Program-made: the position numbers and the translations under genes
The notes under the pieces: generated by a model
The model's input: only the letters and a program-made list of their open reading frames with translations
Told to the model about the DNA's origin: nothing
Databases searched by the model: none
Shown here: one piece after another, positions 1 through 64,000 of the stretch
How the letters are laid out: each line of letters begins with the position of its first letter
How positions within the stretch are numbered: the stretch's first letter is position 1
From: Syntrophomonas sp.
Lineage (GTDB): Bacteria > Bacillota > Syntrophomonadia > Syntrophomonadales > Syntrophomonadaceae
DNA length: 64,000 bases
NCBI GenBank assembly: GCA_016841425.1
Contig: JAENZE010000005.1
Location: 124,001 to 188,000, forward strand
Direction of reading: 5' to 3'

Positions 1-618
1 TCCCTCATAATAAAGAAGCGCATTTATTGCCGCAGCAGCTATTGGACTGCCACCTCTGCTTCCTCGGACGGTTATATAAGGATAATTCTTTTCTATGAGC
101 ATTTCCTTGGATTCTGCAGCTCCCACAAAACCTACCGGTGTTGCAATAATCAAGGCTGGACAGGCTATACCTCGGTCAATTAGATCAAGCAGTTCAAAAA
201 GCGCGGTAGGGGCGTTTCCTATAGCTACTACGGCTGCAGTAAGCTGGGAGCCCAATAAACGCATGGATGATGCAGCCCGGGTAATATTCCAGTCCCTGGC
301 TGCCTCCTGAACTTTAGGGTCGCCAATAGTGCAAATCACCTCTCCGCCGTATACAGCCAGTTTCTTTTTGTTTACTCCAGCCTTAAGCATGGTGACATCA
401 GTAAAAACATTAGCACCTTTTCTTAAGGCTTTTAAGCCATCAATAGCAGCTCCAGCCGAAAATTTTATCGACTTTACTATGGTAGGGTCACCTGTGGTGT
501 GGATGATTCTCTTAACAACATCTTTGTCCAGCGGATGATAGTCGTAACCCTGAATGAATTTTTCAATTATTTGCATGCTTTCGTTTTCGATTTTTTCCGG
601 CTGCCAGATTATTTCCAT
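1..618 (-). CDS. cbiC: Precorrin-8X methylmutase CbiC (3' end cut by window edge)
   Basis: CbiC (CobH in the aerobic pathway) moves the C-11 methyl group to C-12 in cobalt-precorrin-8, giving cobyrinate. The reading frame is open from an ATG at 618 to the window edge, so the C-terminus is missing; 206 codons are visible, which is most of a family member of about 210 residues. Visible family blocks are HTTGDP near residue 40, the GAAID stretch, and the GNAPTAL and TPVGFVGA segments that are typical of CbiC. Its start lies inside the end of cbiX (10-base overlap), so it is the last visible gene of the riboswitch-controlled operon. Function is assigned from the family and from its place among the other cbi genes. 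Confidence 0.93.
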   Translation of the reverse strand, partial: MEIIWQPEKIENESMQIIEKFIQGYDYHPLDKDVVKRIIHTTGDPTIVKSIKFSAGAAIDGLKALRKGANVFTDVTMLKAGVNKKKLAVYGGEVICTIGDPKVQEAARDWNITRAASSMRLLGSQLTAAVVAIGNAPTALFELLDLIDRGIACPALIIATPVGFVGAAESKEMLIEKNYPYITVRGSRGGSPIAAAAINALLYYEG

Positions 619-1007
619 AACTCACCTTCCTGCTTACTTGTAGCCACTTCACTGATTCGTTCCTGAATGAGCTTGATGATAGCTGGATCAGATCCCAAAT
701 ACCTGGCCATAACAAACTCCAGGTGGGGATAGTGATTTTTCTGTTTCTCCACTTCCTCGGGAATATCAATGCTTATGTGGTTCCCAGCTACCAGGAAAAT
801 GGGCATTATAATTATTCGCTTCACTCCCCGCTCACTCAACCTGTCGATTGCTTCTCTTAATCCTGGTTTAGACAAGGATAAAAAAGCTGCTTCATATATC
901 CCCTGCGGGTCCGCTTGTTGAACCATGGCAGCCATTTTCTTTATATCATCATTGCCTTGTTCTCTTCTGCTGCCATGTCCTAATAATATGACTCCTTCTT
1001 TCACCAT
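609..1007 (-). CDS. cbiX: Sirohydrochlorin cobaltochelatase, small CbiX type
   Basis: This short form of CbiX (132 residues) inserts Co2+ into sirohydrochlorin, the entry step of the cobalt-early B12 pathway. The GHGSR motif near the N-terminus carries the metal-binding His, and the block MPIFLVAGNH near residue 75 carries the second one. The length fits a single-domain CbiX(S) that works as a dimer, not the two-domain CbiK/CbiX(L). Two starts are possible: GTG at 1013 sits on top of the GGGGAGG ribosome-binding site, while ATG at 1007 is correctly spaced from it, so 1007 is chosen. It lies between cbiJ and cbiC. Confidence 0.92.
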   Translation of the reverse strand: MVKEGVILLGHGSRREQGNDDIKKMAAMVQQADPQGIYEAAFLSLSKPGLREAIDRLSERGVKRIIIMPIFLVAGNHISIDIPEEVEKQKNHYPHLEFVMARYLGSDPAIIKLIQERISEVATSKQEGELWK

Positions 1008-1025
1008 TAACACCTCCCCAACATA

Positions 1026-1805
1026 TTAAATCTTTAAGCAGTTAAACTTTGATATCCGCAAATATTCGAGTATCTCCTGGGGCGAATACATGACCGTGGT
1101 ATAATCCATATCAGGTAGGCCTAATACCAGAATGGGCAGGTCAAGCTCCAGGGCGGCTTCAATTTTGGTATCCAGGCCGCCGGCAACTCCGCTTTCTTTA
1201 CTTAAAATTAATCCTGCCTGGTAATACATAAATAGCTGTTGATTTAGATCTTTACTGAAGGGTCCTTTTAGGGCAACTATCTGCCTGGCATTTAAGCCCA
1301 ACTGCTCACATTTTCCAATCACTTCGGCGGTGGGTAATACCCTGACGATCAGCCTGGCTTTTTTTCTTTTTACCATAGGGAGAAGTATTGGCAAAGCTTT
1401 GCTGCCCAAGGTACTGAAGACTACCTGTCTATCCTCAATATGTTCTTCTATTTCTTCCAACTGTTTGATTCTGGTTACTAACGGATGCTTCGGAATTTCT
1501 ATAATTTTGCGTTCCAGCCGCAGGTAATCAATTTGCAGCTCCTCAGCTGCCTGCATAGCCAGTTTACTTATTCGAGAGGCAAAAGGATGAGTAGCATCAA
1601 TTAAAACAGAAACGTCTTTGGCCTTCACTAAAGCAATTAGACCTGCTTTATCCAGTTCGCCCCAAACTATCTCTTCATCAGTATCGGCAGTTATCAAATC
1701 AGCACCATAGGAACTGACAGTCGATGCTATTACTGGCCACCCTTCCCGCTTAAGAAGAGCAAACATTCGTCGTCCTTCATAGGTGCCGGCTAGCAGCAGA
1801 ATCAT
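1026..1805 (-). CDS. cbiJ: Cobalt-precorrin-6A reductase CbiJ
   Basis: CbiJ (CobK) is the NAD(P)H-dependent reductase of the macrocycle at the precorrin-6 stage. The 259 residues are the usual length. Family features are the N-terminal LLLAGTYEGRR nucleotide-binding start, the IDATHPFA block near residue 70, the LKGPFS segment near residue 185 and the KESGVAGG stretch near residue 204. The ATG overlaps the TGA of cbiH (ATGA), which suggests translational coupling. There is no sign of damage. Confidence 0.93.
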   Translation of the reverse strand: MILLLAGTYEGRRMFALLKREGWPVIASTVSSYGADLITADTDEEIVWGELDKAGLIALVKAKDVSVLIDATHPFASRISKLAMQAAEELQIDYLRLERKIIEIPKHPLVTRIKQLEEIEEHIEDRQVVFSTLGSKALPILLPMVKRKKARLIVRVLPTAEVIGKCEQLGLNARQIVALKGPFSKDLNQQLFMYYQAGLILSKESGVAGGLDTKIEAALELDLPILVLGLPDMDYTTVMYSPQEILEYLRISKFNCLKI

Positions 1806-2509
1806 ATCAGGTAACCACGGGGGGTAATCATCCTGCCATTATCCACTATGGTCTGTGAATTCCCCACTATCACTGTTGTCTGCATATCTATTACCTCCAC
1901 CGGCATATCTCTTAAGGTAGTAATCAATACCGTTTCACGGCCTCGTTCAGCCGCCTTTACAATACCTACCGGAGTCACTTCTTCTTTGTAGCGCAGGAGT
2001 ATTTGCCGCGCTATTTCCATTTGATTCGGCCTGCCCTGACTGCGGGGATTATATAGAACTACTATGAAATCAGCCTGCCCGGCGGCTTCCAAGCGCAATT
2101 GTATGGCCGCCCAGGAAGTAAGCAGGTCACTCAGGCTTATTACCGCAAAATCGTGCATCAGTGGTGCTCCCAACAAGGCTGCTGCCGTTGTGGCTGCTGT
2201 AACTCCGGGAACTATCTCCACCGGAATTTCACCCGCTGTTTGCATAACAAGGCCGGCCATTCCATACACTCCAGGGTCTCCACTGCTAACTACCACGACA
2301 TTCTTACCTCTGCGTGCTTCATCGACAGCTGCCCGGGCTCGCTCTATCTCTTTGCGCATTCCAGAACTAATAATCTCCTGCTCGGTGATCAAATCCTCAA
2401 TAAAGGTCAGGTAAGTCTTATAGGCAATGATTAGATCTGCTTCTTGTATAGCTTTTAAGGCCCGGGGAGTCAGGAGATCTCTTTTACCCGGTCCCAGTCC
2501 CACCACCAC
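1802..2509 (-). CDS. cbiH: Cobalt-precorrin-3B C17-methyltransferase CbiH
   Basis: CbiH (CobJ) uses SAM to methylate C-17 with ring contraction. It is a class III tetrapyrrole methyltransferase: VVGLGPG at the N-terminus, SSGDPGVYGMAG near residue 75, EIVPGVTAA near residue 100 and VVLYNPRS near residue 150. The open frame reaches a TTG at 2608, but the first 32 codons of that version are unlike the family and lie wholly inside cbiG. A run of three GTG codons at 2509-2501, just after GGAAAGG, puts the start directly before the glycine-rich motif; 2509 is chosen, with 2506 and 2503 also possible. It then overlaps cbiG by 40 bases. Confidence 0.9.
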   Translation of the reverse strand: MVVGLGPGKRDLLTPRALKAIQEADLIIAYKTYLTFIEDLITEQEIISSGMRKEIERARAAVDEARRGKNVVVVSSGDPGVYGMAGLVMQTAGEIPVEIVPGVTAATTAAALLGAPLMHDFAVISLSDLLTSWAAIQLRLEAAGQADFIVVLYNPRSQGRPNQMEIARQILLRYKEEVTPVGIVKAAERGRETVLITTLRDMPVEVIDMQTTVIVGNSQTIVDNGRMITPRGYLI

Positions 2510-3576
2510 GACCTTTCCATAGCTACACTTATGCTTACCGGTCCTATCTTTTGTTTGGGTACCAGAGTCATCCCCAGATTGGCCCCCAGACGTGCTGCAG
2601 GTTCGCAAACCCCACCAACTCCTATCTTATCTCGCACCCATGAGGACGGCTCAAATGTTCCATCCAGGACAGCGATTTCTTTATTCGAAAAGGTTATTAA
2701 AGGTAATTTATTTTTCTCAGCCAGTTCTTTAATCGCCTTCTCTTCAGCCTTTAAATCAATAGTAGCCAGGCACTTCACACAGTTTCTATCCAGAGAAAAC
2801 TTATGTATAACTTCATTTATGGCCTGTTCAAGTGCTGCCAGGGAAATGTCTTTCCGACACCCTATCCCGATTACCAGATTCCTGGGACGGAGCTGAATTA
2901 ACTCCGAATCCCTCAAATCATACTGTTTCCAACTAATTATTACCGCCGGCTGAGAAAAACCAGACGCCTGCTCGTCTCCCAGTTCAGGCCATTCCTGCCA
3001 GGTAAATCCCTCCTTGATACCGGGAACTAAAGGCCAGGGACTATAGATATTCACCGCACAATCTTCTGCCAGAGCGCGATTGATACCTTTCAAACTACTA
3101 AACGGGTCTAATACCGCATCTATTTCCATGGCTAAAAGATCTACCGCTCTTTTATTTGCGACATCCGTTGCAGTTGTGATTACCGCCCTGCCGCCTGTTT
3201 TTGAGGCAAGTTCTTCTGCCAGACGGTTGGCCCCTCCAATGTGTCCAGATAGTAAGCTAATTACATGATTTCCTTCTTCATCCATAACCACAACTGCCGG
3301 ATCACTGTGCTTGGATACTATTAATGAAGCCAGACTCCTGACTACTATACCGGCCGCCATAATGCATATAAGCTGGGATGAGTTTTCGAAGGCTTCCCGA
3401 AAGGTCTCCTGCCAGTCTTTAAAATAAGTGACTGATTTTGCTGAACAGGAGCACTTTAACCGCAGGGGTATGTATAGCCTGCATCCTTCCATATCTTTGC
3501 CTAATCTTATAGCCAGCTCAGCTCCTCGGCCAGTTAAACAGAGAATAGATACTTTCCGTTTAACTCCGGTATTCAT
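2470..3576 (-). CDS. cbiG: Cobalt-precorrin-5A hydrolase CbiG
   Basis: CbiG opens the delta-lactone of cobalt-precorrin-5A and releases acetaldehyde, a step specific to the anaerobic pathway. The N-terminal half contains CIMAAGIVVRSLA and the LLSGHIGGAN block typical of CbiG. The C-terminal half holds GIGCRKDIS and the GVGGVCEPAA segment near the end, so all three parts of a full-length protein are present (368 residues from this start). The frame stays open to 3630, but ATG 3576 is preceded by GAGGAC at a good distance and avoids a long overlap with cbiF, so it is preferred. The gene overlaps cbiF by 17 bases and cbiH by about 40. Confidence 0.92.
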   Translation of the reverse strand: MNTGVKRKVSILCLTGRGAELAIRLGKDMEGCRLYIPLRLKCSCSAKSVTYFKDWQETFREAFENSSQLICIMAAGIVVRSLASLIVSKHSDPAVVVMDEEGNHVISLLSGHIGGANRLAEELASKTGGRAVITTATDVANKRAVDLLAMEIDAVLDPFSSLKGINRALAEDCAVNIYSPWPLVPGIKEGFTWQEWPELGDEQASGFSQPAVIISWKQYDLRDSELIQLRPRNLVIGIGCRKDISLAALEQAINEVIHKFSLDRNCVKCLATIDLKAEEKAIKELAEKNKLPLITFSNKEIAVLDGTFEPSSWVRDKIGVGGVCEPAARLGANLGMTLVPKQKIGPVSISVAMERSWWWDWDRVKEIS

Positions 3577-4300
3577 GACTGAAGTCCTCATCATAAAGTC
3601 TTGATTTTCCCGTATCCCGAAGAAAATCACCCACCAGTATCAAGGCCGTCTTTTTAATCCCTGCATCCTCAGTCAGCTTGACTATCTCTTGCAGCTGACC
3701 CTGAATAATCTGTTCCTCGGGCCAGGACGCCTTTTCTACTACCGCCGCATAAGTATCCGGGGGGTATTGTTCCAGAAGTTCCTCTGCCACTTTACCTATC
3801 ATGCCAGCGGAGAGAAAGATAGCCATAGAAGCACCATGGGCCGCCAAACTGCTGAGTCTTTCACTTCCCGGCACCGGGGTTCGTCCCTCCAGGCGAGTAA
3901 TAATTAAGGTCTGGCTCCCCTCCGGTATGGTGTACTGCCTTTTCAGGCTGGCAGCAGCAGCCAGAAAAGAACTTACTCCCGGTACGATACTGTAGGGAAT
4001 ATCGTTTTTCTCTAATATATCCATTTGCTCGCCTATAGCCCCATAGAGACTGGGATCACCGGTATGAAGCCTTACTACCTTTTCACCCTGCTTGTAGGCT
4101 GCTGCCAATAAGTCTGTGATCTCCTGAAGGTTCAAGGACGCACTATCTATACATCTGCTATCATCTTTACAGTGCTCCAGTATCTTCTGGTTTATTAATG
4201 ATCCGGTGTAAATAATTAGATCCGCTTCGCTTATTAATCTATAGCCTTTTAAAGTAATTAGCTCTGGATCTCCCGGGCCTGCTCCAACAAAATATATCAC
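3560..4300 (-). CDS. cbiF: Cobalt-precorrin-4 C11-methyltransferase CbiF
   Basis: CbiF (CobM) is a SAM-dependent methyltransferase that methylates C-11. Motifs are YFVGAGPGDPELIT at the N-terminus, LHTGDPSLYGAI near residue 78, SIVPGVSSFLAA near residue 105 and TRLEGRTPVP near residue 137. The start is GTG at 4300: it follows GAGAGGAGG at the right distance and overlaps the TAG of cbiL (TAGTG). The longer open frame to 4354 adds 18 residues that are not part of the family. Length is 246 residues, normal for CbiF. Confidence 0.94.
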   Translation of the reverse strand: MIYFVGAGPGDPELITLKGYRLISEADLIIYTGSLINQKILEHCKDDSRCIDSASLNLQEITDLLAAAYKQGEKVVRLHTGDPSLYGAIGEQMDILEKNDIPYSIVPGVSSFLAAAASLKRQYTIPEGSQTLIITRLEGRTPVPGSERLSSLAAHGASMAIFLSAGMIGKVAEELLEQYPPDTYAAVVEKASWPEEQIIQGQLQEIVKLTEDAGIKKTALILVGDFLRDTGKSRLYDEDFSHEYRS

Positions 4301-5022
4301 TATGCATCCTCCTCTCGCTTTTTCTTTACCAGCACGGTGGAAAGATAATCCCATTCCCTGCTGCTGACCGCACTTAAATCAGTGGTATAGAATCCATCTG
4401 CAAACCCACAACGAGTAGCAAAAATCACCTTATCCAAGTCCGGTCTGTCTTCTACAATCTCTCTTATTTTCTCAATATTTTTTCCTGCTTTAAGCAGGAC
4501 AACGTTATCAAAGCTGTCAATCAAGTGAGCTAACTTTTCTTTTTCACCTAGAGCCGGCATAATAATCAGACTTTCTTCTCCTTCCGCCAGGGGCTCTTTT
4601 AACCAGGCAGATATGGAATTAACCGCACTAACTCCTGGTATTATCTCAATATCTGCATCTGGATCGATCTCTTGGATGTTGCGGGCCAGGTAGCTGAAAG
4701 TGCTGTACAAGCCTGGATCACCCAGGGTAATAAAGGCTCCATCCTGTCCTTTTTCCAAGGCCTGGACTATTATCCGAGCGGCCTCCCGCCAGTGCCTTTT
4801 CAAATCTTCTCGTTCTTGTATCATTGGCAGATGCAGATCAACCACCTGCCAATTCTTAGCGCTTATGTCAGCAACTATGGACAAAGCTAAACTTCGTTTA
4901 GCCAGGTTAGACTTGGGAACAAAAAGAATATCCACTTCTTCAAGTATTCTTTTTGCTTTTAGGGTAAGCAGCTCAGGATCCCCTGATCCCACTCCTACCC
5001 CATATAATTTACCTTGGGGCAT
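4300..5022 (-). CDS. cbiL: Cobalt-precorrin-2 C20-methyltransferase CbiL
   Basis: CbiL (CobI) adds the C-20 methyl group to cobalt-factor II or precorrin-2 using SAM. The N-terminus reads LYGVGVGSGDPELLTLKA, the class III methyltransferase signature; TLGDPGLYSTFSYL lies near residue 98 and EIIPGVSAVNS near residue 125. The ATG at 5022 is preceded by GGGGGGAG and overlaps the stop of cbiT (TAATG); the open frame extends to 5079 but only into cbiT. Length is 240 residues. Confidence 0.94.
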   Translation of the reverse strand: MPQGKLYGVGVGSGDPELLTLKAKRILEEVDILFVPKSNLAKRSLALSIVADISAKNWQVVDLHLPMIQEREDLKRHWREAARIIVQALEKGQDGAFITLGDPGLYSTFSYLARNIQEIDPDADIEIIPGVSAVNSISAWLKEPLAEGEESLIIMPALGEKEKLAHLIDSFDNVVLLKAGKNIEKIREIVEDRPDLDKVIFATRCGFADGFYTTDLSAVSSREWDYLSTVLVKKKREEDA

Positions 5023-5618
5023 TACATCTCCCCCCTTTTCTGGGCAGTAATTATCGTTACCGGATTGCGGGCCTGCCACAGATAGCTGCTGCCCTTTTGA
5101 ACTGTGAAAGCAATATTGGCCTGAACAGCTTCAACTTCGTACCCCCGGTTGTTGAAAAATTCAAAAGCATAAGGGCTGGTTTTAAGGCTTACTGAATTGA
5201 TGACTATGATTCCAGCAGATTTTAACTTTTGATCACAAGAAGCCAGAATATCCTTAATCTTTCCTCCGCTTCCTCCTATGAAAATTCGGTCTGCTGGCGG
5301 TAATTTATCTAAACAATCAGGGGCTTCCCCCTCCACTACTTCAATGTCTACCCTGAAATCATGCAGGTTTTGTTTAATGATTTGTACTGCCCGGGAATTC
5401 TTTTCAATTGCCAGTACCTTTCCCTCAGGCATCAACAGTTTGCATTCTATCGCTACCGAGCCGGTGCCTGCTCCTACGTCATAGACTACCGCATCAGGGA
5501 AAACCCTGAGCCTGGCCAGCGATAATACCCTTATCTCACTCTTGGTCATGGGTATACCTGCCTCCCGGTTAAACAGTTCATCAGGAATTCCTGGTGTTAC
5601 ATACTTCCATTTACTCAT
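5022..5618 (-). CDS. cbiT: Cobalt-precorrin-6B C15-methyltransferase (decarboxylating) CbiT
   Basis: CbiT methylates C-15 and decarboxylates the C-12 acetate chain; with CbiE (C-5 methylation) it does the work of the fused CobL of aerobes. It has a Rossmann-type SAM site, VYDVGAGTGSVAIEC near residue 43, and the family N-terminus GIPDELF followed by PMTKSEIR. IFIGGSGG lies near residue 112. Length (198 residues) is normal for the stand-alone protein. It overlaps cbiE by 8 bases. Confidence 0.94.
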   Translation of the reverse strand: MSKWKYVTPGIPDELFNREAGIPMTKSEIRVLSLARLRVFPDAVVYDVGAGTGSVAIECKLLMPEGKVLAIEKNSRAVQIIKQNLHDFRVDIEVVEGEAPDCLDKLPPADRIFIGGSGGKIKDILASCDQKLKSAGIIVINSVSLKTSPYAFEFFNNRGYEVEAVQANIAFTVQKGSSYLWQARNPVTIITAQKRGEM

Positions 5619-6240
5619 TGAAAATCACCATAATGCTGTTGCTCAGATCCCGGTTATCACAAGCCAGTGACTTCAAGCTAAGATATTCAACTGTTTCTTC
5701 GTCATAAGACAGATCTTTGCCAATGGCAACTTTGAAGTCTGGCAAATCCTTGGCCAGCAAATGACTGGCAATTTTTTGTGGTGTCCATGGGGTGCCAGTT
5801 AATAGAGCAGTAAGCGGGGAATGACGTATAACTTCTGCTCCCATATCCATGCACCGTCCATGCATACTTAAAATTTGCGCTTCCACCCAGGGTCTTTTTA
5901 ACCGGGCAAACATTAACTGCAGGGAACTGACCCCGGGGATAAACTCCAGAACCTCTTTATCCATATGTTTGAGCAGGTAATCAGCAAAACTAAATATCCC
6001 TGTATCACCCGATACCAACACTACTATTCTATTGTTAAACCTTTCCTTTTCAAGATAGGAAACAATCCCCGCTAAATCACGATTTATTATGACCCGGGCA
6101 TGCTTCCTTTGAGCAAATATGTCCAGCAGTCTTTCTCCCCCTACCAGGACCTCTGCATCCTGGATAGTCTGCAGAGCCAGCGGAGTAATATAAGCCGGGT
6201 TTCCCGGCCCCGTTCCCACAACTCGTATTATTCCAGTCAT
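5611..6240 (-). CDS. cbiE: Cobalt-precorrin-7 C5-methyltransferase CbiE
   Basis: CbiE is the C-5 methyltransferase that partners CbiT. Motifs: IRVVGTGPGNPAYITP at the N-terminus, LVSGDTGIFSFA near residue 75 and EFIPGVSSLQLMFAR near residue 98. The chosen ATG (6240) overlaps the TGA of cbiD (ATGA) and follows GGGAGG; the open frame continues to 6255 without a better signal. 209 residues. CbiE and CbiT are separate but adjacent and overlapping, a common arrangement in anaerobes. Confidence 0.94.
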   Translation of the reverse strand: MTGIIRVVGTGPGNPAYITPLALQTIQDAEVLVGGERLLDIFAQRKHARVIINRDLAGIVSYLEKERFNNRIVVLVSGDTGIFSFADYLLKHMDKEVLEFIPGVSSLQLMFARLKRPWVEAQILSMHGRCMDMGAEVIRHSPLTALLTGTPWTPQKIASHLLAKDLPDFKVAIGKDLSYDEETVEYLSLKSLACDNRDLSNSIMVIFNE

Positions 6241-7343
6241 TGTTTTTCCTCCCATAACTTCAGCCCTTGGTCATCATAAGCAATAATTTCACCTTTAAGC
6301 GAATACATGATAGTGCCCACGATTGTACCCGGTGGAAGCAGTTCGCGGCATCTCCTGCTGCTCCAGTCTGCGATTGAATAGTAAGCTCCTTCAAGTTTAT
6401 ATGCTCTGATAAGCTGCAGCGAAGCTTCCATGGTATTGAGTCTCATAATTTCTTTTATAACTTCGGGTGCAGCTCCCAACATAGCCGCGTGAGCAGCCAG
6501 GGTTTCCCGCCTGCCATCGGCAATTCTACTGTGGGTATTATAAATTCCAGCAGCTACTTTGATGATTTTCCCTATATGCCCTAAGAGGATAATCTTATCT
6601 ATCGGCCTTTCCCCACACTCTCTCAGCATATCGCCAATGAAATTACTGGTCTGTATTATAGCTGCTTCAGGAAAACCCATTTCTCTAGCTTTTCTAGCCC
6701 CCATCTCCCCGGGGGTTAAGATAACCAACCGCTGTTCCATAGCAACTGCTTGATCAAGCTGAGGTATGAGTGAATCAAGATAACCCTCATCTGACATGGG
6801 ACGTACAATACCCGAGGTGCCTAGAATAGAAATACCTCCGATTATACCCAGACGGGGATTAAGAGTTTTAAGGGCTGCCTTTTGGCCCTCAGGAACAGAA
6901 ATAGTAACTTCGGCACCTTTACCCTCTGGAAGCAATTTTTTAGCCATAGAAAGGATCATTTTCCTGGGCCCAGGATTTATAGCCGCTTCGCCTACACCTA
7001 CTGCCAGGCCAGGCCGGGTAATCTTTCCTACTCCACAGCCTCCTTTAATAATAATATCTGGGCCATCATTTAGCTCTGCCGTAGACAGGATGCTTAATCC
7101 ATGTGTAACATCCGGATCATCGCCGGCATCTTTTATTACTTCGGCCACTGCCTTCCCATCGGCAAGAATAACTGCCTTAATGGGTATTAGGATTTTGTCA
7201 TTATGGGGCAGATCGACTTCAACTTGTTCTATAATGTATCCTGTTATTAATCTATAGAGTGCTGCATAAGTGGCAGCTGCTGCACATGTGCCAGTTGTAT
7301 AGCCAGACTTCAAATGCTTCCTGGATAAAGCCGGCTGTTTCAT
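6237..7343 (-). CDS. cbiD: Cobalt-precorrin-5B C1-methyltransferase CbiD
   Basis: CbiD methylates C-1 in the anaerobic pathway and is not related to the class III methyltransferases around it. The N-terminal KSGYTTGTCAAAA motif (near residue 12) is diagnostic, and GGCGVGKITRPGLAVGVG near residue 100 and LGTSGIVRPMS near residue 174 are also typical. Length of 368 residues is normal. It starts within the end of cbiA (4-base overlap) and ends within the start of cbiE. Confidence 0.95.
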   Translation of the reverse strand: MKQPALSRKHLKSGYTTGTCAAAATYAALYRLITGYIIEQVEVDLPHNDKILIPIKAVILADGKAVAEVIKDAGDDPDVTHGLSILSTAELNDGPDIIIKGGCGVGKITRPGLAVGVGEAAINPGPRKMILSMAKKLLPEGKGAEVTISVPEGQKAALKTLNPRLGIIGGISILGTSGIVRPMSDEGYLDSLIPQLDQAVAMEQRLVILTPGEMGARKAREMGFPEAAIIQTSNFIGDMLRECGERPIDKIILLGHIGKIIKVAAGIYNTHSRIADGRRETLAAHAAMLGAAPEVIKEIMRLNTMEASLQLIRAYKLEGAYYSIADWSSRRCRELLPPGTIVGTIMYSLKGEIIAYDDQGLKLWEEKQ

Positions 7344-8737
7344 AGGCCAACCTCCTTAAATGACAGCGTTTTACTCTTTTCCAATTTGTATTTTTCGCAT
7401 GCTTGAATCAGGTGACGAGCCACACCTGGATTCGAACGCAGATGAAGGTGAACATAGGAAGCTGCTAGATTTCCTTCCGCATAACCGTCTTGACGAAAGT
7501 CTTTCCCTTTGCCTCCAGTAAGTGTAAAAGCCGAACTATCTTCAACACCGTTCATGATAGAATAATGAAATTCATGCCCCCGCAAAACATCATTCTGTTC
7601 TGCAATAATTGATTTTCTGACAGCCCTGGCCTGAACATAGCCTAGAGCAGCCAATGTTTCAGACATTTTAACCTGACCGGGAATAATACCTACCCCGAAG
7701 TATGTTTCCTCGTAAAAATCCGAGATTTTATCATTAAGGTACATAAAGCCCCCGCATTCAGCCCAAATGGGCATACCATTCCTATATGCTTTTCGTATGC
7801 TCTCCTTCATGGATACGTTTTGACTTAAACCAGGCAGAAACATTTCTGGAAAACCTCCCCCGATATATAAACCATGTACCTCCGGTATTTTCTGGTCATG
7901 CAAAGGACTGAAAAAATGGATTTCTGCGCCCAATTCCTCCAAATAATCAAAATTATCCTGATAGTAGAAACTTAAGGTTTCATCTCTGGCTACTCCGATC
8001 CTGATTTCTGTTGGGGTATTTTGTTCCTCAAATTCGGGTTCTGTAATTTGAATTTTCACCGCCATCTTAATCAGCTGTGCTACATCGATTTCCTGTTCAA
8101 TTAAGTCTGCCATTTTAGATATCATCTGATCCAGCTGATCATTCTCCTCACCTGGTAAAAGGCCGAGATGCCGTGAAGGCATCTGGATATCTTTCTTCTT
8201 AGGCAGACATCCCAGAACCTTTACACCCAATTCATCTTCCAGTTCCGTTTTCAGAACAGTTTTATAGTAATCGCTGCTGGCATAATTGAATATGACCCCC
8301 TTTAAGTTAAGCTGTGGTTCATACTCCAGAAAGCCTTTCACCAATGCCAGACAGCTGCGAGCCATTCCCCTCACATCAACTACCAGGATGACTGGCAGGT
8401 TGAGAATCAAGGCTACATGAGCACTGCTCCCTACTATTCCGCAATCTTTTTTTCCATCATAAAGTCCCATAACACCCTCTATGACTGAAATGTCAGCTTT
8501 CCTTGCGTTCTTATAAAAAACTGTTTTGACTACCTCCTCTGTGCCCATCCAGCTATCAAGGTTGTGCGATTTTCTTCCACAGGCTGCAAAATGCAGACCC
8601 GGATCAATATAATCTGGCCCTACTTTAAATGGCTGCACTGCCAATCCTTTTCTCAACAAGGCAGCCATGATTCCCAGCGAAACAGTAGTCTTACCTGCGC
8701 CACTGTGAACAGCTGCAATCATCAAACCCTTAGTCAT
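7340..8737 (-). CDS. cbiA: Cobyrinate a,c-diamide synthase CbiA
   Basis: CbiA (CobB) amidates the a and c side chains of cobyrinate using ATP and glutamine. The N-terminal domain has the P-loop AVHSGAGKTTVSLG (residue 8 on) and VEGVMGLYDG near residue 95. The C-terminal class I glutamine amidotransferase-like domain has YIGGGFPEMF near residue 290 and WAECGGFMYL near residue 325 with the nucleophile Cys, and the HEFHYS block near residue 385. ATG 8737 follows GTGAGG; the open frame runs 27 bases further upstream. It is the first gene after the riboswitch and terminator, 465 residues, full length. Confidence 0.95.
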   Translation of the reverse strand: MTKGLMIAAVHSGAGKTTVSLGIMAALLRKGLAVQPFKVGPDYIDPGLHFAACGRKSHNLDSWMGTEEVVKTVFYKNARKADISVIEGVMGLYDGKKDCGIVGSSAHVALILNLPVILVVDVRGMARSCLALVKGFLEYEPQLNLKGVIFNYASSDYYKTVLKTELEDELGVKVLGCLPKKKDIQMPSRHLGLLPGEENDQLDQMISKMADLIEQEIDVAQLIKMAVKIQITEPEFEEQNTPTEIRIGVARDETLSFYYQDNFDYLEELGAEIHFFSPLHDQKIPEVHGLYIGGGFPEMFLPGLSQNVSMKESIRKAYRNGMPIWAECGGFMYLNDKISDFYEETYFGVGIIPGQVKMSETLAALGYVQARAVRKSIIAEQNDVLRGHEFHYSIMNGVEDSSAFTLTGGKGKDFRQDGYAEGNLAASYVHLHLRSNPGVARHLIQACEKYKLEKSKTLSFKEVGL

Positions 8738-8779
8738 TATCCTCACTTCCCCATAGAAGATCAAAATGTGTTTTCAACT

Positions 8780-8814
8780 AAAAAAAATTTCACCCTCAAC
8801 AAAAGGGTGAAATT
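8780..8814 (-). terminator. Intrinsic terminator between cobalamin riboswitch and cbiA
   Basis: Read on the minus strand, TTTCACCCT and AGGGTGAAA form a perfect 9-bp stem with a 7-base loop, followed at once by eight T. It sits 43 bases before the cbiA start and downstream of the B12 box, so it is most likely the expression platform of the riboswitch: cobalamin binding would favour this terminator and stop the operon. Confidence 0.9.
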
Positions 8815-8864
8815 GTTTTGTTATCATAACAAATCACGAACTACCTTTCCTCGAAGTGTTCCAT

Positions 8865-9030
8865 GCACAAGTTGGACAGGTCTCCTGGCTCGCATATCAT
8901 CCTCCCCTTAACCCCTTCCCGATTGCTCAGTGGTAACGCTAAGGTTTGTATCTGCTCACAGTGGCGGGACCGCTCAGGATTTTAACCTGATTCCCTATTA
9001 AGCCCTTAATGGCATCCAACCTGATACTAT
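8865..9030 (-). ncRNA. Cobalamin (AdoCbl-type) riboswitch aptamer
   Basis: Minus-strand landmarks in order: the 5' segment with GGTTGGATGCCA, AATAGGGAATCAGGTTAAAA, ATCCTGAGCGG, then CCCGCCACTGTGAGC, and finally the B12 box GCCAGGAGACCTGTC at about 8876-8890. These match the conserved core of the cobalamin riboswitch. Together with the terminator at 8780-8814 it should control the whole cbiA-cbiC operon by transcription attenuation. The ends of the aptamer are approximate. Confidence 0.95.
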
Positions 9031-9062
9031 TCTGTTATAAACGACTAAGTTAACGTAGTAAT

Positions 9063-9394
9063 AGCTTATCATATTAGATTATCAAACATCAATATATTTC
9101 TAAAATTTCCCTGGGGCTTTTTCCCACATTGACAAAATTCTAACTAATTTAAAATTCAAGTCCGAAAAGATAATTAAACCGGGTTGCTCTTGAATCTGAA
9201 AATAGATAGAGGGCAGCCTTTTTTTAGGAAACCCATATTAAAGTTTTTTTTAAGTATTTGTCGGGAAGTTGTAGTAGTATGAGAGCCTGACTCCTTTTAT
9301 TCAGTCTTTTCGATTTAACGTATGAAATATTACCTTGCTGCACATTCTAGATAAGGAAGCAATTAAACCAACTATTAATCTTAAGGTGGTGTAG
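9063..9394. other. Intergenic stretch, no gene seen
   Basis: This 332-base AT-rich stretch separates the riboswitch leader from the CDGSH gene and should hold both divergent promoters. The only structure noticed is on the plus strand at about 9181-9228: GGGTTGC with TCT pairs imperfectly with AGA and GGGCAGCC and is followed by seven T, so it could end a short transcript. I see no start codon with a convincing ribosome-binding site. Confidence 0.4.
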
Positions 9395-9604
9395 ATGGTG
9401 TCAGAAAGTAGAATCCAGATTTTAAGCAAAGGCCCGGTTATTGTGGCTGGACACGTTGATGTGGTTGATGACAACGGCAATAGCATAAGACGGCAGGAGC
9501 CAATGGCCATATGCCGCTGCGGTCAATCACAAAATATGCCTTTTTGTGACGGAATTAGTAAAGGTCATATGAAGGTATGTACAAGAGCAGAATCCATTCT
9601 ATAA
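9395..9604 (+). CDS. CDGSH-type iron-sulfur protein
   Basis: A 69-residue protein with the iron-sulfur motif CRCGQSQNMPFCDG followed by H (residues about 46-64). This is the C-x-C-x(9)-C-D-G-x(4)-H pattern of CDGSH/mitoNEET-like proteins, whose three Cys and one His bind a [2Fe-2S] cluster. The usual CDGSH core here reads CDGISKGH, so the Ser-His pair is altered but the His ligand spacing is kept. ATG 9395 follows AAGGTGGT. It stands alone between the B12 riboswitch and small genes of unknown function; electron transfer or redox sensing is a family-level guess. Confidence 0.85.
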   Translation: MVSESRIQILSKGPVIVAGHVDVVDDNGNSIRRQEPMAICRCGQSQNMPFCDGISKGHMKVCTRAESIL

Positions 9605-9770
9605 AATAGTGGATTAAAAACAATGTAGATAGATCTTTTATCGGCTGTAGAATGGGCATCCTGATGGGATCGGTCCGCTTCATATAGTAATCAAAGCCGA
9701 GCGCGTTTGGTGGAAGAATTTCTTGCTATAGTAACTGAAAGTCCGGGCAGATTATGAAGGAGGTCACAAA

Positions 9771-9983
9771 ATGGATGAAAGAGATATTATTAATTCCGCT
9801 ATATCCCATATTAATAACGCAAAAACAGAAATAGAGAATTTCTCCAGGTATAATCCAAATCAGAGCTCCCTTGCTGAGTTGGACCTGGCTTATCACTCGC
9901 TAAATAAAAGCATCCGTCATTGCCAGGGTGTTTTTGGTCCTACCACCATCAAGGATATAAGATCTCTTTATATGCAGAGATAA
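9771..9983 (+). CDS. Small protein of unknown function (copy 1 of a paralogous pair)
   Basis: 70 residues, soluble, mostly helical by composition, with a very strong ribosome-binding site (AAGGAGGTCACAAA before the ATG). I do not recognise the family. It shares the blocks SHINNAKTEIENF and LAELDLAYHSLN with the smaller gene at 10344-10520, which reads SHVNMAKREIENF and IAELDLAYNSLN, so the two are paralogs. Copy 1 carries about 15 extra C-terminal residues. The conserved helical core with one Cys (RHC/NHC) may be an oligomerisation unit; the function is unknown. Confidence 0.7.
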   Translation: MDERDIINSAISHINNAKTEIENFSRYNPNQSSLAELDLAYHSLNKSIRHCQGVFGPTTIKDIRSLYMQR

Positions 9984-10119
9984 ATAAGCTGCCCAAATAC
10001 GAAAAACAGAAGTAGCGATGGAGGGTTGATAGATCGATCTTATATCCCTTTCTCATATTAACGAAAAAAATCGATTACAGATAGTTCCTATCTCAATAGA
10101 TGGAGAGACTACCACCTGG

Positions 10120-10296
10120 ATGCTGTATAAACTTGCCAATATTCCAATAATTGGCCACTTGTTCTTGAATTGGGCAAAAAGGAGAACACTTAATCGTTTA
10201 CCTTATCTTTTAAAATTGGGTAAAGATTTACGGACGGGCAATTCAGGGGATAATAAAGAATTGATTGTGGCCGCTAAACCATATCGCAAGGGATGA
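10120..10296 (+). other. Possible small or decayed ORF between the paralogous small genes
   Basis: The frame is open from about 10032 to the stop at 10296 (88 codons) with protein-like content (IVPISIDGETTTWMLYKLA, then WAKRRTLNRLPYLLK), but no ATG, GTG or TTG with a ribosome-binding site occurs before the internal ATG at 10120. It may be the 3' part of a gene that lost its start. I do not recognise the family. The rest of the 9984-10343 gap shows nothing else. Confidence 0.3.
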
Positions 10297-10343
10297 AAAT
10301 GATAAAGTTTCTTATCAGCTGCAGCGAAAGGAGGTGATAGTTA

Positions 10344-10520
10344 GTGGATCAAAGGACATCTGTACAATCAGTAATATCTCATGTAAATATGGCTAAGAGG
10401 GAAATCGAAAACTTCCCTAAAACTGGTCTAAGCAAAAAATCAATAGCTGAGCTGGATCTTGCCTACAATTCGCTCAATGACAGCATCAATCACTGTAATA
10501 CAGCCATGCAAAGTATATAA
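10344..10520 (+). CDS. Small protein of unknown function (copy 2; GTG start)
   Basis: A 58-residue gene starting at GTG after a near-perfect ribosome-binding site (AAAGGAGGTGAT, 7 bases before the start). The protein aligns along its length with the product of 9771-9983: SVISHVNMAKREIENF, then SIAELDLAYNSLNDSINHC. Short size and the GTG start make it easy to miss. A clear terminator follows directly, so it is probably the last gene of a short transcript. Function unknown. Confidence 0.7.
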   Translation: MDQRTSVQSVISHVNMAKREIENFPKTGLSKKSIAELDLAYNSLNDSINHCNTAMQSI

Positions 10521-10527
10521 GGACAAT

Positions 10528-10556
10528 AAGGCAGTTGGATAGTCCAACTGCCTTTT
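10528..10556 (+). terminator. Intrinsic terminator after the small paralogous genes
   Basis: AAGGCAGTTGGA and TCCAACTGCCTT form a perfect 12-bp stem with a 3-base loop (TAG), followed by a short T run. It lies 8 bases after the stop of the GTG-start gene. Confidence 0.9.
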
Positions 10557-10926
10557 AATGTTTTTATATCCACCCTAATACGTACGCTCCCAGCGGAATA
10601 GTAACTTACGTAGATTTATTATTAATACATTCCTGAATATGATAGAGCACTTCCATCCCCCTCCTGGTTTAGCCCTCCGGTTATTTCGTTGTTTCTGCCA
10701 TTAACACGTTTAGAAAAGATTAAAGACATGGCAGTAGTAAAAATAGCAGTCATAACGGGAGGTGCAGGACATCGGTTCGTTCTGTGATTATACAGGTAGT
10801 TCACATTGTCGGTTACGGGATATTGAAATAATAACATTGTATGTGATACTGTAAAAATGTCTTGAACATATCCTAATAGTTAAACGTATTTTTCGAACTA
10901 TTTAGAAAAGGTTAGGGGTGGGTTTT
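10557..10926. other. Intergenic stretch, no gene seen
   Basis: About 370 bases between the terminator and the NRDE gene. A minus-strand open frame of 71 codons (10622-10837) has low-complexity, non-protein-like content and no ribosome-binding site. The last 60 bases probably hold the promoter of the NRDE gene. No repeat or RNA structure was recognised. Confidence 0.4.
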
Positions 10927-11700
10927 ATGTGTACGGTTCTTTGGGCCAGTGACTGTCATACCCAATACAAGCTGGTGGTAGCGGCCAACCGCGATGAATT
11001 TTATAAGCGTCCCACCCTGCAGGCAGCATTCTGGCCTGATAATCCAAAGCTATTGGCGGGAAAAGATATGCAGCATGGCGGCACCTGGATGGGGATAACT
11101 ACTACCGGACGTTTTGCCACTCTGACCAATTACCGGGATCCTTCCAACCACAATCCGCGTGCCTTATCCCGTGGACATCTGGTACAAAAATATTTGGAAG
11201 GTAACCTGGAACCTGAAGACTATCTGGATAATCTGATAGATATGAAAGATGAATTTAACGGCTTTAACCTCCTGGCAGGCACTCTGGATGACTTGTATTA
11301 CTTTTCCAACCTTGAAAAACTGGTCCGCAAAGTGGCAAGAGGCTGTCATGGACTCAGTAATAGTTTGCTGGATGTACCCTGGCCCAAAGTGAGCCGGGGA
11401 ATAGAAGCTCTCTCGGCCTGCCTGCAGAAGCGTACTATCGACCCGGAAGACTTGTTTGAGTTGATGTCTGATAGGCATCAGCCACCCGACCATGAACTTC
11501 CTGAAACCGGGGTCAGTCTAGAGCTGGAAAGACTGCTGGCTCCTGTTTATGTTGAGATGAAGGATTACGGTACCAGGTCCACCACAGTGATACTAGTAGA
11601 CCGCAGCAACTATGTTCAGTTCTGGGAGCGAAGTTTTGTTCCCTGGCAGTCCGCTACCTGGACTGAGGTCCATTATGAGTTTAAGATAAACAATGGCTAA
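10927..11700 (+). CDS. NRDE/TANGO2 family protein
   Basis: 257 residues beginning Met-Cys-Thr, with the NRDE motif (AANRDEFYKRPT, about residues 23-34) and GGTWMGITTTGRFATLTNYR near residue 55, the hallmarks of the TANGO2/NRDE family. Eukaryotic members are linked to Golgi organisation and haem or lipid handling; bacterial members have no settled role. ATG 10927 is chosen over GTG 10918 because AGGGGTGG lies at the right distance and because the conserved Cys then follows Met directly, as in the family. Confidence 0.85.
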   Translation: MCTVLWASDCHTQYKLVVAANRDEFYKRPTLQAAFWPDNPKLLAGKDMQHGGTWMGITTTGRFATLTNYRDPSNHNPRALSRGHLVQKYLEGNLEPEDYLDNLIDMKDEFNGFNLLAGTLDDLYYFSNLEKLVRKVARGCHGLSNSLLDVPWPKVSRGIEALSACLQKRTIDPEDLFELMSDRHQPPDHELPETGVSLELERLLAPVYVEMKDYGTRSTTVILVDRSNYVQFWERSFVPWQSATWTEVHYEFKINNG

Positions 11701-11846
11701 TTGAATATTAACTTCTTTGCGCGGAAGTTATTCTCTGGACTCAAGGTAAAGCTTATTAAAAGCAAGCCCCATCAAATTGTTGACACCTCAGGGCCTTTTT
11801 GCCTATCCAATAGCCATAGGGCCTTGGGACAAAAGTCTGTCAGCAG

Positions 11847-11923
11847 GCCACAGGGGGACGTTTTTATTGTGGCCTTCTACTGCTAGTGTTAAGAAGGCCA
11901 CAATAAAAACGTCCCCCTGTGGC
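11847..11923. repeat. Large palindrome of the GGGGACG-core family
   Basis: Two perfect 32-base inverted arms (11847-11878 and 11892-11923) separated by 13 bases. Each arm has its own smaller stem, GCCACA with TGTGGC, around the core GGGGGACGTTTTT. It is one of eight related sites in the window and explains the apparent open frames here. The rest of the 11701-12025 gap shows nothing else. It may also act as a transcription terminator. Confidence 0.9.
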
Positions 11924-12025
11924 TCCCTGTTCCCCGAGATTTTTCCAGTGCATAAAGGCTCCAATCCTTGGCAAACTAATTTATATATTCCATATTAGGA
12001 AGTACTCAAATCATAAGGAGTCTTT

Positions 12026-13591
12026 ATGCGCTACATAAATAAAAAAACCAGGCCCGAGGCATATATGCAAGCAGAACAGCTGGTTACTCAAGCTATTTCT
12101 GCGGATATCCAGGAAAATATCGATCGGCTGAAGATTCTGCTTAATAAGTGTTCTGATGCAGTGATAAGAGAATTCACATTCGGCCGGGAGCACAGCACCA
12201 GAGGTGTGCTGTTGTACTTCGATGGACTGTCTGATAAAGCAGAAATTGAAGGCCATCTGCTTAAATCCCTGCTTCTGGAGTTGGGCATGCTGGAGGAAAC
12301 CGTACCTTCCCTGGATCAGGCTGACCCTCTGTATTTAATAATGGAACGATTCTTATCCCTGTCCCAGACCGAGTTCCTGGCTACCCTGGAAGAAGTGTGC
12401 TATCGGATGAATTCTGGGGATGCAGTGCTGCTTCTGGATGGCTCCATTCAAGGGCTAGCCGCTGGAACTCGTTTATGGCAGAGCCGGGCTATACAAACTC
12501 CTGAAAACGAATTGACTATCCAGGGCCCCAAAGACGGGTTTGGTGAGACCCTGCGTTTTAATACCGGTCTTATAAGACGCCGGTTGAAGACTACTCAATT
12601 GAAAACCGAAGTGTTAATACTGGGAAGGTTAAGTAAAACTGATGTCATGCTTTGCTATATTGAGAATATTGCTCCGGAAAGCCTCATCGCTGAGGTAAGA
12701 AAACGTCTATCTAATATAGATGTAGACGCAGTACTGGATACCAGCTATCTGGAAGAATTCCTGGCTGACACCAGGCTGACTGTTTTTTCTCAGGTGGAAT
12801 ATACCGAGCGCCCGGACCGGGCTTGCTCACACCTGCTGGAGGGGAGGATATGTATAATGGTGGATGGTTCACCTATGGCCCTAATAGCGCCGATTACATT
12901 TCCCCAGTTCCTGATTTCACCAGAAGATTATTATCAGAATTTCATTGCGGGATCTTTATATCGGTTATTGCGTCTCCTGGCCTTTTTCGCTACCCTGTTG
13001 ATACCCTCTCTTTATGTAGCCATTATAACCTATCATCATGAAATAATTCCTACTCAACTCTATCTAACCATCGCTTCCACTAGAGAAGGGGTCGTTTTTC
13101 CTGCTGTAGTGGAAGCTTTGTTACTGGAGATAACTTTCGAACTACTAAGAGAAGCCGGCTTAAGATTGCCCCGGGCTATAGGCCCGGCGGTGAGCATAGT
13201 AGGAGCTTTGATAATAGGGGATGCTGCGGTAAAAGCAGGCCTGGTCTCGTCTCTAATGGTAGTAGTGGTAGCTTTTACCGGTATTGCTTCCTTTACCATA
13301 CCTGCTTACAATGCCAGTGTTATTATTCGGACCGTGCGCTTTGGTTTCCTGATAGGTGCTGGAATCCTTGGGTTACCGGGTATAATCGTGGTCTCGCTGA
13401 TTATACTGATAAGGATGGAATCTCTGCATTCCCTGGGTAAACCCTATTTATCGCCCCTTTCCCCTATTAACCCGGCCCAGCTTTCCGATGTGCTGGTTCG
13501 ACGTCCCTGGACCATGACCACCCAGCGTCCGTATACCCCGGGAATGAATAATCAAAGACGGCAGAGTAAATCGCCGGAGAGCGGGGTCTAG
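12026..13591 (+). CDS. Spore germination receptor A subunit (GerA family)
   Basis: 521 residues, the usual size for GerAA/GerKA-type A subunits of nutrient germinant receptors in the spore inner membrane. The N-terminal two thirds is soluble (IREFTFG near residue 46, VLILGRLSKTD near residue 194, ICIMVDGSPMALIAP near residue 277). The C-terminal part has about five membrane segments, with TREGVVFPAVVEALLLEI near residue 350 and the RLPRAIGPAVSIVGALIIG block near 375, both typical of the family. A proline- and arginine-rich tail follows. The ATG has AAGGAGT 6 bases before it. First gene of an A-C-small-B cluster. Confidence 0.95.
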   Translation: MRYINKKTRPEAYMQAEQLVTQAISADIQENIDRLKILLNKCSDAVIREFTFGREHSTRGVLLYFDGLSDKAEIEGHLLKSLLLELGMLEETVPSLDQADPLYLIMERFLSLSQTEFLATLEEVCYRMNSGDAVLLLDGSIQGLAAGTRLWQSRAIQTPENELTIQGPKDGFGETLRFNTGLIRRRLKTTQLKTEVLILGRLSKTDVMLCYIENIAPESLIAEVRKRLSNIDVDAVLDTSYLEEFLADTRLTVFSQVEYTERPDRACSHLLEGRICIMVDGSPMALIAPITFPQFLISPEDYYQNFIAGSLYRLLRLLAFFATLLIPSLYVAIITYHHEIIPTQLYLTIASTREGVVFPAVVEALLLEITFELLREAGLRLPRAIGPAVSIVGALIIGDAAVKAGLVSSLMVVVVAFTGIASFTIPAYNASVIIRTVRFGFLIGAGILGLPGIIVVSLIILIRMESLHSLGKPYLSPLSPINPAQLSDVLVRRPWTMTTQRPYTPGMNNQRRQSKSPESGV

Positions 13592-13593
13592 CG

Positions 13594-14769
13594 ATGGCCA
13601 GGAAGATAATCATCTCTATTATGCTGATCTTCATTACAATTCTGTGCGGATGTTTCGATAAACTTGAGGTCAACCAAACCATAGTGGTTGTTGCTCATGG
13701 CTGGGATCTGCAAGGACAAAACAAGCTGCTATCGGCTCAATTAGCACTTACTCCACCCCGGGAAGGACAATTAGAACCTGGGCCCAAATTTCAGGTGGTG
13801 TCAGCGGCTGCATCTACCTTTGCCGAAGCAGGCAGAAGATTATCTCTTTCCCTGCCCCGCCGTCCTCTGTGGTCTATGGCTGATACTATTATAATAAGCG
13901 AAAAACTGGCTCGAGAGGATAGCGCCTTGTTTGTTGATACTGCCACGCGTAATCCCAGGATTCGCTATAATGTATCTTTGTTCCTATCCAGAGGATCTTC
14001 ACCGGAAGATATTTTTAATATAGAAGTCCCCCCGGAGAATTATTCGGGCACTGCTTTAGAAAAGTTGATTGAAAACCAAACTGCCCAGGCCGGTATATAT
14101 ATCCCAGTTGATATGAAAGACTTCCTTTATAAATTATCCGCTCCGGGTATAGAACCGATAATCCCTCAGATTATGATAGAAGGCCAAGGGGGCCAAAAGA
14201 AACTGACTCTGCAGGGTACTGCGGTGTTCAAGGATCGAAAAATGGCAGGCTCTCTCGATGAACAACAAACCCGGGGACTGGCTTTACTCAATCCGGGTAC
14301 CATTAAAAAAACCATATTCAACATTAAAAGTCCGTTAATCAGCGAAGAAGAAAATGAACCGGTTAATATCTCTGAAATTATAGCCCTGGAATTAACTGCT
14401 TACCAAACCAGGGTAAAACCAGTAATAAATGGAGAAAGTATACTAATGGAAATAACCATAGAGGCCGAAGGCAATCTTATCGAAGACAATATTATCCGGG
14501 AACTGGGCCATCCAGAAACAATAAGAAAAATTGAACTGGCAGCCAATCAGGCTTTGGCCTTGGAGGTACAAAGCTGTATAGACCAGGCCCAGGCTTTAGA
14601 AAGTGATATATTGGGCTGGGGGCAAACTATCAGCCGCAGCCATCCCGAGACCTGGCAGCAGTTGGAACCCGGCTGGTCCGAGATCTTCGCCGGGACAAAA
14701 AGCGATATTAAGGTCGAATATAAACTAAGACATACTTATCTGCAGAAAAAAGCCTTTAGTTTTAAATAA
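13594..14769 (+). CDS. Spore germination receptor C subunit, lipoprotein (Ger(x)C family)
   Basis: 391 residues starting two bases after the A subunit gene. The N-terminus is a lipoprotein signal (MARKIIISIMLIFITILCG then Cys), followed by FDKLEVNQ, the family's normal start after the lipid-linked Cys. WSMADTIIISEKLARE lies near residue 90 and the family C-terminal domain ends near SHPETWQQLEPGWSEIF. C subunits sit on the outer face of the spore inner membrane and help assemble the receptor. Apparently intact. Confidence 0.93.
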   Translation: MARKIIISIMLIFITILCGCFDKLEVNQTIVVVAHGWDLQGQNKLLSAQLALTPPREGQLEPGPKFQVVSAAASTFAEAGRRLSLSLPRRPLWSMADTIIISEKLAREDSALFVDTATRNPRIRYNVSLFLSRGSSPEDIFNIEVPPENYSGTALEKLIENQTAQAGIYIPVDMKDFLYKLSAPGIEPIIPQIMIEGQGGQKKLTLQGTAVFKDRKMAGSLDEQQTRGLALLNPGTIKKTIFNIKSPLISEEENEPVNISEIIALELTAYQTRVKPVINGESILMEITIEAEGNLIEDNIIRELGHPETIRKIELAANQALALEVQSCIDQAQALESDILGWGQTISRSHPETWQQLEPGWSEIFAGTKSDIKVEYKLRHTYLQKKAFSFK

Positions 14770-14812
14770 CAAAAGAGTAAAGCCGCCATCGCAAAACAAA
14801 GGAGATTAATAA

Positions 14813-15013
14813 ATGATCTGGCTTTTTATCATCCTTATACTGGGTATAATCGCGCTGGACACGCCCAAATTGATTAAAGAACAATCCTATAAGGAACTGA
14901 TAACATTGGCAGTATTTTTGCTGTTTGGTATCTACCTGGGTATGGTGCAGTTATATGATCTGCCATTTTTCCCCGCTATGTGTAAATTGGCAGTCCTGCT
15001 GCAATACAGATAG
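14813..15013 (+). CDS. Small membrane protein in the germination operon
   Basis: 66 residues with two hydrophobic segments (residues about 2-16 and 29-47) and a short charged link (TPKLIKEQSYKE). The ribosome-binding site is AAAGGAG 9 bases before the ATG. It lies between the C and B genes of the germination operon, the place where some germination operons carry a small two-helix D subunit. I infer a similar accessory role from position and topology only; no sequence signature was recognised. Confidence 0.7.
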   Translation: MIWLFIILILGIIALDTPKLIKEQSYKELITLAVFLLFGIYLGMVQLYDLPFFPAMCKLAVLLQYR

Positions 15014-15066
15014 CTGGTTCTAAAACATTATCTATTAAGTAAATTTAGTGTTAGGAGGTTGGTCAG

Positions 15067-16185
15067 ATGCCTCAGGTTAGTAATAGACAGATACTGTGTA
15101 TCCTGTTTCTAACCATCGCACCCTGTTTTTTTGTATTCTGACCCAGCGTATTGGCAGAAGTTTCTGCTAATAACGCCTGGTTGACAATTCTGGCCACGTT
15201 TTTTCCAGGGCTCTTGCTGATCTATGTATATATCAATTTGCTGAAGAAAAGCTCCCAGCCCTTTCCCCTGATGCTGCAGGAGCATCTGGGGCGTGTGGCA
15301 GGCCTCATATTAGGAACAGGCTATATAATCATCTTTCTTATCCTGGCCTCATTTTACCTGCGCTTTTTTACAGAATTCCTGAGCGCTACCATACTAAGCA
15401 ATACACCGGCAAGTATATTAGTGTTGGCTTTGTTAATACCGGGTACATATGCTATTCGCATCGGTATTCAAATGGTGGCCCGGGTCAGCGAAGTGATTAT
15501 TGCAGTATTCCTGCCCCTGGCCATATTGTTGCTCTTAACATCAACAACTGAGCATCCAGACCTGAAGAACCTGATGCCGATAGGATTTATAAGCATACAT
15601 GATTTAAGCTATGGCGTCTATTTAAATATGTGGCATTTTGCTAATATGTTTATAATTCTCACCCTGGCTTATTTTTCCAGTGATCGCCCTAACGTTACTA
15701 GAACTCTGCTTAAATCTTTAGTAAGCCTGGTACTATTTTTAACTGCTGCTATAGCCGTATCAATCATTACCCTGGGATTTTCCCTCACCTCAGTTTCGAC
15801 CATGCCCCTTTTTGAAATTGCTCGTTCCGCATCCTATGCATCTTTTATAAGAAATACTGAGCCCTTGTTTGTATCTATATTCATGCTGGGTATTTTCATA
15901 TCTGTTGTCACTTTCTGGCTGATGACCTGCTACAGTACCCAGCAGATCTTCGGATTAAACGATTACCGCTTTCTGGCTGCTCCATCAGCAGTTATTATCG
16001 GCTTTGGCAGCATTCTGATCTGTCCCAATACTTATTTCCTTTTTGCCATTCTGCAGCATTCAGCACCTTTAGTTTTCGGGTCCTTCCTTGTAGCAGTACC
16101 GGTACTCCTATATATTCTGCTGCTGTTCAGGCGCGGAACAAACCAGGATGCGGGCAGCGGCCTGCAGCCCCCGAAAACGATGTAA
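15067..16185 (+). pseudogene. Spore germination receptor B subunit (GerB family), interrupted by in-frame TGA
   Basis: GerB proteins are ten-helix APC-superfamily membrane proteins that bind the germinant. The natural start is ATG 15067, after TTAGGAGG, and gives SNRQILCILFLTIAP, a typical GerB N-terminus. Codon 25 (15139-15141) is TGA. The same frame then runs on without a break (PSVLAEVSANNAWLTIL and onward) to 16185, with normal GerB content and length. A single base change explains it. Translation from the internal TTG at 15151 has no ribosome-binding site and would lose part of helix 1. Most likely a recent pseudogene or a sequencing error; stop-codon readthrough cannot be excluded. Confidence 0.8.
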
Positions 16186-16200
16186 ACCTGCCAGTATGGT

Positions 16201-17160
16201 TTAACCCTGGCCCTGAAAATAGATGCTAAGATAAGTGGTGGCACTGCTTTCAGTCCAGTAGTTAAGCCGGATATATCTTAAAAAGAAATCAGGCACCAGT
16301 ATCTTCATCTGTCCTGCCGGAACAACATCATCATTCCCTGCTGCATACATCCAGTTAATCCCATTGGGGCTTAATTCCAGGCGGGCCATAGCATCAGCCT
16401 CACCCTGATTTACAACACAAAAGGAATAGGTACTCATGTTCAAGACATCCTGTATTCCTGAGGCTTTGAGTTCCGGGCCAGCAACCACCTCTTCAGTAAC
16501 ATCCCGAACTATTCTTCTAAACTCAAAATCACCGGTAACGGTTACGGGATCAATAATTTTTTTTACCGATGATACAGTGTTAATGTTTAATCGTCCCCTG
16601 GCATCAGCATCAAGCCTTGCTACAGGAAAAGCTCTCCTAAAGACTATATTTGATACCCAAAAGGTAGCGATATCTTTAGTTCCCAGTTCTAAATAGGCAT
16701 AATCTGCGTCCGCGGGTACAGTCAGCAGACTGCAATAATAGTCTTGGCCCGGATGAAGCAGAAAATTAAGATAGCAGTATGATGCTCGGGTAGAGGAATG
16801 ACAGACAAAGTTGACTTTAATCGTTGCTGTAAACTGATGATGGGCTGTGAAAAACGCCCCAACTTCCCATACCTGTTTTTCATAAACTTCGACTCTATAA
16901 GAACGCTGCTGACATATAGCTGCGAGATGATTGGGTGACCGATTATTGATTTTTATACTAAACTTCTGGTTCTGATCTTCTTCCCACGACAAGGCAGCAG
17001 ATTTACTCTCTCTGCCTTTCTGCCAGCCAGCAGGGAAATTTCCTGCAGTATTTGCATAAACAAAATTGTGATTAAAAATTTGGTTCTTGCTTGATTCATA
17101 ATATGGTATATCTTCATGGTCAGTCGATTTGTCAAATTCCTCGTAATATAAAGAATCCAT
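16201..17160 (-). CDS. DUF6385-type protein with N-terminal beta-rich region
   Basis: 319 residues, no signal peptide or membrane segment. The C-terminal third (from about VTGDFEFRRIVRDVTEEV) ends FFLRYIRLNYWTES then YLSIYFQGQG. This matches the pattern of the smaller protein at 49477-49932 (FLRYARIAVTVSGG, then WYFQGRK), which I assign to the DUF6385 family. The N-terminal part (FVYANTAGNFPAGWQKG) looks like a carbohydrate-binding or coat-type beta-sandwich, but this is only inferred. ATG 17160 has AAGGAG upstream; the frame stays open to 17205. It borders the glycan locus, converging on gerB. Confidence 0.7.
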   Translation of the reverse strand: MDSLYYEEFDKSTDHEDIPYYESSKNQIFNHNFVYANTAGNFPAGWQKGRESKSAALSWEEDQNQKFSIKINNRSPNHLAAICQQRSYRVEVYEKQVWEVGAFFTAHHQFTATIKVNFVCHSSTRASYCYLNFLLHPGQDYYCSLLTVPADADYAYLELGTKDIATFWVSNIVFRRAFPVARLDADARGRLNINTVSSVKKIIDPVTVTGDFEFRRIVRDVTEEVVAGPELKASGIQDVLNMSTYSFCVVNQGEADAMARLELSPNGINWMYAAGNDDVVPAGQMKILVPDFFLRYIRLNYWTESSATTYLSIYFQGQG

Positions 17161-17358
17161 GTTCTCCCTACTCCTTAAGCTGCTCTCCATAATATGCATA
17201 ATCATAATAAAATCTTAACTCTTCTTTTCAAAGGATAATAAGCTGCTTTCTATGTATCCTATTCCCATAACACCAATTTGGTTATAGTGTAAAACCATTA
17301 TGAATATATTTTTATTAATTTAAATACTACTTTTACCAGTCCCTCAGGAGGTAAGGCG

Positions 17359-18369
17359 GTGAATCTAAAGAATAGCAAGATCCTGGTAACCGGAGCTGAT
17401 GGTTTCCTGGGCTCACATTTAGCCGAAGCACTGGTTAAATCGGGCTATAATGTACGGGCCTTCGTTTTTTATAATTCCTTTAATTCCTGGGGCTGGCTGG
17501 ACCATTCACCCCAGGAAGTATTGAATCGCCTGGAGGTATTTGCCGGGGATATTCGCGATCCTTATGGAGTAAATACAGCCATGCAGGATTGTGGTGCGGT
17601 TATCCACCTGGCAGCTTTGATAGGCATCCCCTATTCCTACCATTCTCCCGAAACTTATGTGGATACTAATATCAAGGGAACATTGAATATACTGCAAGCA
17701 GCTAGAAATCTGGAAGTGCAAAAAGTAGTTCACACCTCCAGCAGTGAAGTATACGGTACAGCCCAATATGTACCTATGGATGAAGACCATCCGCTGCAGG
17801 GACAGTCACCTTATTCGGCTACCAAGATAGCTGCAGATCAATTAGCTCTATCTTTTTATAGATCATTTGATATACCGCTGAGTATTGTTCGCCCCTTCAA
17901 CACCTATGGCCCCCGGCAGTCAGCCCGGGCAGTCATCCCTACCATAATCACGCAGATTGCCAGCGGGCAGCGCCAGATTAAACTGGGATCTGTTCACCCT
18001 ACCAGGGATTTCAACTATATTGCCGATACGGTACGAGGATTTATCGCTGCAGCAGAATCAGATGCCTCAGTAGGAGCAGTGATCAATATTGGCAGCAGCT
18101 ATGAAATATCTATAGGTAAGCTGGTCGAAGTTATAGCAGAACTAATGCAGGTAGAAGTTGAAATTGAGAGCGATCACCAACGACTGCGGCCAGATAAGAG
18201 CGAAGTAGAGCGTTTATGGGCAGATAACAGGAGGGCTCAAGAATTGATGGGCTGGGTTCCTGAATTTGCAGGTCTGGATGGACTGCAGCGAGGTCTGAAA
18301 GAGACTATACAGTGGTTCTGTAATCCTGAGAATTTAAGTAAATATCGGAGTGGTATATATAACTTATGA
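17359..18369 (+). CDS. legB: NAD-dependent sugar 4,6-dehydratase, LegB type
   Basis: A 336-residue short-chain dehydrogenase/epimerase-fold enzyme. KILVTGADGFLGSHLAEAL at the N-terminus is the NAD-binding loop; the catalytic triad appears as SSSEVYG near residue 131 and YSATK near residue 155; RPFNTYGPRQS near residue 182 and RDFNYIADT near residue 215 are family motifs. In the legionaminic acid pathway LegB makes the 4-keto-6-deoxy intermediate from a GDP-activated N-acetylglucosamine. The next genes are the LegC, LegI and LegG types in order, which supports that assignment over a generic epimerase. GTG start after AGGAGG; it overlaps legC by four bases. Confidence 0.88.
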   Translation: MNLKNSKILVTGADGFLGSHLAEALVKSGYNVRAFVFYNSFNSWGWLDHSPQEVLNRLEVFAGDIRDPYGVNTAMQDCGAVIHLAALIGIPYSYHSPETYVDTNIKGTLNILQAARNLEVQKVVHTSSSEVYGTAQYVPMDEDHPLQGQSPYSATKIAADQLALSFYRSFDIPLSIVRPFNTYGPRQSARAVIPTIITQIASGQRQIKLGSVHPTRDFNYIADTVRGFIAAAESDASVGAVINIGSSYEISIGKLVEVIAELMQVEVEIESDHQRLRPDKSEVERLWADNRRAQELMGWVPEFAGLDGLQRGLKETIQWFCNPENLSKYRSGIYNL

Positions 18370-19532
18370 ATAATGGATTTAACTCATCGGCTATTATTGA
18401 AACCCTGCAAAATGTTCTGAGCAACAACCGGGATTTTATTGCTCTGCATGAACCCTGTTTTAAGGGAAATGAATGGAATTATGTTAAAGAATGCCTGGAC
18501 AGCGGCTGGGTGTCCTCCAGCGGGCAGTATGTAGATCGTCTGGAAAAACATCTGGGAGAATTTACCGGAGCTTCCTACGCCCTGGCAGTTGTAAATGGCA
18601 CTGCCGCCCTGCATATATGTCTGCAAATTGCCGGAGTATCTGCAGGTGACGAAGTCTTAATTCCTGCCCTCACTTTTGTTGCTACAGCTAATGCAGTCAG
18701 CTATTGTGGGGCCATTCCCCATTTTATCGATAGTGAAGAGAAAACCCTCGGGGTGGACCCTGATAAACTGGATCGATATCTTAATGAAATAGCTGAAGTG
18801 AAATCTGGAGTTTGTATAAACAAAATGACTGGCCGGCCAATAAAAGCACTGGTGCCTATACACACTTTTGGACATCCGGCAGATATGGAACCCCTAACAG
18901 AGTTATCAAAGAGGTATCGGCTGGAACTCATCGAAGATGCCGCAGAGTCTTTAGGTTCTTATTACAAAGAACAGCATACCGGCAATATAGGCAAAGCAGC
19001 AATTTTAAGTTTTAATGGCAATAAGATCATTACTACGGGCGGCGGCGGAGCAATATTGACTAATGATAAATCAACATTTGTTTTAGCCAGACATCTGGCT
19101 GCTCAAGCAAAACTACCACATATATGGTCATTCCATCATGATATGGTGGCTTACAACTACCGCATGCCAAATATCAATGCTGCCCTGGGATGTGCGCAGA
19201 TAGAGCAATTACCTGGTTTTATTAAAAAGAAAAGAGCCCTGGCCTTGCGATATCAGGAAGCGTTTGCTCGAATTAAGGGAGTCAAAATATTCCAAGAGGC
19301 AGATTTCGCTCGCAGTAATTACTGGCTCAATGTTCTTTTACTGGATGAAAAACATACCGACCAACGAGATAGCCTGCTGGACTTAAGTAATAAGCAAGGA
19401 ATTATGACCCGGCCAGCCTGGACCTTGATGCACAAATTACCTATGTATCAAAGCTGTCCCCACATGGATTTGAATCAGGCCGAAAGCCTGGAACGTCGGA
19501 TCATTAATCTGCCCAGCAGCGTATTTCTTTAA
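18366..19532 (+). CDS. legC: PLP-dependent aminotransferase, LegC type
   Basis: 388-residue DegT/DnrJ/EryC1-fold aminotransferase. Typical parts are FIALHEPCFKGNEW at the N-terminus, SGWVSSSGQYVDRLE near residue 48, PIHTFGHPADMEPL near residue 163, EDAAESLGSYY near residue 188, and the active-site region SFNGNKIITTGGGGAIL near residue 215, whose Lys binds PLP. LegC transaminates the C-4 keto sugar made by LegB. The start overlaps the legB stop (ATGA). Confidence 0.88.
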   Translation: MNNGFNSSAIIETLQNVLSNNRDFIALHEPCFKGNEWNYVKECLDSGWVSSSGQYVDRLEKHLGEFTGASYALAVVNGTAALHICLQIAGVSAGDEVLIPALTFVATANAVSYCGAIPHFIDSEEKTLGVDPDKLDRYLNEIAEVKSGVCINKMTGRPIKALVPIHTFGHPADMEPLTELSKRYRLELIEDAAESLGSYYKEQHTGNIGKAAILSFNGNKIITTGGGGAILTNDKSTFVLARHLAAQAKLPHIWSFHHDMVAYNYRMPNINAALGCAQIEQLPGFIKKKRALALRYQEAFARIKGVKIFQEADFARSNYWLNVLLLDEKHTDQRDSLLDLSNKQGIMTRPAWTLMHKLPMYQSCPHMDLNQAESLERRIINLPSSVFL

Positions 19533-19660
19533 ACATGATATCTTTTCCTTATTGGTTGACATTGCATATGCCAATTGTCTTGAAATGCCATATGGATATC
19601 TTGATTGAAAAACTCTAACACAAATATCGCCCTTGACAGATCAAAAAATCAGGAGGCTTT

Positions 19661-20707
19661 ATGTACGAAATCATAATAGAAGATCGTAAAATAGGAAACA
19701 ATCATCCCTGCTTCATAATTGCAGAAGCTGGTGTTAACCATAATGGCAGCTTGGAACTGGCTTTGCGCCTGGTGGATGCTGCTGTGGCTGCCGGGGCTGA
19801 TGGAGTTAAGTTCCAGCTATATCGATCAGAAGAGCAGGTATCTCATAGTGCACATACTGCTTCTTACCAGTATAGACAAACCCAAACCAGCAGTATGCTG
19901 CAAATGAGTAAAGACTACGACCTCCCCTGGGAAGCTCACCGTATAATCGCAGAGTATTGCCGTAACTTGGGAATTGCCTATATTGCTTCCTGTTTCGATT
20001 CGCTGGCAGTCCAATTGGTATTAGATTTAAAAGGCAGCTGTATTAAGGTTGGGTCCGGGGAAATCACTAACTATCCTTTATTAAAGTGTATAGCGGACAG
20101 TGGCCTGCCAGTGCTATTGAGCACTGGCATGAGTACCCTGCAGGATGTGGCCGGAGCTGTAGAACATATCCGACAGTACGGCGACAATAAGATTGTTTTA
20201 TTCCAATGTGTTTCCAGTTACCCGGCAGAGCCATCTTCGATCAATCTGAGGGCTATGTCTTCTATGGCTTCCGCCCTGGGAACCTTGGCTGCCTTCAGTG
20301 ATCATACCGAAGGCAATATCGTAGGAGTGGCCGCTGCTGCCCTGGGCGCATGCATGATCGAAAAACATTTTACCCTGGATAAAAACTTGCCCGGACCTGA
20401 TCATGCTATGTCGCTATGTCCAGTGGAGTTAAAACACTTTGTGGATGCCATCCGTATTGCTGAGTCTGCACTGGGCGATGGCATCAAGCGTCCGCATCCC
20501 ACTGAAATCCCTATCCGAACAACCGCCCGCCGGAGCCTGGTATCAGCCCGTCCAATAGCTGCCGGGGAAATCCTGGATCATACCAATGTTACTCTCAAGC
20601 GTCCTGCCACCGGTATTGATCCCCGTTTATGGGATGCAATAAAGGGCAGAACTGCAAAACAGGACATTGCACAGGACATACCAATAACATGGGAGATGCT
20701 TTTATGA
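19661..20707 (+). CDS. legI: Nonulosonic acid (legionaminate/N-acetylneuraminate-type) synthase
   Basis: NeuB-family enzyme (348 residues) that condenses phosphoenolpyruvate with a six-carbon sugar to form a nine-carbon nonulosonic acid. Motifs: IIAEAGVNHNGSLELA at the N-terminus, GADGVKFQLYR near residue 45, KVGSGEITNYPLL near residue 128, SDHTEGNIVGVAA near residue 212, EKHFTLDK near residue 234, and a C-terminal SAF/antifreeze-like domain (ARRSLVSARPIAAGEIL near residue 288). Ribosome-binding site CAGGAGG. The neighbours make a legionaminate synthase (LegI) more likely than a sialate synthase, but substrate cannot be read from the sequence. Confidence 0.87.
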   Translation: MYEIIIEDRKIGNNHPCFIIAEAGVNHNGSLELALRLVDAAVAAGADGVKFQLYRSEEQVSHSAHTASYQYRQTQTSSMLQMSKDYDLPWEAHRIIAEYCRNLGIAYIASCFDSLAVQLVLDLKGSCIKVGSGEITNYPLLKCIADSGLPVLLSTGMSTLQDVAGAVEHIRQYGDNKIVLFQCVSSYPAEPSSINLRAMSSMASALGTLAAFSDHTEGNIVGVAAAALGACMIEKHFTLDKNLPGPDHAMSLCPVELKHFVDAIRIAESALGDGIKRPHPTEIPIRTTARRSLVSARPIAAGEILDHTNVTLKRPATGIDPRLWDAIKGRTAKQDIAQDIPITWEMLL

Positions 20708-21861
20708 CACATATATTATACATCAGCGGCTCCAGGGCAGATTATGGACCGGTGCGAAGAACACTGCAGATGATTCAAGCTGAGCCAGGCCTTGAGGTGA
20801 GTATCCTGGTGACTGGAATGCACCTGGACCCGGCTCATGGTGAAACCTGGCAGGAAATCGATCAAGATGGTTTTACTATAGCAGCTTTTGTACATGGACA
20901 CCTGCGCGGTGACTCACTTACTGCCATGGCAGGTTCCATAGGCCTTTATCTATACAGCATGAGCCAGGTAATATCTGCCTCGAAGCCAGATATAGTAATA
21001 GTTCTGGGAGATAGGGGTGAAATGCTGGCTGGTGCTATGGCGGCAGCCTTTCAAAATATAGTAGTAGTTCACCTATGCGGGGGCAGCTTATCCGGCTCAA
21101 TTGATGATTCCATCAGGCATGCCATTACGAAATTTGCTCATTATCACCTGCCGGCTACTAAAGAACACGCTCAAAGGATCATACAGATGGGCGAACATCC
21201 TTCAACTGTAAAAGTAGTCGGTTTGCCTGGAAGTAATATCCAGGCCGATGCTGTTTATAGCCGGGAACGTATCTGTGAACAATTGGGACTGCCTGAGGAT
21301 ATCCCATATCTGCTGGTAAATCAACACGCGGTAAGCCACTCACAGAGCAAGGCCCGGGAGCATATTATCGAAACTCTTGAGGCTGTTTCTTCTCTATCGT
21401 ACCCCACTCTGCTGGCTAACCCTAATAACGATTCTGGCTCCCAGACCATATTATCTGTAATGCAAGAATACGCCCAACGTTTACCTAATGTTCATATTCT
21501 CCCTCCGGTGTGCAGCCGGGAGCTATATGCCAGTATTATGGCTGGAGCTGGAGCTATGATCGGAAACTCCAGTTCGGGTATAGCTGAAGCTATGAGTGTA
21601 GGCCTGCCCGTAATAAATGTAGGTGATCGCCAGCAGGGCAGAGAGCATTTGTCTTGCCTGCTAAATGTAGATTATAACCGGGAGCAAATTAGTAAAGCCA
21701 TACATACTGCACTTAACGATGCTGACTATCGACAGCGCTTGAGTGAATTCACAAGTCCTCTTGCCCGGCCTGATACGGAAAATATGATTGTGGATTTTCT
21801 TCACCAGATAGATTTAAGTGCGGCTTCCAAGCCCAAACAATTTGTGGATAGCAGGAATTGA
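20704..21861 (+). CDS. legG: UDP-GlcNAc-type 2-epimerase (hydrolysing), NeuC/LegG
   Basis: 385 residues, GT-B fold hydrolysing 2-epimerase. ILYISGSRADYGPVRRTL at the N-terminus, VLGDRGEMLAGAMAA near residue 99, HLCGGSLSGSIDDSIRHAI near residue 124 and IGNSSSGIAEAMSVGLPV near residue 285 are NeuC/LegG signatures. It releases the nucleotide and inverts C-2 to give the substrate of the NeuB-type synthase. ATG 20704 overlaps the previous stop (ATGA), so the longer open frame from 20629 is rejected. The last codons run into a palindromic repeat just downstream. Confidence 0.88.
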   Translation: MTHILYISGSRADYGPVRRTLQMIQAEPGLEVSILVTGMHLDPAHGETWQEIDQDGFTIAAFVHGHLRGDSLTAMAGSIGLYLYSMSQVISASKPDIVIVLGDRGEMLAGAMAAAFQNIVVVHLCGGSLSGSIDDSIRHAITKFAHYHLPATKEHAQRIIQMGEHPSTVKVVGLPGSNIQADAVYSRERICEQLGLPEDIPYLLVNQHAVSHSQSKAREHIIETLEAVSSLSYPTLLANPNNDSGSQTILSVMQEYAQRLPNVHILPPVCSRELYASIMAGAGAMIGNSSSGIAEAMSVGLPVINVGDRQQGREHLSCLLNVDYNREQISKAIHTALNDADYRQRLSEFTSPLARPDTENMIVDFLHQIDLSAASKPKQFVDSRN

Positions 21862-21867
21862 CTCTGG

Positions 21868-21938
21868 GGTGGACAGGGGGACGGTTCTCTTGTCCACCAA
21901 CTCGGTCGTTAGAACTTGAGGGCAAATGAACCGTCCCA
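21868..21938. repeat. GGGGACGG-core palindrome with decayed inverted partner
   Basis: GGTGGACA and TGTCCACC (21868-21898) enclose the core GGGGGACGGTTCTCT. At 21929-21938 GAACCGTCCC is a shortened inverted partner. It lies between legG and the GNAT gene and belongs to the same family as the site at 11847-11923. Confidence 0.85.
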
Positions 21939-21970
21939 ATATCCAGCTTAAGAAAGGAGTAGCCCCGTTT

Positions 21971-22516
21971 ATGTATATATGTGGAAAACTGGTTACCCTA
22001 AGAGCTATTGAACGAGAAGACCTGTCTCTGCTGCAGCTCTGGAGCAACGCTCCAGAAATCGCCTATATGCTGGGGGGATGGCACTTTCCCAGCTCTGCCT
22101 TGATGATGGAAAAATGGTTGACTGATCTGCAAGCAGATCCCTTGAACCAGCGTTATGCAATTGAGACTAAACTGCAGAAAAGATTGATAGGTACTGCCAA
22201 CCTGGTAAATATTAACTGGAAAGACCGCAATGCTTGTACCGGAGTTATGTTAGGTCCAGGAGAAATAAAAAAACAGGGTTATGGTACAGATACAGTAATA
22301 GCTCTAATGCGGTATGCTTTTGAAGAACTGGCTTTCGAACGCCTGGATACCACCATAATAGAATATAATCAACCTTCATACCGCATGTATACCAGCAGCT
22401 GCGGCTGGAAAGAAGAAGGCCGCAAGAAAAATTATTATTGGCGAAAAAACCGCTTCTGGGATCAGATTATCATTGGTATCAATCGGGATGATTATTTCAC
22501 ATTTATGGAGAAATAA
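21971..22516 (+). CDS. GNAT acetyltransferase (RimJ/RimL type), probable nonulosonate precursor acetylase
   Basis: 181 residues from ATG 21971 (AAAGGAG 11 bases upstream); the frame is open to 21926, but that stretch lies in a palindromic repeat. LVTLRAIEREDLSLLQLWS at the N-terminus and GYGTDTVIALMRYAFEELA near residue 105 are the usual GNAT features, with the acetyl-CoA loop just before the second. In legionaminic acid clusters an N-acetyltransferase (LegH) acts on the 4-amino group between LegC and LegG; this is the only candidate here, so that role is inferred. LegH enzymes are often left-handed beta-helix proteins, so the fold differs. Confidence 0.75.
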   Translation: MYICGKLVTLRAIEREDLSLLQLWSNAPEIAYMLGGWHFPSSALMMEKWLTDLQADPLNQRYAIETKLQKRLIGTANLVNINWKDRNACTGVMLGPGEIKKQGYGTDTVIALMRYAFEELAFERLDTTIIEYNQPSYRMYTSSCGWKEEGRKKNYYWRKNRFWDQIIIGINRDDYFTFMEK

Positions 22517-22606
22517 GTTACCCGGTGTCCCTGTTTCCCTATCCCTAATAAATCACAGTATGAGAAAACAAGATCATTCGCTCGTTTTCCTCCAAGGGGG
22601 CTCTCT

Positions 22607-23686
22607 ATGTCAGCTTATATTATCGGCGGAGAATTCGGCATATCAGATGATGTCTTTCTGCAGGCCAAAACAGATAACAGCCATATACACTATGCGAAAA
22701 AGCATCATATTTATGTGGATACAGGAAGGTCTGCACTCCTTCTGGCTCTGACCGGTATTATCCAGCAGGACGGAAAGAAGGAAGCATGGCTGCCCTATTA
22801 CTGCTGTTCTTCTATAATCACTCCATTCAAACAGCTGGGTTTTAAAATCAATTATTATTCCATGGGGGATGATCTGCAAAATCCCCAACTGCTCCCAGAT
22901 CGTCTGGATGGGGAGGTATTCCTATTTATAAATTACTTCGGCAAAGAAAATTACGGAATTACAAGCTGGCTGGATAAGCTCTCCCATGATGGTCCAGGGT
23001 TCATTATAGAAGACAATGTGCAATCTTTATTAAGTACCCATTTAGGCAGATATGGCGACTTTATTATAAACAGCTACAGAAAATTCCTGCCCCAGCCGGA
23101 TGGCGCTGTACTCGCCTGCGATATCCCCATAGCATACAGCCTCCAGCCAGCTGACGAAGCCTTCATATCAAAAAAATTGATCGCCAAGATCATCCGGGAA
23201 AATCATGGGGATTCCAATTATTTTTTAACCCTGTTGGCTGAAACAGAAAACCGGCTCGATAATTATATCAGGCCTCGCTCCATGTCTTATCTTTCCAGAT
23301 ATATCTTGGACCGGACTGATCTTAAGGAGATAGCAGAAACCCGGCGTTCAAACTGGTTTTATTTATCTGAGCAGTTAAAATCCATGCAGCTGACCAATGA
23401 GGAAGTCTTTCCATTATATGATTCACTGGCAGCAGAAGAAGTGCCCCTGGGATTTCCGGTTCGAGTCCAACCCCCGCATCGTAATAAGCTTAGCGATTAT
23501 CTCATGCAGCAGAATATATTCTGCCCGGTTCACTGGCCCCTTCCATCCCCAGCAAAAACAGGCTCCTATGAAAATGATATAAATCTGAGCAGCTCTATAC
23601 TGACCCTGCCTATCGATCAGAGACTCGTGCCGGATGCTCTATCCTATATGGCAGAACAAATCCTGCGCTTTTTTACTAAAATGTAA
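22607..23686 (+). CDS. DegT/DnrJ-type PLP-dependent transferase-like protein
   Basis: 359 residues, a divergent member of the DegT/DnrJ/EryC1 aminotransferase fold. GRSALLLALTGI near residue 45 is the cofactor-binding start of the fold, EDNVQSLLS near residue 136 carries the Asp for the pyridine nitrogen, and NSYRKFLPQPDGAVL near residue 155 carries the probable PLP Lys. The C-terminal part is shortened compared with LegC-type enzymes. Ribosome-binding site AAGGGGG. It is followed by a FemAB/BioF2-like gene; together they may add an amino or aminoacyl group to a sugar, but the substrate is unknown. Confidence 0.72.
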   Translation: MSAYIIGGEFGISDDVFLQAKTDNSHIHYAKKHHIYVDTGRSALLLALTGIIQQDGKKEAWLPYYCCSSIITPFKQLGFKINYYSMGDDLQNPQLLPDRLDGEVFLFINYFGKENYGITSWLDKLSHDGPGFIIEDNVQSLLSTHLGRYGDFIINSYRKFLPQPDGAVLACDIPIAYSLQPADEAFISKKLIAKIIRENHGDSNYFLTLLAETENRLDNYIRPRSMSYLSRYILDRTDLKEIAETRRSNWFYLSEQLKSMQLTNEEVFPLYDSLAAEEVPLGFPVRVQPPHRNKLSDYLMQQNIFCPVHWPLPSPAKTGSYENDINLSSSILTLPIDQRLVPDALSYMAEQILRFFTKM

Positions 23687-23781
23687 TATGCATGTGCTTA
23701 AATCTGCTAAAACCAGGCTGGAATCGCTGCCCGTGAGAAAAGCGGGTATCCTCACCCCTGCTGCAAGGAGGTATATATAAT

Positions 23782-24777
23782 ATGCTGCTCAAACTTGAGG
23801 AAGCAGTAAAGAAATTTGAACAAATCGATAACATTCTAACCGCTCCCAGCCTTCATCCACTTTATATAACAGCTGATGCTCACCGAAACCATAAGCTGTC
23901 TCCCCGGTTTTTTGTATTCGCAGATGGCGGCGAGATTTTCTATCACGGGTTTCACCTATCTCCGGTAGAGGGAAGTGATTTTTTTGATATCCAATCCCCT
24001 TATGGCTATGGGGGACCTGCAGCAACGAGTGATAAAGATGAATTTCTGCAACAAGCCTGGTCCGCCTACTCTTCCTGGAGTATGGAAAATAAGATACTGG
24101 CCGAATTTGTCCGTTTCCACCCGCTCCTGGAAAACTGGCGGTATTACCATGGAAATATTATCGATAACCGGCAAACGGTCTGGATAGATCTGAGACTTGA
24201 CCTGTCCTTATCCAACTACAGTACCCGGGCAAGAACAGCGATCCGCAAAGCCATAAAAAACAACCTCCGGATCGAATGGTGGGACAGTGCTTATTTTATT
24301 AAGGTATTTCCCGATTTGTATCAGAATCTGCTGTCAGAATTGAATGCAGATGATTTTTACTATCTGCCGGAAGAATATTTTCAAACCCTGTTAAACTGGG
24401 ATAAAATATATAATGCTGTTTGCATCTGCGAAAAAAAAATAGTAGCTGGAGCAGTTTTTTTTCATAATCATCATATCATGGAATACCATCTATCGGCTGC
24501 CAATGATCAGGGCAAAAAACTCAGCGCCACCAATCTGCTGCTGCATGAAGCCGTAAGGCTGGGTCAGAAACTGGGCTGCAGATTCCTGCATCTCGGCGGA
24601 GGCACCGATAATTCTCCCGATAACCCCCTGCTTTTCTTCAAATCCGGATTCTCCAAGCAAAGAGCATCATTTAAAATCGGTACCAGAATAAACTTTAAAG
24701 ATCAATATGAACAGATGAGAGAAGACCACCTGCGCAAACACCGTAAAATCCCCGATAAATTACTATTCTACAGGTAA
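23782..24777 (+). CDS. FemAB/BioF2-like acyltransferase (GNAT fold)
   Basis: 331 residues with two GNAT-like halves as in FemAB and BioF2-like proteins. SNYSTRARTAIRKAIKNN near residue 150, AGAVFFHNHHIMEYHLSA near residue 220 and SATNLLLHEAVRLGQKLG near residue 250 are the standard series, ending in LHLGGGTD and FFKSGFSKQ. FemAB-type enzymes transfer amino acids from aminoacyl-tRNA, while relatives acylate sugars. The start has AAGGAGGTATATATAAT before the ATG. It is the last gene of the plus-strand half of the glycan locus. Confidence 0.75.
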   Translation: MLLKLEEAVKKFEQIDNILTAPSLHPLYITADAHRNHKLSPRFFVFADGGEIFYHGFHLSPVEGSDFFDIQSPYGYGGPAATSDKDEFLQQAWSAYSSWSMENKILAEFVRFHPLLENWRYYHGNIIDNRQTVWIDLRLDLSLSNYSTRARTAIRKAIKNNLRIEWWDSAYFIKVFPDLYQNLLSELNADDFYYLPEEYFQTLLNWDKIYNAVCICEKKIVAGAVFFHNHHIMEYHLSAANDQGKKLSATNLLLHEAVRLGQKLGCRFLHLGGGTDNSPDNPLLFFKSGFSKQRASFKIGTRINFKDQYEQMREDHLRKHRKIPDKLLFYR

Positions 24778-24781
24778 CTAT

Positions 24782-24864
24782 ACCCAGGGACATTCTCCCA
24801 TACTCAGGGACATTGCCCGCCAGGGGTGTGTCCCTGTTCCTTAAGCGTGTGTCCCCGCGTCGTC
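24782..24864. repeat. AGGGACA-type palindromic repeat cluster
   Basis: CAGGGACATTC and CAGGGACATTG stand in tandem and are followed by GTGTGTCCCTG and GTGTGTCCCC in the opposite sense, giving AGGGACA pairing with TGTCCCT around GCCCGCCAGGGGTG. This is a second repeat type, related in style to the GGGGACG family but with a different core. It marks the end of the plus-strand glycan genes and the start of the minus-strand island. Confidence 0.7.
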
Positions 24865-25018
24865 CGGGAACAAGAATAAGCAGCCTTAAATAGCTTCTCC
24901 CTTGCTGCTGTCTGACCTTCCCTCTTATATTTAAATATGTCAATAATTCGCTTACCAGCATATGAGTTGGATAAATTTCTAAAATGAACTTAAATATGAA
25001 TAAAGATATTATTAATTT

Positions 25019-26977
25019 TTAATCAAAATAAAATGATTTAAAGTGATAGCCTTTTTCTTGAAATGCCCTTCTCAAACGTTTGCATTTATCCCATGATCTG
25101 TACCATGGGATTTCAGGAAGAAGTTTATCAATTTTTTCCCATGAATCATAATCTAATTTATGATAAATTAGAGAGTTATTTATGTTATCGAAAATAAATA
25201 ATGCGATCTCGGGACTAAATTTTCCTTTAGTCAAGCTTAGAATTGGAAATAAAAATAAAGATAACGATAATCTTTTATTGCTATCAAGTTGACTGATATC
25301 CATCTTAGAAAGCAATTTCTCCCATGAAGATTTTCCGTACTTCAAAATATCGTCTGAATATGGATTTAACGCTATAATCAAGTCACAAAAGGCATCAGGA
25401 TTATGGAGTTCAATAGAAAGTAACCATTCCATTGTAATATCAACATTATATGCTCCTATCCTTAACCATTTAGAATTTCGATTATAATAGCTATTACTAT
25501 TATTAAAATACCATGACAAAACGATAAGAATGGCCTTATTCCCAAAAGTCATGTAGATTTGTTTATATAATACTTCTTTTGTAGTATTAAGAATAATATT
25601 TATGATTTCTTTGGATAGTGAATCTTCTATATTTTGCCCATCAATACAACTTAAAATTTCTTTTTGAAAGTTACAATTTTCCTTCCAAATATCTTTGCAT
25701 ACTGCCAAACGATTATTAGCATTTACTAATACAGAACATGCTTTAATATCCATATCAGAATAATAAGGAAGCATGTCTGCGGATATTTTATTACATATAT
25801 TCTTTAATATAAATTCTCCTAACAAATTTATATCGTTTTCAATAAATAAAAATAATAATTTTTTTATTTCGCTGTTGCTATAGTTAAGGTATAAAATTCT
25901 TACATTTGTTAAGTAGCTATTAATCAAAGCTATAGAGATATTGATATCCATCTCAATAGTCGAAATATCTACAATATTTTGTATTGACTTTTTATATCTA
26001 AACCACTGTATATTGTCATTCTGAAGAACTCCTTTTACAACTTCGATTATAATTTTATCACTAATCTCCTTATCAAATGATTCTTTTATCAATTTAAATA
26101 GGCTAGAAACATTGGCATCCTGATCAAAGGTTCTAAAAGAAGTATATAAATCCGCAATTTTACCTAATAGATTTCTGTCGCAGGGAACAATACTTTTGAA
26201 TGTATCTACAAAATCATTAAATGATTTGTTAGATAATCCTATAGCTTCTAATGAGATAATATCTACCCATTCGGGGTATGCATAATTATCAAAAATATCA
26301 ACGATGGTTATGTCCGCTTTACTCCTAGCAATATTTCTCGATAAATTAACTGGGGTAATCTGTAGATCAAAAACTTTCTTTTCATACATTCTACTTGCAA
26401 GCGATCCAGTGCAAAAGGAGAAAGAATTATATAAATAGGGCAATTCATTTTGGAGAAATAATAAAGTTTCATTCAAAAATTCAACAGAACTTAACGCTGG
26501 AATGATAATTGGTTTATTATTTGATAATAATGACCATTCTAATAATTTTAATTTATCAATAGAAATATTGTTTAAGTTTATTTGGTTATTAGTATTATCA
26601 AATTGAATCGACATATTATATTTATTTATATCTAAGGCATTAATATCAGGCCTAGTAAATGATGACAATAAAGTGAAGAAATTTAAATCATCTAAATAAT
26701 AATTGTTAACTAACAATGTATGCGTCCAAACACACCCAGGACGCTTCATTTCTGAAGCATACCATGTTTTGGAGAACGCATACATTCTATCATTGGGTAA
26801 AGGATAACCTGTAATATATTCCTCAAAACCACTTACTAATCCAGGACCAGATAAATCACTAAGAATAGTCATAATCTTATGAGAATTTTCAGAAAGTGTA
26901 CATGAAGAGGCTAACAAATGATGCCCATTTGAATATCCATGTAAAGTTTGTTCAATTGTAAAACTATTTACTAACAC
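25019..26977 (-). CDS. GTPase-associated protein 1 (GAP1-N1 domain protein)
   Basis: 652 residues. The N-terminus (IEQTLHGYSNGHHLLASS, then LSDLSGP, YITGYPLPNDRMYAFSKTW and RPGCVWTHTLLV) carries the pattern I know as the GAP1-N1 domain of GTPase-associated conflict systems. The rest is a long, AT-biased, mostly helical region without recognised motifs, fitting the middle and C-terminal GAP1 regions that may hold the effector or a target-recognition part. GTG 26977 is preferred over GTG 26986 because AGGTGA is then well spaced and the upstream gene has just ended. It is the last gene of a five-gene operon with two P-loop GTPases directly upstream. Confidence 0.78.
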   Translation of the reverse strand: MLVNSFTIEQTLHGYSNGHHLLASSCTLSENSHKIMTILSDLSGPGLVSGFEEYITGYPLPNDRMYAFSKTWYASEMKRPGCVWTHTLLVNNYYLDDLNFFTLLSSFTRPDINALDINKYNMSIQFDNTNNQINLNNISIDKLKLLEWSLLSNNKPIIIPALSSVEFLNETLLFLQNELPYLYNSFSFCTGSLASRMYEKKVFDLQITPVNLSRNIARSKADITIVDIFDNYAYPEWVDIISLEAIGLSNKSFNDFVDTFKSIVPCDRNLLGKIADLYTSFRTFDQDANVSSLFKLIKESFDKEISDKIIIEVVKGVLQNDNIQWFRYKKSIQNIVDISTIEMDINISIALINSYLTNVRILYLNYSNSEIKKLLFLFIENDINLLGEFILKNICNKISADMLPYYSDMDIKACSVLVNANNRLAVCKDIWKENCNFQKEILSCIDGQNIEDSLSKEIINIILNTTKEVLYKQIYMTFGNKAILIVLSWYFNNSNSYYNRNSKWLRIGAYNVDITMEWLLSIELHNPDAFCDLIIALNPYSDDILKYGKSSWEKLLSKMDISQLDSNKRLSLSLFLFPILSLTKGKFSPEIALFIFDNINNSLIYHKLDYDSWEKIDKLLPEIPWYRSWDKCKRLRRAFQEKGYHFKSFYFD

Positions 26978-26978
26978 G

Positions 26979-27839
26979 TTATTCACCTACAATTTCAGTT
27001 AATGGCAAGGTAATGTCTTTATATATCCTTTTTTGTTCATCGACTATAATTAATCTATCACATGGATCCGTTTTTCCCAGAAGTTCATCGCGAATAGTAG
27101 GATCTTCAACATCCCCACCTTGAGCGCTTATACCAAAATATTTTGTTGAAAAAAACATACTATTAGTTATAATAAATTGCCATAACAAAGGAAGCTTTTT
27201 TTTAATTAATTCCTTTGGAGATTTATTGCAAAAATCCGGATCTTTCACTATTAAATCCCATGCTGATATTATTATACCTAGTTTAATTGGTTCCTCACTA
27301 CGTATGTATTTTACAAATTGTAATAAATCTACCAATTGAACCTGAGTTGGATCTTTTCGAAGCACCCTCTCAGTAAAGGATTTTTCATCGATTGTATCAT
27401 CTTTTGTTCGGTAATGACGAGGAATTGCTGTTATTAAATCAGGTGTATACATTTCTTCTTTAAAGTTAATAAAAAGTAACATACTATTACTGTCTTGTAT
27501 ATATTCCATTAGGGCATTGTCAATAATTCTTTCTGCATATAATTCTTGAAATGTCTCACCTGATTGATCTGGAAATGATACTTCAAAAACATTTCCATTT
27601 TGTTGCCTTAATTTTAACTTAATAGTAGAATCTGCAAAGTTTCGTTTTAATGTTCTAGATACAGTCAATCCGTTAGCCCAATTTTTACTAATAGTTGAAA
27701 GATATGATTGATCCCCTTCAAACTTATCAAGTGTTATTAAATTTGAATGATTTGTTAAAAGACTGTGCCAGAGTGCAGCAAGAAAACTTGTCTTCCCTGC
27801 GCCAGGTAATCCCATAATAAAACATGATCTTTTAATCAT
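26979..27839 (-). CDS. P-loop GTPase of the GTPase-associated system (double-GTPase type)
   Basis: 286 residues. FIMGLPGAGKTSFLAALW at the N-terminus is the Walker A loop; SFPDQSGETFQE near residue 93 supplies the Asp-x-x-Gly of switch II; LGIIISAWDLIV near residue 190 is the G4-like strand with WD in place of the usual KxD. This fits the TRAFAC-like double-GTPase families of GTPase-associated systems. ATG 27839 overlaps the stop of the partner GTPase (ATGA) and follows AAGGTGA, so the two are translationally coupled and probably act as a pair. AT-rich codon use unlike the glycan genes. Confidence 0.78.
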   Translation of the reverse strand: MIKRSCFIMGLPGAGKTSFLAALWHSLLTNHSNLITLDKFEGDQSYLSTISKNWANGLTVSRTLKRNFADSTIKLKLRQQNGNVFEVSFPDQSGETFQELYAERIIDNALMEYIQDSNSMLLFINFKEEMYTPDLITAIPRHYRTKDDTIDEKSFTERVLRKDPTQVQLVDLLQFVKYIRSEEPIKLGIIISAWDLIVKDPDFCNKSPKELIKKKLPLLWQFIITNSMFFSTKYFGISAQGGDVEDPTIRDELLGKTDPCDRLIIVDEQKRIYKDITLPLTEIVGE

Positions 27840-28795
27840 ATAGTCACCTTCGTTCTTTCGGCATAACAATTGGCCTGAGAAACTAAATTTCTATGTTCTT
27901 GAAGCACCTTAAACATATTAATTCTATCATCAAAAATAAAACCTTTAAATATATTAGTCAGCAACTGGTCGACATCTAACTCAACTTCGTTGTCAGCCAT
28001 TACAGTTACATATTTGTAGTTTATCCGCTTATTAATGCGCTTAGCGATTGTATTAAATTGTAGCTTAATATAATCTTCAAAAGTTTCTAATGTTGGATCA
28101 CTTGTGTATTTTTCCTTTACAATGTCATATTTGCTAATTATTACATCAATTTGAACATATTTCCCAAACAAATCTGAATCTACAAATGTTCTAAACAACT
28201 CAACTGCATCCTTTAATGCACTTTGCCTCTTGTCTTTTTCTGAGATCAATTCACCATCCAAAATAATCGAGACATTCCAAGCTCCCTTAATTACATCAAA
28301 ATCACTAAGAGCATATTCTGTATTGGCTATAACACTCATAAAATCTTCCCCTGAAAAATCAGCAATTAATAAATTGCTATATTCATCAGTAAAAGGATCA
28401 CATATTCTAAGATGTAAAAGGTCCCTAACTCCACGACGTGTTTTTGGTGTATCTGGGTTTAATTGCCTTGACTGCCGTCTAGTCCAATATACTCTTTGTT
28501 CAAAGGCTAAGAGCGTTTCTGAACCTGCAAAATAGTATCTATCAATTGGTCCGTTTTGAAATAGCTGATAAATAGCTGTTACCAACGATGTTTTCCCACT
28601 TCCTGAAGGCCCCATTAAGACAATAAATTTACTATTTTCTTTTGCAGTTATAAAGTATGAGTTATCTACAGAAATTACATCCCCAAGAGGGAGTTCGCTT
28701 ATATTATCATATTCTGAATCAGAGGGTTCATTATATATAGTCTGGTTGTTATCTTCCGGCAAGTTTAATCTATCTTGCTGATCTATATTTTCCAA
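27836..28795 (-). CDS. P-loop GTPase of the GTPase-associated system (partner)
   Basis: About 319 residues. KFIVLMGPSGSGKTSLVTA near residue 60 is the Walker A loop; LLIADFSGEDFMSV near residue 125 is the switch II region with Asp-x-x-Gly; DVIISKYDIV near residue 190 is the G4 SKxD motif. The frame opens at GTG 28804, which sits directly on the GGAGGAGG ribosome-binding site, while TTG 28795 is 9 bases after it and is preferred. It overlaps the downstream GTPase gene by four bases. Together they form the paired GTPase core of the system. Confidence 0.78.
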   Translation of the reverse strand: MENIDQQDRLNLPEDNNQTIYNEPSDSEYDNISELPLGDVISVDNSYFITAKENSKFIVLMGPSGSGKTSLVTAIYQLFQNGPIDRYYFAGSETLLAFEQRVYWTRRQSRQLNPDTPKTRRGVRDLLHLRICDPFTDEYSNLLIADFSGEDFMSVIANTEYALSDFDVIKGAWNVSIILDGELISEKDKRQSALKDAVELFRTFVDSDLFGKYVQIDVIISKYDIVKEKYTSDPTLETFEDYIKLQFNTIAKRINKRINYKYVTVMADNEVELDVDQLLTNIFKGFIFDDRINMFKVLQEHRNLVSQANCYAERTKVTI

Positions 28796-28796
28796 T

Positions 28797-29885
28797 CTAA
28801 GCACCCTCCTCCATCGCTTTTACAAGAAGGCACTCTATATAGATTTGATATGAAAAAGCATGGGCTTCCATTATTAATTCTTTGGGGTCAATATCAATTG
28901 ACTTTTTGAAACCAGATATCCACTGGTCATTTTCTTCGAATTGCGTGGAAAATAATAATGCCAATAAAATTGGTGCAATATTTAACAGGGAGGACGGATC
29001 ATAATTATGTAAAGTTTTTTCTTTCCAGTTTAAGTTTACGTCATTTACTATTTCTGAAAGTGAATACTTCGATTTAGTTGTTTTACAATTGCTAAGAATT
29101 TGTACTAAAACTGCCTTAGCGGTATATAGACCAGGTAAAAACTGAACAATATCTGCAAGCTCTTTGCCAGCATAAAAGCTCGCTTCATATTCTTCAAACT
29201 CGGAAAATGGCCTTTGAAAATCATTACTCCATTTTCCTACTAGCCACCATAAAACTTGTGAATCATCCGAATATATTTCTGTATATTTTTCATATTCTGC
29301 CACTTTGCCTAGAAGTGAGTTGAATGAGGTATTTGCTGTGTTTATATAATCTGCAAGCAGTTCGGCTATTTCGGCATTCCAGTCCGCCCCATCATCACTA
29401 CATAGTAATTCTACAATTTTTTCCGTTGATATCTGTATAATTTTATTTTCGCTTTGCTTAAACAAATTTTCTCTGCTTTCAATGCGTATTTCATCAAACA
29501 ACTCTAATATCTCACTTTGTATATCTGGTACTATAGATATTTTTGATGGAAAAGAGGCACTCGCCACAGCTAAAAAGACTATAGAAGATAGGTCCGCGGT
29601 ATAATTTTCTGCTATTTCATGTAAGGTAATCCCTGCTAAAACTGATATTTCAACACTATTTCTGAGATCAAATGCATTATCTTTATCTACAAAAAAATTT
29701 ATAAACCGTTCGATATATTCAGAAGAAAAACTACTATCAAAAAAAGCACGAACTAAATGCAGTATATCTTCAGGCTCAACATCTTCAGCTAAGTAAGCTT
29801 CTATCGCATCCGAACGTTTCTGAAGTTCTTCATGTTTAGGACTTAAATCAGCAACTCGATACCATGTACCCATTTTAGTATTCAT
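28797..29885 (-). CDS. GTPase-associated system helical protein (GASH-like)
   Basis: 362 residues, almost entirely helical, no signal or membrane segment. MGTWYRVADLSPKHEELQKR at the start and the acidic DVEPEDILHLVRAFF stretch near residue 38 resemble the helical GASH domain found in GTPase-associated systems; the assignment rests mainly on context and overall character. It lies one base after the metallophosphoesterase stop and ends just before the first GTPase start, so the five genes form one operon. It may link the phosphoesterase to the GTPases. Its low-GC codon use matches the rest of the island. Confidence 0.68.
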   Translation of the reverse strand: MNTKMGTWYRVADLSPKHEELQKRSDAIEAYLAEDVEPEDILHLVRAFFDSSFSSEYIERFINFFVDKDNAFDLRNSVEISVLAGITLHEIAENYTADLSSIVFLAVASASFPSKISIVPDIQSEILELFDEIRIESRENLFKQSENKIIQISTEKIVELLCSDDGADWNAEIAELLADYINTANTSFNSLLGKVAEYEKYTEIYSDDSQVLWWLVGKWSNDFQRPFSEFEEYEASFYAGKELADIVQFLPGLYTAKAVLVQILSNCKTTKSKYSLSEIVNDVNLNWKEKTLHNYDPSSLLNIAPILLALLFSTQFEENDQWISGFKKSIDIDPKELIMEAHAFSYQIYIECLLVKAMEEGA

Positions 29886-31211
29886 TTAATCCCCCATCCC
29901 TTTTGTAAGTTCAGTGACTTCATCCCAAAGCTCATTTAGACGATCAGTTTCCATTGCTCTTTTAAATATTTCATCCAGCATTGTATTATGATACTCTCCG
30001 CTTTCCCCCTCCTTAAGCAGATTTAGCTTCTTTAATAATTCAGTTCTAACAATTTGAGGTAATCCCATTAAATTGTAAACTAACGTCCTTCTATTTATAA
30101 AATCATCCATATTTTCCGGTTTTATTTCTTCTATTTCCTGTGTTTCAATCGATTCGTTATAATCTTGTTGAATATCTTCACGGTTTTTTCTGATTTTAAT
30201 TTTATAAACTTTGTTATTTTTTTTTATGTCACAAGCACTATAATCAGCGTCAAAGCCTATTGTTGGCGCATCAGTATTGTAGATTCTTGGATAAACTTGC
30301 ACTTCTAAAAAATCTTCTCCATTATTGTTTGCAATCTTGAAACTAATCCAGTTATAGTATGGAACCCACATTGACTCCGTTCTGGACGGTTGTACAGCGC
30401 CACTTCCGATAATAATCGTTTGTCCATCATTTTCAATAGTCTGAATATGTTTATGGCCATATAGCTGAATGTGAGAGCGTGCTTTCATTAATCTAGCATT
30501 TTCCTGAGCAGGATCTTTCCAGCATTCGGGAGGATGATGACAAAGAGTTAGCGTAAGAATATTTAATGCTCTTTTCGGAATTTGATAATTTCCAATAATC
30601 ATAGATCTTTCAGATCCGTCTTCTAAATGGTCTTTATCATTTGATATAATAACTGAATTTAATCCATGTATACGTAAGGTATAAGTACTATTTATCGAAA
30701 CCTTATCGTGCCAATATGGGTTATCTTGATTTATAGTACAATTAAATTTGCTAGCAAATTCATTATAATCAGCTAAAGGTTCAAACAGAATACTGGCATG
30801 ACTATCATGCATGAAATCATTAATGCAACTGTCAATTTCTTGTAGTGTCCTCGAGGATTCTATATCATTTTGTATACATCTTAATATTCGGCTAGATTTG
30901 CACACATTTTGATTAACATCATGGTTCCCTGGAACACAGAATACCATTGACTCTGGAATTTCAACCTTTGCACACAATTCTCTAAGGAAATCCAATGCGT
31001 TTTCGTACTCCAGTTTTTGTCCACTAAAAGCAATATCACCGCAAACTAGTACACCCTTTATATTTGTCAAATTCGGCTTTGCATTTTCCTCAATATCTAA
31101 TAATAATTCATTGCGCAATTCCAAATCCACATCATAATAATCGCTACTGTATTTATTGAAATGAATATCAGACAAATGAATAAAAGAAATAGGCTGATTT
31201 ACTTCAGTCAT
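29886..31211 (-). CDS. Calcineurin-like metallophosphoesterase of the GTPase-associated system
   Basis: 441 residues from ATG 31211, which follows AAGGGTG at a good distance (the frame opens further up at 31250). The metal-binding motifs are in order: FIHLSDIHF near residue 9, GVLVCGDIAFSG near residue 50, FCVPGNHDVN near residue 88, TLCHHPPECW near residue 220 and QLYGHKHIQ near residue 245, i.e. D-x-H, GD, GNHD, H and GHxH of the calcineurin-like family. A long charged helical C-terminus follows. First gene of the five-gene operon; it could be the sensor-controlled nuclease or phosphatase effector. Functional role is inferred. Confidence 0.82.
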   Translation of the reverse strand: MTEVNQPISFIHLSDIHFNKYSSDYYDVDLELRNELLLDIEENAKPNLTNIKGVLVCGDIAFSGQKLEYENALDFLRELCAKVEIPESMVFCVPGNHDVNQNVCKSSRILRCIQNDIESSRTLQEIDSCINDFMHDSHASILFEPLADYNEFASKFNCTINQDNPYWHDKVSINSTYTLRIHGLNSVIISNDKDHLEDGSERSMIIGNYQIPKRALNILTLTLCHHPPECWKDPAQENARLMKARSHIQLYGHKHIQTIENDGQTIIIGSGAVQPSRTESMWVPYYNWISFKIANNNGEDFLEVQVYPRIYNTDAPTIGFDADYSACDIKKNNKVYKIKIRKNREDIQQDYNESIETQEIEEIKPENMDDFINRRTLVYNLMGLPQIVRTELLKKLNLLKEGESGEYHNTMLDEIFKRAMETDRLNELWDEVTELTKGMGD

Positions 31212-31250
31212 TATATCACACCCTTGAATATCATAAATCGAACTTCTCAT

Positions 31251-31734
31251 TATTGCTAAACTGCAGGTATCCCGAACCTCTAATTATTCACCTTATATGA
31301 ATCCAATTATGTTCTCATCACATACATTGGACCCTTTCCTAATGAACCAAAACACATAAACTGCAACTGCTGTTTGTACGACCCATACTCCACCAACATC
31401 AATTCTATTTGCTAATTTCTACATCATGTTAATAATTTCCTATGTAATCATTGGAAATTTTACATGATTCAGCATATTTCTGATCAAGGCTTGATTATCT
31501 ATTAACTGTACTCGTTTTCCCAGGATTAATTTTTCCCACCAGCGGGTCGCAGTTTATATGCCAGGATGAAAAATCGTTACCGAGCTTGCTGCTGGCTGAA
31601 AAAGAAAAGTTTTTGCAACATGGTATGCCCCAGAAACACATATGGGCTTTATATGCCTCTGGGCCATACAGATATAGCAAAATTTTCACAAAACCTGCAG
31701 CTGAAATTTAAATTGAAGCACTGTAATTTTTTTA
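31251..31734. other. Intergenic stretch with coding remnants
   Basis: A 484-base stretch upstream of the GTPase operon. Around 31507-31730 one plus-strand frame stays open to a TAA at 31729-31731 and has protein-like content (SLPSLLLAEKEKFLQHG, then HIWALYASGPYRYSK), but there is no start or ribosome-binding site, so I read it as a gene remnant. Its left part (31507-31555) resembles 36608-36656. The 31250-31330 part should hold the promoter of the GTPase operon. Confidence 0.4.
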
Positions 31735-31977
31735 TCACTGCAGAGATTTAAATTTTCTGCTGCGGTAAAAATAAACAAACTCCACTGTAAAAATTATCAA
31801 ATCAAAATTATAGATATTATTTCGAAAAAGCAGAGAATGAATTCTCTGGTGCCAGGTTGGGAGTAGGATTTCAGGAAGCATGGGGACGTTTTCTTCTGGG
31901 CATGTACATCCGACACATGAAACCATAATCAGAAATAGTATAATCGCGGTGGGAATATAGAGTTTCAGTTTATTCAT
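31735..31977 (-). CDS. Short lipoprotein-like gene, probably truncated
   Basis: 80 residues. The N-terminus (MNKLKLYIPTAIILFLIM, then VSCVGCTC) is a clear lipoprotein signal with a lipobox Cys, and AAAGG precedes the ATG. The part after it is short and unlike a folded domain. It includes the segment PEENVPMLPE, which is encoded by a GGGGACG-type repeat on the other strand (31872-31899), so the mature part seems to have been replaced or cut by the repeat. Function unknown; may be a remnant. Confidence 0.5.
   Translation of the reverse strand: MNKLKLYIPTAIILFLIMVSCVGCTCPEENVPMLPEILLPTWHQRIHSLLFRNNIYNFDLIIFTVEFVYFYRSRKFKSLQ
31872..31899. repeat. Degenerate GGGGACG-core repeat inside a lipoprotein-like gene
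   Basis: CAGGAAG and CTTCTGG pair imperfectly around CATGGGGACGTTTT, the same core as the other palindromes. It lies in the coding frame of the short lipoprotein-like gene. Confidence 0.6.
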
Positions 31978-32196
31978 GATGTACCTTTCTTTTTTTATTA
32001 TTAAATTAAAAATCCGATGCTGACACCTTTTCCATCAAAATAAATGATATTATCTGTGAGCCGCGCCCAAATTGCCAGCATGCACAGCTGATTAATCCGA
32101 TCACCTGTTAAACATAGCCAAATTTCCTATCACCATACACAGCTCCGCAGCTTTCATCGCACTTACGTCCTTACATGTCATCTCCAGAAGTAGCGT

Positions 32197-32942
32197 TTAA
32201 TATGGAATACTTTTTAAAGATGTAAACAAATATCCAATGCCAACCATTAAAACATTGCTAAAACTATGCATTAGTATTGGGTATAAAATGCTCTTGCATC
32301 TTCGATAAACAATCCCTTGTATCATTCCAAGTACAAATGAATAAAATAACTGAAAATAATCTACCTCAAAAACGAACGGTCTCAAAGACCACTTGGTGTG
32401 GGCAAATGAGAATAAAATAGACGATAGTATTACTTCCAATGTAACATTGCCTTTTATTGAAATACTTCTACCAAAGGCATAGATTAACATTGTTATTGGT
32501 AACGCTCGAAAAATAACCTCTTCTGCCGGACCGCTTAAGAATGGAACCCCAAAGTCCCGAAGATATTTCTTCAGTCTAGAGGAAAAGCATAGTTGGGCAA
32601 CTGCTTATTAACATACACAAGAATGTGCAGAGCGATTGAAATAACTGCAAAAGCGGCTGTAAATAAAGCTAAGTATTTTACTCCTTTTCTCACATCGCCG
32701 AGCTGAAAATAGAAATCGATTTTTAACAGCTTGCTCAACACCACGATAATGACTGTAGCAATAATCATTTGAACTGCATGGTGTATCGAAATGCCGGCAA
32801 AAATGTTGTAGGGATCAATTTGCTGGTACGGAATCATATTTGCAAAAAAGTGGCCTGCTTTCCCTAAGAAAATCTGCACAACAAGTAATAATATATAAAC
32901 AATAATGCCGCATAGAATCCTGCTATGCTCAAGCTTTTTCAC
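32197..32942 (-). pseudogene. CPBP family intramembrane protease, frameshifted
   Basis: CPBP (CAAX protease/bacteriocin-processing) enzymes are membrane metalloproteases. The 5' part (from GTG 32942) gives about four membrane segments and ends at a TGA just after YAFPLD. In the next frame the sequence goes on without a gap: FSSRLKKYLRDFGVPFLSGP then EEVIFR, FSFAHTKW and LMHSFSN, which are the three conserved motifs with the catalytic Glu and metal-binding His residues. One base gained or lost in the run GCTTTTCC (about 32585-32592) explains the break. The rest is intact, so the event is recent or is a sequencing error. Possible bacteriocin self-immunity or protein processing role. Confidence 0.8.
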
Positions 32943-32967
32943 GCGAACAGCACCTCATTATATTAAT

Positions 32968-33810
32968 CTAGGTTTTCTCGGCATTCGCTTCTTTAAGGAA
33001 CTCAATCCTGGGGATAAATGCCAAATAGTATCCAATCGTTACAAGCAGGATGTCTATAATGATTCTGGACAACACGTCGATTAAATAGCCGGAAAACAAT
33101 AAGGGCATAAAAATAAGAAACGCAGCCCAGTTAATTCCAAAAATAAAGAATCCAAATTTAACTGCTCTACGTTCCAAAAATAACGTATTTCCGGTATTCC
33201 CCAGCAAAATACCTACTACACCAATACAGGCACCCATAAGCAGCGTCCAGAAAAATGTATAAAACGGGCTTGTTTGGTATCCTGATTGGATCACTCCTGT
33301 GAAATATGAAATATACCTTCCAATCAAGAATATCCCGGAGAACATGGATACGGCCGTCATCTTCTGTCCAAGAGTAAATGGCTCTACCGCAGCATTCTCT
33401 CCTTTCACAGCTTTTAGCAAACTTAATAGAATACCCATTAAAAAAATAGGTATCGCATCACTGAGGCCAACCACAAATTCGTTAATTATCGGATTGCCAA
33501 ATAGGGGTACCCCCTCCAGCATGGCAAACAGCCAGAGCAGCGCTATTGCAGATCCGTATCGCAGCCCCTTTTTTACACCCTCTCCTGGAATCGCATTTCT
33601 GATCCGGCAATAAACATAAGCAGCGCCGGAAAAAGAGAGCAAGGCCCAAAGAGAGGCGGTAATTTCCGTCCCAAGCAACTTCGCCACTATGCTATAGTTT
33701 GGATTCTCAGGCATAGTGCTGTATACGGTTGTTACAAGATGAAGGCCGATATCAAATAGCACGCAAACCACTATAATGGCTGCCATTTTTACCCATTCAC
33801 CTATTTTCAT
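32968..33810 (-). CDS. Multi-spanning membrane protein of unknown function
   Basis: 280 residues with about seven or eight hydrophobic segments spread over the length, e.g. MAAIIVVCVLFDIGLHLVT near the N-terminus and FFIFGINWAAFLIFMPLLF near residue 225, and few charged residues between. I do not recognise the family. The GGGAG before the ATG is a plain ribosome-binding site. It lies between the MarR repressor and the CPBP protease, all on the same strand, and may be co-transcribed with them and under MarR control. An efflux or stress role fits MarR neighbours but is only a guess. Confidence 0.65.
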   Translation of the reverse strand: MKIGEWVKMAAIIVVCVLFDIGLHLVTTVYSTMPENPNYSIVAKLLGTEITASLWALLSFSGAAYVYCRIRNAIPGEGVKKGLRYGSAIALLWLFAMLEGVPLFGNPIINEFVVGLSDAIPIFLMGILLSLLKAVKGENAAVEPFTLGQKMTAVSMFSGIFLIGRYISYFTGVIQSGYQTSPFYTFFWTLLMGACIGVVGILLGNTGNTLFLERRAVKFGFFIFGINWAAFLIFMPLLFSGYLIDVLSRIIIDILLVTIGYYLAFIPRIEFLKEANAEKT

Positions 33811-33879
33811 ACTGTCAATACTCCCTTTCTAAGCCGGCTGCATATGCTCAAAAGGCTGGCACAGCGGCCACATATTTTA

Positions 33880-34368
33880 TTAAGTATTCTCTGCCCATTC
33901 AATAGCCGCGTTTTCAATTTCAGTTAGATTTAATAGCATTTTTTCAAGCAGCGCTCTTGTGGTCGCAATGTCCTTCTTATTTATTTCCTTAAACATGTTT
34001 TCTCTAAAAACTGTGCCTTTTGGATCTGTTTTTTCCCAGAAGTCATAGCTCTGCTCTGTCAATCTCAATCTAGTGACCCTTGCATCTTTTTTATCTTTTT
34101 CTAACTTCAATAAACCTTTCTGCTGGAGCTTCAAAGCCACTTGTTTAATATTCTGATGAGAGCTCCCCATTTCGCTGGCTAACTCTTTCATGGTCGGAGG
34201 GGTATCAAATAGACTTTTAATAGTTTCGGATAAAAACCATTGCTTTGTTGTCACATCAAATTCTTTAAATTCCCTCTCAAGAAGCGTGTTCATCTTATTA
34301 GAGATTATCAGCAGTAAAGCAAAAATCATCGGCTCATCAGCAATTGAATCTGTCTTCTTGGGGTTCAA
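33880..34368 (-). CDS. MarR family transcriptional regulator
   Basis: 162 residues, winged-helix DNA-binding protein. TTKQWFLSETIKSL near residue 40, PTMKELASEMGSSHQNIKQV near residue 58 (helix-turn-helix) and LEKDKKDARVTRLRLTEQ near residue 88 (wing with the DxRxxR-type motif) are MarR features. TTG 34368 follows AAGGTGGTG. Its promoter carries two copies of an operator-like palindrome, so it very likely represses itself and the membrane protein and protease genes after it. Confidence 0.88.
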   Translation of the reverse strand: MNPKKTDSIADEPMIFALLLIISNKMNTLLEREFKEFDVTTKQWFLSETIKSLFDTPPTMKELASEMGSSHQNIKQVALKLQQKGLLKLEKDKKDARVTRLRLTEQSYDFWEKTDPKGTVFRENMFKEINKKDIATTRALLEKMLLNLTEIENAAIEWAENT

Positions 34369-34409
34369 AATAACACCACCTTAATTTTTTTAGATAACAC
34401 ATTGCGTGC

Positions 34410-34449
34410 ATAGGTAATACATTACCTATTTGGATAATATATTACCTAT
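34410..34449 (-). promoter_or_regulatory. Two MarR-type operators over the marR promoter
   Basis: ATAGGTAAT-AC-ATTACCTAT at 34410-34429 is a perfect palindrome with 9-base arms. A second site at 34430-34449 shares the right arm ATTACCTAT and six of nine left-arm bases; the centres are 20 bases apart, two helical turns. Confidence 0.85.
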
Positions 34450-34462
34450 TTTTGTTTGTCAA
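34434..34462 (-). promoter_or_regulatory. Sigma-A type promoter of the marR operon
   Basis: On the minus strand TTGACA (34462-34457), a 17-base spacer and TATTAT (34439-34434) make a near-consensus promoter. The -10 box lies inside the second operator and the start site (about 34427) inside the first, so a bound dimer would block RNA polymerase. Confidence 0.8.
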
Positions 34463-34579
34463 TACCTTTTTGTGCCTAATCTCAGTTGGTCGGATTTCAT
34501 TTGGTTAGGATCTATTCTGCCACTTGCTTTTTGTTCCTCCACATAGTACCCTCGCACTCCAAAATGTCTGTTTCCAAGG

Positions 34580-34605
34580 GGAAGCGTGGGGACGTTTTTG
34601 CTTCC
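34580..34605. repeat. GGGGACG-core palindrome
   Basis: GGAAGC and GCTTCC (6-bp stem) enclose GTGGGGACGTTTTT. It is a single unit of the repeat family in the gap between marR and the YvlD-like gene. The rest of the 34463-34927 gap holds only the hairpin at 34792-34815. Confidence 0.85.
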
Positions 34606-34791
34606 TTTTTGTATTCGGTTCCCCGGCTTATATGTAATATCTTAACCGGCTGGCCTGTTATTTCCGGTAAAATAATGGTATCAAACAGTGTTCTGCATAA
34701 CTCAAAGTGATTATGTTTTTCCCAATGCAGTTTTAAGCTGATTGGTCACATAGGAGTTATTTCTTTGTGCATTATGCTCAGAAAATGACTC

Positions 34792-34815
34792 GACCGCCTT
34801 ATAAGTAAGGCGGTC
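34792..34815. terminator. Hairpin downstream of the YvlD-like gene
   Basis: GACCGCCTT and AAGGCGGTC form a 9-bp stem with a 6-base loop. It is 113 bases after the stop of the minus-strand membrane gene. No clear T run follows on either strand, so its role as a terminator is only likely. Confidence 0.5.
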
Positions 34816-34927
34816 CCAAACTATTTTGGATCAGCCGCCTGACCAAAAGCGGCAGCTCCTTTTGTTAGCCGTCCACTTCTATCACCAGCACTAGCCGTAC
34901 CGCAATTAATTTGTGCATTGATATGGC

Positions 34928-35278
34928 TTAAGTTGGAGAGTAACGATAAAGTCTTTTGGCAGCTGAGTTGCACAGCACGACAATTAATCCGGTAACGAGA
35001 GCCAGCCAGAATCCTGGTATGTGCCAGCCCTGAATAAGCCAGTCGGTAAGCATGACCATCCAGGCATTGATGATCAGGACAAATAAACCTACAGTTACCA
35101 AATTTATTGGCAGAGCTGCCAGCATAATTACCGGCCTTAACATCCAGTTGAATACTGTCAGCAATACAGCTGCTTCCACCAGGGTTAGAAAATGATCCCA
35201 GTGGATGGAGGGAAATATCATACCCACCAGGTATAAGGCTAACAGGTTGGAAAGACCGATATATACAAACTTGCGCAT
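34928..35278 (-). CDS. YvlD-like four-helix membrane protein (phage holin 4 superfamily)
   Basis: 116 residues with four hydrophobic segments. TVFNWMLRPVIMLAALPINL and VTVGLFVLIINAWMVMLTDW are the conserved core of the PF04020 (mycobacterial 4-TMS holin, YvlD) family. In Bacillus the yvlABCD genes form an envelope-stress-linked group; here it follows a SHOCT-like protein and a DUF2089 protein in a similar order. Function of the family is not settled. Confidence 0.85.
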   Translation of the reverse strand: MRKFVYIGLSNLLALYLVGMIFPSIHWDHFLTLVEAAVLLTVFNWMLRPVIMLAALPINLVTVGLFVLIINAWMVMLTDWLIQGWHIPGFWLALVTGLIVVLCNSAAKRLYRYSPT

Positions 35279-35305
35279 GGATAGTCCCTCCCATAGGCAT
35301 CCTGT

Positions 35306-35596
35306 TTACTTTAACTTCACTGCGATTTCGGCTTCCGAGGTCTTAACCTCAATTATATCCATTGGCCCCAGGGTTCTAATCTCTCGAAGCATATCTCCTC
35401 CAGCCTGCAGCCAGCTGCAAGTGGTTGAAATCCAGGAGCCTTCCCTCTTATATACCCATTTCCAAAATGCCATCCAATCGTTGACCTCTTCCAGGGTTTC
35501 GTCCAACAACGGAAGAAGCAGCGGAAAAGCCAAATTGAATCGGGAGGGGACACGAACTTTTACCAAGAGAAATGTACTCTTTTTTCTATTCCACAT
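35306..35596 (-). CDS. Small protein of unknown function in the DUF2089/SHOCT group
   Basis: 96 residues. The frame starts inside the end of the SHOCT-like gene (11-base overlap) and the product has a patterned start (STFLLVKVRVPSRFNLAFPL) and a regular C-terminus (LGPMDIIEVKTSEAEIAV). Both ends resemble the second half of the SHOCT-like neighbour (VNVNIPLSLV, LVDIEVEDPQEGKMKVQVYV), so it may be a second copy of that small domain. No recognised family; probably real because of the tight gene packing. Confidence 0.6.
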   Translation of the reverse strand: MWNRKKSTFLLVKVRVPSRFNLAFPLLLPLLDETLEEVNDWMAFWKWVYKREGSWISTTCSWLQAGGDMLREIRTLGPMDIIEVKTSEAEIAVKLK

Positions 35597-35996
35597 AGAC
35601 TTGAACCTTCATTTTTCCTTCCTGCGGATCTTCCACCTCGATATCTACCAGTTTGCCATCCGTCAAGCCCTGCTCAATCAGGTTGACTAACTCATTAAAG
35701 TCTATTTGACTTAGATCAATACCTTGTTTGTTCATTTCGTCCCGAGCCTGTGCGGGAATTAAGTTCATACCCATGCCCGCAAATTTTGATGCTACCCTGA
35801 CCAAACTCAAGGGAATATTGACATTGACTTTGGTTTTATCTCCATCCACTTTAACCCGGAAATTTCTATCCTTACCACTGGTGCTGGGAGTATCTTTATT
35901 GGTCATATCCAGAGCCTGAAGCAGCTCTAATCCTTCGGCAGTGCTTATCTTACCCTCCTGAATCATCTCTAAAATTTTCAATTTATCCGTGCTCAT
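35586..35996 (-). CDS. SHOCT-like domain protein (YvlB N-terminal type)
   Basis: 136 residues from ATG 35996, which follows AAAGGAG (the frame opens at 36017). The N-terminal KLKILEMIQEGKISTAEGLE is the short helical SHOCT-like motif found at the start of YvlB-type proteins. The rest has a beta-rich part (FRVKVDGDKTKVNVNIPLSL) and a helical stretch. It sits between the DUF2089 regulator-like protein and the small paralogous gene. Likely part of an envelope-related group; direct function unknown. Confidence 0.75.
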   Translation of the reverse strand: MSTDKLKILEMIQEGKISTAEGLELLQALDMTNKDTPSTSGKDRNFRVKVDGDKTKVNVNIPLSLVRVASKFAGMGMNLIPAQARDEMNKQGIDLSQIDFNELVNLIEQGLTDGKLVDIEVEDPQEGKMKVQVYVE

Positions 35997-36020
35997 TATT
36001 TGCGCTCCTTTCTCCATTTT

Positions 36021-36416
36021 CTATTTTTTCATTTCCCTTAGCTGCTCTATGGCTTCCTGTGGATCAATTATTCCTTTATCCAAGGCTTCCAGAACTTCAG
36101 TTCGAAGCTTAGACTGATCTATACTAATTTCTGGTCTTTCAATTCCATATCCCAATGCTTGAATAACTCCATCCAGACGGTTGCGTACGGTGGGATAGGA
36201 TATACCTAACTCTTTTTCAACCTCCTTTATGTTACCCCTGCATTTTAAGAAGACTTCCACAAATTCTATTTGATCGGCAGGAAGCTGGCAAAATTTACAG
36301 GTATCGAATTCACCCTCCAGGCTGCTATTGCATTGTGGGCAATTAAGACGGCTAACTTTAAATTCTCCATTACAAACGGGACATTTGCCGGGAGCTTTGT
36401 AAGCTATGATTAACAC
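36021..36416 (-). CDS. DUF2089 family zinc-ribbon protein
   Basis: About 131 residues with a zinc ribbon (GKCPVCNGEFKVSRLNCPQC, then CKFC) and a helical region with the pattern of a DNA-binding helix-turn-helix (IKEVEKELGISYPTVRNRLD). DUF2089 proteins are thought to regulate nearby envelope genes. The frame is open to 36503 with a hydrophobic N-terminus, but a near-perfect promoter at 36442-36470 places the transcript start near 36435, so that part is not translated. The start is unclear: GTG 36416 overlaps the AAAGGAG site, TTG 36428 is almost leaderless, and the codon at the right spacing is ATC (36410). Confidence 0.75.
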   Translation of the reverse strand: MLIIAYKAPGKCPVCNGEFKVSRLNCPQCNSSLEGEFDTCKFCQLPADQIEFVEVFLKCRGNIKEVEKELGISYPTVRNRLDGVIQALGYGIERPEISIDQSKLRTEVLEALDKGIIDPQEAIEQLREMKK

Positions 36417-36441
36417 TCCTTTCTTCAATGCGTATATCAAT

Positions 36442-36470
36442 AATATAAACATCAACATTAATATTGTCAA
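36442..36470 (-). promoter_or_regulatory. Sigma-A type promoter of the DUF2089 operon
   Basis: Minus strand: TTGACA (36470-36465), 17-base spacer, TATATT (36447-36442). The predicted transcript start is near 36435. The surrounding stretch is AT-rich with repeated short palindromes. Confidence 0.8.
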
Positions 36471-36503
36471 TGTATATATTAATATATTTAAGTTTATTCT
36501 CAA

Positions 36504-36815
36504 TTATATTAAGGAGATAGGAAGTTCTTGGATATATAAGATGTCATCGCAAAATCGAATAAGAAATGTAAAACCGTTTTTTTCTTAGAACATATGATTT
36601 TTATAATTGCTTCGTTTATTCCCAGGATCAATTTTTCCCACCAGCGGATCACAGTTTTATTGGGAAGACTTCTCTATCAACAAACAACATCAACAATAAT
36701 GCGACAAATCGAGAACCGTCCCCTGTCGCAAGAGCAGCAATTCCGGAACGATTTGTCAACTTTTTACATATCATAAATAGCAAATATGCCAGATATGCTC
36801 AGGATGGTGTACTTC
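36504..36815. other. Intergenic stretch with repeat unit and sequence shared with 31.5 kb
   Basis: About 310 bases between the divergent DUF2089 and nucleotidyltransferase genes. At 36617-36654 it repeats the segment at 31517-31553 with a few changes (CCCAGGAT, AATTTTTCCCACCAGCGG, CAGTTT). A GGGGACGG-type unit lies at 36701-36729. One plus-strand frame is open up to 36850 (KYARYAQDGVLHEPVEELF) and overlaps the next gene, which suggests a remnant. Confidence 0.4.
36701..36729. repeat. GGGGACGG-core palindrome (inverted orientation)
   Basis: GCGACA and TGTCGC enclose AATCGAGAACCGTCCCC, i.e. the GGGGACGGTTC core read on the minus strand. Single unit, about 90 bases before the PtmE-like gene. 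Confidence 0.8.
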
Positions 36816-37865
36816 ATGAACCGGTGGAAGAACTCTTTGATATCTCCTGAAGCCACAATATTGGAAGCCATACAGATTATTGATCATGCTGCCCTGCAGA
36901 TAGCTCTGGTAGTCGATGAAGCCAATCACCTGCTGGGAACAGTTACAGATGGAGATATCCGCCGGGGTATCTTAAAAGGTATAAATCTTGATAGTTCGGT
37001 GAAACAGATCATGAATCCCAACCCCAGTGTGATACAAAGCAGCGATAGCCGTATAAACGCTTTAGCTCTGATGCGTAAGACCACCTTACATCATATACCG
37101 GTAGTTGATGAGAATTATTGTGTAGTTGACCTGGAATTCATCAATGAATTTATCAGTACTGAACCAAAAGATAACCCGGTGATCCTGATGGCCGGAGGGC
37201 TGGGAAATCGTCTGAAACCGCTCACTGAAAGCCGCCCCAAACCTATGCTGGATGTCGGAGGCAAACCGGTTCTGGAAACGATACTGGATAGTTTTATCGA
37301 GCAGGGATTTAATAATTTCTATATCGCTGTAAATTACAAAGCCGATATGATCAGGGAATATTTCGGGGACGGCTCCCGCTGGGCAGTACAGATTGAATAT
37401 ATTCACGAAGATAAACCGCTGGGTACTGCAGGAGCGGTCGGCCTCTTCTCAGGAAGAACTGATAAACCCATCGTCCTTATGAATGGAGATATATTGACTA
37501 AAGTCGATTTCCGCCGCCTGTTGAAATTCCATGTCCAACAGGATGCTGCTGCCACTGTCTGCGTGCGGGATTATTCCCTGCAGATACCATATGGGGTTAT
37601 AAAAGTAGATAAGCACTTGATATATGATATCGAAGAAAAACCCCTGCTCCATTTCCTGGTGAATGCAGGTATATATACTCTTAGTCCAGATATACTGGAT
37701 TATATTCCCCCTGACTCATATTTAAGAATGACAGATCTCTTAAAAACGCTGATTGAAAATAATAAGAATATCTCCGTTTTCCCTATTCGTGAATACTGGA
37801 TAGATATAGGGCACATTAACGAGTACGGCCGGGCTAATGGAGAATATACCGAGGTGTTTTTATAA
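36816..37865 (+). CDS. CBS-domain sugar-1-phosphate nucleotidyltransferase, PtmE-like
   Basis: 349 residues from ATG 36816 (AGGATGGTG upstream; frame open to 36786). Residues about 1-120 form a pair of CBS domains (LISPEATILEAIQIIDHAAL at the start); then MAGGLGNRLKPLTESRPKPM near residue 131 is the nucleotidyltransferase signature, with NGDILTKVDF near residue 225 for metal binding. This CBS plus transferase layout is that of PtmE, the glucosamine-1-phosphate guanylyltransferase of Campylobacter legionaminic acid synthesis. It would supply the GDP-sugar for LegB in the other half of the locus. Specificity is inferred. Confidence 0.82.
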   Translation: MNRWKNSLISPEATILEAIQIIDHAALQIALVVDEANHLLGTVTDGDIRRGILKGINLDSSVKQIMNPNPSVIQSSDSRINALALMRKTTLHHIPVVDENYCVVDLEFINEFISTEPKDNPVILMAGGLGNRLKPLTESRPKPMLDVGGKPVLETILDSFIEQGFNNFYIAVNYKADMIREYFGDGSRWAVQIEYIHEDKPLGTAGAVGLFSGRTDKPIVLMNGDILTKVDFRRLLKFHVQQDAAATVCVRDYSLQIPYGVIKVDKHLIYDIEEKPLLHFLVNAGIYTLSPDILDYIPPDSYLRMTDLLKTLIENNKNISVFPIREYWIDIGHINEYGRANGEYTEVFL

Positions 37866-37866
37866 T

Positions 37867-38925
37867 ATGAAACCATATATTATCGGAGAAACCGCCTATC
37901 ATCATGAGGGTAATCTGACCTATCTTTATAAGATGATAGATGATATCTCAGAACTGAGACTGAATGCAGTAAAATTCCATCTGCTTTTGGATGTGAACGC
38001 TTACCTGCAGAGAAAACATCCCCTGTTCAATGCCACTCGACAATCAATATTCACCCGATCTCAGTGGGATGAAGTATTCAATTATTCAAGTGCTAAAGGT
38101 ATGGATATTATCGCTCTCTGCGATGATATTGAATCTATCGGCTATATCATTACTGAACATCCTGATATCGCCGCTATTGAGTTACATGCCACTTCCATAA
38201 ATGATTATTATTTATTAAAAAAATCAGCACTATTCCCCGGACAGATCATCCTGGGGGTCAGCGGTTCAACTATTGATGAAGTCAACTATGCGATCAGCAT
38301 GCTCAGGGAGTCAGGCAAGAAAGATATCCTGCTGATGTACGGATTTCAAGCTTATCCCACCAATTATCACGATATTAATTTATCCAGGATGCTCAAATTA
38401 AGGCATCTGTTTGACCTGCCTGTCGGCTATGCAGACCATACCGGACATGATGACGAAAACAATATCTATATATCAGCCCTGGGAGCAGCTATGGGCATTA
38501 ATATACTGGAAAAGCATTATACTCCTGAACCTGGTATAAAACGTATCGATTACCAATCCGCGGCAGGAAAAGAAGATATGATCAAAATAAAGAAGCTGAT
38601 GGAAATATACCTCGCAGCTTTCGGTGACGGTAATCTGTCTATGTTCGAAAAGGAAAGAGCTTACGGGATAACCGGTCCGATGAAAAAAGCCATAGTAGCC
38701 CGCCGGGCCATTAAAAAGGGTGAAAAGCTGTCATTGGAAAACCTCTGGTTCAAGCGGACCATAGACGAGTCCCCTCTCAGGCAAAATGAGCTGCTTAATC
38801 TGCTGGACCTGGAAGCAGCTGGGGATATTGAAGAAGATGAAATAATAGATTATCACAATGTCAGACATGAATTCAGCGCATCAGATTATTCCCGGTTGAC
38901 CGGAGGCTTGGAGGAAAAATCATGA
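37867..38925 (+). CDS. Second NeuB/SpsE-like synthase
   Basis: 352 residues, NeuB family, clearly different from the synthase at 19.7 kb. YIIGETAYHHEGNLTYLY at the N-terminus corresponds to the IAEAGxNHNG motif but reads GETAYHHEG; GYADHTGHDDENNIYIS near residue 190 and EKHYTPEPG near residue 220 match the catalytic blocks; a C-terminal SAF-type domain (KKAIVARRAIKKGEKLSL) is present. The altered first motif may mean a different acceptor sugar. ATG 37867 is two bases after the previous stop; overlaps the next gene by four bases. Confidence 0.82.
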   Translation: MKPYIIGETAYHHEGNLTYLYKMIDDISELRLNAVKFHLLLDVNAYLQRKHPLFNATRQSIFTRSQWDEVFNYSSAKGMDIIALCDDIESIGYIITEHPDIAAIELHATSINDYYLLKKSALFPGQIILGVSGSTIDEVNYAISMLRESGKKDILLMYGFQAYPTNYHDINLSRMLKLRHLFDLPVGYADHTGHDDENNIYISALGAAMGINILEKHYTPEPGIKRIDYQSAAGKEDMIKIKKLMEIYLAAFGDGNLSMFEKERAYGITGPMKKAIVARRAIKKGEKLSLENLWFKRTIDESPLRQNELLNLLDLEAAGDIEEDEIIDYHNVRHEFSASDYSRLTGGLEEKS

Positions 38926-39731
38926 AAATAGGATTTTTAATCACCGCCCGGCTCAAATCATCCCGGCTGCCCTTAAAAATATTAAAAGATTTAAACGGCA
39001 AAACGGTGATAGAGCACATTATTGATCGCTGTAAGAAGGTTCAGGACATATCAGAAATAGTCCTCTGTACTTCCACCAACCCGCAGGATAAACCACTGCT
39101 GGATATCGCCAGGAAAAACGATATCTATTATTTTAACGGCAGCGAGGATGATGTTTTATCCCGCCTGCATCAGGCAGCCCGTCTTTTCAGTCTGGACTAT
39201 TTCTTGAGCATCACTGCTGATAATCCCCTGTTTTCTATAGACTATGCCAACGTGATAGTGGATACATTCAAGCGGGAAAATAATGATTTTATCAAAATAA
39301 CCGGTCTTCCCCTTGGTTCTGCCCCTTATGGCATAAAAACCAGTGCCGCAGAAATCGTATGCCGTTTTAAAAGCCAGATAGATACAGAAATCTGGGGATA
39401 CCTGCTGGACCGGCCGGATTTTTTTGCAGTAAAAGAAATTAAAGCTGCCGGAAGATTAAACCGACCTGATCTTCGCTTGACCCTGGATTATGAAGAAGAT
39501 TACCTGCTGCTCAACAAAATCTATAACAGTACAGAGTATAGAGGGGTGTTAAATTTATTTGATGCTATCGATTTTTTATCCGCTAATCCAGATATTGCTC
39601 TATTAAATAAAAATTGCCTACAGCGTTATCTTGATCAAAATACCAAAGAAATTATCGATAAGGAATTTACTGATAAAAGAGACAAATTACTGGAAATCCA
39701 GGCCCAGGTATATGCCGGGCAGGCTACATGA
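38922..39731 (+). CDS. Cytidylyltransferase (SpsF/CMP-NulO synthetase-like)
   Basis: 269 residues. FLITARLKSSRLPLKIL at the N-terminus is the nucleotide-binding loop of the CMP-sugar/SpsF family (ARxxSxRxPxK), and LSITADNPLFS near residue 96 gives the acidic metal-binding segment. Such enzymes activate nonulosonic acids as CMP-sugars. It is coupled to the second NeuB-type gene by an ATGA overlap, so it likely activates that product, or both nonulosonates, because no other CMP-synthetase is seen in the window. Confidence 0.8.
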   Translation: MKIGFLITARLKSSRLPLKILKDLNGKTVIEHIIDRCKKVQDISEIVLCTSTNPQDKPLLDIARKNDIYYFNGSEDDVLSRLHQAARLFSLDYFLSITADNPLFSIDYANVIVDTFKRENNDFIKITGLPLGSAPYGIKTSAAEIVCRFKSQIDTEIWGYLLDRPDFFAVKEIKAAGRLNRPDLRLTLDYEEDYLLLNKIYNSTEYRGVLNLFDAIDFLSANPDIALLNKNCLQRYLDQNTKEIIDKEFTDKRDKLLEIQAQVYAGQAT

Positions 39732-39755
39732 GCAAATACAGTGGAGGAATCAGAA

Positions 39756-40526
39756 ATGAAAGTTGTAATACTAGCCGGGGGATATGGGACCAGGTTGAGC
39801 GAAGAAACTGATCTGAAACCTAAACCTATGGTAGAAATAGGGGGAGAGCCTATTCTGCTTCACATAATGAAAATCTTTTCCTATCAGGGATTTAATGAAT
39901 TTGTCATCTGCGCGGGGTATAAGAGTTATGTTATCAAAGAGTATTTCTCCAATTATTATCTGCATTTAAGCGACCTCACTTTTCACCTGCTGGATAATTC
40001 TATCGAAATCCATAACAGCCAGGCTAAACCCTGGAAGATAACAATAGTGGATACCGGGCTGAATACGCTGACCGGCGGCCGGGTGAAACGAATCCAAAAA
40101 TATATAGGTGATAACCCCTTCATGCTGACATATGGAGATGGAGTGGCCGATATCGACCTTGAGGAATTAGTAAGTTTCCATCAGCAGCATAATAAAGTTG
40201 CTACAGTTACGGCAGTTCAGCCGGCTGGACGCTTTGGCAGCCTGCAGATCAATGATGATAATATGGTCACTTCATTTATCGAGAAGCCGACTGGCGACGG
40301 TGCCTGGATAAACGGCGGCTTTTTTGTAATGCAGCCCGAATTCTTCAATTACCTGGAAGGTGATAACACCAGCCTGGAGCGGGAACCCCTGGAAAGGTTG
40401 GCCCGGGAGGGGCAGATGGCTGCTTATAAGCACCGGGGATTCTGGCAGCCCATGGATACCCTGCGGGATAAAAACAGGCTGGAGGAACTATGGAACTCCG
40501 GCCAGGCTCCATGGAAGGTGTGGTAA
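39756..40526 (+). CDS. rfbF: Glucose-1-phosphate cytidylyltransferase RfbF
   Basis: 256 residues. VVILAGGYGTRLSEETDLKP at the N-terminus, PFMLTYGDGVADIDL near residue 123 and WINGGFFVMQPEFF near residue 185 are characteristic of RfbF, which makes CDP-glucose from glucose-1-phosphate and CTP. ATG 39756 follows GGAGG at normal spacing; GTG 39741 is the other in-frame option. RfbG follows directly, as in CDP-sugar clusters. Confidence 0.93.
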   Translation: MKVVILAGGYGTRLSEETDLKPKPMVEIGGEPILLHIMKIFSYQGFNEFVICAGYKSYVIKEYFSNYYLHLSDLTFHLLDNSIEIHNSQAKPWKITIVDTGLNTLTGGRVKRIQKYIGDNPFMLTYGDGVADIDLEELVSFHQQHNKVATVTAVQPAGRFGSLQINDDNMVTSFIEKPTGDGAWINGGFFVMQPEFFNYLEGDNTSLEREPLERLAREGQMAAYKHRGFWQPMDTLRDKNRLEELWNSGQAPWKVW

Positions 40527-41632
40527 CCATTAACAGCAGCCTGGTTCAATTTTATTCAGGAAAAAAAGTTTTGATTACCGGTCATACCGGGTTTAAAGGA
40601 AGCTGGCTGGCAATATGGCTGCAGCATCTGGGAGCTGAAGTAATCGGTTATGCCCTCGATACGCCCACTGACCCCAGTATCTATGAATTGTGCCATGTAT
40701 CAGATTTTATCACCAGTATTATTGGCGATATCCGAGATTTAGATCATTTAAATTCGGTCATACAGCAGGAACAGCCAGAAATCGTCTTTCATCTGGCTGC
40801 TCAATCCCTGGTGAAGCGTTCATATAAAGAGCCGGTTGAAACTTATTCCACCAACATTATGGGAACGGCCCATATGCTGGAAGCAGTACGCAGGAGCCCA
40901 TCGGTTAAAGCTGCAGTAATTGTCAGCAGTGACAAATGCTATAAAAACAATGAATGGTACTGGGGGTATCGTGAAACTGATACCCTGGGTGGTGCTGACC
41001 CGTACAGCAGCAGCAAAGGATGCTGTGAATTAGTCGCAGCAGCATATATAGATTCCTACTTTAATCCCGACAGGTATTTACAGCACCCTGCTGCCGTGGC
41101 AACTGCAAGAGCTGGAAATGTAATCGGCGGCGGGGATTGGGCTGAAGATAGATTGATCCCGGATTGCATAAGAAATCTTCATCAGCAGCAGAGCATATTA
41201 ATACGTTCACCAGATGCAGTAAGACCATGGCAGCATGTACTTGAAGCACTGGGAGCCTACCTGGTTTTGGCCCGGAATTTATATTTAAATGGAACCCGGT
41301 TCAGCGGAGCCTGGAATTTCGGACCTGACTATGGTGATACCAGACCGGTGCGCCGGGTTGTTTCAACCCTGATCAAACTCTGGGGTAACGAAGCTGCCTG
41401 GGAAATAGATGAAAATCCTCATCCCCATGAAGCGAATAATCTAAAACTGGATTGTTCTAAAGCGAAAGCAGTACTTAACTGGAAACCTAATTGGAATTTG
41501 GAACAGGCATTAGAAAAGACAGCTGCCTGGTATAAAGCCTATTTTAATCAGGAAGATATGCTGGAAGTCACCTTGGAACAGATATGCAGTTTCGAAAATA
41601 CTTTTTATGAGAAAGCAGGTTTGATTCAATGA
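40490..41632 (+). CDS. rfbG: CDP-glucose 4,6-dehydratase RfbG
   Basis: 380 residues, extended SDR fold. KKVLITGHTGFKGSWLAIWL near residue 25 is the NAD-binding loop with the RfbG-typical FKGSW; VSSDKCYKNNEWYWGYRE near residue 145 carries the active-site Ser and RfbG signature; DPYSSSKGCCEL near residue 168 holds Tyr and Lys. It makes CDP-4-keto-6-deoxyglucose. ATG 40490 has GGAGG four bases before it and lies inside the end of rfbF; ATG 40511 would match family length slightly better, so the start is uncertain by seven codons. Confidence 0.93.
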   Translation: MELRPGSMEGVVTINSSLVQFYSGKKVLITGHTGFKGSWLAIWLQHLGAEVIGYALDTPTDPSIYELCHVSDFITSIIGDIRDLDHLNSVIQQEQPEIVFHLAAQSLVKRSYKEPVETYSTNIMGTAHMLEAVRRSPSVKAAVIVSSDKCYKNNEWYWGYRETDTLGGADPYSSSKGCCELVAAAYIDSYFNPDRYLQHPAAVATARAGNVIGGGDWAEDRLIPDCIRNLHQQQSILIRSPDAVRPWQHVLEALGAYLVLARNLYLNGTRFSGAWNFGPDYGDTRPVRRVVSTLIKLWGNEAAWEIDENPHPHEANNLKLDCSKAKAVLNWKPNWNLEQALEKTAAWYKAYFNQEDMLEVTLEQICSFENTFYEKAGLIQ

Positions 41633-42855
41633 GATGCCGGTTTTGTAATCAGGAGCTTAATTACAAACTGCTCTCCCTGGGTGCTGCACCTTTGTCCAAT
41701 TCTTTTTTGAGCCAAAAACACTTATCTGAAATGGAACCTTATTATCCATTGGAAGTATACGTTTGCGGCCAGTGTTTTTTGGTACAGACAGCAGAATATG
41801 CCCATCCGGAGAATATCTTTAATAAAGATTATGCTTATTTCTCTTCTTATTCAGATAGCTGGCTTGCCCACTGCCGCGAATATACCGAAAAGATGCTGCA
41901 GCTTTTCTCGTTGGATGAGAATAAGCAGGTGGTTGAGATAGCCAGCAATGACGGCTACCTCCTGCAGTATTTCATGGAAAAGGGTATCTCCGTTCTGGGA
42001 ATCGAACCTGCGGGTTCTGCTGCAGATGCTGCTATTGCCAGGGGTATTTCAACCTTAAAAATTTTTTTTGGAAAAGAAACAGCTCAATCGTTAAAGTCAG
42101 AAGGTAAAAGTGCCGATTTGCTGATAGGCAATAATGTGCTGGCCCATGTACCCGATATTAATGATTTTGTCAGCGGTCTTAAAATACTGCTCAACCCACA
42201 GGGCGTAATCACCATGGAATTTCCACATCTAATGAAGCTGATTGACCAGGTACAGTTCGATACTATCTATCACGAACATTTTTCTTATTTCTCATTGATT
42301 TGTGTAGAAACAATTTTTTCTGCCCATGGTTTGAAGATATTTGATATAGAAGAAATCCCCACCCACGGAGGTTCCCTTCGTATCTATGCCTGCCACCAGG
42401 CCGATACTTCGAAATCCTCCTCGATAAAGGTAAAGCAGCTGATAAAACGAGAAATAACAGCCGGGTACACTGATATAGAAAAATACCTGTCTTTTACAGA
42501 AAAAGTACAGTCTTTAAAAAGAGAAATTCTTTTGTTTCTTATTTTAGCCCGGGAAAGCAGCAAAAGGATTGCCGCTTATGGAGCCCCCGCCAAAGGCAAC
42601 ACCCTCCTGAACTACTGCGGTATAAGTACGGATTTTATCAGCTTTACTGTTGATAGAAGCCCCCACAAACAGGAACTATTTCTCCCTGGATCGCATATAC
42701 CGGTTAAGGCTCCAAATATCATTGCCGAAGAAAAACCTGATTATATCATTATACTCCCCTGGAATCTTAAGGAGGAAATAACAGGGCAATTATCCTACAC
42801 CCGAAAATGGGGCGCACAATTCGTCACGTTTATACCACGAGTAGAGGTGTTTTAA
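41629..42855 (+). CDS. SAM-dependent sugar C-methyltransferase
   Basis: 408 residues with three parts: a zinc-binding N-terminus (MRCRFCNQEL near residue 1 and VYVCGQCFLVQ near residue 45), a SAM-binding fold (QVVEIASNDGYLLQYFMEKG near residue 105, the E/D-x-G-x-x-DG-type loop) and a C-terminal Rossmann-like domain (RIAAYGAPAKGNTLLNYCG near residue 318). This is the layout of C-3 methyltransferases acting on CDP- or dTDP-4-keto-6-deoxy sugars, such as TylC3 and NovU. With RfbFG before and an epimerase after, it would make a branched-chain deoxysugar. Overlaps rfbG by four bases. Confidence 0.88.
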   Translation: MRCRFCNQELNYKLLSLGAAPLSNSFLSQKHLSEMEPYYPLEVYVCGQCFLVQTAEYAHPENIFNKDYAYFSSYSDSWLAHCREYTEKMLQLFSLDENKQVVEIASNDGYLLQYFMEKGISVLGIEPAGSAADAAIARGISTLKIFFGKETAQSLKSEGKSADLLIGNNVLAHVPDINDFVSGLKILLNPQGVITMEFPHLMKLIDQVQFDTIYHEHFSYFSLICVETIFSAHGLKIFDIEEIPTHGGSLRIYACHQADTSKSSSIKVKQLIKREITAGYTDIEKYLSFTEKVQSLKREILLFLILARESSKRIAAYGAPAKGNTLLNYCGISTDFISFTVDRSPHKQELFLPGSHIPVKAPNIIAEEKPDYIIILPWNLKEEITGQLSYTRKWGAQFVTFIPRVEVF

Positions 42856-42856
42856 T

Positions 42857-43402
42857 ATGATATTTACGAAATTATCGCTGCCAGGTGCTTATATTCTAGA
42901 ACTCGACCGCCGGACAGATGAACGTGGTTTCTTCGCCCGTACCTTCTGCCGTCAGGAATTTGCTGAATACGGCCTTGATACCTGTATTGCACAATGCAGT
43001 ATATCCTTTAACAGACAGCGGGGAACTATTCGAGGAATGCACTATCAAGCTGTTCCTCACCAGGAAGCAAAACTGCTCAGCTGTACTAAAGGTTCCGTAT
43101 ATGATGTAATTATTGACCTCCGGGAAGATTCCGCGACTTATCTGAAGTGGGAAGCGGTAATTTTGAGTGAACAAAACAGAAGCATGCTCTACGTCCCCCA
43201 AGGATTTGCCCACGGTTTTCAAACCCTGCAGGACAACAGCGAAATATTTTATCAGATATCGGAATTTTATCATCCCGAATCTGCCGGAGGATTAAGATGG
43301 AATGATCCCAAGCTGGCCATACCCTGGCCGCTTACAGAAAAAATAGTTTCCCGGCGCGATGATTCATTTCCTCTATTACGAGATGGGAGGCCTGGCCAAT
43401 GA
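42857..43402 (+). CDS. rfbC: dTDP-4-dehydrorhamnose 3,5-epimerase-like protein (RfbC family)
   Basis: 181 residues, cupin-fold epimerase. [19 protein letters not shown] near residue 21, [19 protein letters not shown] near residue 55 (catalytic His) and [13 protein letters not shown] near residue 114 are RfbC signatures. Here it probably epimerises the C-methylated CDP-4-keto sugar, so the RfbC name describes the family, not the substrate. It starts one base after the methyltransferase stop. Confidence 0.88.
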
Positions 43403-44046
43403 ATAAGAAAATAGTGTTCTGGGGGGCAACCGGGCAGGCTAGAGTGCTCTATGAATGTATAGCAGGGTCCGGCATAGAACTAGTTGCCATTTTTGATAAC
43501 AACAAGCAGCTTGAGTCGCCTTTCCCGGAAGTCCCCCTGTTTTTTGGCGAGAGTGATTTTATAAGCTGGCTTTCTCTGCATCAAGATGAGAGAATATATT
43601 TTCTGGTAGCTATAGGCGGCAGTAAGGGCAAAGACCGCATGAAGATACAAACCTGGCTGCAGCAGCAGGGGCTTCGCCCCTATACAGCACGGCATAATAC
43701 AGCCTTTCTGGCCCAGGATGTCACCATCGGCAGCGGGTCCCAAATCCTGGCCCGATCAGTAATAGGGGTACAAACTCAAGTCGGCCGGGCTTGTATAGTT
43801 AACACCGGTGCAGTTGTTGATCATGAATGCATTATTGGTGACGGCGCACATATCTGCCCGGGCGCGACCCTGGCAGGATGTGTTGAAATTGGCAGATATG
43901 CGACCATCGGTACCGGAGCGATAATACTGCCCCGGGTAAAGATTCATGAAGGAGCAGTGGTCGGAGCCGGGGCGGTAGTAACTAAAAACATTCCGGCTTA
44001 TACAGTTGCGGCAGGAAATCCTGCCCGGATATTAAGGAGTTTTTGA
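43399..44046 (+). CDS. NeuD/PglD-type sugar O- or N-acyltransferase
   Basis: 215 residues. The N-terminal Rossmann-like domain ([18 protein letters not shown]) is followed by left-handed beta-helix hexapeptide repeats, e.g. [20 protein letters not shown] and [20 protein letters not shown], ending [16 protein letters not shown]. NeuD and PglD proteins acetylate sialic acids or amino-sugars using acetyl-CoA. The position could place it in the CDP-sugar branch or in nonulosonate decoration. Overlaps rfbC by four bases. Confidence 0.85.
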
Positions 44047-44047
44047 G

Positions 44048-44731
44048 ATGGAAAATAATTATCTGAAAGAACTCAGCCGCAGATGGTTTACCGAATCCTG
44101 CCGGCATCGTTATTCCTATTATTTCACCTGGCTGGGGCGGCCTGTAATACAGTATCCCCAGGATATGATGGCAGTTCAGGAAATCATCTGGCGGGTAAAA
44201 CCTGATTTAATAATCGAAACCGGGATCGCCCACGGCGGTTCGCTGATATTTTATGCTTCCATGCTTGAACTCATAGGCGGAGATGGAAGGGTTCTCGGCA
44301 TCGACATAGACATTCGTGAACACAACCGAATCGAAATAGAAGATCATCTTATGTACAAAAGAATAAGCATGCTGGAAGGTTCATCCACTGACGAACACAT
44401 CATAGAAGAAGTCCGACATATCGCCGAGAACAAAAGCCGAGTTCTGGTAGCCCTGGATTCCCTTCACACTCATGAACATGTTTTAAGAGAATTGGAGCTC
44501 TATTCCCCTCTGGTGACTAAGGGCAGCTATCTGCTGGTTTTCGATACTGTAATAGAAGACCTGCCCGACGACTTTTTCCCGGACCGGCCCTGGGGAAAGG
44601 ATAACAACCCTAAAACGGCAGTAAAGGAATTCCTGAAGACCAATGATCGTTTTGTTATAGATAAGGAAATTGAAGAAAAATTGCTTATTACCACTGCTCC
44701 GGAGGGTTATTTGAGATGCATCAAGGAGTGA
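44048..44731 (+). CDS. CmcI-like methyltransferase family protein
   Basis: 227 residues. DLIIETGIAHGGSLIFYASM near residue 57 and VLGIDIDIREHNRIEIEDH near residue 86 match the cephalosporin hydroxylase (CmcI) family, SAM-binding proteins that include rhamnosyl O-methyltransferases; ALDSLHTHEHVLRELELY near residue 136 holds the metal-binding DSxHxHxH-like pattern. Likely a sugar O-methyltransferase. Directly follows the NeuD-like gene. Confidence 0.82.
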   Translation: MENNYLKELSRRWFTESCRHRYSYYFTWLGRPVIQYPQDMMAVQEIIWRVKPDLIIETGIAHGGSLIFYASMLELIGGDGRVLGIDIDIREHNRIEIEDHLMYKRISMLEGSSTDEHIIEEVRHIAENKSRVLVALDSLHTHEHVLRELELYSPLVTKGSYLLVFDTVIEDLPDDFFPDRPWGKDNNPKTAVKEFLKTNDRFVIDKEIEEKLLITTAPEGYLRCIKE

Positions 44732-44738
44732 TACCAGC

Positions 44739-45869
44739 TTGATCAGCGAAAAAATACCCGTTGCGGGTCCCTGGATTACGCAAAAAGAGATAGACTATGT
44801 AACGGATGCGGTTGCTAACGGGTGGTATGAAAACAGTACTAAATATACTCATATGTTTGAAGAGGCCTTTGCGCAATATACGGGAGTTAAGTATGCGGTG
44901 TCTCTGCCCTCCTGTACATCTGCCATACACCTATCACTTCTGGCTCTGGGGATAGGGCCGGGCCATGAGGTTATTGTCCCTGATATCACCTGGATTGCAA
45001 CTGCTGCCCCCATCAGCTACGTGGGAGCCACAGCAGTTTTTGCAGACATTGATGAAAAGACCTGGTGTTTGTCTGCAGAATCATTGCAGGAATGTCTTTC
45101 ACCTAAAACCAGGGCAGTTATTCCCGTAGATCTCTATGGAAACATGCCTGACATGAACGAGATACAAAAGACAGCCGGCAATTATGGCCTGGCAGTTATT
45201 GAAGATGCTGCTGAAGCCATCGGTTCAGAATTCTATGGCAGGAAAGCCGGCAGCTTTGGCGATACCGGGGTTTTCAGTTTTCATGGTTCAAAAACACTTA
45301 CCACCGGTGAGGGCGGCATGCTGATTACCAATGACTCCGAAATTTATGAGCGCTGCCTGGTTCTTATGGATCATGGCCGCCAATCTGGAGATATACTATT
45401 CTGGAATACAGAAATTGCTTATAAATATAAAATGAGCAGCCTGCAGGCTGCCCTGGGATTGGCGCAATTGGAGAGAATTGACGAATTAATTGAAAAAAAG
45501 AGAATGATATTTCAATGGTACCAGGAAGAATTAAAAGATCACAAAGGAATAACTCTTAACTGCGAACCGGCAGGTATTAATAATACCTACTGGATGGTAA
45601 CCGCGATTATAGATGCAGAACTTGGCCTGGATAAAAGTCACCTGCTGGAACAGATGAATAAAAAGCAGATTGCCGGCCGTCCCTTCTTCTATCCTTTAAG
45701 CATGCTTCCGGCTTACTGCTTTAGTGAGGAAGCCAGGCAAGCACAGAAACGAAATATAGTAAGCTATAAAATTTCGCCCTATGGTATAAATCTCCCCAGC
45801 GGCTTCAATATGGACAGAGATAAAGTGCGCTATGTCTGTGATAGTTTAATATCTGTTCTTAACGATTAG
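44739..45869 (+). CDS. DegT/DnrJ/EryC1 aminotransferase
   Basis: 376 residues from TTG 44739, preceded by AAGGAG. NGWYENSTKYTHMFEEAF near residue 27, EDAAEAIGSEFYGRKAG near residue 153 and SFHGSKTLTTGEGGML near residue 178 (Lys for PLP) show a sugar aminotransferase. It probably aminates a keto sugar made by the RfbG branch. Distinct in sequence from LegC at 18.4 kb. No internal damage. Confidence 0.88.
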   Translation: MISEKIPVAGPWITQKEIDYVTDAVANGWYENSTKYTHMFEEAFAQYTGVKYAVSLPSCTSAIHLSLLALGIGPGHEVIVPDITWIATAAPISYVGATAVFADIDEKTWCLSAESLQECLSPKTRAVIPVDLYGNMPDMNEIQKTAGNYGLAVIEDAAEAIGSEFYGRKAGSFGDTGVFSFHGSKTLTTGEGGMLITNDSEIYERCLVLMDHGRQSGDILFWNTEIAYKYKMSSLQAALGLAQLERIDELIEKKRMIFQWYQEELKDHKGITLNCEPAGINNTYWMVTAIIDAELGLDKSHLLEQMNKKQIAGRPFFYPLSMLPAYCFSEEARQAQKRNIVSYKISPYGINLPSGFNMDRDKVRYVCDSLISVLND

Positions 45870-45885
45870 TCAGGAGGAAATAATA

Positions 45886-46773
45886 TTGTCAAATTCTATT
45901 TCCACGATTCTCATACCTACTTATAACAGGCCTTACCAGCTTAATCGGCTGCTGGATTACATGTTAAAAAATTATAACCTGGAACAGGTTAAAATAGTAG
46001 TACTGGATGGCTCATATAAAGATGCACAGACAAATGAAAAAACCTGCAATCAATTGGGAATTGAATACCGCGGCTACAGTCCTGATGTGCCCTTGCTGGA
46101 AAGATGGTTAGATGGAATTAAGCATGTCAAAACCGAGTTTGTATCTTTCCTGGCAGACGATGACATACTGCAGCCGCAAGGTTATTATGATTCCTTAAAT
46201 TTTCTGCAGACCCATTCAGACTATGTGGCAGCACACGGTAATTATATCTGGTTTAAAGAGCAGGAAAAGCAAACCCTACTCTATCCAGGATATCAAACCT
46301 TTTCCATTGAGGACGAATACCCTTTGAAAAGACTTTTTTATTTTCTGGCTGATTATTTGCCTATTACCTATGCTCTTTATCGTACTAATATATTACAAAC
46401 TGCTTACCAGCGAACTATATCCAATTTACCGTTAGACAACTATCATTTCACCGAGCTTCTGAGCGGATGTATTCCTGTTTTACTTGGAAAAGTAAAAAAA
46501 TTGGATACCCATTATTACGGCAGAAATATGGGGGACCCATCTCCTAGACCATCAGTAATATATCCCAAGTTGATTTTTGCTGAAGATTTTTCCTATCGCT
46601 ATGGATTGATCAAACGCACATTAAGAAACATATTGGACCATAACGTAAATCCAAAAATTGCAGAAGACGCAATCGATTACTGCTTTGGTGCTTATTACGG
46701 GAAGGTATTAGATAGAAATATTGTAACCCAGCATTTTACCAGGCTGCTGGACATAGTGAAAAATACCGATTAA
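45886..46773 (+). CDS. Family 2-type glycosyltransferase (TIGR00180-like)
   Basis: 295 residues from TTG 45886 after AGGAGG. The GT-A fold start TILIPTYNRPYQLNRLLDYM is clear, and FLADDDILQPQGYYDSL near residue 86 carries the DxD metal motif. The C-terminal part (LPLDNYHFTELLSGCIPVLLG) resembles the TIGR00180 glycosyltransferase group. Probably adds a sugar from the CDP or CMP branch to the glycan. Confidence 0.82.
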   Translation: MSNSISTILIPTYNRPYQLNRLLDYMLKNYNLEQVKIVVLDGSYKDAQTNEKTCNQLGIEYRGYSPDVPLLERWLDGIKHVKTEFVSFLADDDILQPQGYYDSLNFLQTHSDYVAAHGNYIWFKEQEKQTLLYPGYQTFSIEDEYPLKRLFYFLADYLPITYALYRTNILQTAYQRTISNLPLDNYHFTELLSGCIPVLLGKVKKLDTHYYGRNMGDPSPRPSVIYPKLIFAEDFSYRYGLIKRTLRNILDHNVNPKIAEDAIDYCFGAYYGKVLDRNIVTQHFTRLLDIVKNTD

Positions 46774-47042
46774 CCATCCTTCCATACATCAAAGCAAAAT
46801 TTCCCGGTCATCTATTATTCAAGATCATAACTCCCCAGGCTCATCCCCCCTTCCTGCTGAACATCTTTGAAGTATTATTAACGACTGCAACTAATGCATA
46901 AGTATCCAAAGCAGATACAGTTCATTCTCAATTTCTCACCAAACTTTGGTTTTAACCATAATATGTATATTAATATTCTATCTAAATATGAAGTTGGCCA
47001 ATATGGCTCAGCTGGGAGGAGATCATCATACTTAACAAAAAT
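46774..47042. other. Intergenic stretch before the MAF gene
   Basis: About 270 bases with no open frame of interest. A GGGAGGAG sequence ends at about 47020, too far from the MAF ATG at 47043 to serve it well. It may serve a non-ATG start slightly upstream, or only the promoter lies here. Confidence 0.4.
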
Positions 47043-49394
47043 ATGAACCTGTTGAAAACACATTTTCCCCTGGTATGGAGCAGATTTAAAGAAATTGAAA
47101 ATAGCCTGGACCCTGAACTAGTTAAGATAGTTGACCCTATTAATGGTTTTCCTAATCTGGTAGTGAATATGCAAGAACCTTATTATATTCATGATGAATT
47201 TGATCCAGTACTCGAAGGAACTAATGTAATAGAACAGAATGAAAATCCAGGAGAATACTCTGATGTTTTATTTTATGGAATAGCTCTGGGATATCACCTG
47301 AATGCATTTATTAATAAGTATCCAGGTACAGTATTTTCAATATATGAGCCGGTACCGGAGATATTCTTTCAATTTCTATCCTATATAGATCTGACTGATA
47401 TACCATTGTCTTCAATAAAATACATTTATATAGAGGGAAGGCCTGATGATGCACTGCTATTTTCCCATGAATATGTCAATCAAATGCGGGACTCGGTTTT
47501 AATCATAGATTTTCCATCCTATAAGAATGTTTTTTCAGAAAGATATGAGCATTTTTTTACTGCATTTGAAACCGCTGTTAATGAACGCCGAAGTGCGGTT
47601 AACGTTACGTCTGCATTTGAAAAACGCTGGACCCTTAACAGTATGAAGAATCTCAAGGCAGTACTATCTTCCCCAAATATTATATTAGAAAAGAAGAACT
47701 ATTTTGTAGACCAGCCAGCAGTACTGGTAGCTGCCGGGCCGTCTCTGGAAGAAGAAATCGATAATATCCGATATATTAAAGAGAATGGTCTGGCTTATAT
47801 ATTTTCTGCTGGGTCAGCTGTTAATACCCTGGTTGACTTCCATGTCCATCCTCATGCTGCTTGCTCATATGATCCTTCACCTAAGAACCAGGTTGTTTTT
47901 CAAAAATTGATAGATGAAAACATAGTTGATATCCCCCTTATATTTGGCAGCACCATTGGATATGAAACCCTGGCTAAATACCCTGGGCCAAAATTCCATA
48001 TGCTGACCAAGCCAGATCATGTTTCTCCTTTCTATCTCAGATCAAAATCGGAAATACAATTAGATACTATTAATGATGCTCCATCTATCTCGGTTGTTGT
48101 GTTACAGCTTCTAAAACTGCTGGGTTTTAATCCTATTATCCTGGTAGGACAAAATCTGGCTTATAAAGATAATAAACAGCATGCGGAAGGCCTGAATTAC
48201 AGCAACGCAGTACTTGACCCAAAACAGCTTAACGATGCTTTGGAAATTGAAGACATATACGGCAATAAAGTATTCAGCAATCCAAGCTTTAACCGAATGA
48301 GAATGCAGATGGAGATATACATTAGCATGTATAAAGATATTCAAATAATAAATACCACCCGGGGCGGAGCAAGAATTAAAGGAACTGCCTTTAAATCACT
48401 GGATGATGTCATCAGAGATACTCTGCAGGACAGGGTAGTGGATGAAAACTGGCTATGTCTGAAGGGTTTAAATTATGAGGCCGATTATCTGGTGAATCAA
48501 TATACTACCATGAAGCAGGATCATGAAAAACTGGATAATTTGATCGAAAAATTAAATTATTTATTGTACAAAATCAATAAACAGGCAGAAAACCTGGGAT
48601 TTCGGCAGATGGATCATATATTTACCGCTTTAGAAAATGCTTATTCTCAGTTAAAGCAAAACGCATTTTTAAATACCTTTATTATGCCAATGAATCAGAT
48701 AGCAGACCAGATTTTGCAGCGATCTATAGTTAACATAAATTTAGAAAAGGATAATTATAAAAAGGCGAAAATGACTGCAGCTGAGTTTGGAGAATTTATT
48801 TACAGCTGTGAAAACGACATTCAAATGATAACTCCTATTTTTCAGGAAATGAATCGAGCTATCGAATCCTTTCTTGGGGAATACATCAAAGAAAAAGCAA
48901 GCAAAATCAGAATCCTTCTGATAAACTTTGAGGGTGTTCTAAGCGATGGGGGATTATACTATTCCAAAAAGGGTTGTGATATTAAGCTAAACAGTCGGGA
49001 TATTCAAAGTATGATACGTCTGCAGCAACAGGGCATAAAAATTGCTATAATTGTCAGGCAAAATGAAAAAATCTTAAAGAAGGCTTACCGACATGCCGGG
49101 GTCGGTTGTCTAATTATCAATGAAAAGGATAAATATCAAAGAATAAAAACAATCTGTTCAGTGGAGCAAGTAAACCATGAAGAGATAGCTTGCTTAATTG
49201 ATGATACCAGCGACCTTGATCTAATGAAATATTCCGGATTAAGTTTTGCAGTAAACGATGCCATGGAAGAAGTGAAAAGCCAAGCTGATTATCTATGTAT
49301 GCTTAAAGGAGGTGGAGGAGTACTACGGGAAGTAGCCCAGGTACTCCTTTCAGATAGCTTTCCGGTCCAGGGAACAATAATTAAAACTCTGTAA
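47043..49394 (+). CDS. MAF (motility-associated factor) glycosyltransferase with C-terminal HAD-like domain
   Basis: 783 residues. The central part (VLVAAGPSLEEEIDNIRYIK near residue 222, ACSYDPSPKNQ near residue 270, LVGQNLAYKDNKQHAEG near residue 365) is the DUF115/MptE-like core of MAF proteins, which transfer nonulosonic acids to flagellin. From about residue 616 a second domain resembles KdsC-type HAD phosphatases: NFEGVLSDGGLYYSKKGC, NEKDKYQRIKTICSV, LIDDTSDLDLMKYSGLSFAV. The nucleophile Asp and its partner are replaced (NFEG where DxDG is expected), so this domain should not be active. The start is weak: the ribosome-binding site GGAGG lies upstream, and in-frame ATA 47028 is nearer to it than ATG 47043. 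Confidence 0.85.
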   Translation: MNLLKTHFPLVWSRFKEIENSLDPELVKIVDPINGFPNLVVNMQEPYYIHDEFDPVLEGTNVIEQNENPGEYSDVLFYGIALGYHLNAFINKYPGTVFSIYEPVPEIFFQFLSYIDLTDIPLSSIKYIYIEGRPDDALLFSHEYVNQMRDSVLIIDFPSYKNVFSERYEHFFTAFETAVNERRSAVNVTSAFEKRWTLNSMKNLKAVLSSPNIILEKKNYFVDQPAVLVAAGPSLEEEIDNIRYIKENGLAYIFSAGSAVNTLVDFHVHPHAACSYDPSPKNQVVFQKLIDENIVDIPLIFGSTIGYETLAKYPGPKFHMLTKPDHVSPFYLRSKSEIQLDTINDAPSISVVVLQLLKLLGFNPIILVGQNLAYKDNKQHAEGLNYSNAVLDPKQLNDALEIEDIYGNKVFSNPSFNRMRMQMEIYISMYKDIQIINTTRGGARIKGTAFKSLDDVIRDTLQDRVVDENWLCLKGLNYEADYLVNQYTTMKQDHEKLDNLIEKLNYLLYKINKQAENLGFRQMDHIFTALENAYSQLKQNAFLNTFIMPMNQIADQILQRSIVNINLEKDNYKKAKMTAAEFGEFIYSCENDIQMITPIFQEMNRAIESFLGEYIKEKASKIRILLINFEGVLSDGGLYYSKKGCDIKLNSRDIQSMIRLQQQGIKIAIIVRQNEKILKKAYRHAGVGCLIINEKDKYQRIKTICSVEQVNHEEIACLIDDTSDLDLMKYSGLSFAVNDAMEEVKSQADYLCMLKGGGGVLREVAQVLLSDSFPVQGTIIKTL

Positions 49395-49420
49395 GTACAG
49401 TCTTTTGAGAATAATGGATA

Positions 49421-49447
49421 TGAGGCTGCTCCGAATAGGAACGGCCT
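49421..49447 (+). terminator. Possible terminator after the MAF gene
   Basis: GAGGC and GCCTC with inner TCC and GGA pairs form a hairpin (GAGGCTGCTCC, GAATA, GGAACGGCCTC) about 30 bases after the MAF stop. Only a loose T-rich stretch follows. It lies between convergent genes and could serve both. Confidence 0.5.
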
Positions 49448-49476
49448 CATTTATTACTCCATCTTTATTACTTATT

Positions 49477-49932
49477 TTATGATTGTTTCCTGCCCTGGAA
49501 ATACCAGTGCACCGTGCCATCTACCCCACCCGATACTGTTACCGCTATACGGGCATATCTAAGGAAAGTATCTGCCACAAAATATTTCCAATCGCCGCTG
49601 GCAATAGTAGCAAAAGCAGCATTTTCATCATACCAATCATTCCCGCTTCCTGTTGCACTTACCTCCAATTTTACCTGGGTAGTACCGCTTCCGGAAACCT
49701 TATTAATTGCATAGGTCCAGGTTGAATAATCTAAGACCGGCCATATGGTTGTTCCAGAGTTAGTGCCGCTGACAAAAGTGGCAGTTGTTCCGGAATTTAT
49801 GGTTGATATATCCTGGGTTACCACTAAAGCACCACTATCCATTTGCAGAGCAGTGGCAGTACCGCTCTGTGAAGCGTATAGTTTTACCCGCAAATTTTCG
49901 GGTATATCTTGAAAAATCTTATAGTTTGGCAT
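49477..49932 (-). CDS. Small DUF6385-type protein
   Basis: 151 residues, no signal peptide, beta-rich with many Gly, Ser and Thr. It ends FLRYARIAVTVSGG then WYFQGRK, matching the C-terminal pattern of the protein at 16201-17160. SGTNSGTTIWPVLDYSTWTY near residue 55 is part of the same domain. ATG 49932 follows GAGGAGTG. It closes the glycan locus on the right, as the larger relative does on the left. Function unknown; an exposed beta-sandwich or structural role is possible. Confidence 0.7.
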   Translation of the reverse strand: MPNYKIFQDIPENLRVKLYASQSGTATALQMDSGALVVTQDISTINSGTTATFVSGTNSGTTIWPVLDYSTWTYAINKVSGSGTTQVKLEVSATGSGNDWYDENAAFATIASGDWKYFVADTFLRYARIAVTVSGGVDGTVHWYFQGRKQS

Positions 49933-49941
49933 AAATATCAC

Positions 49942-50290
49942 TCCTCTCTATTCGGATTCTCTATTATCTTATGAAACTTACTCGTTGTTAGTTAATGCCA
50001 TTTGAGGTATGGATATCCATTTAATGAGGTTTTATTTCCCGGGAGCTCAAAAAGCTCACGTTATGGACTTCTGAGAGAAAATATTTCCTCGATTCCAATT
50101 AAAATTTATCTTTGAGTACTCAAAAATGCCCTTTCTACTTGACCTGTCTAAACCAATTCTTCATTATTTAGTAAAGAGCATAATATTCCTAATATAATGG
50201 TGGCAGAAATAAACCACTTTCCCAGGGTTAATAGGACTAAACCCTATAGATAAATGGTATGGTAATATCTCTCAGCAAAGGAGGATGTTT
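49942..50290. other. Intergenic stretch, no gene seen
   Basis: About 350 bases between divergent genes. It should hold the promoters of the DUF6385 protein and of the VIT1 gene. I saw no repeat of the GGGGACG family and no coding frame of note. Confidence 0.4.
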
Positions 50291-51157
50291 ATGGAAAAGC
50301 TGTCCATACCCGCCCTTATAACAGAGCAGAAAGCTGAGCTCACTTCACATCATGTGTATCGGAGACTGGCTGCTAAATTAGAACCATCTGAAAATGCAGA
50401 TATTCTAAGGTCTATAAGCTCGGATGAATTAAAGCATTATGATTTAATTAAAAAAACCACCGGGACAGAAGTTAAACCCGACTGGCTGAAAGTATATTTT
50501 TATTATTGCTTAAGTGTAATATTTGGCATTACTTTTGGAATCAAACTAATGGAAAAAGGTGAGGAGAAGGCTATAAGCGGATATTCCGAATTGGCTCACT
50601 ACTATCCTCCGCTGTACGATATTATAAAGGATGAGGAAGAACACGAAAAACAGCTCATAGGTATGATTAATGAAGAGCGGCTGCAGTATATCGGTTCTAT
50701 CGTACTTGGACTAAACGATGCTCTGGTTGAGCTGACCGGGGCCCTGGCTGGTTTTACCTTTGCTTTTCAAAACACCAGGCTCATAGCCCTAACCGGGCTG
50801 ATCGTGGGTATTTCCGCCTCCTTTTCCATGGCTTCAGCGGAATATTTATCCAATAAGCAGGATAAGAGTACCAGAGACTCCTTACAAGCAGCCCTGTATA
50901 CAGGAGCAGCGTATGTGGTTACCGTTTTATTATTGATATTACCTTATCTTTTGATAGCTAATCCTTATTTGAGCCTGGCAGTTACATTATTAGTAGTACT
51001 GCTGATAATATTCTTCTTTAATTATTATGTAGCAGTGGCCAAAGAACTGGATTTCAAAAAACGCTTCTTCGAGATGGCATCAATCAGCCTGGGGGTAGCT
51101 GGGATTTCATTCCTGGTCGGGGTGCTGGTCAAGCATTTTTTTGGCATCGATATTTAA
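50291..51157 (+). CDS. Erythrin-VIT1/CCC1 family membrane protein (iron/manganese transport)
   Basis: 288 residues. The N-terminal 130 residues are ferritin-like (SDELKHYDLIKKTTGTEV and KDEEEHEKQLIGMI with metal-binding Glu and His). The rest has the VIT1/CCC1 membrane core: GSIVLGLNDALVELTGALAG near residue 136 and SFSMASAEYLSNKQDKS near residue 182, then three more hydrophobic segments. This erythrin plus VIT1 fusion is thought to move iron or manganese across the membrane. ATG 50291 is chosen because AAAGGAGG is well spaced from it, unlike ATG 50285. Confidence 0.88.
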   Translation: MEKLSIPALITEQKAELTSHHVYRRLAAKLEPSENADILRSISSDELKHYDLIKKTTGTEVKPDWLKVYFYYCLSVIFGITFGIKLMEKGEEKAISGYSELAHYYPPLYDIIKDEEEHEKQLIGMINEERLQYIGSIVLGLNDALVELTGALAGFTFAFQNTRLIALTGLIVGISASFSMASAEYLSNKQDKSTRDSLQAALYTGAAYVVTVLLLILPYLLIANPYLSLAVTLLVVLLIIFFFNYYVAVAKELDFKKRFFEMASISLGVAGISFLVGVLVKHFFGIDI

Positions 51158-51474
51158 TGACCCAACCAAACATGTCTGTATGATACTAGTGCAGACGTAA
51201 ATTGTATTAAGGAATGCTTAAGACCGCTTGGGTCCGGTCTTGCTTTCTCCATATAAGTTAGCTAGTGATGTTTATATTGATTGGGCTAAAGTTTGGGTTC
51301 AAGGAACACCGAACTTATTTTTATTCCAGGCCTGAATTAATAATCTCTTTTAGGTAAAAATAATTCACAGGTGACACGGGGACGGTCCTTTTGTCACCTT
51401 CTTCGGTTCTAAATAAGGTGACAAAAGGACCGTCCCCGTGTTACCAGGATTTATATTTAGACGGGGGGATACAA
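51158..51474. other. Intergenic stretch with palindrome before the AbiGi-like gene
   Basis: About 317 bases. A hairpin-like AAGACCGCTTGGGTCCGGTCTT sequence lies near 51220 and could terminate the VIT1 gene. The rest is AT-rich until the palindrome at 51370-51445. Confidence 0.4.
51370..51445. repeat. GGGGACGG-core palindrome, left border of the AbiGi-like gene
   Basis: Two inverted arms of 31 bases (51370-51400 and 51415-51445) with a single mismatch. Each has its own stem, GGTGACA with TGTCACC, around CGGGGACGGTCCTT. The copy at 52301-52378 is nearly identical. Confidence 0.9.
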
Positions 51475-52287
51475 TTGTCCGTTCAAAGCCGACAGTCGAT
51501 AAGCGCTAATAGCTTGTTTCATTTTACCGACAGCTTTGAAAATCTGCAGGGTATCTTCAGTAATGACTTCTATCCCCGCTACTGTATGGAAGACCAGAGC
51601 TATCTGGTGCCGGACCACCTGCCTAAATATGCAGCTATTCCCATGGTATGTTTTTGTGATGTCCCTCTATCCCATGTCAACTATCATACGGAAACTTACG
51701 GCTACTATTGTATAGGGCTGGCCAAGGAATGGGGAAAGGACAATGGGATTAATCCCATCATGTACTCCCTGCCTAACTCTTATTCTACCCTCTTGCTTAA
51801 ACAGAGCTTTGGAGACTTATATCCGTTGAACCCTGAGTTGGTGCTTTATAAAACCCACCAACCGGATTTAGCAGCCCAAAATGTTACAACTATGCTTTAT
51901 TCGTTTTTTACTTTCTTGAAGCCTTATGAAGGCGAAGTCTGGAAGGACGGTGCCCCTATTAAGCGCCGGGTCAGATTTTATGATGAACGTGAATGGAGAT
52001 ATGTTCCAGCCCTGAACCGTTTGAATGATCTTGGCTTGATACCGATAATGAGCCAAAACCAATATAACGATAGCAGTATCCGCAACCAGTGTAATGAAAC
52101 ACTGCAGCAGTCTTTCCGATTAGAATTCACAGCCCAGGATGTGAAATACATTATTGTGAGAGAAGAAGATGAAGTGTTAAAAATGGCTGAGAAAATAGAG
52201 AGTCTGAAACACCGGTATTCAGATGGAGAAATCAAACTGCTTACTACCCGCATTATGTCCATGCACCAAATCCTGGAGGACTTTTGA
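51475..52287 (+). CDS. AbiGi-like abortive infection protein
   Basis: 270 residues from TTG 51475, which follows GGGGGAT; the frame is open to 51391, but that part is encoded by the palindrome. SLFHFTDSFENLQGIFSNDF near the N-terminus, AIPMVCFCDVPLSHVN near residue 55 and TYGYYCIGLAKEWGKDNG near residue 73 are what I recall of the AbiGi family, the antitoxin-like part of the AbiG phage-resistance system. No AbiGii-like partner is adjacent. Both sides carry nearly identical palindromes, so the gene looks like the cargo of a small repeat-flanked unit. Confidence 0.75.
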   Translation: MSVQSRQSISANSLFHFTDSFENLQGIFSNDFYPRYCMEDQSYLVPDHLPKYAAIPMVCFCDVPLSHVNYHTETYGYYCIGLAKEWGKDNGINPIMYSLPNSYSTLLLKQSFGDLYPLNPELVLYKTHQPDLAAQNVTTMLYSFFTFLKPYEGEVWKDGAPIKRRVRFYDEREWRYVPALNRLNDLGLIPIMSQNQYNDSSIRNQCNETLQQSFRLEFTAQDVKYIIVREEDEVLKMAEKIESLKHRYSDGEIKLLTTRIMSMHQILEDF

Positions 52288-52300
52288 CGAAGAAGTAATA

Positions 52301-52378
52301 GGTGACGCGGGGACGGTCCTTTTGTCACCTTTTAAGCTATGCGGGAAAAGGTGACAAAAGGACCGTCCCCGTGTCACC
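52301..52378. repeat. GGGGACGG-core palindrome, right border of the AbiGi-like gene
   Basis: Inverted arms GGTGACGCGGGGACGGTCCT and its complement end at 52378, one base before the nuoN stop codon. It differs from the copy at 51370-51445 in few arm bases and in the loop. It may also act as the terminator of both convergent genes. Confidence 0.9.
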
Positions 52379-53797
52379 CTATAGCAGTATCTGGATGGCA
52401 GCGCCGGCCAGTTCGGATAATGGTCCCGGGTAAACCCCCAGGAGGATAGTAGCCAGAACACATACCCAGAGAGCCACGGTGCTCCCTGATCCTAAGGACA
52501 ACGGTGCTTCATAGCTGTTTTCTCCAATATACATGGCTTTGGAAACCCCCAGGTAGTAGTATACTGACACCATGCTCATAATCAGACCGATCAAAGCCAG
52601 CCACAGATACCCTGATTGGATGGCACCGGCAAACAGGTAAAACTTGCCGGCGAAACCGGCCATGGGGGGAATGCCTGCCAGGGACAGCATACAAATGGTC
52701 ATTATAGCCGCCAGCAGGGGTGAACGTTTACTCAAACCGGCAAAGGCCTCGATATCAGTTCGGCCAGTATCTACTTCCACCGCCGTAGCCACTGCAAAAG
52801 CTCCCACATTAGCAAAAACATATATCAGGGCATAGAATAATACCCCTTTCAATCCAAAAGAGTTGGCTGCTGTTACCCCCACCAGGATATACCCGGCCTG
52901 AGCGATACTGGAGTAGGCCAAGAGTCTCTTAATATCCTTCTGGGACAGTGCGATCAGATTTCCAATGATAATCGTCACCGCTGCCAGTACTGCCAGAAGC
53001 AGGCTCCAGTTGAAAACTGGATCAGATACATCAACTGCCACCATGAAGACTCTGACTAAGGCAGCAAAACCAGCCGCCTTGGAACCTACTGACAGATAAG
53101 TGGTGACCGGGATAGGTGCACCCTGGTATATATCCGGGGTCCACATATGAAAAGGAACTACCGAGACTTTAAAAGCAAAACCGGCGATTATCATTACTAC
53201 TCCGGCAATAACCGCCGAGGAAGAAGTGAAAGACGCCCCTATTTCGATGAAATTGGTGGTTCCCAAACTGGCATAGACCAGGCTGATACCGAACAGCAGG
53301 ATAGCAGAGGAAACAGCGCCCAATATAAGGTATTTCAAGCCTGCTTCCCCGGAAAGCTTATCGCTCTTCAGATAAGCGGTCAGAATATAGAAGCTTATAG
53401 TCATCAATTCCAGGCCTACATAAAGGGTTATGAATTCCCCTGCTGAAACCATGAGCATCATACCTAGAGTGGCCAATATCATCAAACCATAAAATTCACT
53501 GCTCTTTTCTTCAAAGCGCTTAATATAAGTCCCCGCCATTAACATTACCAGGATGCCAGCGCTGAGGAATAATATCTTAAAATAATTGCCGTATAAATCA
53601 ATCTGATAAACCCCATTAAACAGGTTGGCTCCTTTTGAAAAACTTATTATTAAATAAATCAGAACCAGACCTAGACCGGTTAGAGCCAGGCCGTTGACAT
53701 ATTTTTGAGCCTTTCCAGGCAGAGACAAACCCAGAACCAGGACTGCAAGGCCTAACAGGGCTATCAGGATTTCAGCCCCTAATATTGAAAAATCCAT
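52379..53797 (-). CDS. nuoN: NADH-quinone oxidoreductase subunit N (NuoN)
   Basis: 472 residues, antiporter-like membrane subunit of complex I with about 14 helices. SFKVSVVPFHMWTPDIYQGA is present in the expected form (FKVSVVPFHMWTPD near residue 209), and KRLLAYSSIAQAGYILVG near residue 290 is typical of NuoN. It shares one base with the nuoM stop (TAATG) and is the last gene of the nuo operon. The palindrome downstream abuts its stop codon. Confidence 0.94.
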   Translation of the reverse strand: MDFSILGAEILIALLGLAVLVLGLSLPGKAQKYVNGLALTGLGLVLIYLIISFSKGANLFNGVYQIDLYGNYFKILFLSAGILVMLMAGTYIKRFEEKSSEFYGLMILATLGMMLMVSAGEFITLYVGLELMTISFYILTAYLKSDKLSGEAGLKYLILGAVSSAILLFGISLVYASLGTTNFIEIGASFTSSSAVIAGVVMIIAGFAFKVSVVPFHMWTPDIYQGAPIPVTTYLSVGSKAAGFAALVRVFMVAVDVSDPVFNWSLLLAVLAAVTIIIGNLIALSQKDIKRLLAYSSIAQAGYILVGVTAANSFGLKGVLFYALIYVFANVGAFAVATAVEVDTGRTDIEAFAGLSKRSPLLAAIMTICMLSLAGIPPMAGFAGKFYLFAGAIQSGYLWLALIGLIMSMVSVYYYLGVSKAMYIGENSYEAPLSLGSGSTVALWVCVLATILLGVYPGPLSELAGAAIQILL

Positions 53798-55305
53798 TAT
53801 AATAAACCTCCAATCTGCAGCATACCTATCTGGGCTATCAGGTCTCTTACCCCATTAGTGATCAAATCCATAAGGGTAAAGGGCAGAAATCCTCCCATGA
53901 AAATGGCCAGTCCCAATACTACCAGGGGCACCATTTCGACTCCTTTTAAATCCTGGAGATGATCCCATTTCTCATTACGGGGACCGAATAACATCCGGCC
54001 CAGAGCGCGCAGTACATACAGAGCGGTGAACACAATTCCCGATATAGCCAATATGGTTATTACTCGATAGGTCCCAAAAGCTCCTACGAATATAGTAAAC
54101 TCACCGATGAAGTTAACCATTCCCGGCAGGCCCAGAGAGGCTAAACCGGCGATCATAAAACCGGCTGTCAGTTTGGGCATCTGATGAGCCAGCCCGCCGA
54201 AATCTTCGATATTGCGGGTATGGCTCTTCTCATACAGGTTGCCGATCATGGCAAAGAACAGAGCTGCCATCACCCCATGGGCAAACATCATTATAACTGC
54301 ACCGTTAATGCTGATAAGATTCAAAGCTGCGATTCCTACTAAAACATAACCCATATGGCTGACACTGGAGTAACCAACGATATATTTCAGATCCTTCTGG
54401 CTTAAGCAGATATAGGCGGCATATACTATGTTACCCAGAGCTAATACCGCAATAATGGGAGCTATAACTGCTGCCCCCGCTGGCAGTATGGTCAGAGCTA
54501 TACGGATCAAGCCGTAGCCACCTATCTTTTTTAACACCCCGGCATGGATCATACTCACGGCTGTGGGTGCTCCGGCGTAACCATCCGGCGACCAGGCATG
54601 GAAGGGAAACATAGACAACAGGGTGCCAAAACCGAAAGCCATAAAAGCAAAGACAATAATTTGAAAGCTGGTTGAATACTCCAGAGTAGCCAGGAATGCC
54701 ATGTCCATGCTGGGGACACCGCTGATAGCCTGGGCCTGTATAAAGAGGGCAATCAATCCGGCCAGCAGAAAGGCACTGCCTATCAACAGGTATATCGTCA
54801 ATTTCATTCCGGCGTATTCCTTGCTGACCCGTTTGGTGCTGCCGAACATTATCACCAACAGATAAATGGGTATTACTACTACTTCATAGAACAGGAAAAA
54901 TATAAATAAATCCGTGGTTATAAAGGTTCCCATCACCCCGGCAATCAATATAAGAAGCAGAGCGAAAAATTCCTTCACCCGATCGGCGATGTTCCAGGAT
55001 GCATATATGGAACTAAACCCAATCAAATTGGTCAAGAGCAGCATGGGGATGCTTATCCCGTCCACCCCCAGGGCATAATTCACCCCCAGATCCTTGATCC
55101 AGGGTATAGTTTCCACAAACTGCATTCCTCCTGCGGCCCGGTCATAAGCCAGCAATACTGCTATAGACAGAATCAAGCTGACCAGGGTGGAGGTGGCAGC
55201 AGTTCCCTTAATCCATTTGTCCTGTGTTGCGGGCAGGCCCATGATTATTGCTGCTCCCAGCAGGGGTACTAATAATGCTATGGTTAATACCGGTATCTCG
55301 TTCAT
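53797..55305 (-). CDS. nuoM: NADH-quinone oxidoreductase subunit M (NuoM)
   Basis: 502 residues, antiporter-like proton-translocating subunit. YALGVDGISIPMLLLTNLI near residue 76, FLLFYEVVVIPIYLLV near residue 135 (with the conserved Glu) and FPFHAWSPDGYAGAPTAVSM near residue 233 are NuoM signatures. LKYIVGYSSVSHMGYVLVG follows near residue 305. It starts 17 bases after nuoL ends. Confidence 0.95.
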   Translation of the reverse strand: MNEIPVLTIALLVPLLGAAIIMGLPATQDKWIKGTAATSTLVSLILSIAVLLAYDRAAGGMQFVETIPWIKDLGVNYALGVDGISIPMLLLTNLIGFSSIYASWNIADRVKEFFALLLILIAGVMGTFITTDLFIFFLFYEVVVIPIYLLVIMFGSTKRVSKEYAGMKLTIYLLIGSAFLLAGLIALFIQAQAISGVPSMDMAFLATLEYSTSFQIIVFAFMAFGFGTLLSMFPFHAWSPDGYAGAPTAVSMIHAGVLKKIGGYGLIRIALTILPAGAAVIAPIIAVLALGNIVYAAYICLSQKDLKYIVGYSSVSHMGYVLVGIAALNLISINGAVIMMFAHGVMAALFFAMIGNLYEKSHTRNIEDFGGLAHQMPKLTAGFMIAGLASLGLPGMVNFIGEFTIFVGAFGTYRVITILAISGIVFTALYVLRALGRMLFGPRNEKWDHLQDLKGVEMVPLVVLGLAIFMGGFLPFTLMDLITNGVRDLIAQIGMLQIGGLL

Positions 55306-55322
55306 TAACTACCTACCCCCTC

Positions 55323-57203
55323 TCATAATACTGCGGACTCGACTGCTACTGCAGCCAGTACCACCAGGATCAAAACTCCGGCCACCATATACATGGCATA
55401 GCTTTGAACCTGTCCATCTTCCGTGTATCTCAATGTATGTCCGCTTTTTCCGGTGAGAAAAGCAATGCCATCAACAATTCCATTCACCACATGGATGTCG
55501 AACCAGAACATGGCCTGGGCTGCCCCGTACACCAGTACCTCTCCCAAACGGGTATAGATTTCATCGATATAGTATTTATTCTGCACCAGCCGGTAAAGAC
55601 CGGAAAATTTATTACGCAGAGCTTCATGACTGATCAGCTCTTTCTGATAGATCAACCAGGCCAGTAAGATGCCGGCCCCAGCTATCAGTGAAGATGAAAT
55701 CATAATAGCTAGGCTGGGGTGAGGATTGATGCCCAGCGGGCTGTTAACTAATTCCCCGAACACATGGTGCATAAGGGGAGAATTAACGAAGCCGACCAGG
55801 ATTGCTGCCAGAGCCAGGAGTATCAAAGGCACGGTTATAACCGCGGAATTCTCATGGGCTTTTTCCTCACCATGAGTATTTCTGCCGTAGAAAGCGGTAA
55901 ATATCAGGCGGAACATATAAAAAGCAGTCATGAAAGCTACCACTGCCCCCAATACATATAAACCCATATGGCCGCTGGAATAAGCAGCCAGGAGTATCTC
56001 GTCCTTGCTCCAGAACCCCGAAAGAGGCGGAATTCCAGACAGCGCCAGTGCCCCTATGATAAAAGTCCAGGTGGTAATCGGCATCTTACGGGAAAGATTC
56101 CCCATCTTCCAGATGTCCTGTTCTTCATGCATGGCATGTATCACACTGCCAGCCCCCAGGAACAACAGGCTCTTGAAGAAGGCATGGGTCATCAGGTGGA
56201 ACATACCTGCAGTCATAGCTCCCACACCCATAGCCATCATCATATAACCCAGCTGGCTCAAAGTAGAATAGGCCAGGATCCTTTTTATATCATTCTGGGT
56301 GATAGCGATAGTGGCCGCAAACAAGGCGGTAAAACCACCGACCACAGCTATTACAGTCATAGCTTGAGGCACACTGGCAAATATAAAGAAGGCCCGGGCT
56401 ACCAGGTACACCCCGGCAGCTACCATGGTTGCCGCATGGATTAAAGCACTGACCGGAGTTGGACCTTCCATGGCATCCGGCAGCCACCCATGTAAAGGAA
56501 ACTGAGCTGATTTACCCATGGGTCCAAAGAACAGCAGTATTGCCACCGGAACTAAAACTGCCATATTAGTAAAAGCAGGCACTTTGTCGGCCAGAGCAGT
56601 GAAACTAAGGGTACCGAAAATGATCTGCAGGAACAGTATCCCCAGCAGAAATCCGAAGTCTCCTACCCGGTTAGTAATAAAGGCTTTAATGGCTGCATTT
56701 TTAGCTGAATCCAAACCGAACCAAAATCCGATCAGGAAGTAGGAACATATCCCTACCAGTTCCCAGAACACAAACATCTGTCCAAAGTTGTTAGCCATTA
56801 CCAACCCCAGCATGGAAGCTGCAAACAGGCTCTGGTAGCCAAAATAACTGGCGAAACCGGGATCACCTTCCATATAGCCCAATGAATATATCTGTACCAG
56901 GGTGGCTATAGATGTTACTACGATCAGCATAACCGCAGTGAGCGGATCCAGCAGCAGACCCATGTCCACTGTTAAGCCTGGCATACTGAGCCAGCGCACG
57001 GAAAACTCGTATACTGCCCCTCCCGGTTCAGCGAATACCGCGAGGGCAATCGGAATAGAAATTAGAAATGCCATACCTATACTGAATATGGACAGACCTG
57101 CCGATAGATTAGGCCAGCGATGCAAAAATAATCCTATTAGTGCAGAAGCCAAAAAGGGCAGAAAAGCTATCAGCCAGGCATTGGGTAAAATAAATTCATA
57201 CAT
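55323..57203 (-). CDS. nuoL: NADH-quinone oxidoreductase subunit L (NuoL)
   Basis: 626 residues, the largest antiporter-like subunit with a long C-terminal lateral helix. FWELVGICSYFLIGFWF near residue 147, FPLHGWLPDAMEGPTPVSAL near residue 238 and KRILAYSTLSQLGYMMMAMG near residue 305 are typical. ATG 57203 is preferred because GAGGTG is 8 bases before it; GTG 57212 and ATG 57209 overlap the site. The C-terminal part after residue 500 carries the lateral helix and last membrane segment. Confidence 0.94.
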   Translation of the reverse strand: MYEFILPNAWLIAFLPFLASALIGLFLHRWPNLSAGLSIFSIGMAFLISIPIALAVFAEPGGAVYEFSVRWLSMPGLTVDMGLLLDPLTAVMLIVVTSIATLVQIYSLGYMEGDPGFASYFGYQSLFAASMLGLVMANNFGQMFVFWELVGICSYFLIGFWFGLDSAKNAAIKAFITNRVGDFGFLLGILFLQIIFGTLSFTALADKVPAFTNMAVLVPVAILLFFGPMGKSAQFPLHGWLPDAMEGPTPVSALIHAATMVAAGVYLVARAFFIFASVPQAMTVIAVVGGFTALFAATIAITQNDIKRILAYSTLSQLGYMMMAMGVGAMTAGMFHLMTHAFFKSLLFLGAGSVIHAMHEEQDIWKMGNLSRKMPITTWTFIIGALALSGIPPLSGFWSKDEILLAAYSSGHMGLYVLGAVVAFMTAFYMFRLIFTAFYGRNTHGEEKAHENSAVITVPLILLALAAILVGFVNSPLMHHVFGELVNSPLGINPHPSLAIMISSSLIAGAGILLAWLIYQKELISHEALRNKFSGLYRLVQNKYYIDEIYTRLGEVLVYGAAQAMFWFDIHVVNGIVDGIAFLTGKSGHTLRYTEDGQVQSYAMYMVAGVLILVVLAAVAVESAVL

Positions 57204-57213
57204 TTGCATCACC

Positions 57214-57522
57214 TCACCACTTCAACAGATTAAAATCATGTAAATCGACCGTTCCGCGCTGCCGGTATATGGATATGACCAGGGCCAGACCAACAGCTAT
57301 TTCCGCAGCGGCTACCACGATTACGAAAACGGAAAACAATTGTCCTACTGCTGTCCCAACAGCCATAAATTTGTTGGCTGCCACAAAATTAATGTTTACT
57401 GCGTTCAGCATAAGTTCCACTGACATTAAAACTGCCACCGCATTTCGCCGGGTTAAAACTCCAAAAACGCCAATGGAAAATACTACTGCACCTAGTAATA
57501 AATAATGGGGTAAACCTATCAC
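57214..57522 (-). CDS. nuoK: NADH-quinone oxidoreductase subunit K (NuoK)
   Basis: 102 residues, three membrane helices. GVFGVLTRRNAVAVLMSVEL near residue 19 and NAVNINFVA near residue 41 hold the conserved Glu residues of NuoK that take part in the proton path. GTG start overlaps the nuoJ stop (GTGA). Confidence 0.95.
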   Translation of the reverse strand: MIGLPHYLLLGAVVFSIGVFGVLTRRNAVAVLMSVELMLNAVNINFVAANKFMAVGTAVGQLFSVFVIVVAAAEIAVGLALVISIYRQRGTVDLHDFNLLKW

Positions 57523-58049
57523 TTGTTTTCAACCCCCTTTGCCAGTATGATAGCACCCACAACTGCTACCAGAAGCAGTATAGCAGCAGCTTCAAAGGCA
57601 ACTACATAGTCACCCAGCATTAATTCGGCCAGCATTCCAACCGTATCATCTGCTCCTTTCAACAACACTGTTTTAGGCCAATCAGATAACCCTATGGCCG
57701 CAATCAGTGCAGTCAGCATCATAGCTGTTATAGTGCCGCCGGTGAAAACTTCCCTGGTACGTGGGCTGGTCAAATTAGTCCTCCCGGCAGGTCTATTCAT
57801 CACCAGCATTATAGCGAAAATAATCAAGACCGATATAGCTCCGGCATATACCAGGATCTGTATAACCCCTAAAAACCCGGCATTTAGCTGAAAATAGATG
57901 GCTGCCACTCCCAGGAAGGCCAACACCAGACTTAAAGCGCTGTAAATGATGTTTCTGAACAGCACGACCCCCAGGGCGGCTGTTACTGTTACTCCTGCGG
58001 CAGCCGTAAATACCGCATCGTATAATGATAAGCCAGAGAACTCAATCAT
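57519..58049 (-). CDS. nuoJ: NADH-quinone oxidoreductase subunit J (NuoJ)
   Basis: 176 residues with five membrane helices. NIIYSALSLVLAFLGVAAIY near residue 29 and QILVYAGAISVLIIFAIMLV near residue 58 are the NuoJ signatures. ATG 58049 follows GGAGGAG and overlaps the end of nuoI by 8 bases; the frame opens further up at 58124 but that part lies inside nuoI. C-terminal helix ends with VGAIILAKGV. Confidence 0.94.
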   Translation of the reverse strand: MIEFSGLSLYDAVFTAAAGVTVTAALGVVLFRNIIYSALSLVLAFLGVAAIYFQLNAGFLGVIQILVYAGAISVLIIFAIMLVMNRPAGRTNLTSPRTREVFTGGTITAMMLTALIAAIGLSDWPKTVLLKGADDTVGMLAELMLGDYVVAFEAAAILLLVAVVGAIILAKGVENK

Positions 58050-58743
58050 TAGCGTCTCCTCCTTCCCCGGCTGTCTCAGTTTTAGCCCGGTTTTTCTTTG
58101 CCTTGTTAACAAAACCTGCTGCAACCTTGGCCGCCTTTTCCTTGTCTTTAACCATCAGCTCAGCAATTTTACCGGCAGTTTTTTCATCGGATTGCATCAA
58201 TTCAGACAGGATAATAATATCCTCTTCCTGTTCTAATATTTTGCTCAGAACTTTCCCGGGATTCTTCTGCAGAGCTTTTTGCATGGCATCAATCTGCTTT
58301 TGCTCTTTACTCTCCTGCTGCTCCTGCCCGTTTGTGCTTTCTTCTTCTCGCATGTCCATTTCTGCGGGACGCAGATATACCATTTTTATATCCTCTCGCT
58401 TGAAGCTGGAAAGCTCAAAATTATGATCGAAATATATGCACTGCTTGGGGCAGCCTTCCGCACATAAGTTGCAGAACATGCAGTGTTGAAAGTCTATAGT
58501 GTAGCTAAGCAGTTTCTTCTTTTTGCTGTTTTCATCTTTCTCGGTTTCAAATGAAAGCACATTATTGGGGCAGCTGTTAACACAAATGCCGCAGGCTATA
58601 CATTTCTCAAATTCAAACTGCAGACAGCCCCTGAAACGAGGCGCAAGCTGCGGCATTACATCAGGATACTGTTCGGTTATTTCCTTTTGGAAGAAATGTT
58701 TAAAGGTAATACCCAGTCCTTTAATTAATCCCTGTCCATTCAT
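58042..58743 (-). CDS. nuoI: NADH-quinone oxidoreductase subunit I (NuoI) with long C-terminal extension
   Basis: 233 residues. The ferredoxin part holds CIACGICVNSCPNN near residue 50 and CMFCNLCAEGCPKQ near residue 89, two [4Fe-4S] clusters (N6a and N6b). From about residue 125 a charged stretch of about 100 residues follows (EEESTNGQEQQESKEQKQ, KALQKNPGKVLSKILEQ), not part of usual NuoI and probably helical. ATG 58743 follows GGTGGTG and starts just after nuoH; the in-frame ATG 58764 is possible. With NuoEFG absent, this tail could be a docking site for an electron donor (inference). Confidence 0.92.
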   Translation of the reverse strand: MNGQGLIKGLGITFKHFFQKEITEQYPDVMPQLAPRFRGCLQFEFEKCIACGICVNSCPNNVLSFETEKDENSKKKKLLSYTIDFQHCMFCNLCAEGCPKQCIYFDHNFELSSFKREDIKMVYLRPAEMDMREEESTNGQEQQESKEQKQIDAMQKALQKNPGKVLSKILEQEEDIIILSELMQSDEKTAGKIAELMVKDKEKAAKVAAGFVNKAKKNRAKTETAGEGGDAND

Positions 58744-58745
58744 AT

Positions 58746-59786
58746 CTAACACCACCCCATCCATCTGCAGAAATAGATTCCCGCGCCAGTAAGTAAGATG
58801 TTGCCCAGACTGACTGGAACCAGCACCTTCCAGCTAAAAGACATCAGATGATCCATACGGATTCGGGGGAAAGTCCATTTCACCCAGAAAAATACCAGTA
58901 TCACCCCATACGTCTTGATGATTATCCATAACCACGAAGGAAGCCAAGGCCCCTGCCATCCACCCAGGAAAACCGTGGCCATTAAGGCTGATACTGCCAC
59001 CAGGTTAGTATATTCGGCCAGGAAAAACAGAGCCCAGCGCATACCGGTATATTCGGTATAAGCACCGCCGGTCAGTTCTTGCTCCGCTTCCGGCATATCA
59101 AAAGGTCCCCGGTTTAATTCTGCTGTGGCTGCTATAAAATAAGTTATAAAGGCAATGGGCTGCAGGATAATAAACCACAGCTTACCCTGAGCCGCTACTA
59201 TGTCCTGAAGGTTTAATGAGCCGCTGATCATCACTACACCCAACAAGGAAAAAGCCAGAGGTATTTCATAACTTACCATCTGAGCTACCGAACGCACTGC
59301 CCCCATTAAGGACCATTTGTTATTGGATCCCCACCCCGCCATTAACAGGGCTATGGTACTCAGGGATCCAATGGAAATGAAAAACAACAGTCCGATATTA
59401 AGGTTAATTACTTCCATGCCTTGACCCATAGGTATAACTGTATACAGCATTACTGCCACCACTATGAAAAACATGGGGGCGGTTTTAAAAATGAGTTTGT
59501 CTGCTGCAGACGGTACAATATCTTCCTTGGTCAGAAGCTTGATGGCATCGGCAATGGTCTGGAATATCCCAAAAGGCCCAAGCCGATTGGGGCCCAGTCT
59601 TTCCTGGAAAAATGCGCTGACCTTCCTCTCCAGCCAGATCAGGATAATAATGTTAAGAGTTATTATGGTTATTACTATTATCCATTTAACAAATAACAAA
59701 ACGGTATCAGCCCATATCGGTGACAAACCCAGGCTTGTAAGCCATCCGCTTAAGACTGCCGCTAAATTTACAAACAAAGCTTCCAT
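58746..59786 (-). CDS. nuoH: NADH-quinone oxidoreductase subunit H (NuoH)
   Basis: 346 residues, eight membrane helices; lines the quinone site. [20 protein letters not shown] near residue 53 and [20 protein letters not shown] near residue 225 are the conserved loops with acidic residues. ATG 59786 is chosen since AGGAG lies upstream and homologs start just before the first helix; the frame opens at 59819. Adjoins nuoI. Confidence 0.95.
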
Positions 59787-59840
59787 AAAATATTCGCTCC
59801 TCTTGAGTCTGATAGTCAATTGGATTTACAGATTACTTTC

Positions 59841-60938
59841 CTATCTATCTGATTCCCCCAGTATCGGGTCCAGGGTGGCAATATTGGTTATGATGTCCTG
59901 GAACACCCCTCCCCGACATACCAGAGGCAGGACCATCAAGTTGATAAAAGATGGAGCCCTGACGTGCAGACGATAAGGTTTATTTCCACCATCGCTTACT
60001 ATATAGTAACCGAGTTCACCTTTAGCCGATTCTATCCGGTGATAGATATCCTTCCCCGGATCAGGTTTCAGCGTTTTAGGAACCCGGGCGATTATCTCAC
60101 CTTCAGGCAGATTATCCAGGGCCTGGCCTATGATCCGACCACTCTGCCGGACCTCTTCAATCCGAACCGTCCAGCGGTCCAGGGAATCTCCCCTGCTGCC
60201 GGTGGGTATATCAAAATCCAGTCGATCATATATTCCATAGGGCTCGGCTTTCCGAATATCATAAGCTATCCCGCTGGCTCTCAGGTTAGGACCAGTAACA
60301 CCGTATTTGACAGCATCTTCCGGATTAAGAATACCAACTCCCTGCATGCGTGCAGCCCATATTTCGTTACCAGTCATCAGGCCATTGTATTCATCTATCA
60401 TCTGGGGAACATCATTTACAAAACTCCTTACCGCAGGAATAAAATCATCTGGTATATCAGCAGCAACTCCCCCTATTCTGATGTAAGAAGATAATAAGCG
60501 CTGCCCTCCGGTCATTTCAAAGATGTTCATGATTCTCTCCCGATCCCGCATGCCATACATCAGGCCGGTAGTAGCTCCCAGATCTATTCCCGTGGCCGCG
60601 ATGGCTATCTGGTGAGATGCGATCCGGGATAATTCTGCCATAATAACCCGGATATATTCGGCTCGTTCTGGCACCTCAATGCCCAGCAGCTTTTCTACCG
60701 TCTGGCAGTAGCCCAGAACTGGCAGATTGGTGGCCAGGTAATCAAGGCGGGCAGTATACGGTACAAACTGCTGATAGGTCCTGCTTTCCGCAATTTTTTC
60801 TACACTCCTATGCACATAACCCAGGTGTACTATCACATCCTGAATGATCTCTCCATCCATTACTGCTTCAGCATGTAAACCACCATGGGTACTGGGATGG
60901 ATGGGGCCAACATTGACTCTGTATATATCAGTTTGCAT
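59841..60938 (-). CDS. nuoD: NADH-quinone oxidoreductase subunit D (NuoD)
   Basis: 365 residues, the 49-kDa-type subunit at the quinone site. NVGPIHPSTHGGLHAEAVMD at the N-terminus and VIVHLGYVHRSVEKIAESRT near residue 35 are family hallmarks; the C-terminus DPILGESDR is the usual GExDR-type end, with Ser where many members have Cys or Val. It follows nuoC closely. Separate NuoC and NuoD, as in most Firmicutes. Confidence 0.95.
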   Translation of the reverse strand: MQTDIYRVNVGPIHPSTHGGLHAEAVMDGEIIQDVIVHLGYVHRSVEKIAESRTYQQFVPYTARLDYLATNLPVLGYCQTVEKLLGIEVPERAEYIRVIMAELSRIASHQIAIAATGIDLGATTGLMYGMRDRERIMNIFEMTGGQRLLSSYIRIGGVAADIPDDFIPAVRSFVNDVPQMIDEYNGLMTGNEIWAARMQGVGILNPEDAVKYGVTGPNLRASGIAYDIRKAEPYGIYDRLDFDIPTGSRGDSLDRWTVRIEEVRQSGRIIGQALDNLPEGEIIARVPKTLKPDPGKDIYHRIESAKGELGYYIVSDGGNKPYRLHVRAPSFINLMVLPLVCRGGVFQDIITNIATLDPILGESDR

Positions 60939-60945
60939 CAGACTA

Positions 60946-61395
60946 TCATCGCCCTCCCATCACAAAATCTTTTCGCAGGGGATGCCCTTCAAAATCGTCC
61001 GGGAGCAGCACCCGGATCAGGTTAGGATGACCTTTAAACTTGATTCCCATCAGATCATATACTTCTCTTTCCTGCCAATCGGCTGTAGACCATATTTCGA
61101 TGAGTGAATCCACTTCAGCCGAATTCCTGACAACTCTGGTCTTAACACATATTTTATCGTTGGCTGGAATCGAATAAAGGTGATAGACTAATTCAAATTC
61201 CTCGCCATAATCAACCGAGCTTAGATTGGCCAGGTGGTTAAAACCGTAATCGTCTCTGAGTTTGAACATCAAGGACCTTAATTCACTTTTGTCTATGTTA
61301 AGCACGATAAAAAACTGATCTCTTACTGTTCTCAATTTATCTCCTATCTGCTCTTCTAAGTTCTGGACCATCTGTTCCAGGTTAAATTCCTGCAC
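60946..61395 (-). CDS. nuoC: NADH-quinone oxidoreductase subunit C (NuoC)
   Basis: 149 residues, the 30-kDa-type peripheral subunit. [20 protein letters not shown] near residue 104 and [14 protein letters not shown] near residue 130 are the NuoC signature. Ends 7 bases before nuoD begins. No extra domain. Confidence 0.94.
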
Positions 61396-61399
61396 CTTA

Positions 61400-61912
61400 T
61401 CAACTCCTCCGGTATTCGCCCTGCTGTACTTTCTTTTTCAATTCCAGCATGCCGTGGAACAAGGCTTCCGGCCTTACCGGGCATCCTGGTATATATACAT
61501 CCACGGGTATTATTGAATCCACCCCCGGCAGTACACTATAGCCATCTTTAAAAGGTCCGCCGCTGATAGCACAGTTACCCATGGCAATCACCCACTTGGG
61601 CTCCGGCATCTGTGCCCACACCCGTTCTATAGCCGGCTTCATCTTAAGCGTGATAGGGCCAGCCACGGTCAATAGATCAGCCTGACGCGGCACTGCCCTT
61701 ACTACCTCATATCCAAAGCGAGCCTGGTCAAATCTGCCTGCTCCGGCGGCCATGACCTCGATGGGGCAGCAATTGCAGCCATAATTCAAGGGCCAAAAAG
61801 ACCAGGATCGTCCCCAATTCCATAGTTTCTCAAAGGTGGTAACCAGTATATTATTCCTGGCCAGCTCTTCCACATCATTAAGATTGTCATTTTTCTTCGT
61901 ATCTAGTACCAT
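61400..61912 (-). CDS. nuoB: NADH-quinone oxidoreductase subunit B (NuoB)
   Basis: 170 residues, holds cluster N2. [20 protein letters not shown] near residue 40 supplies the paired Cys, [15 protein letters not shown] near residue 110 the third and [17 protein letters not shown] near residue 138 the fourth ligand. ATG 61912 follows GGAAGGGG and lies inside the end of nuoA; the frame opens upstream at 61942. Confidence 0.95.
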
Positions 61913-62268
61913 TCCAGAGCCCCTTCCTTCCAGGCGTACCATAAGCCAATAAGCAGTATAGCGATGAAGATTATCATCTCAATAAAGGCAAACGGCCCCA
62001 AAACCCCGAATTTCACGGCCCAGGGATAAAGAAACACGATTTCTACATCAAAGGCCAAAAACACCAGGGCATACAAAAAATAGTTCACTTTGAATCTGAT
62101 CCAGGTCTTTCCCCGGGTATCTACCCCACACTCATAAGTGGTAAATTTCTCATCATCAGGTACTGCCTTCGGTTTAGGCCGGAAAAGCCAGGCCAGAGCC
62201 ATGGCGGCGACTGGGAAAGCCAGGGTAATAAGAAAAAATATTCCCAGGGCTGGATATTCTGCTAACAA
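61903..62268 (-). CDS. nuoA: NADH-quinone oxidoreductase subunit A (NuoA)
   Basis: 121 residues with three membrane helices. [20 protein letters not shown] near residue 41 and [16 protein letters not shown] near residue 71 are typical of NuoA. TTG start; AGGAGG is 8 bases before it. First gene of the operon nuoABCDHIJKLMN. Confidence 0.94.
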
Positions 62269-62776
62269 GCCCTTTCCCTCCTTTTTTGGTAATTGTTTAT
62301 TTCTATGGTTCCTAAGCTATGCATAATGAAATTCTTTCCTCCCCTCCAATTTTCTGCAGCAACTCCACTTAATATGCAACGTATAACCCACCCGCATTAG
62401 TAAGGCTATCGAATCTCAACAAACTGACAGCTCAAAGTACTGTATACAACCTCTGTAATGCATTCTTTTCTCTACTGTGATGGTTTATAAATTCTTATAT
62501 GTTGATATATTACGTTTACGTATGTTTTTGTTAGTCTATTGTCTATTACTGTCTAATTATAATACAAATTCAAATGTGATCAATAGTACAACAGCATATT
62601 ATCATAGTAGAATTATGACTTTTTATTATTGGTAAGTTTTAAATATATTTCCAGTATAACTTCATGGACTTCTATTACAAAAGCAGAATTTTATTAAAAA
62701 ATATTTTATTGTTATATTTATTATAATTATATGTTATTGTTTGTACAGTATTTTTATTGAAACCAGGGATAAACCA
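62269..62776. other. Upstream region of the nuo operon, no gene seen
   Basis: About 500 bases, very AT-rich. The nuo promoter should be here. No coding frame with a ribosome-binding site was found. Confidence 0.4.
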
Positions 62777-62782
62777 GGGGGG

Positions 62783-62870
62783 TAAACCAGGGGGACGGTT
62801 CTTGCGGTTGGTCAATGCTTATGGATAATGCCTTTGTAATATCAACCGCAAGAACCGTCCCCCTGGTTTA
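62783..62870. repeat. GGGGACGG-core palindrome with extra partial copies
   Basis: Perfect 28-base inverted arms (62783-62810 and 62843-62870), each with the core GGGGGACGGTTCTTGC and a small AACC/GGTT stem. On the left AACCAGGG-type fragments repeat from 62761; on the right GAACCGTCCCCCTGGTTTA and CCCCCTGGTTTA repeat to 62909, as if the unit had slipped or been cut several times. Confidence 0.9.
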
Positions 62871-63065
62871 CCCCGAACCGTCCCCCTGGTTTATATCCCC
62901 CTGGTTTATAGAGTTAATTATCTGAAACTGAGCATAGAATAATATTAGAATAAACAAAAATTTAATATTGAAAATTAATTGTAAATTTGAGAAAATACAA
63001 GAGTAGGAATAAATACCAGCTCTTAGCTGGTATTTATGAGTGAATCATGATTAGGAGTTCCTCAA

Positions 63066-63168
63066 AAGGTAGTAAGGTAAGAACGGTAGGTAAAAGAATT
63101 GGGTGCGAATTGCTATTTTCAAAAGATGGTATTCAGCGCTGTTCTTCTACTCCTGCGGGAGTTTTTTT
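63066..63168 (+). ncRNA. Attenuator-like leader RNA, copy A
   Basis: Conserved start GGTAGTAAGGTAAGAACGG and TAGGTAAAAGAAT, then a variable part, then the terminator stem ACTCC-TGC-GGGAGT with seven T. A GGTAA near the start can pair with TTACC just after the T run. A ribosome-binding site (GAAGGAGGCG) follows at about 63188-63197 but no gene does. Same organisation as copy B; I do not recognise a known class. Confidence 0.6.
63149..63168 (+). terminator. Intrinsic terminator of leader copy A
   Basis: ACTCC, TGCG and GGAGT make a hairpin that is followed by seven T. Confidence 0.85.
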
Positions 63169-63295
63169 ATTACCTGGATAATTTGCAGAAGGAGGCGAAA
63201 TATCATCAGATGATTTTATTACCCTTTAACTTATGATACTGCATGAAAGCTGCCCAGGTTTTCACAGGTAGTTTTGCAGGATGGTTGAACAATTA

Positions 63296-63413
63296 AAAAG
63301 GTAGGAAGGTAAGACGGTAGGTAAAAGAATGAGGTGTTAACCAGTAATCCTGGCTGCACTTTGCGCAAGCAGGTTTCTGCACCATTCTTGGAACTCCTAT
63401 GGGAGTTTTTTTT
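63296..63413 (+). ncRNA. Attenuator-like leader RNA, copy B, upstream of dctP
   Basis: Starts GGTAGGAAGGTAAGACGG then TAGGTAAAAGAAT as in copy A. AAGAATGAGGTG can pair with CACCATTCTT, enclosing CCAGTAATCCTGG and GCAAGCAGG hairpins. It ends in AACTCC-TAT-GGGAGTT with eight T. The dctP ribosome-binding site (AAGGAGG) lies just after. A metabolite-sensing attenuator is inferred only from this design. Confidence 0.6.
63392..63413 (+). terminator. Intrinsic terminator of leader copy B
   Basis: AACTCC and GGAGTT make a 6-bp stem around TATG, followed by a run of T. It is 33 bases before the dctP start, so it would have to be avoided for expression. Confidence 0.85.
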
Positions 63414-63445
63414 CTTGCCTGAAGCCAGTTATTAAGGAGGAAAAA

Positions 63446-64000
63446 ATGCGAGAATTGTTGGGTAGAAAAGGATCTAAAAATATTTGGGGGATAAGCAAAA
63501 AAATATTGTCTGTGCTGCTTATTCTTATAATGGGTGCTGCTGTGGGATGTTCAAATACCAGCAGTGAACCGGAGCAGGAGCAGGCCACTGTAGTTGAACT
63601 GAGATTGGCACATTTTTTTCCCAGTACTCACCCTGCTGAGACAGAACTAATCCAACCCTGGATTAAGGCTATTGAGGAGGCAACCGATGGGCAGGTGATA
63701 ATAACCAGTTATCCCAATCAGACCCTGCTGAACGCTGACTCCATATATGCAGGGGTAGTGGATGGCAGTACAGATCTGGGCCTTTCATGTTTCTCATATA
63801 CCCGGGGTCGTTTCCCGGTACTGGAGGTCTTTGAACTGCCAGGTATTACTTATAATAATTCCAAAGTTGCCAGCAAGGTGGCATGGGAAGGCATACAAGA
63901 ACTTGATCCCCCGGAGATTCAAGATACTAAACTTATGATGGTACTTACTACTGGCCCCGGCGATTTGTACACCAAGGATCCAGTCCGTAACCTGCAGGAT
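63446..64000 (+). CDS. dctP: TRAP transporter substrate-binding lipoprotein DctP (5' part)
   Basis: The first 185 codons are visible and the gene runs off the window. After an N-terminal basic stretch comes a lipoprotein signal (KILSVLLILIMGAAVG then Cys), then the solute-binding domain with ELRLAHFFPSTHPAETEL near residue 53 and a DctP-type segment (NQTLLNADSIYAGVVDGSTD near residue 91). TRAP transporters take up carboxylic acids with an ion gradient; the substrate cannot be read. Ribosome-binding site AAGGAGG. The two leader RNAs before it suggest control by transcription attenuation. Confidence 0.88.
   Translation, partial: MRELLGRKGSKNIWGISKKILSVLLILIMGAAVGCSNTSSEPEQEQATVVELRLAHFFPSTHPAETELIQPWIKAIEEATDGQVIITSYPNQTLLNADSIYAGVVDGSTDLGLSCFSYTRGRFPVLEVFELPGITYNNSKVASKVAWEGIQELDPPEIQDTKLMMVLTTGPGDLYTKDPVRNLQD

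Follow-up and report, generated by a model that had tools for sequence, protein, structure and literature searches.

The two leader sequences that precede dctP in the analysed stretch of Syntrophomonas sp. DNA (64,000 nucleotides; hereafter, the window) are best read, with a probability of about 0.7, as tandem attenuators of an aromatic-amino-acid regulon, in which a GGTAG-repeat array would be the RNA site of a HutP-family protein (PF09021) and the ligand-bound form would promote termination. The proposal is built on a conserved element, a co-varying hairpin, a conserved terminator, an aromatic set of repeat-led genes, and the co-occurrence and linkage of the repeat with HutP.

Two leader units upstream of dctP

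The units lie on the + strand, and their boxes start at 63068 (copy A) and 63300 (copy B). The box sequences, GGTAGTAAGGTAAGAACGGTAGGTAAAAGAAT in A and GGTAGGAAGGTAAGACGGTAGGTAAAAGAAT in B, share the pattern GGTAG(T/G)AAGGTAAG(A)ACGGTAGGTAAAAGAAT. In a scan of the window, the 17-mer ACGGTAGGTAAAAGAAT was found in exact form at 63083 and 63314; when up to three mismatches were allowed, 3 matches were obtained against 0.19 expected, a number reached in no shuffle. The boxes, the hairpin feet, and the terminators of A and B are aligned by the repeat finder (families D2–D4) at spacings of 231–244 nt, which agrees with the initial annotation, made from the sequence alone, of two similar blocks about 230 bases apart with the same type of terminator.

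The order of the parts is the same in each unit: the box, a hairpin (P1) with a variable interior, an ACTCC-NNNN-GGAGT terminator with a T run, and an AAGGAGG Shine-Dalgarno-like block. In copy A, the box GGTAGTAAGGTAAGAACGGTAGG (63068..63090) carries the triplets TAG, AAG, and TAG at distances of 9 and 8 nt, in columns that are invariant over ten copies from the genus. P1 of this copy (63094..63146) is formed by AAGAAT (63094–63099) and GTTCTT (63141–63146), and the intrinsic terminator ACTCC-TGCG-GGAGT with its T run (63149..63168) is kept in all copies. In copy B, the box GGTAGGAAGGTAAGACGGTAGG (63300..63321) matches the 22-nt period-8 pattern described below with 2 mismatches, P1 (63325..63389) pairs AAGAAT (63325–63330) with ATTCTT (63384–63389), and the terminator ACTCC-TATG-GGAGT with its T run (63393..63413) was recovered by the repeat finder, the terminator scan, and the genus alignment. 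The ACTCC/GGAGT-T7 cores are at 63149–63162 and 63393–63406, and in both copies AAGAAT pairs with (G/A)TTCTT, as assigned from the alignment, the pair counts, and the matched-arm test described below.

The AAGGAGG block is present 3′ of both copies, and only copy B is followed by a gene, exactly as had been noted at first. The block behind copy A, AAGGAGGCGAA, lies at 63189..63199; reading of the sequences disclosed no start codon properly spaced from it, and a hidden gene there was rejected. Behind copy B, the ribosome-binding site read directly at 63434..63440 serves dctP, the gene for a TRAP-transporter solute-binding protein (NCBIfam NF037995 and Pfam PF03480, both above cut-off), which starts with ATG at 63446 and runs past the window end (63446..64000); dctQ and dctM come next (ORFs in L017). 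About 25 nt 5′ of box B, direct reading revealed a pair of NAG triplets (63268..63285; GTAG, then GCAG 8 nt on) resembling cluster I of the aroF leaders, where the cluster gaps are 17–25 nt. Further upstream, a sigma-70-like promoter, TTGAAA-17 nt-GAAAAT, is predicted on the + strand at 62968..62996 (9/12 in the consensus scan; the region was aligned by eye with genomes G013–G016), from which the leader transcript would start. The predicted transcript would then carry near its 5′ end a hairpin with a perfect 13-bp stem (63009..63037, +; inverted repeat I8), and a similar hairpin exists in G013 and G014.

Several other features were observed in and near the window. At 62766–62909, GGGGTAAACCAGGGGGACGGTTC is repeated on both strands in nested inverted and direct orientation, with 32-bp perfect arms and a 32-nt loop; GGGGACGGTT- and AACCGTCCCC-type repeats resembling them lie near other loci (L064, L067, L091), which suggests a mobile or palindromic repeat family. 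A cobalamin riboswitch is located at 8858–9034 on the − strand (Rfam RF00174, 104 bits). Downstream of dctM (L017:6723-9407), a sensor histidine kinase is encoded that contains several PAS domains and has no response regulator adjacent to it.

Conservation in the genus, the order, and beyond

When 54 genomes of the family were searched with a gapped pattern, every one of the five from the window's genus contained the box, which had no exact match elsewhere. All five carry the tandem of both copies upstream of dctP, with AAGGAGGCGAA and never a gene behind copy A. When the ten genus copies were aligned, the box and the terminator were almost invariant, while the hairpin interior varied freely; the variation in sequence and length between conserved ends, seen initially in two copies, holds for the genus.

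A first covariance model, built from these ten copies, gave strong matches in further genera (E 1e-5 to 1e-15), and a wider model made later, with a cut-off of E ≤ 0.01, matched 44 of the order's 63 genomes. The strong matches are upstream of either a DctP solute-binding protein or an MFS transporter of the lactate/oxalate-formate type. Most of the order's genera, and also Desulfotruncus, have a single leader copy before dctPQM or the lactate/oxalate-type MFS transporter. A pattern scan with one genome per species yielded 18 records, including Syntrophomonas wolfei subsp. methylbutyratica and two Desulfotruncus species, in both of which the leader precedes dctP too. The restriction to a single strain that the initial annotation had considered is therefore not found: the tandem occurs in 5/5 genus genomes and single copies occur across the order.

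The Rfam search of both copies gave no match to any family, T-boxes included, at the gathering threshold, and only chance-level matches up to E 10. The first impression that the block belongs to no familiar riboswitch or T-box class was thereby borne out, and the suggested search of Rfam and of related upstream regions led to an element without a known family that extends far beyond the strain. The two leaders belong to a GGTAG-repeat leader family that had no name before and falls outside the known RNA families.

Two model matches lacked the repeat and were judged to be chance: G016:C22, upstream of a transposase, where only the terminator-like part was matched, and L100 (G030:C191). A weak match (E 0.004) with GTAG pairs was noted at L129 (G062:C1:816000-819500), upstream of an uncharacterised 406-aa protein and then an apparent trpF. 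In the genus g4 (G006–G009), the dctP leader boxes have diverged (L071, L073–L075). The dctP coding starts in L065, L071, and L073 contain GTAGG/GCAGG-type repeats that run into the first codons (e.g., AGTAGGAAGGTAGGCAGG in L071), which looks like a continuation of the array beyond the terminator.

Hairpin P1 and the alternative pairing

For the hairpin, the 20 bases after the box were matched with the 20 bases before the terminator, a test that is independent of the fitted alignment. In 23 non-redundant leaders, the arms with their own partners gave a mean of −10.27 kcal/mol, compared with −7.77 (s.d. 0.51) for permuted partners, and none of the 5000 permutations (0/5000) reached the observed value (p < 0.0002). 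Because the matched arms out-pair the permuted ones in this independent test, P1 is a real, co-varying hairpin; the covariation that had been proposed as a check is present in its arms. In the fitted alignment, which itself leans to structure, 94% of the pairs are standard and 20 double changes were counted, far above the shuffles and the slid controls. The particular pairing proposed earlier, GGTAAG with CTTGCC or TTACC, can form in the window, but it is inconsistent in the alignment of relatives. Single-sequence folding gave z scores of −2.57 for copy A and −0.29 for copy B, so the energy of folding by itself is no proof. The conserved core is the 5′ GTAG repeat rather than a structured aptamer.

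Base pairing of the box with the terminator's CUCC arm was also assessed. In the wide test, the value was 0.82 against 0.73 in shuffles, a slight excess, and in the narrow GGTAGG:CTCC test, 1.60 pairs were found against 1.39 expected, no clear excess over shuffled boxes. The competing pairing of the box with the CUCC arm is possible and weakly favoured. Whether the terminators lack an alternative structure, the third objection raised in advance by the initial annotation, is only weakly decided by the wide test. The repeat as an antiterminator strand pairing with CUCC was put aside as a candidate, the narrow test being not clearly above the shuffles and the wide one weak.

The repeat precedes genes of aromatic-amino-acid metabolism

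Through weaker matches of the covariance model, aroF and the binding proteins of ABC transporters were reached in the same genomes. Three features were found in the aroF leaders. One is that GGTAGNAY units are repeated with an exact period of 8 (e.g., GGTAGTATGGTAGGATGGTGGG), with an earlier unit pair 17–25 nt upstream, so that the arrays consist of two clusters about 20 nt apart (gaps of 17–25 nt in 15 cluster pairs). Another is that the first GTAG unit comes right after a −10-like hexamer, because of which the aroF mRNA is predicted to begin with the repeat. The last is that a period-8 GTAG pair is found in 25 of the 29 aroF upstream regions as compared with 0 of 29 control stretches inside the gene. 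The period is 8 in the aroF leaders (5 nt between triplets) and 8–9 in the dctP leaders, and in the alignments most triplets retain AG but differ in their first base (GGTAAG/GGTTAG/GGATAG/GGCCAG). An aroF array is also present in the window's own genome, at G000:C19:111095, with 0 mismatches to the period-8 pattern. Close reading of two genomes showed the aroF leader at the head of an aroF-tyrA-aroA cluster.

With the 22-nt period-8 pattern and up to 2 mismatches, 134 of the 398 phylum genomes were positive, compared with 33 for the reversed control. The genes of 30 fetched repeat loci were named by NCBIfam and Pfam or recognised by sequence. Most encode DAHP synthase (aroF), and the others are TrpX, DctP, PaaK (phenylacetate-CoA ligase), the start of IorA (indolepyruvate:ferredoxin oxidoreductase), tyrosine phenol-lyase/tryptophanase, an acyl-CoA ligase, and hutP. 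The match to TrpX, of a tryptophan ABC transporter, is full length, yet it falls under its equivalog cut-off. Since the same repeat precedes aroF, trpX, paaK, iorA, the tyrosine phenol-lyase/tryptophanase gene, and hutP, the element is probably of a protein-binding type and belongs to an aromatic regulon. The repeat-led genes are an aromatic-amino-acid regulon, comprising synthesis, uptake, and salvage, and not the target of a carboxylate sensor. The idea of a duplicated sensing leader for a transporter gene thus survives as a duplicated attenuator-like leader; a free-standing aptamer or a carboxylic-acid sensor special to dctP, for which in-line probing with carboxylic acids had been proposed, is not supported.

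Aryl acids activated by PaaK and then carboxylated by indolepyruvate oxidoreductase constitute a known anaerobic route to aromatic amino acids. Both DctPQM and the MFS carrier were seen beside acyl-CoA ligases; these carriers may import aryl acids or related compounds, and dctPQM probably imports an aromatic precursor. A longer GTAG-type array was observed at G083:C1:5944376-5944405, in a 6.8 Mb genome that has no HutP, and no obvious gene lies downstream of it.

A HutP-family protein as the candidate reader of the array

A HutP-family protein (PF09021) is encoded in the window's genome (166 bits, against a cut-off of 25), in each of the family's 28 good genomes, and in 257 of the 398 sampled phylum genomes. 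In nearly all loci, in the family as in the phylum, hutP stands directly before the chorismate mutase gene aroH (TIGR01796), and aroF or trpE often lies beyond. HutP was found in 128 of the 134 repeat-positive genomes, compared with 129 of the 264 others (Fisher p 1.9e-23, shared ancestry uncorrected), while the control with the reversed pattern gave 23 of 33 genomes (p 0.57). In stratified tables, with common descent likewise uncorrected, the association holds both in genomes with TRAP (MtrB; p 2e-6) and in those without it (p 1e-13). Of the 6 repeat-positive genomes with no HutP match, 3 are 80–91% complete. Genomes for which hutP is listed contain 106 sites, of which 35 are within 10 kb of the gene and 13 within 1 kb, a linkage that partly reflects the clustering of aromatic genes; in several genomes, the repeats occur within the leader of hutP itself. 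The arrays are thus probably read by a HutP-type RNA-binding protein encoded beside aromatic genes.

A PDB sequence search with the family protein matched no HutP structure, and its predicted structure is a poor model (pLDDT 58.5). In a literature search that left out most subscription papers, no link of HutP to chorismate mutase or aromatic amino acids was found, and novelty is accordingly not proven. In the genus g4, four genomes (G006–G009) have an additional HutP-family gene, which has diverged further (about 110 bits).

The strongest competitor, although an unlikely one, is that another RNA-binding protein, or a DNA-binding protein, reads the array and HutP merely travels with the aromatic genes. 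Gene clustering could produce the hutP linkage, and direct repeats 8–9 bp apart can be DNA sites. Nevertheless, the array would be transcribed, as the first repeat follows a −10-like hexamer; it holds a fixed place before the hairpin and the terminator; NAG is the triplet known to be bound by HutP; and the repeats in hutP's own leader are also against mere travelling. Somewhat less probable still is that TRAP, the tryptophan-activated (G/U)AG-repeat protein, reads the arrays as an irregular site. TRAP is encoded in the window's genome (127 bits) and in 200 of the 398 phylum genomes, it senses tryptophan and binds KAG repeats, and tryptophan-supply genes belong to the regulon. On the other hand, the trpE leaders beside hutP have TRAP-type GAG repeats with a sharp mode at 5 nt, while the mode of the arrays studied here is 8 by the same measure. 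Furthermore, TRAP is missing from 42 of the 134 repeat-positive genomes, including well-covered ones (G009, 100%; G040, 98%; G045, 92%; G006, 92%), and, given HutP, it has no significant effect (p 0.12, common descent uncorrected). TRAP was thus rejected as the array reader on spacing and distribution.

It is very improbable that the leader binds a small molecule or tRNA by itself, as a riboswitch or T-box-like element with no protein: a conserved leader with a hairpin and a terminator does precede biosynthetic and transport genes, but what is conserved is a linear repeat and a terminator, the hairpin interior is free in sequence and length, and Rfam gave no match, even to T-boxes. An ordinary terminator pair with a chance duplicated segment, to which the commonness of terminators and the lack of a gene behind copy A might point, is ruled out for practical purposes by the same tandem layout in five genomes, the conservation of the element over the phylum, and the co-varying hairpin.

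Proposed mechanism

In each unit, NAG triplets are arrayed on the 5′ side as GGTAG repeats (basic period 8 nt), and a hairpin and an intrinsic terminator follow. Under the HutP reading, this array most likely serves, as single-stranded RNA, as the site of the clostridial HutP-family protein encoded next to aroH and DAHP synthase. With its ligand, probably an aromatic amino acid, the protein would bind the array on the nascent leader. The bound array would leave the CUCC arm free, the terminator would form, and the synthesis and uptake genes would be turned down; when the ligand is scarce, the CUCC arm could be captured by the free array, and RNA polymerase would read through. The bound state most likely promotes termination, like TRAP and unlike HutP of B. 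subtilis, because an abundance of aromatic amino acids should switch off aroF and the uptake genes. With two units in series, termination would be multiplied, making the control of dctPQM tighter and steeper.

A wider generalization, which we favour with a little less confidence, is that the HutP-family protein, widespread in clostridia and recognised solely through its homology to a regulator of histidine use, would act by attenuation as the master RNA-binding regulator of aromatic-amino-acid synthesis, aryl-acid salvage, and uptake, working beside TRAP through an 8-nt GGTAGNAY code, with a doubled switch on the transporter operon in this genus. If true, this would provide a function for the HutP-family protein of 257 of the 398 sampled phylum genomes and define an aromatic-amino-acid RNA regulon that the Rfam models do not cover. 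Two NAG-reading attenuation proteins, the HutP type and TRAP, would share one pathway by means of different spacing codes (8 versus 5), and the TRAP transporter of syntrophic bacteria would be tied to aromatic supply.

Comparison with known systems

HutP of B. subtilis is an antiterminator responding to histidine, and the NAG triplets of its hut leader are separated by 4 nt (period 7), as opposed to 5-nt gaps and a period of 8 here. In HutP-type attenuation, the protein binds RNA together with an amino-acid ligand and Mg2+. The genes are also different, namely aromatic genes here and histidine-use genes there, and hutP is linked here to aroH; moreover, the array here is 5′ of the terminator, and its bound form is suggested to promote termination. 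The likeness lies in the intrinsic terminator of the leader, in the presence of a PF09021 protein, and in the site itself, since the HutP site (PMC7430163) and the arrays here both have their NAG triplets grouped in two clusters, with a distance of 20 nt in the former and of about 20 nt in the latter.

The T-box leaders of aromatic genes in Firmicutes likewise exert attenuation on such genes, but no T-box or other Rfam match and no tRNA-reading structure were seen here. Tandem riboswitches and T-boxes resemble the present pair in that a single gene is preceded by two successive regulatory leaders; the unit here is a repeat site with a terminator and has no folded aptamer. The trp attenuation by TRAP shares a NAG-triplet repeat 5′ of a terminator, a likely aromatic-amino-acid signal, and the logic of repression. 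It differs in the period (8–9 here versus 5, with 2–3-nt spacers, there), in that the arrays here have few triplets in two clusters, and in the gene set, which here includes aroF, dctPQM, and trpX, while the true TRAP-type sites are on trpE leaders. We read the leaders as a new variant of NAG-repeat attenuation. Typical TRAP sites were observed directly downstream of hutP-aroH: the trpE leaders between aroH and trpE (L163–L192, e.g., L164, L167, L170, L172, L176, L177, and L182) carry many GAG triplets with a 5-nt period, together with a terminator.
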